DNA of 42,866 nucleotides, taken from NCBI GenBank assembly GCA_015062825.1, contig SUTR01000017.1:1-42866 (forward strand), read 5' to 3'. This stretch comes from Methanosphaera stadtmanae. Lineage in GTDB: Archaea > Methanobacteriota > Methanobacteria > Methanobacteriales > Methanobacteriaceae. Position 1 is the first letter of the stretch. Each line of letters starts with the position of its first letter. Shown piece after piece: positions 1 to 42,866 of the stretch. The notes below the pieces were generated by a model. That model was not told where the DNA came from. It ran no database searches and was given only the letters and a program-made list of their open reading frames with translations. The position numbers and the translations under genes are program-made.

Positions 1-117
1 AGATTAATTAAATGTTTAATACTAAAAAATAAGCGTTTATAGGTCGTAAAAATATATTACTTTTCTAGACCCCTAAATATAATTATTTTATTAAAAAAGG
101 AAAGATATTGGAGGTTA

Positions 118-1011
118 TTATTCTTTTTCTTTCTCGTTGATGATATGTTCAATCATTGAATCTATTGTATTTGTCACGTCAATGTTTTCTATTAATGGTA
201 CATGATGTATTTTTGCTTCACTTGCTATGTAGTCATGTGTTTTTCGTATTGGTACGAAGTGTTTAAGATATCTTTTTAATGGTCTTCTTGCCCATAACTG
301 TCTGCATCTAGAATAGAATCTGCTTTTATGTATTTCTTCATCAGATAACGTTAAGATAAACATATGCACGTTTGGAGTATTTAGTAGGTCTTCACTGATA
401 AATCCTGGGACTATGTGTACTCCTTCAATTACAATACTAATCCCTTCTTTTATTGCTCTTTCTATTACACCGTTTACTCCGACACTAACTGTTTCCACGT
501 GGTCTTTGAATCCAAGCAGCACTTTGTCAAATTCTGGAGGTGCTGGTGTTCTTAATGCTTCTTGTGCAGTATAGCTTGATTCAAATAGTGTTGGACATAA
601 TTCTTTTGAGACGATTTTTCTCATTACTTCACGTATCATATCAGTACTTAGCATGTTTTTTATTCCCATTCTATTTGCTAGTTCAAATGATATTGATGAA
701 GTTCCTATACCTGATGCTCCACCTATTAGTATGATTAAAGGATCTTCGGATCTTGTAATTTGTTTCCAAATCATGTATTTTTTTGCTACAACTGGATTTT
801 CTTCAGTTAATGATTCTTTAACCCGTTGAATTAAATCTATCAGAGAAATTATTTCGATACCATCTTCGCTAATAGATTTTTCTATTTCTGATGCAAATTC
901 ATATGCTCTGTCTGGGTCTAACTCTGCTCTTATAAGGGATTTGGATAATATTCCTTTTGAAAATGGTTCTCGGTATTTTTTACCTCCAACCTCTCCTTCT
1001 ACTAGTAAAAT
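118..1011 (-). CDS. pgk2: 2-phosphoglycerate kinase with N-terminal ATP-cone domain; probable ATT start
   Basis: Family role: phosphorylates 2-phosphoglycerate to 2,3-bisphosphoglycerate, the first step to cyclic 2,3-diphosphoglycerate, a solute and reserve compound of Methanobacteriales; cytosolic. Seen: the frame is open from a TAG at 1033-1035. An ATP-cone-like N-terminus (residues 1-80, including VEGEVGGKKYREPFSKGILS) precedes a P-loop kinase domain with Walker A GGASGIGTSS near residues 97-106. From ATT at 1009-1011 the protein has 297 residues, about the usual length for the family. The first ATG, at 774, would remove the whole ATP-cone. No ATG, GTG or TTG lies in frame between 774 and the upstream stop. 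The site GGTGGTGAT (about 1015-1023) lies just before ATT, so I chose that codon. The gene appears monocistronic. Identification is firm; the start is an inference. Confidence 0.88.
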   Translation of the reverse strand: MLLVEGEVGGKKYREPFSKGILSKSLIRAELDPDRAYEFASEIEKSISEDGIEIISLIDLIQRVKESLTEENPVVAKKYMIWKQITRSEDPLIILIGGASGIGTSSISFELANRMGIKNMLSTDMIREVMRKIVSKELCPTLFESSYTAQEALRTPAPPEFDKVLLGFKDHVETVSVGVNGVIERAIKEGISIVIEGVHIVPGFISEDLLNTPNVHMFILTLSDEEIHKSRFYSRCRQLWARRPLKRYLKHFVPIRKTHDYIASEAKIHHVPLIENIDVTNTIDSMIEHIINEKEKE

Positions 1012-1046
1012 AGTATCACCACCTTTAATTTTCTAATATAATTAGA

Positions 1047-1069
1047 TTATTTTTATATATATATAATAT
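1047..1069 (-). promoter_or_regulatory. TATA-box promoter of the 2-phosphoglycerate kinase gene
   Basis: A run of alternating T and A (TTTTATATATATATAATA) lies about 40-55 bases upstream of the proposed ATT start. An archaeal TATA box here would start transcription about 25 bases downstream, near 1032. That leaves a leader of about 20 bases that still includes the GGTGGTGAT ribosome binding site, which supports the start at 1011. Inferred from spacing only. Confidence 0.45.
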
Positions 1070-1215
1070 TAATTATTTTTAGAGGATTTATATATAGTTA
1101 ATGTTAAATTTGATATATAAGAGTAAGATTATAGTTAAAAATAGATTAAAGTTATTAAAAAATCTTTTCTATTAAAAAAAAAGGAATATATAGAATATTC
1201 TTGTATTCAATATTC

Positions 1216-1374
1216 TTATGCTACTGGTTCAAACATGTCTTTTGTTGCACCACATAAAGGACATTTCCAATCATCAGGTATGTCTTCCCATGCTGTTCCA
1301 GGTTCTATTCCTTTTGATGGATCTCCTTTTTCTGGGTCGTATGTCCATCCACATAATGTACATTTATATTTCAT
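1216..1374 (-). CDS. rubredoxin
   Basis: A 52-residue protein. Rubredoxins are small cytosolic one-electron carriers with one iron held by four cysteines; in methanogens they typically serve oxygen and peroxide detoxification. Seen: the two knuckles CTLCG (Cys5, Cys8) and CPLCG (Cys38, Cys41), the aromatic residues WTYDP after the first knuckle, and the spacer [12 protein letters not shown] before the second, all standard. Length is normal. The start ATG is preceded by GGATGTGAT about 6 bases upstream. It stands alone between the kinase gene and the metal regulator. No rubrerythrin or flavodiiron partner is next to it here. Confidence 0.95.
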
Positions 1375-1550
1375 TATCTAATCACATCCTTATTGTTGTT
1401 ATATATTACTTTTAAATTAATGATTTATATAAATTATGTAATGTGAAATAATATATCTTAAATTAATCTATTATAATTAGAATATGAGTTAATTTATTTT
1501 GGAGTTTATGTTTTTATAGGAAAAAAGAAGAGTTTATAGAATATTGAAGT

Positions 1551-2270
1551 TTATGCTTCAATATCTACAAATGCATTATAGGATAATTCCTTGTCAAGCA
1601 ATAGTTCATTTCCATCTACTAATATTTTGACCGGTCCATTTAATGGTGTTGAATGTACTAATGTTATTTCAGTCTCTAGGGTAATATTCTGATCAAGTAA
1701 CTGTTGAATTGTATCATTTGAGCCACGGATAAATTTTATTTTACCCTTTTGTTGTGGCATCATATTACCTATTGCCACTAAGTTTTCAATTCTTTTAGGA
1801 ATTTCATTTATATTGGCTATTTTTGAACATTCATAACATGTCTGTATGTTTAGGTCACATACTGGAATTATATTATGGTCATCAGGACATTGGTCTGGAT
1901 AATCCAATAATTGACATAGTTTTCTTTCTGCCTCATCAGATAATGAATGTTCCATTGCACATGCCTGTTCATGCAGGTCTTCCATTTCTATTCCTAGTGT
2001 TTCATATAGGAATGTCTCAAGTATTCTATGTTTTCTAACTATTTTTCTTGCAATTTTAAATCCTTTGTCTGTGAGTCTTACACCCTTATATTGATAATAG
2101 TTAACATAGCCATCTTCTTCCAATTTTTTAAGCATTTGTGTTACACTACCTGGTGCAATACCTAAATCCTTAGAGATTTCTGTTGTTTTTGCCATATTAT
2201 TGGATAGACTTTTTTTATAGATTGTTTCGAGGTATTCCTCCACATTTTCACTTATCTCTTTTCCATGCAT
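1551..2270 (-). CDS. DtxR/MntR-family metal-dependent transcriptional regulator with FeoA-like domain
   Basis: Family role: a homodimeric repressor that binds DNA when loaded with Fe(II) or Mn(II) and controls metal uptake. Seen: an N-terminal winged helix (about residues 5-65, with AKTTEISKDLGIAPGSVTQM as recognition region), then a dimerisation and metal-binding domain with E-x-ACAMEHSLSDEAE (about 95-125), a cysteine cluster CDLNIQTCYEC, and a C-terminal FeoA/SH3-like beta domain (about 165-239). I place the start at the second ATG because GAGGGTG lies 7 bases upstream and homologues start near here; a longer form from 2315 would add 15 residues. The length of 239 is normal for the FeoA-fused type. 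Targets are unknown; no metal transporter adjoins it. Confidence 0.88.
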   Translation of the reverse strand: MHGKEISENVEEYLETIYKKSLSNNMAKTTEISKDLGIAPGSVTQMLKKLEEDGYVNYYQYKGVRLTDKGFKIARKIVRKHRILETFLYETLGIEMEDLHEQACAMEHSLSDEAERKLCQLLDYPDQCPDDHNIIPVCDLNIQTCYECSKIANINEIPKRIENLVAIGNMMPQQKGKIKFIRGSNDTIQQLLDQNITLETEITLVHSTPLNGPVKILVDGNELLLDKELSYNAFVDIEA

Positions 2271-2351
2271 TTCTTTAACACCCTCGAGTATTGGATTAAA
2301 TATATAATAAGCCAAAGATTAAATTTCTTATACTAAAAAATTTCTTGAATA

Positions 2352-2384
2352 CTAATTAATATTAGCTAAATCTTTATATATAAA
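2352..2384 (-). promoter_or_regulatory. probable promoter and operator of the metal regulator gene
   Basis: On the minus strand a TATA-like box TTTATATATAAA (2373-2384) is followed by an inverted repeat CTAAT-ATTA-ATTAG (2352-2365), with 5-base arms and a 4-base spacer. The expected transcription start, about 26 bases below the TATA centre, falls inside the repeat. This is a typical place for an archaeal repressor site, so autoregulation by the DtxR-type product is plausible. The arms are short and AT-rich, so chance is not excluded. Confidence 0.4.
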
Positions 2385-2402
2385 TGTTACAACAAATTTA
2401 TT

Positions 2403-3872
2403 TTAGATGTATTTTTCCCTCAGCTGTCTTCTAAGCAATTTCCAGCCATTTACTCTTGGCAATTGGTCTGTTGTAAATATTTTACGCGGTATCTTATAAC
2501 GAGCTAAATGTTGGGATGCATATTTAATCAATCCATCTTCATCTTCTTCACCATTCCAGATTACAGCTGCCACAGGTATTTCTCCCCTATGTTCATGTGG
2601 AAGACTAAATACTGCAATTTCATCGACTCCTTCATATGCAAGCAGTACTTCCTCCACTTCTGTAGGATAAATTTTCCAGCCGGACATGATTATCATATCC
2701 TTCTTACGGTCGGTTATAAATAATCGGTTGTCTTCATCAAGATATCCTACATCTCCTGTTAAAAACCATCCATCTGAGAGGAATGTTTGTTGGTTTGCTT
2801 CAGGTTTATTCCAGTATCCTAATGCTATTGAAGGTCCGCGTAATGCTATTTCTCCCTGATTGTTTGTATCCAATTCTATTTTAGAATTTTCTGTATCAAC
2901 TATTTTTACCTCACTAAAGCATACTGGATGTCCAACACTTTCAAAACGATCGGCAAATGCATAATCCTCTGGACGAATAACAGTTCCGGTTCCTATAACT
3001 ATTGTTTCAGATGAACCGTATGCATTCAATATAGGTATTCCATATTTTTTATAGAACTTCTTCCATATTTCACGATGCAATGGTCCTCCACCAGATATCA
3101 TGCTCTCAACAGAATAAAGCTTATTTGCCACCTTATCAGGATTTGTTACAATTGAATGTATAACTGGAGGCATTCCAGTTGCATGAGTTACCTGATTATC
3201 ATATATGATATCAAGGTATTCGTCAAAGGTATATCTATTTTTAGTTATTAACAATGCAGCCCGTCTAAGAGCAGATATTGCCCAGGATATTCCTACATGT
3301 GCCATTGGATATATGCAAAACATTACACTGTTATGATCCATATTCAATACATCGCATTCATTTTGTATTGCACTAAAATAGTTACCATGAGTTAGCATTG
3401 CACCCTTTGGCTTTCCTGTTGTTCCACTGGTATATTGCAGTTGACATAGATCATCCCATGCAGTGTTTGCTGGCTCCAATATATCAGAGTCTGCATATTC
3501 ATCAAGTACCGGTATCACATATTGATTTATTGCTAATTCTGGAATTTCTTTATCTGTAATTATTAATTTTGCCTGTGAGTCATCAATAAAGTATTGCAAT
3601 TCACTAGTTGTATATATACGGTTTGTTGGTATTGCAACAGCTCCTATACGCCATAATGCAAGCAATGAAAATAGGTATTCAGGTCCATTGTCCAGATATA
3701 TAAGAACACGGTCTGATTTTTCTACATTCATCTGAAGAAATGTACGTCCTAAGTGTGAGATTATTCCAAGTATTTGTCGTGAATTATATTTGACTTGTCT
3801 GTCTATATTATAGTAGACAGGCTTATCTAATCTACATGCATTTGCATCTAAAAATGTGGTGACATTTATCAT
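2403..3872 (-). CDS. AMP-forming acyl-CoA synthetase / acyl-activating enzyme
   Basis: A 489-residue member of the ANL superfamily, which activates a carboxylic acid as acyl-AMP and transfers it to CoA; cytosolic. Seen in order: P-loop YTSGTTGKPKGAMLTH (about residues 145-160), NAYGSSE (about 290), LTGDVGYLDED (about 375), the hinge region DRKKDMIIMSGWKIYP, and a C-terminal catalytic lysine in PRVNGWKLLRRQL. Most residues needed for both half-reactions are present. The A10 segment reads NGWK rather than the common GK. The start is supported by AGGAG 11 bases upstream. Specificity cannot be read from sequence; medium- or long-chain acids and aryl acids are both possible. It stands upstream of the metal regulator gene, which seems to have its own promoter. 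Confidence 0.9.
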   Translation of the reverse strand: MINVTTFLDANACRLDKPVYYNIDRQVKYNSRQILGIISHLGRTFLQMNVEKSDRVLIYLDNGPEYLFSLLALWRIGAVAIPTNRIYTTSELQYFIDDSQAKLIITDKEIPELAINQYVIPVLDEYADSDILEPANTAWDDLCQLQYTSGTTGKPKGAMLTHGNYFSAIQNECDVLNMDHNSVMFCIYPMAHVGISWAISALRRAALLITKNRYTFDEYLDIIYDNQVTHATGMPPVIHSIVTNPDKVANKLYSVESMISGGGPLHREIWKKFYKKYGIPILNAYGSSETIVIGTGTVIRPEDYAFADRFESVGHPVCFSEVKIVDTENSKIELDTNNQGEIALRGPSIALGYWNKPEANQQTFLSDGWFLTGDVGYLDEDNRLFITDRKKDMIIMSGWKIYPTEVEEVLLAYEGVDEIAVFSLPHEHRGEIPVAAVIWNGEEDEDGLIKYASQHLARYKIPRKIFTTDQLPRVNGWKLLRRQLREKYI

Positions 3873-4009
3873 TATTTAATCGGTCTCCTAAAAAAAATTA
3901 TTGTTTTATTCTATTTAATTATTTATTCAAAAGTATTAATAAAATTATATTAAAGTTATAAAACATATATAATTAATAATTATAAACAAAAATTGAATAC
4001 AGGATATTT

Positions 4010-5449
4010 ATGAGTGTAACAACTAGAGTTATTAAGAATTCAGGCTTATTAATGCTTGCAAGTCTAATTGCCAATATAATGACATTTATTCTAACATTAT
4101 TTACCGCCCGTTACTTGGGAACTGCTAATTTTGGGATAATATCCTCAGCAACATCAATGGTAGGTATATTTGGAATATTATGTGACTTGGGATTATCAAC
4201 TTATGCAATTAGGGAAGTTGCAAGAGACAAATCAAATACCAGCGTATATTTTGGTACAACATTACTCTTTAGAGCATTGTTTACACTCATCACATTTCTA
4301 GGATATGTTGTATTTATACTCTATAATAAGTTTACGGCTGATACCACCTATGTAATGATATTATTTGGATTTTATATGATTTTTAATTCATTTACAACAT
4401 TCTATTACTCATTATATCAGAGTAATGAGAAAATGCAGTATCAGACCATCAGTAACAGCATATACAGTACGCTTGTACTGATTATATCATTGATTATGAT
4501 ATACTATGGAATGAATGTGGTTTATGTAGCTGCAAGTTATCCTATTGCAATGCTTTTAACATTAGTATACAATGGATATATAGGCTTTAGCAAGTATCCG
4601 AAGTTTACGGTTAATCTTGAAAAGGGCTTTGTGAAGAATCTGTTTGTAAAGGGAATACCCTTCGGTATTACAGTAGTCTTTACTTCAATATATTTCTGGA
4701 TTGCACTTATCATATTAACATTTATTGGAAGCAGTGTTGATGTAGGATTATTTAGTTCATCACAGAAGCTACTTATTGTACTGGGTACGATATTTGGATT
4801 CCTGTCAAATGCCATATTTCCTGTGATGAGCCAGTTACATACAGAAGACAGGGATAAATTGGCAAAATTGTATCATAAGATGATGAAGTATCTTCTTGTA
4901 TTGGGTCTTGCAATAGCAGTCGGTACATGTCTATTAAGTGAGGATATTATTGTACTTATTTATGGTGCATCCTTTGTTGATGCAGCACCGTCACTTTCCA
5001 TTCTTATATGGGCAGGAGTATTTATGTTCTTGACAAGTGGCTGTACAACATTGCTTGGTGCTATTAACAAGCAGTTTACAGTAACAAAGATTGCAGCTAT
5101 TGGCGCATTGGTAAGTGTTGTGGTTAATTCAATACTCATATCAGTATATTCATTTATCGGTGCAAGTTATGCTACTGTTATTACAGAGTTTACCATGATA
5201 TTCCTGATGCTATTGGTACTTTCACGTACAGAGTATAGTATTTCTCCACGAAAGGCCATACTTCCTATAATACAGATTATACTGGCTAATATTATAATGG
5301 CTGCCGTAGTAATATATTTAAACCAATCATTTATCATTTCAGTCCCAATAGCAATTGTGGTTTATGTAATTGCATTGTTTATTACTGGTACTGTTAATAA
5401 GGAAGATCGTGAAATCATTAAGGATTTGATTAAGGATATACGTTCATAG
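4010..5449 (+). CDS. polysaccharide flippase (Wzx/MOP superfamily)
   Basis: A 479-residue membrane protein of the MOP (multidrug/oligosaccharidyl-lipid/polysaccharide) exporter group, which flips lipid-linked glycans across the cytoplasmic membrane. Seen: about 12-14 hydrophobic segments across the whole length and the N-terminal signature TARYLGTANFG...LCDLGLSTYAIRE, typical of Wzx-type proteins. Length is normal. ATG is preceded by AGGAT 5 bases upstream. It is transcribed divergently from the acyl-CoA synthetase across 137 bases and ends in a T-run at 5474-5480. No glycosyltransferase is adjacent; the nearest are the giant glycosyltransferases beyond 25 kb. A link to those is inference. 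Its natural substrate is unknown. Confidence 0.88.
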   Translation: MSVTTRVIKNSGLLMLASLIANIMTFILTLFTARYLGTANFGIISSATSMVGIFGILCDLGLSTYAIREVARDKSNTSVYFGTTLLFRALFTLITFLGYVVFILYNKFTADTTYVMILFGFYMIFNSFTTFYYSLYQSNEKMQYQTISNSIYSTLVLIISLIMIYYGMNVVYVAASYPIAMLLTLVYNGYIGFSKYPKFTVNLEKGFVKNLFVKGIPFGITVVFTSIYFWIALIILTFIGSSVDVGLFSSSQKLLIVLGTIFGFLSNAIFPVMSQLHTEDRDKLAKLYHKMMKYLLVLGLAIAVGTCLLSEDIIVLIYGASFVDAAPSLSILIWAGVFMFLTSGCTTLLGAINKQFTVTKIAAIGALVSVVVNSILISVYSFIGASYATVITEFTMIFLMLLVLSRTEYSISPRKAILPIIQIILANIIMAAVVIYLNQSFIISVPIAIVVYVIALFITGTVNKEDREIIKDLIKDIRS

Positions 5450-5473
5450 AAAAATTGTATATCCACCATACTA

Positions 5474-5500
5474 TTTTTTTGTAAAGTTTTGATAAAAAAA
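5474..5500. terminator. convergent T-run terminators
   Basis: Seven T on the plus strand (5474-5480), 25 bases after the flippase stop, and seven A (5494-5500), which read as T on the minus strand about 40 bases after the cysK stop. Oligo-T tracts end transcription in archaea. No strong hairpin accompanies them. Confidence 0.5.
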
Positions 5501-5540
5501 GATTAAATGAGGATTGTTCTATCTGATTGATAGATATTTC

Positions 5541-6503
5541 TTATTCATATAGACTGCTAAGCCAGTCAACACTCAGGTATCTTTCTCCAGTATCTGGAAG
5601 TATTGCTACAATTGTCTTATTTCTATTTTCATCTCTTTTTGCTACTTCTAATGCTGCATGTATTGCAGCTCCAGATGATATTCCTGCAAGTATTCCTTCT
5701 TTCTGTGCAAGTGCTATTGTAGATTGTCTTGCATCTTCATCCTCTACTGTTATTATCTCATCAATAACATCCATATCTGTTGTTTCTGGTATGAATCCGG
5801 GACTTATTCCTTGAATTTTATGTGTTCCCTTCTCTTGACCAGACAGTACTGCAGATCCTGCTGCTTCTACTGCTATTATTTGAACATCATCCTTTAATTC
5901 TTTTAGTGCCTGTCCTATTCCAGAGATTGTTCCTCCTGTTCCTGCTGATGCAACAACTATATCAACTTTGCCCTCTGTATCCTCGTATATTTCCGGTCCT
6001 GTTAGTCTTTTATGTATCCGAGGATTTGATGGATTTTCAAATTGCTGCATGATTATAGAATTTTCTATTTGCTCATGTTGTCTCTGAGCTTCTTCTATTG
6101 CTCCAGGTATTCCCTTTGATGCAGGAGTCAGTACTAGTTCTGCACCGAATATTTTGATTAGTTTCTTTCTTTCTTCTGAGAAATTTTCAGGAAGGAAAAT
6201 TTTAAGTTTATAATCCTTTGCTGCTGCTGCAAATGCAAGTGCTATTCCTGTATTTCCACTTGTTGGTTCAAGAATTACTGTATCCTTGTTTATCTTACCC
6301 TCTTTTTCTGCATCCTCTATCATAGCTACTGCTACTCTATCCTTTATGCTGCTTGCTGGATTGAATGATTCAACCTTTACCAGTACATCAGCATCTATAT
6401 CTTCAGAGAGCTTGTTTATTCTTACCAGCGGTGTATTACCTATTGCTTCTGTTATATCATTCGCAATGGGTTTTTTTAGTATTTTAATGTTTTCTATTGT
6501 CAT
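5541..6503 (-). CDS. cysK: cysteine synthase (O-acetylserine sulfhydrylase)
   Basis: A pyridoxal-phosphate enzyme that makes cysteine from O-acetylserine and sulfide. Seen: the PLP lysine in SSIKDRVA (Lys54), the substrate loop EPTSGNTGIA (about 79-88), the glycine-rich phosphate loop ASAGTGGTISG, and AGISSGAA near the C-terminus. Length of 320 residues is normal. I chose the ATG at 6503 because GAGGA lies 10 bases upstream and homologues begin here; a TTG at 6554 would add 17 residues with no ribosome binding site. Its partner cysE, which makes O-acetylserine, is divergent across 473 bases. The leader contains a hairpin followed by eight T (see 6568-6613), so expression may be attenuated. 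The fold is shared with cystathionine beta-synthase, but the cysE neighbour favours CysK. Confidence 0.93.
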   Translation of the reverse strand: MTIENIKILKKPIANDITEAIGNTPLVRINKLSEDIDADVLVKVESFNPASSIKDRVAVAMIEDAEKEGKINKDTVILEPTSGNTGIALAFAAAAKDYKLKIFLPENFSEERKKLIKIFGAELVLTPASKGIPGAIEEAQRQHEQIENSIIMQQFENPSNPRIHKRLTGPEIYEDTEGKVDIVVASAGTGGTISGIGQALKELKDDVQIIAVEAAGSAVLSGQEKGTHKIQGISPGFIPETTDMDVIDEIITVEDEDARQSTIALAQKEGILAGISSGAAIHAALEVAKRDENRNKTIVAILPDTGERYLSVDWLSSLYE

Positions 6504-6567
6504 CTTTACAAGTTCCTCTATTGATTTGTTTTTATATTTATGGTTAATAATCAATAATTCAATTATG

Positions 6568-6613
6568 AAAAAAAAGATTAATGTTTCTAATAAGATTTGT
6601 TTTGAAACATTAA
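6568..6613 (-). promoter_or_regulatory. hairpin plus U8 tract in the cysK leader (possible attenuator)
   Basis: A perfect 10-base inverted repeat, TTAATGTTTC (6578-6587) and GAAACATTAA (6604-6613), is separated by 16 bases. Read on the minus strand, the direction of cysK, the stem-loop is followed two bases later by TTTTTTTT (about 6568-6575), then by the cysK start 65 bases on. This is the layout of an intrinsic terminator placed in a leader. The stem is AT-rich (two G-C pairs), so it is weak, and an operator for a dimeric regulator is an equal alternative. Confidence 0.45.
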
Positions 6614-6842
6614 CCTATTTCAATAAAATTGTTTTTAGTTATTCCATTTCTAATTACTAAGAAGTATATATCATTATTTGGTCGCTTGATTAAAATTTAA
6701 TATTAATTATAGATTATAACTCCTAGAATTATCTTTGTTAAAATAAATACTTAATGTTATTGATGATTAAGCAATATTATTTCAGGAAAAAATAACTGGT
6801 AAAAAATTATATTTAATCGAAAAATTATATGAATAGAATATA

Positions 6843-6862
6843 AATATAACAATTGTTATATT
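6843..6862. promoter_or_regulatory. 20-base perfect palindrome upstream of cysE
   Basis: The 20 bases centred on CAATTG read identically on both strands (core TATAACAATTGTTATA). It lies in the 473-base divergent cysK/cysE region, about 115 bases before cysE, and overlaps a possible TATA element (TATAAATATAAC, 6839-6850). Such symmetry suggests a binding site for a homodimeric regulator. A second possible TATA box (ATATTATAAT, about 6946-6955) is close enough to cysE to give a nearly leaderless transcript, which would fit the poor ribosome binding site there. Confidence 0.45.
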
Positions 6863-6976
6863 ATTATATTGTAGGATAAAAAAATATAATTGTAAATTAT
6901 ACAAGTAACCTTAACAACAAATAATAATACTAAAAGAAAGAAAATATTATAATAGATAAATAATGGAATTGAAATA

Positions 6977-7696
6977 ATGTTTGACCGAATAAAAGAAGAT
7001 ATACATACAGTATTCTCTAATGACCCTGCAGCAAAAAGTACCGTGGAAGTAATATTATGCTATCCAGGACTTCATGCATTATGGTTTCATAGAATAGCAC
7101 ACTGGTTCTGGCAAAGAAATCATCGTCTAGCTGGAAGATTCGTCTCACATTTAGGAAGATTCTTTACAGGAATAGAAATACATCCCGGAGCCACAATAGG
7201 AAGAAGATTCTTCATTGACCATGGAATGGGAGTGGTAATAGGAGAAACAACCATTGTAGGTGATGATGTACTATTATATAAGGGAGTAGTACTAGGTGGA
7301 ACAAGTCTTGATGACAAGAAAAGACATCCAACCATAGGAAACAACGTAGTAGTAGGAACAAATGCAATAGTACTGGGAAACATACTAATTGGAGACAATT
7401 GTAAAATAGGAGCAGGATCCGTAGTTACAAAACCCGCCCCTCCAAACTCCACAATAGTAGGCATTCCTGGACGAACATTAGAATCCATAAGAAAAGAAAG
7501 CAAAAACACGCACGACCTAGAACATGGAAAAATACCAGATCCAATCACAGACATATTAAACACCATCATAAAACGTCAGGAAGAACTGGAAGAAATTGTA
7601 TATCATGAAAACAGATCAGCTGAAGATAGAAAAATGATGTATAAGGAATTATATGAACTGAATAAAAAATACGAAGAAAAAAATGATGAAGAATAA
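6977..7696 (+). CDS. cysE: serine O-acetyltransferase
   Basis: Transfers acetyl from acetyl-CoA to serine, giving the substrate of CysK; cytosolic, usually a hexamer. Seen: an N-terminal helical segment with [16 protein letters not shown] (about residues 29-44), then a left-handed beta-helix of hexapeptide repeats (about 65-165) with the catalytic-type [22 protein letters not shown] (shown only in part: His-Pro-Gly and the later Asp-His pair), and a charged, coiled-coil-like tail of about 50 residues. Length of 239 is normal for the short, bacterial-type form. The ribosome binding site (GGAATTGA) is poor. Divergent from cysK, consistent with a two-gene acetylserine route to cysteine. Confidence 0.94.
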
Positions 7697-7880
7697 ACAC
7701 TTCATCAAATAACCTCCATTAATTGTTTTAACTAATTTTAGCTTATTAAATGATAAAATAATTAACAACCGAATTAATGTTCAAATATAAATGAATATTA
7801 TCAATAAAAAGATTCAATTTAATCAAAATGATAATTAATATTTTATTTTAACAAAAAAACAACCATAAGATATAATAGAA

Positions 7881-8342
7881 CTATTTAAAGTACAAGTCAA
7901 TACATGTGGTGTTATTGTCAGCTTTAAGCCATTTGATTTCAACATTATTATACCATCTCCTGTAAAGATTATTATAATAATAGGAGGGATTGTTTCTAAA
8001 GGATATCTTACATGGAACCTCCTGCTTTACCGTTTTTGTAGTGTTATCTGATAATTTAATGTTTACAGACAGATAATGCTTACCAGCACTTGTTTTATAT
8101 TCCAATTTCATATTTTCCGGAACGTATACACTTGCAGTTTTTTGAGTATAGTAATCTGTATGAACTACTTTTATCTCATCAGATAAGTGATTGAGAGTAT
8201 TTTTAGTCTCCACTACCAGCAACATGTCCTGTGTTGTTTCTATTGAATCATATAATAATGGCAGGGATATTACCGATAGAATAATTATAACTGCAAAAAA
8301 TAGTAGCAGATATTCTAATGATACTTGGGCCTTGTCATTCAT
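7881..8342 (-). CDS. class III signal peptide (QxSxEYL) pilin-like protein
   Basis: A 153-residue exported subunit. Seen: a short leader MNDKA followed by QVSLEYL (residues 6-12) and a hydrophobic helix to about residue 30. This is the archaeal class III signal, cut just before Gln by an EppA-type peptidase, with Glu10 playing the role of the pilin Glu. The rest (30-153) is a mature domain rich in Lys, Asn and Tyr and predicted to be beta-rich; two cysteines (one in the EVPCKISF stretch, one near the end) could form a disulfide. Its start overlaps the stop of the upstream peptidase gene by four bases (ATGA), so the two are translationally coupled. No assembly ATPase or platform protein is nearby. 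Confidence 0.85.
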   Translation of the reverse strand: MNDKAQVSLEYLLLFFAVIIILSVISLPLLYDSIETTQDMLLVVETKNTLNHLSDEIKVVHTDYYTQKTASVYVPENMKLEYKTSAGKHYLSVNIKLSDNTTKTVKQEVPCKISFRNNPSYYYNNLYRRWYNNVEIKWLKADNNTTCIDLYFK

Positions 8343-9460
8343 AATATCAAACGACCTAATTGTAATATTGCAAGGTATACATCACCAATTATTAATGTAA
8401 CTATTAGACCTGCCAGTATAAATGGTCCAAAGGATAGTGTTTTCTTGATTATTATATGCTTTTGATTTAACAATCCTTCAAAATGAAGTTTTTGAATCAG
8501 TTTAATATCATCCATTGATAGTCCTGATGCCTTGGTAGAAACTATGACTTCAAGGTTATCCCTGCTTGTGATTTTTTCCTTTATGCTTCTTTTATCAAAG
8601 CAGTATTTTTTTCCATCAAAGCAAAGGTCATATCCAAGTACCATTGATTCATCCAATTCATCAATTTTAACATAATCCCTAAGTGCCTTGGAGATTATTC
8701 CAGAAGTTATTATTGCACGAATCATATAAATAAATGATATTGTTATAAATTCCATAATATAAAGCATGTATAGATTCATGAATATTGATATAACAAGTGT
8801 AATGGCCGAGATTATGATTATGATTCTGTTGTCATTTCCTGATATTTGTCTGTTAAGATATGAAATTAGTAGTAAAATAATAAATTTAATTACTACAGAT
8901 GTATCAAGTATATTATCAATTATGGTAAATAACATCAATGCATTGAAAATAATTACAACATCAATTAAATTAATACTTTTTACAACATCTTTAATTAAAT
9001 AAATCTTATTTCTAATTATTTCAAAGATAACAATTAATAGAATTAATGGAAGTACTGACAATACACTGTTAAATATCAAATCAAATATTGGACTAATGTT
9101 GCGAATATATACTGGAAATACCAAAGTTGAAAATTTAAATAATGGTAGTATATCCATATATTCCCTAACAAAGAGTGTAGACAATGCAGTAAAAAGCTTA
9201 ACATCACCACCGGCCCATAATCCAACATGCCATAACAAATAAGATAGTATGTAGACAAGAAGTATTGTAAACAGGTATAGAATAATCAATCCTACATCAC
9301 TGTTTAAATAGTAATATATTCCAAGAATCAATCCTACAATTCCCACTGTAAACGTAAGCCAGTTAGGTATAATCTGATAACGAATATCAGTATATGTGGC
9401 TATAGTACAAGCAAGTACTGCAAGTATTATAGCAATGAGTTTAACATAATATAAAGTCAT
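8339..9460 (-). CDS. archaeal prepilin peptidase (A24 family, EppA/FlaK-like)
   Basis: A 373-residue membrane aspartyl peptidase that cleaves leaders from type IV pilin-like precursors. Seen: about nine hydrophobic segments, first catalytic Asp in TYTDIRYQIIPNW (Asp25), second in WAGGDVKLFTAL (Asp86), both in the positions known for A24 peptidases, and a C-terminal soluble-plus-membrane section (about 270-373) like that of archaeal class II enzymes. It is longer than bacterial PilD-type cores because of extra central membrane segments. Overlap with the class III pilin gene strongly suggests that pilin is its substrate. Whether it is EppA or FlaK type is unproven; the QxSxE substrate favours EppA. 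Confidence 0.87.
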   Translation of the reverse strand: MTLYYVKLIAIILAVLACTIATYTDIRYQIIPNWLTFTVGIVGLILGIYYYLNSDVGLIILYLFTILLVYILSYLLWHVGLWAGGDVKLFTALSTLFVREYMDILPLFKFSTLVFPVYIRNISPIFDLIFNSVLSVLPLILLIVIFEIIRNKIYLIKDVVKSINLIDVVIIFNALMLFTIIDNILDTSVVIKFIILLLISYLNRQISGNDNRIIIIISAITLVISIFMNLYMLYIMEFITISFIYMIRAIITSGIISKALRDYVKIDELDESMVLGYDLCFDGKKYCFDKRSIKEKITSRDNLEVIVSTKASGLSMDDIKLIQKLHFEGLLNQKHIIIKKTLSFGPFILAGLIVTLIIGDVYLAILQLGRLIL

Positions 9461-9507
9461 AATTAATTAGATAATTATTACAAAAAAGAGAGAAAAGGGA
9501 AGAGATG

Positions 9508-11109
9508 TTAGTTTTTATGTTCTTTTTTATCCTTTGCAGCTTTAATGAATGATTTGAATATTGGATGTGTATTATTAGGTCTTGATTTAAATTCTGGATG
9601 GAATTGACATCCCAAGAACCATGGATGATCCTTAAGTTCTATTATTTCTACAAGGAAATCATCAGGTGATGTTCCAGATATTACTGCACCAGAGTCTTCA
9701 AGGAATTTACGATATTCATTGTTAACTTCATATCTGTGTCTATGTCTTTCAGATACTTCTGTTTCCTTATATGCTTCATATGCAATGGTACCTTCTTTAA
9801 CTGTACATGGATATGCACCTAGACGCATTGTACCACCCATATTTTTAATCTTCTTCTGTTCTTCCATCATGTCAATGACAGGACATAATGTTTCAGTATC
9901 AAATTCTGTACTGTTAGCATCTTCCTGACCATTAAGCTGAGCTATTGCTATTGTCATTGCATGAAGACCCAGACATATACCGAATATTGGTATTTTTTCC
10001 TTAATTGCATATTTGACCGTTTCAATTTTACCATTTATTCCACGTTCACCAAATCCACCAGGTATTAGAAGTCCATCATAATGAGCTAGTAAATCAGGAT
10101 TGAAATCTTCATCAGCTTTTATCCAGTCAATGTCAACTTTTACCTTATTGTCTGCACCTGCATGTTTGAGTGCTTCACGGATACTGATATATGCATCTTC
10201 AAGTTCAATATATTTACCAACCACTCCTATTTTTACCTTTGGAGCTTCAATTTCTAAATCTTCAACTATTTGACTCCACTGATATAAATCAGCTTTTCCA
10301 GATACATCAATCTTTAATCTGTTAAGCACTAGACTTCCAACATTTTCTGAGTACATTGTAAGAGGTACTTCATAGATTGAATGAGCATCAGGCGTGTTGA
10401 TTACTGCCTCTGTTGGCACATCACAAAACAAGGCTATTTTTTCCTTAAGTGCTGAATCAAGTCTTAGCTCAGAACGGCATACTATCATATCAGGACTTAT
10501 TCCCAATCCTCTTAGTTCCTTGGTACTGTGTTGTGTTGGTTTTGTTTTAAATTCTTTTGCTGCACGTAGATATGGTACATATGTTACATGTACAAACATA
10601 CAGTTGTCACGTCCTTCCTCATGACTGAATTGTCTTACTGCTTCTATAAATGGTTGGCTTTCAATATCTCCCACCGTTCCACCAATTTCTACCATTACAA
10701 CATCAGCCTTTGTTTGATTGGCTATATTTCTTATCATGAGCTTTATTTCATTAGTGATGTGAGGTATGATTTGTACACAAGAACCTAAATATTCCCCTTT
10801 TCGTTCCTTTTCGATGACGGATGAATAAACTTTTCCTGTTGTGATGTTTGCCTTACCTGAGAGACTTACATCAAGGAATCTTTCATAATGACCTAAATCA
10901 AGGTCACATTCCATTCCATCATCAGTAACATACACTTCACCATGCTGATATGGATTTAATGTTCCTGAGTCCCAATTGAGATATGGGTCAATTTTAATAG
11001 CAGTTACATTAACTCCATATGACCTTAGTATTCTACCTATTGATGCTGATGTAATTCCTTTTCCTATGGAACTTACAACACCACCAGTTACTACAATATA
11101 TTTTGACAA
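9508..11109 (-). CDS. pyrG: CTP synthase
   Basis: Makes CTP from UTP, ATP and glutamine. Seen: N-terminal synthetase domain with the P-loop TGGVVSSIGKGITSASIG (from residue 8), DPYLNWDSGTLNP and EIGGTVGDIES, then a class I glutamine amidotransferase domain (about 290-533) with PGGFGERG, nucleophile Cys in FGICLG and the His-Glu pair in FHPEFKSRP. Length of 533 is normal. I chose TTG at 11109 (MSKYIVVTGG) over TTG at 11118 because homologues start there and GGGAAGAG then lies 9 bases upstream. After GICLG the sequence reads LHAMTIAIA rather than the common MQ-containing segment. The promoter has a TATA element at about 11156-11168 and inverted repeats upstream of it. Confidence 0.96.
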   Translation of the reverse strand: MSKYIVVTGGVVSSIGKGITSASIGRILRSYGVNVTAIKIDPYLNWDSGTLNPYQHGEVYVTDDGMECDLDLGHYERFLDVSLSGKANITTGKVYSSVIEKERKGEYLGSCVQIIPHITNEIKLMIRNIANQTKADVVMVEIGGTVGDIESQPFIEAVRQFSHEEGRDNCMFVHVTYVPYLRAAKEFKTKPTQHSTKELRGLGISPDMIVCRSELRLDSALKEKIALFCDVPTEAVINTPDAHSIYEVPLTMYSENVGSLVLNRLKIDVSGKADLYQWSQIVEDLEIEAPKVKIGVVGKYIELEDAYISIREALKHAGADNKVKVDIDWIKADEDFNPDLLAHYDGLLIPGGFGERGINGKIETVKYAIKEKIPIFGICLGLHAMTIAIAQLNGQEDANSTEFDTETLCPVIDMMEEQKKIKNMGGTMRLGAYPCTVKEGTIAYEAYKETEVSERHRHRYEVNNEYRKFLEDSGAVISGTSPDDFLVEIIELKDHPWFLGCQFHPEFKSRPNNTHPIFKSFIKAAKDKKEHKN

Positions 11110-11155
11110 ATTTATCAACTCTTCCCAAATAAATTTAAATCTGTTTATTCAATTA

Positions 11156-11235
11156 TTAATATAATATACATTGTACATAACTGTAATTAAAAATATGTAC
11201 ATTATACAATAAATACTTATGTAAGATTTACATAA
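11156..11235 (-). promoter_or_regulatory. pyrG promoter with two upstream inverted repeats
   Basis: A TATA-like element (11156-11168 on the minus strand) predicts transcription from near 11136, about 27 bases before the pyrG TTG. Directly upstream are TGTACAT (11172-11178) and ATGTACA (11195-11201), an inverted pair, and then TTATGTAA-GAT-TTACATAA (11217-11235), an inverted repeat with 8-base arms and a 3-base spacer. The related TGTA/TACA half-sites suggest binding of a dimeric regulator. No regulator for it can be named. The rest of the gap to 11473 holds only T-rich tracts that could end the adhesin transcript. Confidence 0.4.
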
Positions 11236-11473
11236 AAACCTTAATAATAATGTAATATATGTAACTAATAATATTTAGTATTATCATCAAGGACAAGAAA
11301 CAGAATTAACATTAGTAATTATTCAAAATAAAAGCATGACAAAAAAAGAATTTAATTAACAAAAAAAGATGTTAAAAAAGAAATATCAAAAAAATATAAA
11401 TAGTTAACCTTTAAAAAAAGATTAACCAAGTTTAAATAGTTTTTATTTAAAATAATTTACAACCACTTAGATA

Positions 11474-14400
11474 TTATTCTTTAGTTATTGTTAAAGTTTT
11501 AGAATCTTCTAAACGATTATAATTTGATGCGATGTAGACTGCAGTTAAAGTATAATTTCTTGCATTGTAAGTATCAGGTATTTTATATTCTACTGATACT
11601 TCACCATTTACTATTTTTGCATAGATTACCTTGCCGTTTTCATCTTTAACTGATTTACCATTAATTTTAAAGACTACTTTTGCATTGTTAAGCATTTCTT
11701 CAGGTCCTGTTACCGTTGCCTTGAGTGTTACTGTGCTTCCTATTGTTGTTAGTACATCCTCTGTTGTAATTAATGGTGTTACTTCTTTGTTGATTGTGAG
11801 CTCTTGTTTGTCGCTTCTTAATGAATCACACTGTAGAGATCCAGAGTATACTGCTTCTATTGTCATACCTTCTTTATCCCAGCTTTCTGGTATTTCATAG
11901 TTTTCAATAGTAGCAATACCATTTACCACCTTAGCATAGATAACTTTTCCATCAGTACTTTTAAGTGTTTTACCGTTTACTTTAAATGCAACTTTACCTT
12001 TGGTTATATTTTCTGCTACTTCCTGCCCATCTTCATTTCCATAGTATATGCTAGCTTTAATGGTAGCATTTGTACCTAATGTAAATTCTGTTGTATCTAT
12101 TTTAAGTGAGAAATATTTTGGATCTTCAGGTAAATTGTATTTAATTGTATTACCAACACCTTCATTATCTATTACTGCATGGTTACCATTTAGTTCTTCA
12201 GATTCAAGGTAATTATAATCAATGATTGAATTGTTAACTTTTTGTAGGTAAATTGCATTTTCATAGTCTGTTAATATAGTATTGTTTTCAATCAAATCAT
12301 CCCTTTCAAACATCACATACATTCCCAGTTTTGTTGAAGTAATATTATTTCCAGTAACGGTATTGTTACTACCTCGTGCAACATATATACCAGTTGTCAT
12401 TGCACCCAAGTAGTCAATAGTTAAACCAGTTGTACGTGTACCATTAATCAATAATGTATTGTTGGCTATTGTAAGATCAGTTCCTATTACTCCAATACCC
12501 ATTGCTGTTGCTGCATTGACTTCAATTGTATTATTAATGAATTTATTCTCTTTTCCACCAAATTCTTCAATAGCATAAGTATTAAATGCATTTCCAATAA
12601 TATGATTATTACTAATAGTATTATTAAATACTTTTGACTTGGAAGTATCTAAATAACCACCCATATATCCATAATCATTAATGAATATTGCATATGTACA
12701 GTATTCATTACTTTTTCCATCATTTGGCTGTTCATCCATTGAAGAATTTACATATATAGTATTATTATCTATAATACAGTCATATGGACTTTCCAATCCA
12801 ATAGCTGAAGTATAATTTATTCCAGAAACTCTTATTATGTTTTCAGTTATGTTAACAGGACATGATCTTGGATGAATCGCATACATCCAACCTTCACCTG
12901 CCACTAATGTGATATTATTTGATTTTAATATAGCAGCATCATGTAAATCCAATCCATATATAGTAGCATAAGACCCATAAGTTTCAGTTGTGTTTATAAA
13001 TATAGTATTATTATACATTTCCAGAAAATGAGGCACTTTTGCAGTTCCATTTTTCTGATAAATTGGTATTAAACTATTTTTACCATAAGTACTGCTGCCA
13101 GGCATCCAATCAACAGTTGTTGCAAAACAGGACATATTTATATTACAATTTCTAAATTCCGTATTAGCGTTTACATAAATAAGATATGGTAAATTATATT
13201 CAGTTATTTCTTGTGTTTCCTCATCAACAACTTTTAAATCATTCCTAGTTATATGAGAATTAAATGTTATATTATCAAAAATTACTTTTGAAGAACCGTA
13301 TGTCATAATCGGTTGCCTATTACTTATGTTTTGTGCATCATAACCAGCACCATAATCAAATGTCATATTAGTAACTATTAAAGTATGGTCCCGAACACAT
13401 GAAAAATCCCATTTAATATTTCTAAAAGTTAAATTTGGATTAGCTGTCATAATATAAGAATATTGACGATTAGGACTAAAAGTAACATGACGTAGATCAT
13501 TTATTGTTTCATTGAAATAAAATATTACATTTCTATCATTTGGAACAGCATTTTGACCTGTAAATCTTATACCACTAATTTCTAAAATATTATTTTGATT
13601 TCTAGTTATGAAATAATTTTGATAATTCTCATTTGTGATTACAATCGTTGTATATTCATCATCATCCATTTTAAGATTTTTCTTGGAATTATCAACATTT
13701 AAATTATTTTCAACAAGATAATTATCATCAACATTTAAATTATTTTCAGTAATGAAATTGTTGTCTTCTATTACATTAGTTGAATCATCTTCATTTCTAT
13801 CCCTAATATCACCCAATACATTATTGTATGCAACTGTATTATATTCAGTACCTATCTCTAAATCCATATTTACAAAATTATTATCAGTTATCTGATTACT
13901 TGATGCTCCATTTATTAAAAATATATTATTTACATCATTATTTTGAATATGATTATAATCAGAGGATATAGTCAAATCCCCATCAATTTGATTATCAAGA
14001 ATAGAATTACCATCACCATTTATCATGGCATTACATGTTACATCATTAAAGATTAATTCAGAACCATCTGCAATTACTATATCCGCACCAAACTGATTAT
14101 TATGTACTTCACAGTTATAAGCCACATTAAAATTATTTGGTATTTGATTGTATTCTATAGTACTGTCCTGTCCTATTACAACATTACCTGTGAAATTATT
14201 TCCAATTACTTTTGAATTATTAAATAGTACAACTGAAGCACCATTATTAATATTATTATATGTAACTGTGTTGTTTTCAGTTATTTGATGTTCATAGTTA
14301 AACTCATCATCTATGATTATAACCTGTGAAGTAATTCCAACACCTGTATAATCAATTGTGTTATTATCAATTGTATTATTATGTCCTGATAGTACTAAAG

Positions 14401-15214
14401 CCCAACATATGATAGAAGGTGTTTCTGGTCCAGTCAATGTATTATTTCTAATTACATTATAAGAATTACTGTCTTCTGTTAATTGAGAGTTAATATTATA
14501 TGTTGTTAAGTATAATAAATTACCAACACCACCTTCTGCAGTTATAACATTGTTTTCGATAGTACAATTTTTTGCATTGGCTAATACAAGTGTACTGCTT
14601 CCTCCATTGTCTTTGGTATAAAATGTACTGTTTGCAACTGTAATATTAAATGATCCTTCACGTATTGATGTTACTCCCGTATTCCATCCAATTGTCTGAT
14701 CTTTAGCTGTTACATTTATCTTATTTAAAACCACATTACTTGCACCATCTACAAATACTTTAGTATTAGAGAAGTTTAGTCCAGTTATATTAGTGTTTGA
14801 ACCACCATTGTTGATTGTGAATGTATTTGTATTGAGTTTTATTATTGCATTATCAGATGTTATGTTTAATGCTTTGTCAATTATTATGTTTTGATTTACA
14901 TCTATTTCTCCACTGAATCTTAGTTTTGAATTAGATGTTACTGTATCTTTTGTATTACCGTTAGTATTGAAGTAGTTTGTAAAGTTTTCCTGTGTGACGG
15001 TAATACCATCGTATTCATCATCATTTTTTATATTTTTTGTGTTTTTTTCCAATATATTATCTGTTTGTACATCATTTGATGCAACATCATCAATTACATT
15101 ATCAGTTACTTGTACTTGTGTGTTGGTATTATTCACATCACTAGCACTAATAGCTGTAACTCCGATTAACAATATTGTTAAAATGAATGTAAAACATAAA
15201 ATTTTATTCTTCAT
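11474..15214 (-). CDS. secreted adhesin-like protein with parallel beta-helix repeats and Ig-like C-terminus
   Basis: A 1246-residue surface protein of the type abundant in gut Methanobacteriales. Seen: a Sec signal peptide (about 1-24: basic MKNK, then a hydrophobic core ending ISA-S), then two long Asn-rich stretches of NosD/pectate-lyase-like beta-helix repeats (motifs such as NNTI, ENNTI, ITGLNFSN), each opened by a similar segment: DDEYDGITVTQENFTNYF near residue 65 and DDDEYTTIVITNENYQNYF near 513. Two related Ig-like domains close it (about 1035-1140 and 1140-1246), both with a KVIYAKxVNG motif. No C-terminal membrane anchor or sortase signal is visible, so cell attachment is unclear. 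Function is inferred as adhesion or wall association. Start ATG follows GTGG 7 bases upstream. Confidence 0.88.
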   Translation of the reverse strand: MKNKILCFTFILTILLIGVTAISASDVNNTNTQVQVTDNVIDDVASNDVQTDNILEKNTKNIKNDDEYDGITVTQENFTNYFNTNGNTKDTVTSNSKLRFSGEIDVNQNIIIDKALNITSDNAIIKLNTNTFTINNGGSNTNITGLNFSNTKVFVDGASNVVLNKINVTAKDQTIGWNTGVTSIREGSFNITVANSTFYTKDNGGSSTLVLANAKNCTIENNVITAEGGVGNLLYLTTYNINSQLTEDSNSYNVIRNNTLTGPETPSIICWALVLSGHNNTIDNNTIDYTGVGITSQVIIIDDEFNYEHQITENNTVTYNNINNGASVVLFNNSKVIGNNFTGNVVIGQDSTIEYNQIPNNFNVAYNCEVHNNQFGADIVIADGSELIFNDVTCNAMINGDGNSILDNQIDGDLTISSDYNHIQNNDVNNIFLINGASSNQITDNNFVNMDLEIGTEYNTVAYNNVLGDIRDRNEDDSTNVIEDNNFITENNLNVDDNYLVENNLNVDNSKKNLKMDDDEYTTIVITNENYQNYFITRNQNNILEISGIRFTGQNAVPNDRNVIFYFNETINDLRHVTFSPNRQYSYIMTANPNLTFRNIKWDFSCVRDHTLIVTNMTFDYGAGYDAQNISNRQPIMTYGSSKVIFDNITFNSHITRNDLKVVDEETQEITEYNLPYLIYVNANTEFRNCNINMSCFATTVDWMPGSSTYGKNSLIPIYQKNGTAKVPHFLEMYNNTIFINTTETYGSYATIYGLDLHDAAILKSNNITLVAGEGWMYAIHPRSCPVNITENIIRVSGINYTSAIGLESPYDCIIDNNTIYVNSSMDEQPNDGKSNEYCTYAIFINDYGYMGGYLDTSKSKVFNNTISNNHIIGNAFNTYAIEEFGGKENKFINNTIEVNAATAMGIGVIGTDLTIANNTLLINGTRTTGLTIDYLGAMTTGIYVARGSNNTVTGNNITSTKLGMYVMFERDDLIENNTILTDYENAIYLQKVNNSIIDYNYLESEELNGNHAVIDNEGVGNTIKYNLPEDPKYFSLKIDTTEFTLGTNATIKASIYYGNEDGQEVAENITKGKVAFKVNGKTLKSTDGKVIYAKVVNGIATIENYEIPESWDKEGMTIEAVYSGSLQCDSLRSDKQELTINKEVTPLITTEDVLTTIGSTVTLKATVTGPEEMLNNAKVVFKINGKSVKDENGKVIYAKIVNGEVSVEYKIPDTYNARNYTLTAVYIASNYNRLEDSKTLTITKE

Positions 15215-15238
15215 TTTTAACCACTATAACTTTGTTAT

Positions 15239-15287
15239 ATCGATTAAATCGATTAGTTACTCAATAATTTCCAATAATATCCGATTA
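15239..15287 (-). promoter_or_regulatory. CGATTA repeats upstream of the adhesin gene
   Basis: Three copies of CGATTA on the plus strand (15241-15246, 15250-15255, 15282-15287; TAATCG in gene direction) lie 27-73 bases upstream of the adhesin start. The first two sit in ATCGAT-TAA-ATCGAT (15239-15253), which is both a direct and an inverted repeat. Spacings are 9 and 32 bases, close to one and three helical turns. A regulator site controlling surface protein expression is plausible. Confidence 0.35.
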
Positions 15288-15639
15288 AAAATATGAAAAA
15301 TAATTAAAAATTATTTTTATATTATTAAATAAAAATAATCTAATTCTTTATTATAAAATCAATCAAAATATTTGAAATTTATTAAGATATTATTTAATTT
15401 ATCATTGATAAAATATATAGTTATAAATTTTTTAGAATTTATCCAAAACTTTCAAAAAAAGAAACTATTTGAAAACATTTTTTTATAAATATAGTTAGAC
15501 TTGGTGAAGTAAATAAATAAAGTATATAATATATAAAATCAATTTTTTATCATTTAAATGTTTTATAATAAATTATTTTAAAAAATATAATCTTATAAAA
15601 GGATGTTAAAAAAGATAGAAAAAAAGGGAAGTTATTTGG
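15288..15639. other. AT-rich intergenic region, no gene seen
   Basis: About 350 bases between the adhesin promoter area and the end of the phosphoglycerate mutase gene. It is almost entirely A and T, with scattered T-runs that could terminate the upstream minus-strand gene. I see no coding frame, RNA gene or clear repeat. Confidence 0.5.
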
Positions 15640-16839
15640 TTATTCTTTGCTTACTTTTATCATTTCACTCAGTAGGGTATGTCCTACTATTGTTCCATAT
15701 TTACCGTTGTCCATGTTTTCAGTGTATTCTTGGGTTGCATCTGGTTCGGTTATGTTTGTTGAGTAGAATGCAAATGGTACTGGTGTCATGGTGTGGGTTT
15801 TTATGTTTACTGGTGTTGGATGGTCTGGAAGTACGGCTATTGCGTATTCTTCATCTATGTTTGGTAGTTCTTTTAGTAGTTTTTCAAGTATTATGCTGTC
15901 AATGTTTTCTATTGCTCTGATTTTTTCTGGTAGGTTTCCTTCATGTCCTGCTTCATCTGGTGCTTCTATGTGTATAAATTGTACATCATGTTCTTTTAGT
16001 GATTCTAATGCATAGTCTACTTTATTTTGGTAGTTGGTGTCAAAGTATGCTGTTGCTCCTGGCACTTCTATTACATCCAGGTCTATGTAGGTACTGATTC
16101 CTTTTAGCAGGTCTACACCAGTGATTGTTGCTCCTTTTAGATTGTAGGTTTCTGGGAAGTTTCCTATTGTTGGTTTTGCTCCTTGTCCCCATAGCCATAT
16201 CATATTTGCTGGAAGTTTTCCTTCTTCTATACGTTTTTGATTTACAGGATGGTTTTCCAGTATTTTTGTAGAATCGAACATTAGCTGGTTGATTTTATCT
16301 GCTTTTTCAGGATTTCCTTTTAGTATATGGTCTTCTACTGCTTGACCGACAACATCATGAGGTGGTGTGTTTTGAAGCTCTTCCATTTCTAGGTCGTCTA
16401 TTACAAATAGGTTTCTGTAACTGACTCCTGGATAGAATGTTCCTATGTCTCCAAATTCATCATTTAATGCTTTTATTAGTTCTTCTGCTTCTTCTGTTGA
16501 GATATGATCTGCGGTGAAGTCGTTGATTTTACCATCTTTGATGTTGATGAAGTTTAATCTGAATGCCACGTCTTCATCATTTAGACTTACTCCTACACTT
16601 GGAGCTTCTAGTGGACCTCTTCCTTTTAGCATTGAGGGATCAAATCCCATGATGGATGTGTTTGCAACATCGGATCCTGGTGTTTTTCCATCAGGCACGT
16701 TTTTTGCATATCCTGTATATCCGTTTTTTGCAATATAATCCATATTTGGAGTATTTGCTACCATTACAGGAGTTTTTCCATCGATTTCATCTATTGGTTC
16801 ATCTGCCATTCCGTCTGCTATTACTATTACGTATTTCAT
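15640..16839 (-). CDS. apgM: 2,3-bisphosphoglycerate-independent phosphoglycerate mutase, archaeal type
   Basis: Interconverts 3- and 2-phosphoglycerate in glycolysis and gluconeogenesis; an alkaline-phosphatase superfamily enzyme with two metal ions. Seen: metal ligand Asp9 in VIADGMADEP, the phosphorylated Ser in GSDVANTSIMGFDP (about residue 62), APSVGVSL, IEAPDEAGHEGN and the C-terminal metal motif LPDHPTPVNIKTHT. Length of 399 is normal for ApgM, shorter than bacterial iPGM. The start ATG is tight to the conserved N-terminus. Codons in this gene use more G at third positions on the non-coding strand side (TTC, TGG blocks) but stay within the range of the window. It connects to the 2-phosphoglycerate kinase at 118-1011 through 2-phosphoglycerate, although the genes are far apart. 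Confidence 0.95.
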   Translation of the reverse strand: MKYVIVIADGMADEPIDEIDGKTPVMVANTPNMDYIAKNGYTGYAKNVPDGKTPGSDVANTSIMGFDPSMLKGRGPLEAPSVGVSLNDEDVAFRLNFINIKDGKINDFTADHISTEEAEELIKALNDEFGDIGTFYPGVSYRNLFVIDDLEMEELQNTPPHDVVGQAVEDHILKGNPEKADKINQLMFDSTKILENHPVNQKRIEEGKLPANMIWLWGQGAKPTIGNFPETYNLKGATITGVDLLKGISTYIDLDVIEVPGATAYFDTNYQNKVDYALESLKEHDVQFIHIEAPDEAGHEGNLPEKIRAIENIDSIILEKLLKELPNIDEEYAIAVLPDHPTPVNIKTHTMTPVPFAFYSTNITEPDATQEYTENMDNGKYGTIVGHTLLSEMIKVSKE

Positions 16840-16941
16840 CGAATCACTGTTTTTGTTAATTATTTTTATTTGTATATATTATTGTTTATATGATTAAATT
16901 TTAATACCTTACTATGATTTTTAGGTTTGCTTAAAAATTTA

Positions 16942-17706
16942 TCAGTGAAGTAGGCAGTTGCATAAGTTACGACTGTTTGCTCCACCAGACAATTCCCAGT
17001 CAATTTCATCATAGTTTTCATATACCTTGTTTATTTCATCTCTTACATGCATGATTACTGCACCCATATAATTTTTTCCTGTAAAAGTGCCGTCATCATT
17101 CATTTTTACACCATATTCCAGGTTGTCACTTAGACAAAATATTGAATTGTTGCGTGTTCTCTTAAGTTCTTTACAGAACTTGATTTCTGTTACAAACTTA
17201 TAGTATACTGCATTCAGACATACTGTATATTCTAGTTCATCCCATATTGTTTTTTTATCATCCTCAGGGAGGTTAAGATTCATTATGTCTTCTTTTACAA
17301 CATCTATTATTTCATAGATTGTATGATAGTGTTCTGTTCCTATTGGTATTACACTTTTATCTGTAAATAATGTGTCATACATTACAGTATAATTCTCATC
17401 ATCAAGGTTTGGATGATATATTGCTTTTCCATCAGGAGTCCATAGTTTTACAAATATTGGTTTCTTATTGCTTGCAAGATAATCTCTTGTTGGCTTGCTT
17501 AGATTATCTGATGCTTCTATTGGATTCTGATATATTATTGACTTTGGAAATTTCACCAAGTATTCATCATCTTCTGTTACGTGATGTTTATATTCTAATA
17601 AGTATTCAGCCCCATTTCCATCATTCCAGAATGCGGATTCTAGTGGACTGTTTGGATATTTTAGCCATGGAGGTGCAAAATATTTATCTTTTTCCATATT
17701 GTTCAT
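16942..17706 (-). CDS. conserved-looking protein of unknown function
   Basis: A 254-residue soluble protein that I do not recognise. Seen: no signal peptide or membrane segment; an aromatic N-terminus with YFAPPWLKYPNSPLESAFW; scattered cysteines, ending in NLCNCLLH; a WELSGGANSR motif near the end. The acidic, Tyr/Asn-rich composition fits the host. The start is well supported by GGGGAG 8 bases before ATG, so it is likely a real, translated gene. It lies between apgM and homoserine dehydrogenase, all on the minus strand with gaps of about 100 bases, so it is probably transcribed alone. No function should be assigned. Confidence 0.7.
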   Translation of the reverse strand: MNNMEKDKYFAPPWLKYPNSPLESAFWNDGNGAEYLLEYKHHVTEDDEYLVKFPKSIIYQNPIEASDNLSKPTRDYLASNKKPIFVKLWTPDGKAIYHPNLDDENYTVMYDTLFTDKSVIPIGTEHYHTIYEIIDVVKEDIMNLNLPEDDKKTIWDELEYTVCLNAVYYKFVTEIKFCKELKRTRNNSIFCLSDNLEYGVKMNDDGTFTGKNYMGAVIMHVRDEINKVYENYDEIDWELSGGANSRNLCNCLLH

Positions 17707-17808
17707 AAGTTAATCTCCCCTTTATATTGAATTTTTATTTAAAATGAGCATATTTTCGAAAAAAATAATTTATTAAAAAAAAATAGTTGTAGAAGCAGAA
17801 TATAATAC

Positions 17809-18840
17809 TTAATTAGAATTATATTTACCTATACTAATAATGTCACTAAGTATAGCTGATGCTGTTTCAATAGAACCTGCACCTATTCCTACTACTGTTA
17901 CATCTTCAGATAAATCTGTTTTAAGAGTTATTACATTTAATGTACCATTTACTGCAAATGGTGATCCTTTCTTAACAAGCATTGGTCCAACGGTTAATTT
18001 ACCATCTACTGCTTCTGCCACTAATTTTATAAGATATCCATCTTTAAGTGCAAGTTGTACTGCATTTGATGTTATCTTTGAAATACCTGTACGTTTTACA
18101 TCTTTAAGTGTTACATCCCATCCCATCAGACTGTTTGCTATTATTACAATTTTACATGCTGCATCCAATCCTTCAACATCCTGATATGGATTTGTTTCAG
18201 CAATTCCTAATTCCTGTGCTTCTTTGAGTGTTGGTTCATATTCTGAACCTTCATTTGCCATTCGTGATAGAATGTAATTTGTTGTACCGTTTAATATTCC
18301 TTGTACTGAATGTATATTGTTTCCTGCTAAGGATTCACGTGCAAGATTTATTACTGGCATTGTTCCCCCTACACTTGCTTCAAAACGGAATTTTACATTG
18401 TTTTTTCTTGCTGTTTCTATGAGTGTTTTGAAGTTTAATGCTAAGGGACCCTTATTTGAGGTTACTACATCTTTCTTATCATTCATAGCCTTTAGTATAT
18501 GGGATTGTGTTGGTTCACCATCTTCAATATTTGTTGGTGTAGCCTCTACTAAACAGTCATATTCAGCCTTATCAAGTACTTCAAGGCCATCTATTCCTTC
18601 TACACCATATTCTGGATAATCCTTTATTTTACCAGTTTCTTCTTTAGTATCTAATGCTTGTTGTAAGTCTAGTCCGTCTGGATTTATTGCTGCACCTGAT
18701 CTGTCGGATATTGCAGTAATCTCTAAGTCAAGGTTGTATTTTTCTATTAGTTCATCATGTTTCATCTGAATTACTTTTGCAACTCCTTGACCTACTGCAC
18801 CAAAACCGAGTAGACATAATCTCATCTTATTTGAATTCAT
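17809..18840 (-). CDS. hom: homoserine dehydrogenase
   Basis: Reduces aspartate semialdehyde to homoserine with NAD(P)H, the branch toward threonine and methionine. Seen: nucleotide-binding [13 protein letters not shown] (residues 12-24), the catalytic-region lysine in [11 protein letters not shown], and [12 protein letters not shown] followed by [14 protein letters not shown], all family hallmarks. Length of 343 is normal for the short form that lacks a C-terminal ACT domain. AGGAG lies 7 bases before the ATG. The upstream neighbour, 12 bases away, is a free-standing ACT-domain protein, which may supply the missing allosteric control; that is inference. Confidence 0.95.
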
Positions 18841-18852
18841 TTAATTACTCCT

Positions 18853-19341
18853 TTAAATTTCTTTTATTAATATTAGATTATTATTATCAGAAATTTCTTG
18901 GATTTGACGTAGAGCTTCTAACTTTCTATGATTTCTTGTTTCTACAGTTAATTTACATACGGATTCCTGTAAATCATTTCCAATATTTAAATCTACACTT
19001 GCTATTTTAACATCTTTTAAGTCATCAATTGCATGTATTGTATCCATGATATTGCCTGTTGTAATATCACCGAGTACCAGGAATGTTTGTGTTTCTTTCT
19101 GCAAGACGTCATCTATCTGTACTATGTCAATAGCATTTTCTCTTATTATATCCATTCCTCTCTTGAGCACTTGACGTGATCCGTCAATTGTGAAATGTAC
19201 CGGTATTTTACCATCGGATGTTCTGTTGTCATGTTCATGGATAATTGTGGATACATTTGCACCTAATGAGGATAAAGGTTGTAATATGGTTAATAATTGA
19301 CCAGGAGTATCTGGTATTTCCACTAATAATTTTAATCTCAT
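18853..19341 (-). CDS. ACT-domain protein, probable amino-acid-responsive regulator
   Basis: A 162-residue protein with two ACT-like modules (about 1-75, opening LKLLVEIPDTPGQLLTILQP, and 78-162, with a second ligand-binding-type beta-alpha-beta pattern). ACT domains bind amino acids and alter the activity of partners. The gene overlaps gatC by ATGA (the ATG at 19339-19341 shares bases with the gatC stop) and ends 12 bases before hom, so the three form one unit. I chose this ATG over one at 19350 because of the overlap and the GGG tract 8-9 bases upstream. It probably senses threonine or another aspartate-family amino acid for homoserine dehydrogenase; no direct evidence here. Confidence 0.82.
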   Translation of the reverse strand: MRLKLLVEIPDTPGQLLTILQPLSSLGANVSTIIHEHDNRTSDGKIPVHFTIDGSRQVLKRGMDIIRENAIDIVQIDDVLQKETQTFLVLGDITTGNIMDTIHAIDDLKDVKIASVDLNIGNDLQESVCKLTVETRNHRKLEALRQIQEISDNNNLILIKEI

Positions 19342-19553
19342 TTTGTCCATTTCCCTTTTTCTGCTATTACACTACGTTGTTTATCAATATGAGCATTTCT
19401 TAATATTTTATCAGGAGTACTTTCTTCATTTTCATCAATTCTCATCCTGTTTAAGTTATCTACCAAGTATTGTGTTTCTTCTTGGTCAGGAATCTCTTCA
19501 AGTACTTTTGAAAACTTATTTAATATTTCTTCTGCTTCTTTTTCTATTTCCAT
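19338..19553 (-). CDS. gatC: Asp-tRNA(Asn)/Glu-tRNA(Gln) amidotransferase subunit C
   Basis: A 71-residue protein resembling archaeal GatC, the small subunit that stabilises GatA-GatB in tRNA-dependent amidation. In methanogens GatCAB chiefly makes Asn-tRNA(Asn). Seen: an N-terminal helix MEIEKEAEEILNKFSKVLEE, the middle LVDNLNRMRIDE, and a Pro/Asn-rich tail PDKILRNAHID...AEKGKW typical of GatC C-termini. The ATG at 19553 follows GGAG 9 bases upstream; a TTG at 19568 would add five residues with no such site. First gene of the gatC-ACT-hom unit, with TATA-like boxes at about 19606-19619 and 19581-19598. gatA and gatB are not in the window. Confidence 0.85.
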   Translation of the reverse strand: MEIEKEAEEILNKFSKVLEEIPDQEETQYLVDNLNRMRIDENEESTPDKILRNAHIDKQRSVIAEKGKWTK

Positions 19554-19647
19554 GTATAATAACTCCAATAATTTTTCATTATAATATTATATATTATTTA
19601 ACAATAGTATATTATATGTTTAATCTAATTTAAATAGATAATTGAAT

Positions 19648-19737
19648 GGGATGATTTTAAAAGTATAAACATATCATCCAACAGGATCATCAGTTATGAC
19701 TATTGTAATTGAGGGGTAGAATAAGCTTGGCCATGAG
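19648..19737. other. GC-richer island with alternative stems between asnB and gatC (possible small RNA)
   Basis: In a gap that is otherwise nearly all A and T, a stretch at 19708-19737 reads TTGAGGGGTAGAATAAGCTT then GGCCATGAG on the plus strand. Next to it, GGATGAT (about 19649-19655) can pair with ATCATCC (about 19673-19679), while GGAT inside another segment can pair with ATCC nearby, giving two mutually exclusive stems. It lies between the asnB terminator and the gatC promoter. The first part superficially recalls the 5' end of a tRNA but no anticodon or T arm follows. Nature unknown. Confidence 0.3.
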
Positions 19738-19776
19738 AAAAAAAATAGATTATTGAAGGTCTGTTGATAATCAACA
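19738..19776 (-). terminator. probable asnB terminator
   Basis: On the minus strand, eight bases after the asparagine synthetase stop, there is a palindrome TGTTGA-TTA-TCAACA (19762-19776), then a run of eight T (19745-19738). Oligo-T tracts suffice for archaeal termination; the hairpin may help. Confidence 0.5.
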
Positions 19777-19783
19777 CTACCCA

Positions 19784-21244
19784 TTATCTCTTATTGTTTT
19801 TTCTTGATTTTTCTATGAATTCCTTGAATTCCTGTTTTTTTGATAGTTTTTTCTTGATTATCTTATCTATACCAGTACCATATTGAGCAGCCTTTTTTGG
19901 CCGGTATGCCACTTCTTCTGGAACTCCCAATTCCAGTCCAACACTGCGCAGTATGTGTTTTCTTATTTTATCATCATCTGATTTTAACATATGCTTTATT
20001 GGCATCCTGGTTGCCACATCAACAACACCCTTATCTAGAAATGGTACTCTTAGCTCAAGTGAATTGTTCATTGTTGCCTTATCATCCCGTTCAAGATTTA
20101 CATGATACATATTGTTTAAGTCATGTGTTAATTCATCAAGCAATTGCTGAGGCTTATCAAATTTATTTTTATATCGATTGTATCCACAAAAGAGCTCATC
20201 AGCACCCTGTCCGGATAATATTACCTTATGACCATCTTCTGATGCAAGTCTGCTTGTCATATTAATTGTCATACCCACACCTATTTTCATAAGATTGTCA
20301 TCCTCTATTGCATCGGCCGTATCAAAAAAGTATTCTTCAACATCCCCCTGTGTAATAATCTTATATTTAAGTGGAATATCCAGATCTTGTGCTACTTTTC
20401 TGGCTGTTTGTAGATCTTGACTGTTTTCCACACCAATGGTATATGCTGTGAAATTGATATCTAATTTTTTTAACAGAACTGCAACCAATGTACTGTCTAC
20501 TCCTGCACTAAAAAGCAGTGCTACTTCTTCAAGTCCTTCAACCCTTTTTTTAACTGCATTAGTCAATGCATTTTTTAACTCCTGCTTTAATTGAGTATAT
20601 GACTTATCTGATTCACATCTTTGATAATCAGGATGTATCCGTTTTATCGTATCATTGATTATTGCATATCGTGGATTAAGATTTGATATGTTTTTACAAC
20701 CTATCCTTTTTAATGCCTTCTGTTCAGATGCAAATGCAAACTTTTCACCATCAAAACTATAATATAATGGTTTTACACCCATCCTATCACGTACAAGCAT
20801 ATAATTTTCATGATCATAGACACAGAAGGCATAATCCCCATCCAAGTATTTGATTGTATTTTGTACTGCCTCTTCAAGATTACCCTCATAGTAATATTCA
20901 ATCATCCTTATTATTATTTCACAGTCTGACTTTCCATCCAAAGCATCAAATCCATATTTATCCACCAGTTCTTTATAATTATATATCTCCGCATTGGAAA
21001 CCAATACCAGATTGTCAGATATTAATGGCTGTGTCTGATTGACCCCTACAATGGATAATAGATTATGTGCTAAGATTAATGATTCATCACCAAGATTATC
21101 ATCCAACAAGTTGACATCATCATTAAGATATAATTCATTCTGATAATATATGCCCTTAGCGTCATTTCCTCTATGTGAAAGTACATCCAACATACATTTA
21201 GCATCTGCTATTTCGTATCCTTTTAATCCTATGATAGAACACAT
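19784..21244 (-). CDS. asnB: asparagine synthase (glutamine-hydrolysing)
   Basis: Converts aspartate and ATP, with ammonia from glutamine, to asparagine. Seen: N-terminal Ntn amidotransferase domain whose nucleophile is Cys2 after the initiator Met (MCSIIGLKG), with LSHRGNDAKG, an AEIYNYKEL loop and DRMGVKPLYYS; then a synthetase domain (about 205-486) with the pyrophosphate loop LFSAGVDSTLVA and LSGQGADELFCGYNRY, and LELRVPFLDK. The start must be the ATG at 21244, because processing needs Cys at position 2; GGAAAG is 7 bases upstream, and an ATG at 21259 would bury it. The loop has SAGVDS rather than SGGxDS. A related family, archaeal AsnB-like synthetases acting on other acids, is a weaker alternative. 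Confidence 0.88.
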   Translation of the reverse strand: MCSIIGLKGYEIADAKCMLDVLSHRGNDAKGIYYQNELYLNDDVNLLDDNLGDESLILAHNLLSIVGVNQTQPLISDNLVLVSNAEIYNYKELVDKYGFDALDGKSDCEIIIRMIEYYYEGNLEEAVQNTIKYLDGDYAFCVYDHENYMLVRDRMGVKPLYYSFDGEKFAFASEQKALKRIGCKNISNLNPRYAIINDTIKRIHPDYQRCESDKSYTQLKQELKNALTNAVKKRVEGLEEVALLFSAGVDSTLVAVLLKKLDINFTAYTIGVENSQDLQTARKVAQDLDIPLKYKIITQGDVEEYFFDTADAIEDDNLMKIGVGMTINMTSRLASEDGHKVILSGQGADELFCGYNRYKNKFDKPQQLLDELTHDLNNMYHVNLERDDKATMNNSLELRVPFLDKGVVDVATRMPIKHMLKSDDDKIRKHILRSVGLELGVPEEVAYRPKKAAQYGTGIDKIIKKKLSKKQEFKEFIEKSRKNNKR

Positions 21245-21324
21245 TATAATTCTTTCCATGAAAATTTATTAAAAAAAATAAGATTTATAAAAAAATAAAG
21301 GAGTTGAAGTAATTCAAATCATTT

Positions 21325-21609
21325 TTACATGATGAACATTTGGTAATTCTGCAGTACAATCCATATTACCATCCATAATAAATAAAATGGTAATATTCCA
21401 TTGGATATCCATGATCCAAGAGCAATTTTTTCTCTTCCATATTTATTTTCAGCATGTTTACCTAAAGCATATACTATTATTAATGCTATGATTACTCCTA
21501 TAAATTCATTAGTTATACCAAATAATCCTTTTTGAAACCCAAAACATATGAATCCAGAGAGTACTCCTCCAACCATATGTTGTATTGACATTATTCCTAC
21601 TTCATCCAT
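21325..21609 (-). CDS. small membrane protein of unknown function
   Basis: A 94-residue protein with three hydrophobic segments (about residues 11-28, 31-49 and 68-88), separated by a charged loop GKHAENKYGREKIALG. It resembles small integral membrane proteins of Methanobacteriales that carry only domain-of-unknown-function labels, though I cannot name the family with certainty. An internal ATG (residue 7, preceded by TAGGA) could be the true start instead. It ends 80 bases before asnB on the same strand. Topology suggests the C-terminus near the membrane. No partner can be inferred. Confidence 0.65.
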   Translation of the reverse strand: MDEVGIMSIQHMVGGVLSGFICFGFQKGLFGITNEFIGVIIALIIVYALGKHAENKYGREKIALGSWISNGILPFYLLWMVIWIVLQNYQMFIM

Positions 21610-21848
21610 TTTATCAACTTTATGTTTTTTTCCCGTAAATTAATATTAATAATATATCTTATTGGTATCATTAATATATTTTGTTATCAAGTATGGTTAT
21701 AAAAATTTTTAATAGAAAAATAATATCCTAAAAAAAAATGTTATTTTAATTGGTTTGATGTTTAAAATGATAAATTTCAAAAAATATGTGAATAAAAATA
21801 AGTATTTGCATTTACAAATATTAGTATAATACACGCTGGTGAATGAAT

Positions 21849-24158
21849 ATGATAAATGATTTTAATAAAATGTTTGAATGTCTTTTAAAAACTCTTGAAG
21901 GTAAAGATGACTATTATTTTCTAGTAAATGATTCTAATAATGAAATACCTCAACATTATGATGAAAATTATGAAAGTGCATTTGATGCGGAGAAATTTAT
22001 TGAAAGCTATTTATCCAAGAAGATTTATATAGAAAACAATAACATGACCTATAACCTATTTGTAGTGCCGGATAAAAGTGTAGTCTTAAGAAACTACCTG
22101 CCATTTGATACTATAACACCTCGAAGAAATACAGATCAAATAAAGGACTATATTTATGATTTAAATGATATATTAACAGAAGAGGATTTCTTTAAAAATG
22201 ATACGCATATTAATTATATGGCAGCACTGAAGATTGTTCCTTTCATATTATCAAAAACAACCAGTAAATCACCAGCTGAAATACATGAACTTTTAATGAC
22301 AAAGTTAAAGATACGCTACTTCAATTATCCAGGTGACTTGTTTACAGATAAAAACTGGTCCTATCCCAAAGATGACCGATATGAAAAAAATGCCACATTA
22401 AGTGTGCAAAGAATAGATTTGACCGAAGATTTTGAAATAATTGATGGCAAAGAGATACCACCCGAATTTAGAAAGGTATCAAACAGTTTTAGTGAATATT
22501 ATAAGAATCCAAACAGCCTCACTGATAAGAAAGCACTGATTTTTAGAGATTCATCTACACAAAAATTACTATTTACATTCCTTGCATATTATAGGGAAGT
22601 ATTTCTATACTGGGATCAATGGTATTTCAATAAGAATTTAATAGACTGGTTTAAAGCAGATGATGTAATTGAAATAAGAACTGAACGCTTTCTTGACAAT
22701 CCATTATATCCAAATTACAACAATGATTTCATCTTAAGAAAAAAGTTAATGTATAACTTTGATATTTTTACATTACAGGATAATAAATTGACCGTCAGAT
22801 TATTTGCTAAGGATGTATACAACAAGTCAATAGATGCAGATGCAGATATCTATATAAACGATGATTTCATTAAGACTGCCACTTTCAAGGATGGATTTCT
22901 AGACTTTGAATATGACTTATCAGATTATCCTGATGATGAATATGTTATTAGATTCTCAGTAGAAAGTAATGAAATAAGAAAAACAGATATTGAACATCAA
23001 TTCCATTATTGTAAAGACTTCTTTAATGAAATTACCAAACTTAATCAAAGTCTTAAGGGACGAGATAACTATTATTTCCTGATAAATGATAAGGATAATG
23101 AACTAAGACAGCATTATGATAAAAATTATAAGTCAAGATATAATCTCAAGAATATGAAGAGATACCTTTCCTCAAAGAGAAAATTCTTTGATAATGAAAA
23201 TATTAGTTATGCACAGTTTATCATACCAGATAAGTCCGTTGTTCTAAGGGAATATCTTCCAATTGATACACATCCACCTAAAAGACATGTTAATGAATTG
23301 AAAAATTACATCTATGACTTAAATGACATATTGGATAGGAAGGATTATCTGATAAATGATACTAAAATATCATCCAAGTCTTCATTGAAGGTTGTATCAT
23401 ATATACTTCATAAAACCTTAAAGAACAAGTCACAGAAGGACATACATGATGAAATATCCAAGAGGACATATTTAAAGTCCTATATGAATAATGGTGATTT
23501 GTTTAATGATGATTCATGGTCATATGAAAAGAATGATGATTATCTAAACTATAAACATATAGAAGATGTAACTATCAACTTTAGAAATCCTGAAAGAATA
23601 ATTAAAATGGAGATACCTGAGAAGTTTAAAGAGTTTAATTCAGTCCAGTCAGAATACTATATAAATATAGACCCCTTATCCGATAAACATGCACTAATCA
23701 TTTGTGATAAAAGTATTTATCCATTAACCAATCCCTTAAAGACATACTTTGAAGAAATATTCTTCTATTATGATCATGGATACTTAAATAAGGATTTGAT
23801 TAATTATTATAATCCGGATGTGGTTATTGAAATAAAATCCGAAAAGACACTTGAAACTACAGTAACAACCCCAATATCCGAGGAAGGTAATGTCCTCATA
23901 CCTATTAAGGCATATATAAATGACATGAATGTGACTGATGATATGTTATCATTTAAATTAAACTGTAAGGATTTATGCAACTTACCTGTTAACACTACCT
24001 GTGAGGTATACCTGGATGATGAACATATCATTGATGGAAGAATATCTGATGGAAGCTTTAGTTTAGAGCATAAATTTAATAATCAAAGTCAGGAATTAAA
24101 AATAATTATCCGGCAAACAGGAAATACGAAATCAAAAATTATTACAAAAAAATTATGA
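21849..24158 (+). CDS. tandem AlgX/AlgJ-like SGNH acyltransferase-type protein
   Basis: A 769-residue protein made of two homologous halves (about 1-375 and 380-769), each an SGNH-like domain followed by a beta-sandwich. Each half opens with YYFLxND, has VxPDKSVVLRxYLP (the AlgX/AlgJ/DHHW-type region) and ends its domain with ADDVIEIRTER or PDVVIEIKSEK. In half one, Asp118-Thr-His120 and Ser235 (in FRDSS) match the Asp-x-His plus Ser triad of AlgX. In half two these read Asp504-Thr-Lys506 and Lys621, so the second site looks dead. Family members O-acetylate polysaccharides outside the cell; this one lacks a signal peptide and membrane segments. Start: ATG 21849 has GGTGA 6 bases upstream; ATG 21843 has it adjoining. 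Assignment is by motif only. Confidence 0.72.
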   Translation: MINDFNKMFECLLKTLEGKDDYYFLVNDSNNEIPQHYDENYESAFDAEKFIESYLSKKIYIENNNMTYNLFVVPDKSVVLRNYLPFDTITPRRNTDQIKDYIYDLNDILTEEDFFKNDTHINYMAALKIVPFILSKTTSKSPAEIHELLMTKLKIRYFNYPGDLFTDKNWSYPKDDRYEKNATLSVQRIDLTEDFEIIDGKEIPPEFRKVSNSFSEYYKNPNSLTDKKALIFRDSSTQKLLFTFLAYYREVFLYWDQWYFNKNLIDWFKADDVIEIRTERFLDNPLYPNYNNDFILRKKLMYNFDIFTLQDNKLTVRLFAKDVYNKSIDADADIYINDDFIKTATFKDGFLDFEYDLSDYPDDEYVIRFSVESNEIRKTDIEHQFHYCKDFFNEITKLNQSLKGRDNYYFLINDKDNELRQHYDKNYKSRYNLKNMKRYLSSKRKFFDNENISYAQFIIPDKSVVLREYLPIDTHPPKRHVNELKNYIYDLNDILDRKDYLINDTKISSKSSLKVVSYILHKTLKNKSQKDIHDEISKRTYLKSYMNNGDLFNDDSWSYEKNDDYLNYKHIEDVTINFRNPERIIKMEIPEKFKEFNSVQSEYYINIDPLSDKHALIICDKSIYPLTNPLKTYFEEIFFYYDHGYLNKDLINYYNPDVVIEIKSEKTLETTVTTPISEEGNVLIPIKAYINDMNVTDDMLSFKLNCKDLCNLPVNTTCEVYLDDEHIIDGRISDGSFSLEHKFNNQSQELKIIIRQTGNTKSKIITKKL

Positions 24159-24353
24159 TGATATTTACATCCAAAAAAATAGTAAAAACACTAAAAAAAT
24201 AGAGTTATACAATACTAAGTAAAATTCTCAAACGATTTAATAAAAGAAAGGGAGTGTGTGAAGAAATATGTTAAATAGGAGATCATAAAACATTATCCTA
24301 TCATCATATTCATTTAATTTCACCCACGTATTTAGCAAAATTACTGTGAAAAG
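24159..24353. other. short convergent gap, no gene seen
   Basis: 195 bases between two convergent genes, with T- and A-runs likely to terminate both. A GGGAGTGTG site precedes a six-codon frame (ATG at about 24269) that is too short to support. Confidence 0.4.
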
Positions 24354-25325
24354 CTATAAATATTTATTATAGAACTCTGTAATTTTGTCAAATGGTATGA
24401 CATCCAGATTATCATATAAATCAATATGTACTGCATCTGGAATGAGTAATAATTCCTTATTATCACCCTGAAGTTTTTCAAATTCATCTTTTGACATGTA
24501 ACAGGAATGTGCTTCTTCTCCATGAATAATTAATACTGCTGATTTGATTTCATCAGCATAATTGATTATTGGCTGATTTAAAAAGGACATATTTCCTATG
24601 ACATTCCAGCCATCATTACTATTTAAACTTCTAGGATGATATCCTCTTTCTGTTTTATAATATGTATGATAGTCTTTAACAAATTGAGGCACATCATCTG
24701 GAAGTGGATCAATTACACCACCAGCCCTAACATATTCACCATTCTTATAGTCTTCGGTTCTTTGCCTGTTTAAAGCAACTTTTGATTCATATCTGGCATC
24801 AGCATTATCTGCCTCATCAAAGTATCCTTTGGCATTCATTCTACTCATATTATACATTGTACCGGTTACTGTTGCTTTAATTCTGGTGTCTATACATGCA
24901 GCATTCAATGCCATTCCACCCCATCCGCATATTCCAAGAATTCCAATTCTTTCAGAATCAACCTTATCATTTGTAGACAAGTAATCTACTGCAGCCTGGA
25001 AATCTTCAGTGTTTATATCGGGAGATGCCATATAACGTGGTGTTCCTCCACTTTCACCAGTAAATGAGGGATCAAAAGCTATTGTTAAAAATCCTCTTTC
25101 TGCAAGAATCTGTGCATATAATCCAGAACTTTGTTCTTTAACAGCACCAAATGGTCCACTTATTGCAATAGCAGGTAATTTATCTTCAGATTCTTTTGGT
25201 TCAAATTTATCTGCAACAAGAGTTATGCCATAACGATTTGTGAATGTTATTTTTTCATGATTTACCTTCTCACTTTTTGGAAAAACCTTATCCCATTCTT
25301 CTGTAATTGTCAATTTTTCAGTCAT
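24354..25325 (-). CDS. alpha/beta hydrolase (dienelactone-hydrolase-like, cysteine nucleophile)
   Basis: A 323-residue cytosolic alpha/beta hydrolase. Seen: oxyanion-type segment ISGPFGAVKEQSS (about 54-66), the nucleophile elbow GICGWGG (about 129-135), where Cys replaces the usual Ser as in dienelactone hydrolases, an acid-region IHGEEAHSCYMSKDEF (about 270-285) and a catalytic His in DAVHIDLYD near residue 300. This motif set is typical of YcjY-like and X-Pro-dipeptidase-fold esterases, whose substrates are often unknown. GGAG lies about 9 bases before ATG. It sits between the AlgX-like gene and the giant glycosyltransferases, so an esterase or deacylase role in the same pathway is possible, but adjacency is the only hint. 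Confidence 0.82.
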   Translation of the reverse strand: MTEKLTITEEWDKVFPKSEKVNHEKITFTNRYGITLVADKFEPKESEDKLPAIAISGPFGAVKEQSSGLYAQILAERGFLTIAFDPSFTGESGGTPRYMASPDINTEDFQAAVDYLSTNDKVDSERIGILGICGWGGMALNAACIDTRIKATVTGTMYNMSRMNAKGYFDEADNADARYESKVALNRQRTEDYKNGEYVRAGGVIDPLPDDVPQFVKDYHTYYKTERGYHPRSLNSNDGWNVIGNMSFLNQPIINYADEIKSAVLIIHGEEAHSCYMSKDEFEKLQGDNKELLLIPDAVHIDLYDNLDVIPFDKITEFYNKYL

Positions 25326-25440
25326 GTTTATTCTCCATTTATTTAATGTTTATTAATTTCTATACAATAATATTAATAATTTTTTTTATAAATATGTGAA
25401 GTTTGTATTCACTAGATGATATCTCATTATCAGGACATTA

Positions 25441-28400
25441 TTATTTTAAATATTTTTTATATAGCCTAAGATAGTCTTCTCCCATTGATTGCGATGTTTT
25501 AAATGTTATGTCAGGTATTTGACTTGCTTTTTTCATGTATTCATCAGGATTTTCACTTATTCGTATGATTTCTTCATAGGCTTTCTGTGGATTTAAATCT
25601 ACAAAGAATCCTCCACCATTTGTTTCAACCCTTTCCTTTAATGCACCCAATCTAGTTGTCAGTACTGGTATTCCAGAGGCCCATCCTTCAGTTAGTGTAT
25701 GACAGTATGTTTCTGGCCATATGGATAGTATTGCAATAAAGTGTGGCTTTATGCTATGAACTATGTCTTCAAATTCACTTCTATCATAGAATCCATGATA
25801 TTCTCCAATATCCTCCAAGTCTTCAGAGCCCAATATACTCCCCATATAATGATATTCTAATCTATTATCTGTATCATATTCTTTTATGGCCTTTATCAAA
25901 TCATATCCTTTGCTGCTGTTTAGATGTCCCGGGAATACTATTCTTATTTTTTCATCAGATTTTATTGGACTTACATATTCTGTTGTATCAGGTGTCTTTA
26001 TATCTCTTCCATGTTCTATTATATTAAAGTCTCTTTCTATTAGTTTTGGATAATATTTTGTATAAATGTCATATGCTGATTGACATGTCGTGACATATGC
26101 ATCACAATTATCAAGTAATTTTTCTACATTATTACGCCATGCAGATATAATTGACTTTGCTATTGGTATATTAAGTCCTGCTGTTATTTGACATTGTCCC
26201 TGCCTATTGTTTTCTGGATTATATTCACTGCAGACTCCTGCACAGTAGTTTATGTTGTCATCCAATAGGTTGTGTGATGGACATACATAGTAGAAGTCAT
26301 GGAATGATAATATTACTGGTATGCCCAGACGTTTTGCAACTTCTGCCAAATCAAAAGATGAATAGATTAAATGTCTGATATGTACTATGTCAATGTTTAA
26401 TGTTACTAACATGTTGAAGCATATCATTTTCAGCTCTTCAATGCTTGTATTTAATGCAGAATAAATGTATTCTTTTGGCCATCTTCTGATTAGTTGAAGA
26501 TATTTTACAAATTCCTTATCGCCATCCTTATGTTCGGCTATGTTATTTCCAAGACTATTGTATTTATAGAGGGATATGTTTTGTCTTCCTGTTATTAAAA
26601 GATATGCATCCATTGTCTTATCAATATTCTTCATAAGCTCTATACTTGTATGTAATGTTCCACCAGATCCATCATGTATAGCATATAATATTCTTTTTCT
26701 GTTGTTTTTGGGATTTGTTGACTTTAAGGCATCATCTATTCTTATTCGAGTATTTTTAAAGTGACTTGAATCTACAAATTCATTAACCAATTGCTTATAT
26801 TCCGGATGTTTATTGGCTAGTATTACACGATTTTCTTTGATTAGCTTATCCTTTTGTTTGGAGAATGATGCACTTCTTTCATGATAGATGTATGTTGATG
26901 GATCTATTATATGATGATATCCTTTCTTGTTTAGTCTCATGCAGAAGTCATTTTCTTCTCCATATCCTTTGCCGAATATTTCATCAAAGAATCCTACATC
27001 ATATATTGCCTTTCTTTTAATATACATGCAGAATCCATTGGCTGTAGGTGTAAGGATAAATGAGTCATCTGATGCTTTTTCCACTATATTTGCCACGTCA
27101 TCAATTTTATCAGCTTCCACATCATTTATTCCTGCCTTTGGTACTGAGAATGCTCCTGCAGCATTTGATACTGGCGTTACACTTGCTATTGTTTCATGGG
27201 TGTATGCCTTGATTTTGAGCTTTTGAATCCATTTTGGTGTTACTATTGTATCACTATTTAAGAGCACCACGTCATTGCTTGTTAGTGTAAATGCCTTGTT
27301 CACATTCTTGACAAATCCCTGGTTGGTCTTGTTATGTACTACTGTTATGTTATCATGGTCTTCATATTTATCAAGAAGTGTTTTTATTCTTTCATCACTG
27401 CTGCAGTCATTTATCAGAAGCAATTCATAGTCTATTGTAGTGTTTTCAAGCACGCTTTCTATGCATTGTTTTGTCTGATTGTATGCATTGTATATTGGTA
27501 TTACTATTGAAACCTTATCCTTGAATGATTTGAGGATATTGTTTACTGTTTGTGTATCATATTTTAGATGATAGTATGAATCATAGGGTGTGTTGATTTT
27601 TCTTGTAAAGTATCCTGCATTTAAATGGTCATGTCTTTGGAAGTATACATTTTTCTCATAGAATACTGGTGATTCTTCTATTTTATAGTTGTTTTTCCAG
27701 CAGACATAGTTGAAGCTTAACTGATCACGATAGCTTCCATTTACTAGTTCTTCAAACCAGTCTTCCATGAGTTTTATAACCTGACTGTCATTGTGTTGTC
27801 TAAATAGAATTCCACTTGCTATCAGTCCATTATGACTTGGATATCCTTCTTTTTGATATCGTTTGACTTGTCTTATTATTGTATCTTCATTGTCTTTTTT
27901 GGATTTTATACATTCCTCTGCTTCATCATAGATACAGTCTCGTTTTTCATGTGTTATTGCAAGTATCCGTTTATCCTTTGAATAACGATTGACATAATCT
28001 GTTATATTACCGGTTATTTCAAAGTTTGTATCTATCCATAATGAATACTCATATTCTGATAGGTATTTATGTGGAAGAATCTTATACATACGTGCAGTTC
28101 TTACAGGATCATATTTGCTGTCCTTTATATGTTTTATCTGCCAGAAGTCTGACTTTAGATGTGGATTGTCTGTAAAGCAGATATAATCAAAGTCTTCATT
28201 TACATATGATGGAATTATTGGCTCATCATAGACTCCCGTTACTGCTGTATATACTACGCATTTATGTTTTGAAAAGTCTATATGTGACTTTTTATATTCT
28301 ATGAGTTCATCAAATCTTTTTATTGGATTTAATCTTTTGTCAGTTATGTCAAATACATTTTCAACACTTAGCTTTTTCTCATGTATCATGTCAATTTCCA

Positions 28401-31400
28401 AGTATTTGATTATGTTTGTATAACTTGTTGCAAGACGATTTGTTGGATGGTATAATCTTCTGGACTGTTTAACGTATAATAAGTCTATTTTCAGATTTAC
28501 CAAGAGATTGAAGTATAGTTTGAAGAACTTATCTTCATCCCAGGAATAATCAGTATTCCACTGGTTTAGGAGGATGGACAATTCTGGAGTATACTTATAG
28601 AACTTAATACTATCCTTCTCGACTGACAATATGTACGTATCATATTTTCTTGATAACCTTAGATACATTAGATGGTCAAAGTCCTGCTTTAAGTCAAATG
28701 TATCGGCGATGCATAGAATTCTTTGGGAATTCTGTCCTTTCTTTACATTATATTTAATGTTATCCAATGTTTTCTGTACTTCTACGGATTCTATGAAGTT
28801 ATCCCATTGATTGTATACATCAGGATATCTTTGTCTGATTATTTTCTTGTTCTTTATTTTTAGCTTATCCGTATTTTCCTTCTTGAATGATGCATGTCGC
28901 CTATGATATATGAATACTGATGGATTTCTGATGTTTATCCATCCATTCCTAATAGCTCTTTGAGTAAAATCTGTTTCTTCACCATAACCTCGGCCAAATA
29001 CTTCATCAAATAATCCAATATCATTTATTGCTTCTCGTTTAATAAATAGGCAAAAACCATTTCCTGTTGGACATTTTAGGTACTTGTTTGATAGTTTATC
29101 TGTCTGATAAGCCATATCATTTAGTGCATGTTGTGTCTTGTCACTTCCCAATATTTCTACTGATAAGTCAGATGCATTGGATATTGGTGTTACTGTTGCT
29201 ATTTTTGGATTGGAATATGCTGATATCACCATCTTTGATAGCCATTTTGGTGTTACTATTGTATCACTGTTTAATAGTATTACATCATGTTTTGATAATG
29301 AAATGCCCATATTTACATTCTTTACAAATCCCTGATTGGTCTTGTTATGTATGACTTTGATGTTATCAATATCCTCCAACAAGTCCAACAATTCATTTAT
29401 TCTCTCATCGGTACTGCAGTCATTTATCAATATTAATTCATAGTCAAGTGTCGTGTTTTCAAGTAGGCTTTTAATGCATTCTTTTGTCTGTTCATATGCA
29501 TTGTATATTGGTATGATTATTGTATATTTCCGTTGTAGGCTTTGGAATAATTCCTTTGATTGAAGCAGATCATATCTTGAATCATAGTTGGTGTTGAATT
29601 CATCCTGTACTATGAAGCTTTTACGTCCTTCTTTTATTCCATACTGCAGGTAATGATATAAGGGGTTTATATTATTTTTTTTCACATCCTGATATGCATT
29701 TTGATAATCCTCCGTTGAGAAAAACTGTGATGGATTGTATCCGATGTTTGCGCCTACCAGTATGTAATGAAGTATTGGATCCATATCATTATCTTCTACC
29801 TCAGGATAGTTTTCCATGTAGTAGTATTCATCAAAGTATTTTGATTCATATATTACATCATAGTATTTTCTTATATCCTCAGGATAGACTAGAATGTCCT
29901 GTAATTCGAGTTTTGGACGTTTGAATGGTCTGTGTTCCCTATGTCCATTCATAGTATAATGTATTACTGGATCTACTCCATATGTTTTTAAATCAAGATT
30001 CAATTGGAAGTATGATTTTTTATCAAAGAACTTGCTTGTTGGATAGTCTTCATATCTTCCCTTTCTTAGATAGTAGTCTATTGCATCATCATCATTGTCT
30101 ATGTTTGGATTGTGTTCGGTGTAGTATGTGCTGTCGAAGTATTTTGAATTTGATAAAACCGTATAGTTATCATTGTATTGTCTGTCCAGTACTGTATTCT
30201 TATCTATTAATGTATCATGTGGGGTGTCATTTTCATATTGTCCTTTGATTATGTAGTATACTAATGGATTGATATTTGATTCCTTAAGCATTGGCTTTGA
30301 AGTAGTATAATATGCTATGTCAAAGTTTTTATTTGGATTGATCTTTAGAGTTGCTCCTTTGCTGATAAAGTGACCGATTGGATTTATGATTTTTTCATCC
30401 AATTGACTGGTATAATATTCTTCATCAAATAATCCTGACTCGGCTATTATCTGATATTCCTGTGTATCATTAATGTCATGGGAAAACTCTTTATCAAGCA
30501 GCAGTTCCCTTTTACCGTTTAATATATGGTTGAATAATGGATTTGTTTGAATATCTTTATGTGTATTCATGTATTCTTTGGTGTTGAATGTTTTTGATGG
30601 ATTTCTATTGTGTTTTATACCATTTATCATGTAATCTGCAAGTAAGTCTTCTTCTTTTACTTCAGGATAATTGTTTCTGTAATATTCTTCATCAAAGAGT
30701 CCTTCCTCTTTTATCACATTGTATTCTATTGAATCAGTTATGTCATTATTTAATGGCTTGTTATAGTCATAATCATCATATTTGTAGTTTTTTGTTGCAA
30801 CTTTTACTATATAGTTAAATAATGCATCCTCATAGATGTTTTCATCATCTTTTTGATATGACTGCTTGTCGAATTCATCATTTAGATAATAATCGTTTTT
30901 ATAGCCAACTTCTATGTAATTTGCTATTTCATCTGTGTATATTCCCTTATCCTGATGGTTATTATATTCCTTTTTATCAAGTAGATTGTATTCTTCTATG
31001 AATATGTATGGATATGTATCTTGTATATCAACCATCAGTGGCTTGTTGTATGGATTATCCTTATGGTCATTGTGTGTTTGTATGTTAAATATGTAGTCAA
31101 GCAGGAGATTTTCTTCTTGAGGATGATATTGTTTTCTATAGTATTCTGTGTCAAATTCATCATATGGCCTGTAATCAAGTTTATATCCTGTTGTAATGTA
31201 ATGTATTATTGGATTTGTATCTTCATCCAATCCATATTCATCCCTGTACCATGCAGAATCAAATAATCCTGATTCGGATATTATATGGTATTCCTGTGAA
31301 TTATATATTTTATCATCATGTTTTGTTGCTGGTGGTTGGGTTGTTCGTTTATTCTTGTTTAGAATATAATCTACCAGTGGATTTGTTTGATTTGGAATAT

Positions 31401-32136
31401 TATAATAGTTTACATACCAGTTGGCATCAAAGTTCCTGTTGGGATTGTATTTGTGCTTTGCACCAATTAGCAGGTAATGTTCTATTTCATCAAATGTATC
31501 AATATATTCTTCATAGTCTTGATTTGTGTATTCATCATTGTCTGCCTTTTTAATGTAATTGCTGATATAATATTGCCTATCCATCAACTTGGATTGTTTT
31601 ATTAATTTATATGCAGGACTTAGCTTTATATCTGCCTGTAGGCTGGAGGGATTTATTTGTTGAATGTTGTTGGAATTTATTATATCTGCAAGTATATCCA
31701 GGTTGTTTATTAGTTGTATGTAGTACTGTTTATCCTGATATAGTTGTTTTAGTTGATTGTTTAATGTTTCATATTGTCCTTTTATGTTTGCTTCTTTTTC
31801 CAGTAGTTTGTCTTTTAGTGTTATGTCATATTGTGCTTGATTGTTTAAGGTTTTATTTCTTGATTGTTCTTTTTCAAAGGATTCTTTCAACTGTTTATTG
31901 TCCTTTTTTGCATTGTTTGACTTTTCTATTAAATCTTTTTGAATTTCTTTTATATGATTGTTGATATGATTTAATTTTCGAATTCTTTTTTCCTTATTTG
32001 TCTTATCAGTTAAGAGTGTTGTTACTTGTGAATATAATTGGTTAAATCTTTCTTCATCAAATTCAGGATTAAGACTTAAATAATTATTCTTCAGATAATC
32101 CAAGTATTCTATTAAATTAATATTATTTTCTTGAAT
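25441..32136 (-). CDS. giant multidomain glycosyltransferase A: coiled coil, seven double repeats, GT2, DUF616-like, GT2, GT4
   Basis: About 2231 residues. Domains (numbered from the TTG at 32103; add 11 for the ATT start): coiled coil 30-150; seven repeats of about 90 residues each, containing FDxxYY...NPLxHYxxxG (170-830); GT2 one (about 858-1060) with IIPIYNAYEQTKECI, LINDCSTD, LLNSDTIVTP and GYGEETDF; TOD1/DUF616-like domain (about 1278-1500) with YTAVTGVYDEP, WIDTNFEI, RDQLSFNY and RHDH; GT2 two (about 1530-1730), equally intact; GT4 (about 1800-2220) with GGTLHTSIEL, HDFYYVCPSHN and WPETYCHTLTE (E-x7-E). No signal peptide or membrane span, so cytosolic. It follows paralogue B by 19 bases, with GGTGGT before ATT at 32136; the first canonical start is TTG at 32103, without a site. 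Probably polymerises or decorates a surface glycan. Confidence 0.82.
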   Translation of the reverse strand: MQENNINLIEYLDYLKNNYLSLNPEFDEERFNQLYSQVTTLLTDKTNKEKRIRKLNHINNHIKEIQKDLIEKSNNAKKDNKQLKESFEKEQSRNKTLNNQAQYDITLKDKLLEKEANIKGQYETLNNQLKQLYQDKQYYIQLINNLDILADIINSNNIQQINPSSLQADIKLSPAYKLIKQSKLMDRQYYISNYIKKADNDEYTNQDYEEYIDTFDEIEHYLLIGAKHKYNPNRNFDANWYVNYYNIPNQTNPLVDYILNKNKRTTQPPATKHDDKIYNSQEYHIISESGLFDSAWYRDEYGLDEDTNPIIHYITTGYKLDYRPYDEFDTEYYRKQYHPQEENLLLDYIFNIQTHNDHKDNPYNKPLMVDIQDTYPYIFIEEYNLLDKKEYNNHQDKGIYTDEIANYIEVGYKNDYYLNDEFDKQSYQKDDENIYEDALFNYIVKVATKNYKYDDYDYNKPLNNDITDSIEYNVIKEEGLFDEEYYRNNYPEVKEEDLLADYMINGIKHNRNPSKTFNTKEYMNTHKDIQTNPLFNHILNGKRELLLDKEFSHDINDTQEYQIIAESGLFDEEYYTSQLDEKIINPIGHFISKGATLKINPNKNFDIAYYTTSKPMLKESNINPLVYYIIKGQYENDTPHDTLIDKNTVLDRQYNDNYTVLSNSKYFDSTYYTEHNPNIDNDDDAIDYYLRKGRYEDYPTSKFFDKKSYFQLNLDLKTYGVDPVIHYTMNGHREHRPFKRPKLELQDILVYPEDIRKYYDVIYESKYFDEYYYMENYPEVEDNDMDPILHYILVGANIGYNPSQFFSTEDYQNAYQDVKKNNINPLYHYLQYGIKEGRKSFIVQDEFNTNYDSRYDLLQSKELFQSLQRKYTIIIPIYNAYEQTKECIKSLLENTTLDYELILINDCSTDERINELLDLLEDIDNIKVIHNKTNQGFVKNVNMGISLSKHDVILLNSDTIVTPKWLSKMVISAYSNPKIATVTPISNASDLSVEILGSDKTQHALNDMAYQTDKLSNKYLKCPTGNGFCLFIKREAINDIGLFDEVFGRGYGEETDFTQRAIRNGWINIRNPSVFIYHRRHASFKKENTDKLKIKNKKIIRQRYPDVYNQWDNFIESVEVQKTLDNIKYNVKKGQNSQRILCIADTFDLKQDFDHLMYLRLSRKYDTYILSVEKDSIKFYKYTPELSILLNQWNTDYSWDEDKFFKLYFNLLVNLKIDLLYVKQSRRLYHPTNRLATSYTNIIKYLEIDMIHEKKLSVENVFDITDKRLNPIKRFDELIEYKKSHIDFSKHKCVVYTAVTGVYDEPIIPSYVNEDFDYICFTDNPHLKSDFWQIKHIKDSKYDPVRTARMYKILPHKYLSEYEYSLWIDTNFEITGNITDYVNRYSKDKRILAITHEKRDCIYDEAEECIKSKKDNEDTIIRQVKRYQKEGYPSHNGLIASGILFRQHNDSQVIKLMEDWFEELVNGSYRDQLSFNYVCWKNNYKIEESPVFYEKNVYFQRHDHLNAGYFTRKINTPYDSYYHLKYDTQTVNNILKSFKDKVSIVIPIYNAYNQTKQCIESVLENTTIDYELLLINDCSSDERIKTLLDKYEDHDNITVVHNKTNQGFVKNVNKAFTLTSNDVVLLNSDTIVTPKWIQKLKIKAYTHETIASVTPVSNAAGAFSVPKAGINDVEADKIDDVANIVEKASDDSFILTPTANGFCMYIKRKAIYDVGFFDEIFGKGYGEENDFCMRLNKKGYHHIIDPSTYIYHERSASFSKQKDKLIKENRVILANKHPEYKQLVNEFVDSSHFKNTRIRIDDALKSTNPKNNRKRILYAIHDGSGGTLHTSIELMKNIDKTMDAYLLITGRQNISLYKYNSLGNNIAEHKDGDKEFVKYLQLIRRWPKEYIYSALNTSIEELKMICFNMLVTLNIDIVHIRHLIYSSFDLAEVAKRLGIPVILSFHDFYYVCPSHNLLDDNINYCAGVCSEYNPENNRQGQCQITAGLNIPIAKSIISAWRNNVEKLLDNCDAYVTTCQSAYDIYTKYYPKLIERDFNIIEHGRDIKTPDTTEYVSPIKSDEKIRIVFPGHLNSSKGYDLIKAIKEYDTDNRLEYHYMGSILGSEDLEDIGEYHGFYDRSEFEDIVHSIKPHFIAILSIWPETYCHTLTEGWASGIPVLTTRLGALKERVETNGGGFFVDLNPQKAYEEIIRISENPDEYMKKASQIPDITFKTSQSMGEDYLRLYKKYLK

Positions 32137-32155
32137 AATACCACCAGCTATTAAT

Positions 32156-35100
32156 TTAATTGTTCAGATATTTTGCATATATCTGCATATATTCCTGTCC
32201 CATTTGTTTTGTTGTTTTGAATTTTATCTTTGTTATCTCTTCTTTTTTCTTATTATATTCATTTGTATCCATTGCATATTCAATTATTTGTTTATATGCT
32301 TTTTGAGGATTATCATCAAGTAAGTATCCTCCACCTTCACGTTTTATTCTCTCTCCTACTGCTCCCATGTCCAGGGCTAGTATGGGAACTCCACTGCCCC
32401 ATCCTTCTGTGAGTGTATGACAGTATGTTTCAGGCCATATTGAGAGTATTGCAATAAAGTGAGGATTGATTTTATGTATAATCTTATTGAAGTCACTTCT
32501 ATTGTAGACACCAAGATCCACTCCGACCTCTGCCAGGTCTTCATGTCCTCCCAGACTTCCCATATAATAGAATTCCAGTTTGTCATCCGTATCTATTTCT
32601 TTTAATGCCTTTATTATTTCATAGCCCTTGGTATGGCTTAGATGTCCTGGAAAAACTATTCTTATTTTTTCATCAGGATTTAATGTTAACCGTCTTTCTA
32701 TTGTATCAGGAGTTTTTACATCACGTCCATGTTCTATTATCCTGAAGTCACTGCTTTTTAGTTCTGGATAGAATTTTGTATAGATGTCATATGTTGATTT
32801 TGATGTTGTGACAAAGGTATCTATATTTTTAAACATATCCCTTACAGTATCACGCCATTTATGTACTATTGTACGTGTTAATGGAATGTTTAATTCTCCG
32901 ATGATGTTGCATTGACCTCCTAGTGCTGATTTTTCATATAATGGTGGGCATATTCCTCCACAGTATTGTCTGTTGTCATCTATCAGATTATGTGATGGAC
33001 AGACATAGTAGAAGTCATGGAATGATAATACTGTTGGTATTCCTATACGTCCTGTTATATATGGTAAATCAAGCGATGATTTGATCAGGTGTCTTATATG
33101 CACTATATCCACATTCAGATATACAAGTAGGTTGAAGTATATCCATTTTATCTGCTTATTGGATGTGTCAAGCAGTGTGTATTTTGATTTTAATTTCCAC
33201 ACCCTTAGAAGATTTAATTGTTTTTTAAATTCCTCTTCCTGTAGGGTGAAATTGCACTGGCCATTATCTGAATATTTGTAGAGTTCTATTTTGTCTGTTG
33301 ATGTGATTAAAAGATATGCATCCAGTTGATTGTTGATGTTTTTTATAAGCTCTATACTTGTATGTAATGTTCCTCCTATTCCACCGTGCAGTGCATATAA
33401 TATGCATTTCTTCTTGGTATTGTCCGATTTTATTCCATATTTGATGTTTCTTATTATATTGTTTAATTCTATTGATTCAATGTATTCGTTGATTTGTTCT
33501 TTTAATTCTGGATATTGTTTGAATAGATTATTCTTGTCTGTTGAATCTTTGTTAAATTCATTCTGATTATATATGAATGTGGATGTATCCAATGCATTTC
33601 TCCAGCCTCTATTTAAGAGTCGTCTTGAATAGTCAATTGCCGAGTATTCCTTTGTGAAGTTTATGTCAAAGAATCCTGTCTTGTATATTGCTTGCCTTTT
33701 TATATACATGCATCTGATATCTGATGTTGGTATGGTTAGTATTGTATTTCTTGACTTTTTCTCTATGTTGTTTGCTATTATTTCCAGATTGTCTTTTATA
33801 AAGTCATCGTCATCAGATATCTTATAGTATGGACTTTTGTTGAAGAGTGATGTTACTGTTGCAAAGTCCTTGTTTGAATATGCCTTGATTTTTAGTTTTT
33901 GCAGCCATTTGTTTGTAAATATATTGTTTGAGTCAACTATGACTATGTCATCTGTTGACTTGTTTATTGCCTGATTGATGTTCTGTACATATCCATAGGA
34001 TTTTTGATTATTTATTATTGTTATCTGGTCATACTTTTCAAATTCACTTAGTATTTTCTGAACTTGTATATCATTTATATTGTCATTTATAAGCATTAGT
34101 TCATAGCTGGTATTTGTATTATCCAGTATGCTTTGTATTGACTGTTTGAGATTATGGGAATTGGTTATTGGCATGATGATTGTTGTCTGATTAGAGAATG
34201 CATCCATGATGTCATCTATTTCTTCAGGCATATATTCAAGGTCATAATCCTTAGCATATTTCACATCAGCTATTCTTAGTGCAAATCCATTCTTTATATG
34301 GTCATGTCTTTGGAAGTATGGATTTTTCAGGTAGAAAATCTTTGCTTCATCATATGTGAAGTTGTTTTTATAGCAGGAATAGTTAAAGCTTAGCTGATCA
34401 CGATAACTGTAGTTTTCCAATTGATTATACCAATCCTGCATGACTTTGATTACCTGTTTATCGTTATGATTTCTAAATAGTATTCCACTTGCTATTAATC
34501 CATTATGTTCCGGATATCCCTCTTTTTTATATTCATCAATTTGTTTGGTAATTACATCAGATGAATCCTTATTGGAGTTTATGCATGTTTCTGCCTCTTG
34601 GTATATGCAATCCCGGAATTCATGTTTTATTGCAAGTAATTTGTTTTCTTTAGAGTATTTATGAATGTAATCCTCAAGGTTAGCTGTTATTTCAAAGTTT
34701 GTATCTATCCATATTGAATAGTCATATTCTGATAGGTATTTGTGTGGCAGAATCTTATATTTTCTTACCCTACGTATGTTATCAATGTCTTCTTCTTCCA
34801 TTAGCCTTATCGTCCAGAAATCTGATTTTAGTTGTGGATTGTCTGTAAAGCAAATGTAGTCAAAGTCCTTATTTACATATGATGGTATTATTGGCTCATC
34901 ATATTCTCCTGTGACTGCTGTATATACAACTACCCTTTTGTTGTTAAAGTCCAGTTTATTTTGTGCTTCTTCCATTATTTGCTCATAGCTTTTATCGTTG
35001 TAGAACATTTCATCCAATTCTTGTCTTAGATTTATGTCCTGATATGGGCATTCATGTATTTCATCAATTTCCAGGTATTTTACTAATTCTATGATTGACG

Positions 35101-38100
35101 TGAATTTTCTGTTTGTTGGATGATATAATTGTTTGAAGTGCTTTGTATATAATACATCAATCTTTAGATTGATTAATAGGTTGAAGTATGTTTTTTCAAA
35201 GAAGTTAGTGTCAAAGGAGTAGTCTACCTTGTTGTTGTCTATTAATGATAGGATACCCTTAGCATATTTGTATATGTAGTATTTTTCACCATCCAATGCC
35301 AATATGTATACGTCATATACATTGGAGATATGTTTTATTTTATCATCAAGTATTACGTTTTCATCATCATCCAATTGTGTAAATACCAGCATTCGTCTTC
35401 TGTTAATTGTCTTATCCCAGGTATCCTTTGTATTTATTATTTCATTAATTTTTTTAACTTCTATTGAATCATAAAAGCCGTTATGATATTCATCATTTAT
35501 ATCGGGATTTGCTTTTTTCTGTCGATTATAGAGGAATACTGAATTGTTTCTTAGATTAATCCAGCCCATATTATATAGGTCATATGAAAGAGTATGCATA
35601 TTGGTATAGTTGTAATTGTCTAGTTTTCCATATGCTTCATTTTTAATGTATATGCAGTAGTCTTCTGATGTGACTGATTGAATGTAATTATCATTGAATT
35701 GTATTTCAAATTCCTTTGATGTGTTGTTTAGGTTATTTTGTGTTGAGGATAGGATGTTATTGCTTTGTGTATTTAATATGTCTGATTGATTTGTTAGTGG
35801 TGATACTGTTGCTATCTTATCATCTGTATATGCACTGTATGTTAATTTGCTTAGCCAGTGTGGTGTTACTATTGTGTTTTTGTCAAGTATTACCACATCA
35901 GTTTCACAATCGGATAGTATGTTTGATATTTGTCTGTTTAGATTATCTGTTTTTATAATGTTAATGTTATATGCTTTTTCTATTACTTTTATATCATCTG
36001 GAATATCCTGTGTTGATATTACCATTAATTCATAATTTATATTTGTATTAGACAGTATGCTTGAAAGCGTCTTTTTAAAGTATTCTGTATCTGGATTGTA
36101 TTCTAGTATTATTGTCTTTTTGGACTTTAGGGCATTTAGCATTTTGTGTGTCTGGAGGTATGTGTATCTTTCCTGGATGTTATGTAGGAAGTATTCATTT
36201 GGCAGGTATATGAATCGTTTCTCTTTTATTCCATTTGTCAGATAATGATATAGTGGATTGAATCCTGTTCGTTTAATGTCGCCATGATATTTAAGGTATC
36301 TTGATGTTGAAAATAGTGATGAGGGATTTCTTGAATATCTCACTCCATTAACTAGGTAGTCTATTATTGGATCGGTATCTTCTTCTATTATCTGTGGATT
36401 GTTTCGGATATAGTATTCTTCACTAAAGAGGTTGCTGTCATAGATTAATGAGTATCTCTGATAGAATCCTTCCGGATATTTATCAAAGTCTTTTTCTTCT
36501 AGTTTGGGTCTTCTGTATGGTCTTTGTTCCTTGAGTCCTGATAGGATAAAGTGTACTAGTGGGTCGACTCCATGGTGTTTAAGGTCTAGGTTATATTTAA
36601 GATATTCATGGTGACTGAAGATTTTACTTGTTGGATATTTCTCATATCGTCCTTTTCTTAGATAGTAGTCTATTGCATCATCATCTTCGGTTATTGATGG
36701 ATGGTGTTTGATGTAATAGTCCTGGTTAAAGTATATGCTATCCTTTAATAGTTGATAGTTTCTTTCATAGTTTTCAATTTCATCTGGTGCTTCTAATTTA
36801 TAGCTGTCACATTTTTTATATACATCTAATGTATACTGGAGATATTTGTCTTTTTCTTGTGGTATCTGTTCATAGAGGTATGTTAGGTTCATGTTTGCTT
36901 TGGGATTTCTTCCTTCATATTGTCCATATTTGATGAAGTGTTCTAATGAATCTATCTGATTGGCTTTTACATCAGAATTTGTTTTTAGATAATATTCTCT
37001 GTCAAAGACTAGTGGATTGTCCAATATTGCATATTCCTGTAAATCCTGTGTTTGTATTGATTCATCCTTGTCTATCTTATGAATATATTCCTGTTTATTA
37101 TGAAGAAGATAATCCAATAATGGATTAATGGTACAGTTTGGATGATTTCTTAGGTATTGGTTGTTGTTGAATTGTTCTGATGGACTTCTTCCTTCCTTAT
37201 ATCCACTTTGAAGATAATGTTGTAGGGCATCGACTTTAGCATTTTTTACATCATGATATGTTTCCAGATAATAGTTTTCATCAAACAGTTCATCCTCCTG
37301 GAGGATATGGTATTCCTGTGAATCTCTTATCTGGGCCTGTGGTATGCTATCATATCCTGAGATATTATTGTCTGTATTATCAAATAGGTATTGCCATATG
37401 TCCTGGTTTTGATTGTTGTTAGTTGATTTGTTTAATGTATATCCTTTTTTAAATCCTTCATTTATAAAGTGATTGATTAAATCAGAATCGTTTATTTTAT
37501 AATTATTATGATACCATGTTTTATCAAGTAGTTGTGACTGCTCTATTGCATTGTATAACTGTGACTCATCAGTTGAAATGGCGGATTCCATGTTGTATTC
37601 ATTTGGAGTCTTATCCATATATCTTGTATCTGGATGGGTTATATAATCAAGAAGTGGATTTGCATCTAGGTATTGAAGATATGTCCTGTTATACCATTCA
37701 ACATTAAAGTCTTCACATGGTTTTGCTGCCTTATCATAACAGGTCAAGTAATATGTTACTAAGTCAATATCATCATCTAATCCATAGTGATTTTTATAGT
37801 AGTCCTTATCAAAGTATTCTGATTCATCTATTAATAGATATTCCTGTGATTGTGTTATATCCACGTCTGTCTTTTTGTTATATTCTGGTTGTATGAGTCT
37901 GTCGTGTTTTATTCCATAGCTTAAGTATTCGACAAATGGATTTATATCATAATTGTCATCCAAATAGATTATCCTATACCATTTTGTATTGAATTGTTCA
38001 TTTGGATTGTAGTCCTGTTTTGCTCCTATCTGTAGAAAATGTTCAATAGGATCTATATTCTCTTCATATTTATCCAGATACTGTTTGGTGTAATATTTAC

Positions 38101-38671
38101 TGTCGAATTGGTTGGAATTTTCTATTAATCTATAGTGGGGACTTGTCCTAATATCTGCAAATTGTATATTTTCATCTATGCTTATGGAAGTATCATTTAT
38201 TGTATCGGTAATTAATGAAAGATTTTCCATTATATTCTTATAATATTCTATGTCATTTTCTAGACGTGAAATTTTCTGGGTGTATTCAACTGTTTTATTT
38301 TGGTACGTGTTTATTTGACTTATCTGTTTGTTATTTTTAGAGTTAACTGAGTGTTTTATGTTATTGAGTCTGTCATTATCTTTGAGTAGTTTGTTGTATT
38401 GTTCTAGTAGTTTCTGGTTTTTTATTACAAGCTGTGATAAGGTGACTTTTATGTCTTTGATATATGATGTTATGTCACTGTTTCTTTTTTCTAAATTGTT
38501 GATGTTTTGTGTTAATTTGTCATTTAGAGAGCATAGTCTTATGAATTCTTCCATGAAAAGATTGAATTTTTCAGTATCTTCCTTAACATATTTATCTCTA
38601 AAATCAGTCAGATATGATTTTAATATGTTTTCGTTTATTGTTGTAATTTTAATCACCCAGATATAAAGCAT
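32156..38671 (-). CDS. giant multidomain glycosyltransferase B: paralogue of A with degenerate GT2 domains
   Basis: 2171 residues with the same order as paralogue A: coiled coil (40-155), seven double repeats (165-830), GT2-like one (about 849-1060), TOD1/DUF616-like (about 1240-1460), GT2-like two (about 1497-1700), GT4 (about 1750-2165). Both GT2-like units have lost catalytic signatures: LNSDT is LDKNT in the first and VDSNN in the second, and GYGEE-D-F is EYSAIDYS in the second. DUF616-like (YTAVTGEYDEP, WIDTNFEI, RDQLSFNY) and GT4 (WPETYCHTLTE) stay intact. First of the two-gene unit. A TATA box near 38695-38707 would start RNA near 38675, so ATG 38671 would be almost leaderless. Alternatively GGGTGAT at 38652-38658 serves an ATT at 38647, where homology with A begins. 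Confidence 0.82.
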   Translation of the reverse strand: MLYIWVIKITTINENILKSYLTDFRDKYVKEDTEKFNLFMEEFIRLCSLNDKLTQNINNLEKRNSDITSYIKDIKVTLSQLVIKNQKLLEQYNKLLKDNDRLNNIKHSVNSKNNKQISQINTYQNKTVEYTQKISRLENDIEYYKNIMENLSLITDTINDTSISIDENIQFADIRTSPHYRLIENSNQFDSKYYTKQYLDKYEENIDPIEHFLQIGAKQDYNPNEQFNTKWYRIIYLDDNYDINPFVEYLSYGIKHDRLIQPEYNKKTDVDITQSQEYLLIDESEYFDKDYYKNHYGLDDDIDLVTYYLTCYDKAAKPCEDFNVEWYNRTYLQYLDANPLLDYITHPDTRYMDKTPNEYNMESAISTDESQLYNAIEQSQLLDKTWYHNNYKINDSDLINHFINEGFKKGYTLNKSTNNNQNQDIWQYLFDNTDNNISGYDSIPQAQIRDSQEYHILQEDELFDENYYLETYHDVKNAKVDALQHYLQSGYKEGRSPSEQFNNNQYLRNHPNCTINPLLDYLLHNKQEYIHKIDKDESIQTQDLQEYAILDNPLVFDREYYLKTNSDVKANQIDSLEHFIKYGQYEGRNPKANMNLTYLYEQIPQEKDKYLQYTLDVYKKCDSYKLEAPDEIENYERNYQLLKDSIYFNQDYYIKHHPSITEDDDAIDYYLRKGRYEKYPTSKIFSHHEYLKYNLDLKHHGVDPLVHFILSGLKEQRPYRRPKLEEKDFDKYPEGFYQRYSLIYDSNLFSEEYYIRNNPQIIEEDTDPIIDYLVNGVRYSRNPSSLFSTSRYLKYHGDIKRTGFNPLYHYLTNGIKEKRFIYLPNEYFLHNIQERYTYLQTHKMLNALKSKKTIILEYNPDTEYFKKTLSSILSNTNINYELMVISTQDIPDDIKVIEKAYNINIIKTDNLNRQISNILSDCETDVVILDKNTIVTPHWLSKLTYSAYTDDKIATVSPLTNQSDILNTQSNNILSSTQNNLNNTSKEFEIQFNDNYIQSVTSEDYCIYIKNEAYGKLDNYNYTNMHTLSYDLYNMGWINLRNNSVFLYNRQKKANPDINDEYHNGFYDSIEVKKINEIINTKDTWDKTINRRRMLVFTQLDDDENVILDDKIKHISNVYDVYILALDGEKYYIYKYAKGILSLIDNNKVDYSFDTNFFEKTYFNLLINLKIDVLYTKHFKQLYHPTNRKFTSIIELVKYLEIDEIHECPYQDINLRQELDEMFYNDKSYEQIMEEAQNKLDFNNKRVVVYTAVTGEYDEPIIPSYVNKDFDYICFTDNPQLKSDFWTIRLMEEEDIDNIRRVRKYKILPHKYLSEYDYSIWIDTNFEITANLEDYIHKYSKENKLLAIKHEFRDCIYQEAETCINSNKDSSDVITKQIDEYKKEGYPEHNGLIASGILFRNHNDKQVIKVMQDWYNQLENYSYRDQLSFNYSCYKNNFTYDEAKIFYLKNPYFQRHDHIKNGFALRIADVKYAKDYDLEYMPEEIDDIMDAFSNQTTIIMPITNSHNLKQSIQSILDNTNTSYELMLINDNINDIQVQKILSEFEKYDQITIINNQKSYGYVQNINQAINKSTDDIVIVDSNNIFTNKWLQKLKIKAYSNKDFATVTSLFNKSPYYKISDDDDFIKDNLEIIANNIEKKSRNTILTIPTSDIRCMYIKRQAIYKTGFFDINFTKEYSAIDYSRRLLNRGWRNALDTSTFIYNQNEFNKDSTDKNNLFKQYPELKEQINEYIESIELNNIIRNIKYGIKSDNTKKKCILYALHGGIGGTLHTSIELIKNINNQLDAYLLITSTDKIELYKYSDNGQCNFTLQEEEFKKQLNLLRVWKLKSKYTLLDTSNKQIKWIYFNLLVYLNVDIVHIRHLIKSSLDLPYITGRIGIPTVLSFHDFYYVCPSHNLIDDNRQYCGGICPPLYEKSALGGQCNIIGELNIPLTRTIVHKWRDTVRDMFKNIDTFVTTSKSTYDIYTKFYPELKSSDFRIIEHGRDVKTPDTIERRLTLNPDEKIRIVFPGHLSHTKGYEIIKALKEIDTDDKLEFYYMGSLGGHEDLAEVGVDLGVYNRSDFNKIIHKINPHFIAILSIWPETYCHTLTEGWGSGVPILALDMGAVGERIKREGGGYLLDDNPQKAYKQIIEYAMDTNEYNKKKEEITKIKFKTTKQMGQEYMQIYAKYLNN

Positions 38672-38694
38672 TTATTTTGAGAATATACATTTGC

Positions 38695-38707
38695 CTATAT
38701 AATATTG
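38695..38707 (-). promoter_or_regulatory. TATA box for the giant glycosyltransferase pair
   Basis: AATATTATATAGG on the minus strand, 24-36 bases upstream of the ATG at 38671. The next gene, A, starts about 19 bases after B stops and shows no promoter of its own, so this box probably drives both. Confidence 0.4.
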
Positions 38708-38931
38708 ATGGGAAAAATATTATTTCATTGCCCAACAATTAGTTATTATTAAAAATGTATGTAGTTTAAAGAATTTAACTTTAAGTATTAATTCATTATA
38801 AATAATTTTTACTTTAGAAAAAGATTTTGAAATAGGCACTTTGATTGAAAGTATCCTATTTTGATAAGGTGTATTTTTGCAAAAAATTCTTTGTAATAAA
38901 ATTTATTATAAAAAAATAGTTAGAAGAGGAA

Positions 38932-39819
38932 TTAATCTAATTCTTCCAAATCACTCATTCCTTCTTCTGATTCAAGGTGTATTAGTACTTCATTTATCTG
39001 TGTAAAATTATTTTTAAGTTTTTTCTCAATAATTTCTGATATTTCATGGGCTTTTTTCATTGAAAGATTTGAGTCTACCACTACATGCATATCAACAAAT
39101 ACATTTGATGTTGTTCCGCGTGTTCTAATGTTATGAACATTTTCAACACCTTCTATGTCACATATTTGATCATCTATTCTTTCTGTTGGAAGTATGTTTG
39201 CATCTACCAGGATGTTTAGATTCTCTTTAAGAATTGAGAAGCCCGTTTTTATTATCAAACATGCTATTATTATTGAGATTATTGGATCTGCTATGCCCAG
39301 TCCTAGATGCATCAGTATTAATCCTATTATTACTATGCTTGTTGCTAATATGTCACTTTGTGTATGTTTGCTGTCGGCCAATAGCAGATCACTGTTGAGT
39401 TGTTTTCCTTTTCTTTTTTCATATTGAGACAGTATGATATTGACTATTAATGTACTTATCATTATAATAAAGCTGATGAGGTTTATTTCAATATTTGTTG
39501 GATGTATGAATTTTTCATATGCTGATATTAGTATTTCATAGCTTACAAGAATTAATGATAATCCTATTAGTATTGAGGCAAATGTTTCTATTTTAGCATG
39601 TCCATATGGATGTTCTTTATCTTTTGGCTTTTTGGCCAGGATTACGGCAATTATTGCTACAAGATTAGCTATTGCATCTAATGCTGAATCATATCCATCT
39701 GAGGTTATGCTTAATATTCCAGAATAGTATCCGTAGGATATTTTTACACCTGCAATAATTAGATTCAAGACCAAGATGATGATTAATGTGCCTCTTACTT
39801 CATCATAATAATTTTCCAT
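38932..39819 (-). CDS. cation diffusion facilitator (CDF) metal transporter
   Basis: A 295-residue efflux protein for divalent metals such as zinc, iron or manganese, driven by proton exchange. Seen: six membrane segments in about residues 8-205, metal-binding motifs SDGYDSALDA (about 38-47, D-x3-D type) and DSKHTQSDILAT (about 150-161, H-x3-D), KEHPYGHAKIE in the loop, then a cytosolic C-terminal domain (about 205-290) with IRTRGTTSNVFVDMHVVVD. Start: the ATG at 39819 is preceded by a perfect GGAGGTGATT (39823-39832), so a TTG at 39834 is rejected. First of its strand; metal specificity is not deducible. Confidence 0.92.
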   Translation of the reverse strand: MENYYDEVRGTLIIILVLNLIIAGVKISYGYYSGILSITSDGYDSALDAIANLVAIIAVILAKKPKDKEHPYGHAKIETFASILIGLSLILVSYEILISAYEKFIHPTNIEINLISFIIMISTLIVNIILSQYEKRKGKQLNSDLLLADSKHTQSDILATSIVIIGLILMHLGLGIADPIISIIIACLIIKTGFSILKENLNILVDANILPTERIDDQICDIEGVENVHNIRTRGTTSNVFVDMHVVVDSNLSMKKAHEISEIIEKKLKNNFTQINEVLIHLESEEGMSDLEELD

Positions 39820-40166
39820 AGCAATCACCTCCAATAAGCAGAATCATGTTTTCTTTAAATATGTTGATTATTTTATTAATTTCGGTTGATTTATTAATGT
39901 TATAATTTTATATGATATATAAATAACTTTTTTTATGTTTGACTAAATTATTTTCTTTAATTAAACCTAAAAATAGTTTACGTTAGACTAAAATGTGAAT
40001 ATCTTTCATATTATAATGAGAACTTGAATTATGGCATTGGCCCATAAAATATCAACAGCAAGAAAATCAATAAAATGAATTAATGAATAGATTAATTAAG
40101 CATCTTCAACTAAAATATATAATATAAATATATGATTATCAAGGAATAATTAAAAGGGTGTTTGTT
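39820..40166. other. divergent promoter region of the CDF and NFACT genes
   Basis: 347 AT-rich bases between divergent genes. It holds the perfect ribosome binding site of the CDF gene and several AT tracts usable as TATA boxes. A 15-codon frame (ATG at 40031 to TGA at 40078, MALAHKIS...) lies in it with no good binding site, so I do not call it. Confidence 0.4.
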
Positions 40167-42194
40167 TTGAAGTCAATGTCAAATGTGGATATACATAGAA
40201 TTGTAAAAGAATTAAATGATGAACTGTTAAATGTTAAAGTAGAAAAAGCATATCAACCATCATATGATACCATACTAATCAAGTTAAGAAAGCCGGGTGA
40301 AGGAAGAAAAGACCTTGTAATACAGGCAGGAACCAGAATACACCTGACAGAATATCCCCTACCCAATCCTACAATACCACCAAACTTTCCAATGCTACTT
40401 AGGAAACATTTAAGTGGAGGAACAATAACCAAGATAGAACAATACATGTTTGACCGTATAGTAGAAATAACCATACAAAAAAAGCAAACATTCACTTTAG
40501 TCATAGAACTGTTCAATAAGGGAAATATCATACTACTTGATGAAGACAAAAACATCATCTCACCACTCAAACATAAACAATGGCAGGATCGTAAAATAAC
40601 AGCACATCAGGAATATAAATATCCACCAGTAAAGGAAATAAACCTAAACAACCCAACCCCTGAAGGATTAAAGAAGATATTTGAAACATCAGACAAGGAT
40701 ATTGTAAGATGCATTGCAACAAATGGACTTGGAGGATTTTATACAGAGGAAATATTAACATATACTTCCATCAACAAAGAAGAAATGGCAAATGCACTAA
40801 ATGATGACCAGATACAGGAAGTAAATGATGCACTCATCACATTGTTTGAAAAGGTAGAAAATCATCCACATCCTCAAATAATACTTGAAGAGAAGGATGG
40901 TAAAACAAAAAATAAGGATTTAATACCAATTGATATGAACAAATACCATGATTATAAATCAAAGGAATTTGAATCATTTAACAAGGCCGCAGATGAATAC
41001 TACAGCAAATCCATTGTAAATGGCATTAAAGATGCAGAAGAAAGCAAATGGACAAAACGTGTAAACAAGTTTAAGAAACGACTGCAGATGCAGGAAGATA
41101 CACTTGATGGATTCTATAAGACAATAGAGGATACTCAGCTTAAGGGAAACACAATATATGCACATTATAATGAAATACAGGAAATATTGGATGTTATTGC
41201 AGGTGCACGAGAAAAGTATTCATGGCAGGAAATATCAAAGATTATAAAGAAATCCAAGAAGCAAGGCAATATACCTCAGCTTGACATGATTGAATCTGTA
41301 GATAAGATGGGTGTACTAACATTAAAGATAGACGGTTTAAGTGTTAGAATAGACAGCAATATAGGAATACCTGAAAGTTGTGAAAAATTCTATTATGATA
41401 AGGGTAAAAAGGCAAAACGTAAGATAGATGGTGTGAATATTGCAATAGAAAACACTAAAGCAGAGATAAAACGTCTGGAACAGAAGAAGGAAGTTGCTAT
41501 CAGTGAACTTAAAACACAGGATAAACGACAGAAGAAACAGCTTAAATGGTATGAAAAACTCAGATGGTTTATAAGTTCTGATGGCATGATGGTTATTGGT
41601 GGACGTGATGCCAACAGCAATGAATTGGTAGTGAAAAAATATGCTCGAAATAATGATATTTACTTCCATAGTGATATCCATGGTTCTCCATCAACATTAG
41701 TACAGAATGATAATAACCTCGAGGAAATACCCGAGACAACACTTTATGAGGCAGCATGTTTTACATCAAGCTATAGTAGTGCATGGAAGGAAGGTTTTAG
41801 CAGCTATGATTCATATTGGGTAAATCTTAGCCAAGTATCCAAAACTCCTGAAGCTGGTGAATATATTAAGAAGGGATCATTTGTTATACGCGGACGTAAA
41901 AACTTCTACCGTAATGTACCAGTACTTATAGCAATAGGCATAGTGGATTATGATGATGATAAGCGTATTATGGCCGGCCCTGTAAGTGCGGTTGAACACC
42001 ATACAGATAACTTTGTGATAATTAAACCAGGATTTACAAAGAAAGAAAGAATATCCAAGGAAATATTACATATAATAGATAAAGAAAAGCTATTTGGTGT
42101 TGATGACATAGTACGTAATCTACCTAGTGGTAAATGTGATTTATTAGATATAAGAGAATATAATCAGAAGTATAGAAGTAAAAATATTCGATAA
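40167..42194 (+). CDS. NFACT family protein (Rqc2/RqcH homologue)
   Basis: A 675-residue homologue of RqcH/Rqc2, which binds stalled 50S or 60S subunits carrying nascent peptide-tRNA and can direct untemplated C-terminal tailing. Seen: NFACT-N (about 1-235) opening MSNVDIHRIVKELN, with LRKHLSGGTI and the conserved Asp-Arg pair in MFDRIVEI; helix-hairpin-helix with ATNGLGGFYTEEI (about 185-197); a long coiled coil (about 265-455); NFACT-R (about 470-590) with WYEKLRWFISSDG, GRDANSNELVVKKY and DIYFHSDIHGSPST. Length fits archaeal members. I chose TTG at 40167 (MKSMSNVD) because GGGTG lies 6-7 bases upstream; GTG 40158 is part of that site. Role in archaeal ribosome quality control is by homology. 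Confidence 0.92.
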   Translation: MKSMSNVDIHRIVKELNDELLNVKVEKAYQPSYDTILIKLRKPGEGRKDLVIQAGTRIHLTEYPLPNPTIPPNFPMLLRKHLSGGTITKIEQYMFDRIVEITIQKKQTFTLVIELFNKGNIILLDEDKNIISPLKHKQWQDRKITAHQEYKYPPVKEINLNNPTPEGLKKIFETSDKDIVRCIATNGLGGFYTEEILTYTSINKEEMANALNDDQIQEVNDALITLFEKVENHPHPQIILEEKDGKTKNKDLIPIDMNKYHDYKSKEFESFNKAADEYYSKSIVNGIKDAEESKWTKRVNKFKKRLQMQEDTLDGFYKTIEDTQLKGNTIYAHYNEIQEILDVIAGAREKYSWQEISKIIKKSKKQGNIPQLDMIESVDKMGVLTLKIDGLSVRIDSNIGIPESCEKFYYDKGKKAKRKIDGVNIAIENTKAEIKRLEQKKEVAISELKTQDKRQKKQLKWYEKLRWFISSDGMMVIGGRDANSNELVVKKYARNNDIYFHSDIHGSPSTLVQNDNNLEEIPETTLYEAACFTSSYSSAWKEGFSSYDSYWVNLSQVSKTPEAGEYIKKGSFVIRGRKNFYRNVPVLIAIGIVDYDDDKRIMAGPVSAVEHHTDNFVIIKPGFTKKERISKEILHIIDKEKLFGVDDIVRNLPSGKCDLLDIREYNQKYRSKNIR

Positions 42195-42797
42195 ATTCCT
42201 TTAAAAAAAGTGATTAAGTATCAAAGATTTGATATAGGATATAATTTGTTAAATCTTTTATACTCATCATAATATATGTTTTAATAAATATATATAATTT
42301 TTTGAAAATCAAACTCTTTTTACAAAAAGAATTTTCATAATTCTATGGAAAAAACAATAAAAAAAAATAATTCTCTTAATATGCAAACATCACATAACTC
42401 CTATCAAAATATTCCAATTCAATGTGACCTACAGAATAAAAGATGACATTATAGCATTGAATAACTGTAAATATGTATTAAACAAATTTCTTAAATTATT
42501 ATTATAAAAAGAAAAAAATAATCTTATTATACTTTTTTTAGAAAAATTTAAAAACGTCATCAAAAAAATAGTGAATTTTTACTTTAAATTCTAAAAAGGA
42601 AAAAAATAAAAAAAAAGAACTTTAAATATGCATTACATTAAATTTATTATCCGTTTAATTGGATGTTAATAGTATAATTAACATTAGCATTAATATAATT
42701 TAATTTAAAGAACTAGAAAAAAATACTTTTGAAATGTAAAAAGAATAAATTAAAAAAAGAATATGATGAAAAGAGATTGTTATTAATCCAAAGGTGT
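42195..42797. other. 603-base AT-rich gap, no gene seen
   Basis: Between the NFACT stop and the last codons of a minus-strand gene. It is overwhelmingly A and T with many homopolymer runs suited to termination of both neighbours. A 33-codon frame (ATG at 42345) lacks a ribosome binding site and any recognisable composition, so it is not called. No tRNA-like or repeat structure was found. Confidence 0.5.
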
Positions 42798-42866
42798 CTA
42801 TTGTGGTAGTTCTTCTGTGTAGTCTTCTCCTGGATGTAATGCTACTGTGAATGTTCCTGGTGATGC
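42798..42866 (-). CDS. C-terminal end of an unidentified gene (partial)
   Basis: The last 22 codons of a minus-strand frame that runs off the window, ending ...FTVALHPGEDYTEELPQ and TAG. The balanced composition and G/C-richer codons contrast with the preceding gap and support coding. Too little is visible to name a family. Confidence 0.6.
   Translation of the reverse strand, partial: ASPGTFTVALHPGEDYTEELPQ

Follow-up and report, generated by a model that had tools for sequence, protein, structure and literature searches.

Two giant paralogous glycosyltransferase genes in tandem

The window, a 42,866-nucleotide contig of the methane-making gut archaeon Methanosphaera stadtmanae, contains two very large genes in tandem on the minus strand, with that for protein B upstream of that for protein A. 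Both open frames lie where the initial annotation had placed them, and the two genes belong to the same operon. The proteins are 44% identical across almost their full length and have the same order of modules: a coiled coil, repeats of about 38 amino acids, a GT2 domain, a linker, a TOD1/MUCI70 domain (PF04765, formerly DUF616), a second GT2 domain and a GT4 domain. The initial annotation had described this common order, and the frames and Pfam matches agree with it, apart from the linker between the first GT2 domain and TOD1, which we add. We take NSD to be the metal motif, EE the base motif and ExxxxxxxE the type of the GT4 site, following general knowledge of these families. The features are as follows.

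25441 to 32103, minus strand: protein A, giant glycosyltransferase, both GT2 sites intact; 2220 amino acids from TTG at 32103
31624 to 32139, minus: A, N-terminal coiled coil; heptad periodicity, 3 Pro/Gly per 155 amino acids
29554 to 31623, minus: A, short-repeat region (FDxxYY...DPLxHYLxxG...), without Pfam family
28819 to 29553, minus: A, first GT2 domain (GT2-1), intact
29260 to 29274, minus: A, GT2-1 LNSDT (metal Asp), residue 944
28975 to 28989, minus: A, GT2-1 GYGEE (catalytic base), residue 1039
27529 to 28323, minus: A, TOD1/MUCI70 domain (PF04765, E 1.3e-16)
26764 to 27528, minus: A, second GT2 domain (GT2-2), intact
27247 to 27261, minus: A, GT2-2 LNSDT, residue 1615
26953 to 26967, minus: A, GT2-2 GYGEE, residue 1713
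25444 to 26718, minus: A, GT4-type GT-B domain
32156 to 38671, minus: protein B, paralogue of A, both GT2 sites lost; 2171 amino acids from ATG at 38671
38177 to 38647, minus: B, N-terminal coiled coil; heptad periodicity p<0.01, 0 Pro/Gly per 155 amino acids, weak coiled-coil Pfam matches
36152 to 38134, minus: B, short-repeat region
35492 to 36139, minus: B, GT2-1, degenerate; GT-A fold predicted
35873 to 35887, minus: B, GT2-1 LDKNT replacing LNSDT, residue 929
34202 to 34993, minus: B, TOD1/MUCI70 domain; retains 67 of 68 invariant residues
33467 to 34201, minus: B, GT2-2, degenerate
33923 to 33937, minus: B, GT2-2 VDSNN replacing LNSDT, residue 1579
32159 to 33418, minus: B, GT4-type domain; retains 85 of 91 invariant residues

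Pfam finds two GT2 matches in A (161 bits) and a weak GT2 signal in B (54 bits), whereas the TOD1_MUCI70 scores (61.2 bits in A and 57.9 in B, cut-off 21.4) and the GT4 scores (PF00534; 34.0 and 30.3 bits, cut-off 26.4) of B resemble those of A. Searches of Pfam and PDB found no relative of the short repeats.

A probably does not start at the TTG at 32103, because the first residues of a conserved N-terminal helix (NLIxYLxxL) are encoded further upstream. Translation probably starts instead at the ATT at 32139 or 32136, which has the Shine-Dalgarno-like sequence GGTGGT ahead of it, and B has a candidate alternative start, the ATT at 38647 behind GGTGAT. Several family members seemingly use ATT or ATA starts behind a Shine-Dalgarno sequence (38645-38647 and 32134-32139 in the window; loci L050, L053, L052 and L054); apparent cases are GGTGAT-4-ATT for B of the window, AGGTGAT-4-ATT for B of G008, and the starts of both B and A in G005. 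In the single-copy enzyme of G017, the first ATG, GTG or TTG is codon 74, yet the conserved repeat begins before codon 30.

Distribution and evolutionary history

The five-module family is present in 19 of 20 Methanosphaera genomes, so that the fusion is not special to the A/B pair. Most species carry a single copy at one syntenic locus, which in most of the genus is flanked by asparagine synthase on one side and by a cation efflux gene and RqcH on the other. The B-A tandem occurs in four of the 20 genomes: that of the window, G008, and the metagenome-assembled genomes (MAGs) rholeuAM74 (G006) and rholeuAM130 (G005), in both of which B is cut by contig ends. The initial annotation had named conservation of the pair in other Methanosphaera as a check on its reading, and three further genomes indeed have it. 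In G005 the A gene is split over three frames, probably through an assembly fault in this MAG.

Among 139 genomes of the taxonomic family, full-length five-module matches are confined to Methanosphaera, and in three other genera only the GT2-GT4 part matches. A profile scan of the genomes of 84,980 species (78 loci) likewise found the five-module order nowhere beyond Methanosphaera, the bacterial relatives being GT2-GT4 or GT2-GT2-GT4; a single-sequence scan of genome contigs with A had given no match.

In a tree of the TOD and GT4 domains, the A and B sequences, eight in all, group as one clade (support 100/99). Three of the Bs form a subclade within it (100/99). A single clade that includes G006 B as well has neither support nor rejection (p-AU 0.28), so a single duplication is not proven.

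Several other rearrangements and neighbours were noted. G001 has an independent tandem copy (L064, 11539-14928) with an intact GT2-1, a dead GT2-2, a truncated TOD1 and no GT4, a similar modular decay in another lineage. In isolate SIG24 (G019; L059, 2025-8801), an internal duplication of GT2-linker-TOD1 has given the order GT2-TOD1-GT2-TOD1-GT2-GT4, and the first two GT2 copies are almost identical. Frames of 12,000 amino acids in G001 (L104, contig C44) were set aside because they look artefactual: the adjoining stretch is open in all six frames, like masked N. In the window, the asparagine synthase (TIGR01536, 19784-21259) is the neighbour kept in most of the genus and could be a housekeeping enzyme or one that amidates a sugar of the product. 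A 771-amino-acid protein of two similar halves, without a convincing Pfam family, is encoded at 21843-24158, and G006 has a relative close to the pair (L051, 195-1544).

Modular loss of active sites in B

Four residues show no variation across 42 intact Methanosphaera GT2 domains, namely the metal Asp, the first Glu of the base, the Asp of the nucleotide site and the terminal His, so their loss in B is not a matter of chance. Both GT2 domains of A have the metal Asp and the base Glu, and the motifs that the initial annotation had read there and at the corresponding positions of B (LDKNT and VDSNN) are as it reported. It had also noted disappearance of the acidic base from the second GT2 domain of B. 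The base is missing there (YSAID, residue 1676), but it is missing from the first domain as well (YTNMH, residue 1022).

None of the four Bs retains the base, the His or the nucleotide-site Asp in GT2-1. The metal Asp of this domain survives in G006 but not in the other three, and GT2-1 has lost the NxGF loop as well. In GT2-2, the metal Asp, base and His are gone from three of the four Bs, the domain of G006 being perfect. The terminal YH of the B GT2 domains reads YN in the window. With the positions that never vary among 11 active proteins as reference, conservation in the three B-clade proteins is 36-38% for GT2-1 and 36-50% for GT2-2, compared with 94-99% for TOD and 93-96% for GT4, which makes the inactivation strictly modular. 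The corresponding figures for G006 B are 46%, 100%, 96% and 97%. The earlier view of a tandem duplication that left A fully motif-intact and B with both GT2 sites lost, but with intact TOD1 and GT4 domains in both proteins, is thereby upheld for the window.

The second GT2 domain is degenerate in three Bs and fully intact in the fourth, so GT2 loss was either stepwise or in part independent. The initial annotation had counted a B relative that keeps the DxD as evidence against its reading; G006 B is such a relative in its second GT2 domain, but its first is still degenerate. Recent gene conversion does not account for the intact domain, in which A and B of G006 are 67% identical, not above the identity of A with A. 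Sequencing error or pseudogene formation in the window is ruled out as the cause of motif loss, since three further genomes show loss with open frames. GT2-2 was lost separately in G018 and in the second tandem copy of G001 (the copy whose TOD1 is broken and which lacks GT4), making this a recurrent trend.

A coiled coil confined to the pair

All A and B proteins with a readable N-terminus open with a stretch of about 150 residues that has the character of a coiled coil (0-5 Pro/Gly per 155 residues and heptad periodicity, as judged by a home-made heptad test rather than a dedicated predictor). The single-copy orthologues lack this region; their repeats run from the start, with 9-16 Pro/Gly. 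The single-copy protein of G012 also passed the periodicity test, but repeats are visible in that part of it, which contains 10 Pro/Gly. In A and B the coiled coils share an N-[LI]-x-x-YL start and look homologous, and the feature therefore probably predates the duplication, as would fit a homomer turned heteromer. The presence of this coiled coil in both proteins, and its restriction to the pair, is circumstantial evidence that makes an association of A with B likely. Provided that the upstream starts hold, A begins within about 20 nucleotides of the B stop codon in all four genomes.

B could instead be an independent, simpler enzyme, unassociated with A, whose TOD and GT4 domains make a different, shorter glycan and whose GT2 domains are folded spacers. 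Retention of 93-99% of the invariant residues in its TOD and GT4 domains is in keeping with this, as is the faster evolution of its GT2 domains described below; we nevertheless consider it unlikely, given the pair-restricted coiled coil, the tight operon order in four of four genomes and the preservation of domain sizes despite near-saturated synonymous divergence.

Purifying selection and predicted fold of the B GT2 domains

Between species, A and B are alike in the identity of their TOD and GT4 domains and similar in that of the linker. Their GT2 domains differ, with 32-56% identity in B versus 71-83% in A and dN values of 0.36 and 0.35 versus 0.16 and 0.11. The B GT2 domains evolve two to three times faster than those of A, as expected under relaxed constraint. 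Because dS is saturated, we simulated neutral drift to the fourfold-site divergence between G008 and G005. The neutral expectation for each domain is 15% identity and about 13 stop codons; the observed values are 54% and 53% identity and no stops. The B GT2 domains have accordingly remained under purifying selection.

These results bear on the view that the B GT2 domains have no role and are decaying toward loss. The graded states of the Bs (only the GT2-1 site gone in G006, both sites in the others) and the decay of other tandem copies, such as that of G001, are what such a process would produce. The gap between observed and neutral identity, the missing stops and the fact that neither GT2 domain has been deleted in any of the four genomes make it quite improbable.

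An AlphaFold model of a 906-residue stretch of B, helped by active homologues in the alignment, shows GT-A-like GT2 domains (mean pLDDT 82.5) and matches chondroitin polymerase, LARGE1, WrtF and CHSY3-CHPF in PDB, with E values down to 5e-14. With the four B sequences as the only input, the model is confident for the N-terminal, nucleotide-binding half, which has pLDDT values of mostly 71-88 and resembles GT2 structures, but not for the acceptor half.

All six GT2 domains of the B clade read D-x-N/K where active ones read N-x-D, the metal-Asp position being N, N and N in GT2-1 and N, K and N in GT2-2. The base Glu pair has become N/M, N/I, Y/L, S/A, C/L or S/L, with Glu at neither position, and the His has become N, T or A; GT2-2 retains the nucleotide-site Asp and the Asp that follows the lost EE. 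Alternative metal and base residues, which the initial annotation had considered, are conceivable in the first respect, in that D-x-N/K could supply a metal ligand at a displaced position, but nothing in the alignment takes the place of the base Glu. That these domains remain active through a rearranged site, with the metal bound by the first Asp of D-x-N and a different residue serving as base, is thus very improbable despite the parallel change in all six domains and the Asp residues kept in GT2-2, for the base and His are replaced and GT2-1 lacks the nucleotide-site Asp and NxGF loop besides.

A and B as proposed subunits of one synthase

On balance, we favour the reading that A and B are the two subunits of a single heteromeric glycan synthase with multiple sites, which arose by tandem duplication in place. 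It draws on the syntenic single copy elsewhere as against the tandem here, the tight B-A spacing, the residue loss confined to GT2, purifying selection, the pair-only coiled coil, the GT-A-like predictions for B and the precedents of CHPF and EXTL3 discussed below. The ancestor would have been a single-copy Methanosphaera five-module enzyme that gained an N-terminal coiled coil, permitting self-association, in the lineage of the pair. After duplication, working GT2 sites would have been needed in one subunit only. A would keep four catalytic sites, namely two GT2 activities, TOD1 and GT4. B would supply TOD1/MUCI70 and GT4 sites together with two non-catalytic modules, folded GT-A domains which, having lost metal, base and acceptor-site residues, would keep the complex assembled and might also bind the acceptor chain. 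We infer the coiled-coil heteromer, catalysis by A and by the remaining domains of B, the sugars and the product; the workplace of the heteromer would be a cytoplasmic surface-glycan pathway.

Some observations pull the other way. The B GT2 domains evolve faster, as relaxed constraint would make them do; the coiled coils of A and B could each form homodimers; the tree does not join G006 B to the other Bs, so that one duplication is not proven; and the fold model of B owes something to the active homologues.

An extension of the heteromer reading takes the dead B GT2 domains, reshaped alike (N-x-D to D-x-N/K, base and His lost, fold kept), as a non-catalytic pair that binds the growing chain or nucleotide and so sets how long the glycan made by A becomes or how it is patterned. 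We regard this as rather unlikely; if true, the matched pair would be a built-in ruler in an archaeal synthase.

Comparison with known synthases and significance

Active-plus-dead paralogue pairs are already known for animal and plant sugar polymerases. In the animal chondroitin polymerases, CHPF is structural and required by CHSY (PMC12748766). Human CHSY1/3-CHPF/CHPF2 thus resemble A/B as paralogous multi-domain glycosyltransferases of which one is active and the other dead-site and structurally required (PMC12748766), and A/B are likewise a paralogous pair, one member of which has dead sites under purifying selection. Unlike A and B, with four glycosyltransferase domains each, they have two per chain; they are animal Golgi enzymes without sequence orthology to A/B, and CHPF is considered to lack activity in all its parts, while B retains two modules out of four. 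EXT1-EXT2 and EXTL3 are bi-domain transferases that form hetero- or homodimers, and EXTL3 keeps its GT47 domain in inactivated form (PMC9178029); they differ in being eukaryotic and in combining GT47 with GT64 rather than GT2, TOD1 and GT4.

The Escherichia coli K4 chondroitin polymerase KfoC (2z86/2z87), the best PDB match of A by sequence and of B by fold, also has two GT2 domains per chain, but both are active, and it has no TOD1, GT4 or dead partner. GAUT1 and GAUT7 are GT8 enzymes and differ from A/B in being single-domain and in Golgi anchoring. The likeness of this pectin synthase lies in an active transferase anchored by its paralogue (PMC7533613). Closest are the single-copy Methanosphaera enzymes (G017 and others), which share the locus and the order GT2-linker-TOD1-GT2-GT4, without coiled coil or partner and with both GT2 domains intact in nearly all. 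A limited search of open-access papers found no archaeal active-plus-dead paralogue pair.

Methanosphaera stadtmanae has reportedly acquired many glycosyltransferases from bacteria, which are thought to serve surface variation (PMC3445992). In G006 B, with one dead and one live GT2 domain, the order of steps from enzyme to structural partner may be readable, and the single-copy species are natural controls for the pair. The A/B pair also offers a tangible starting point for work on the surface glycans of gut Methanosphaera, which have been little studied.
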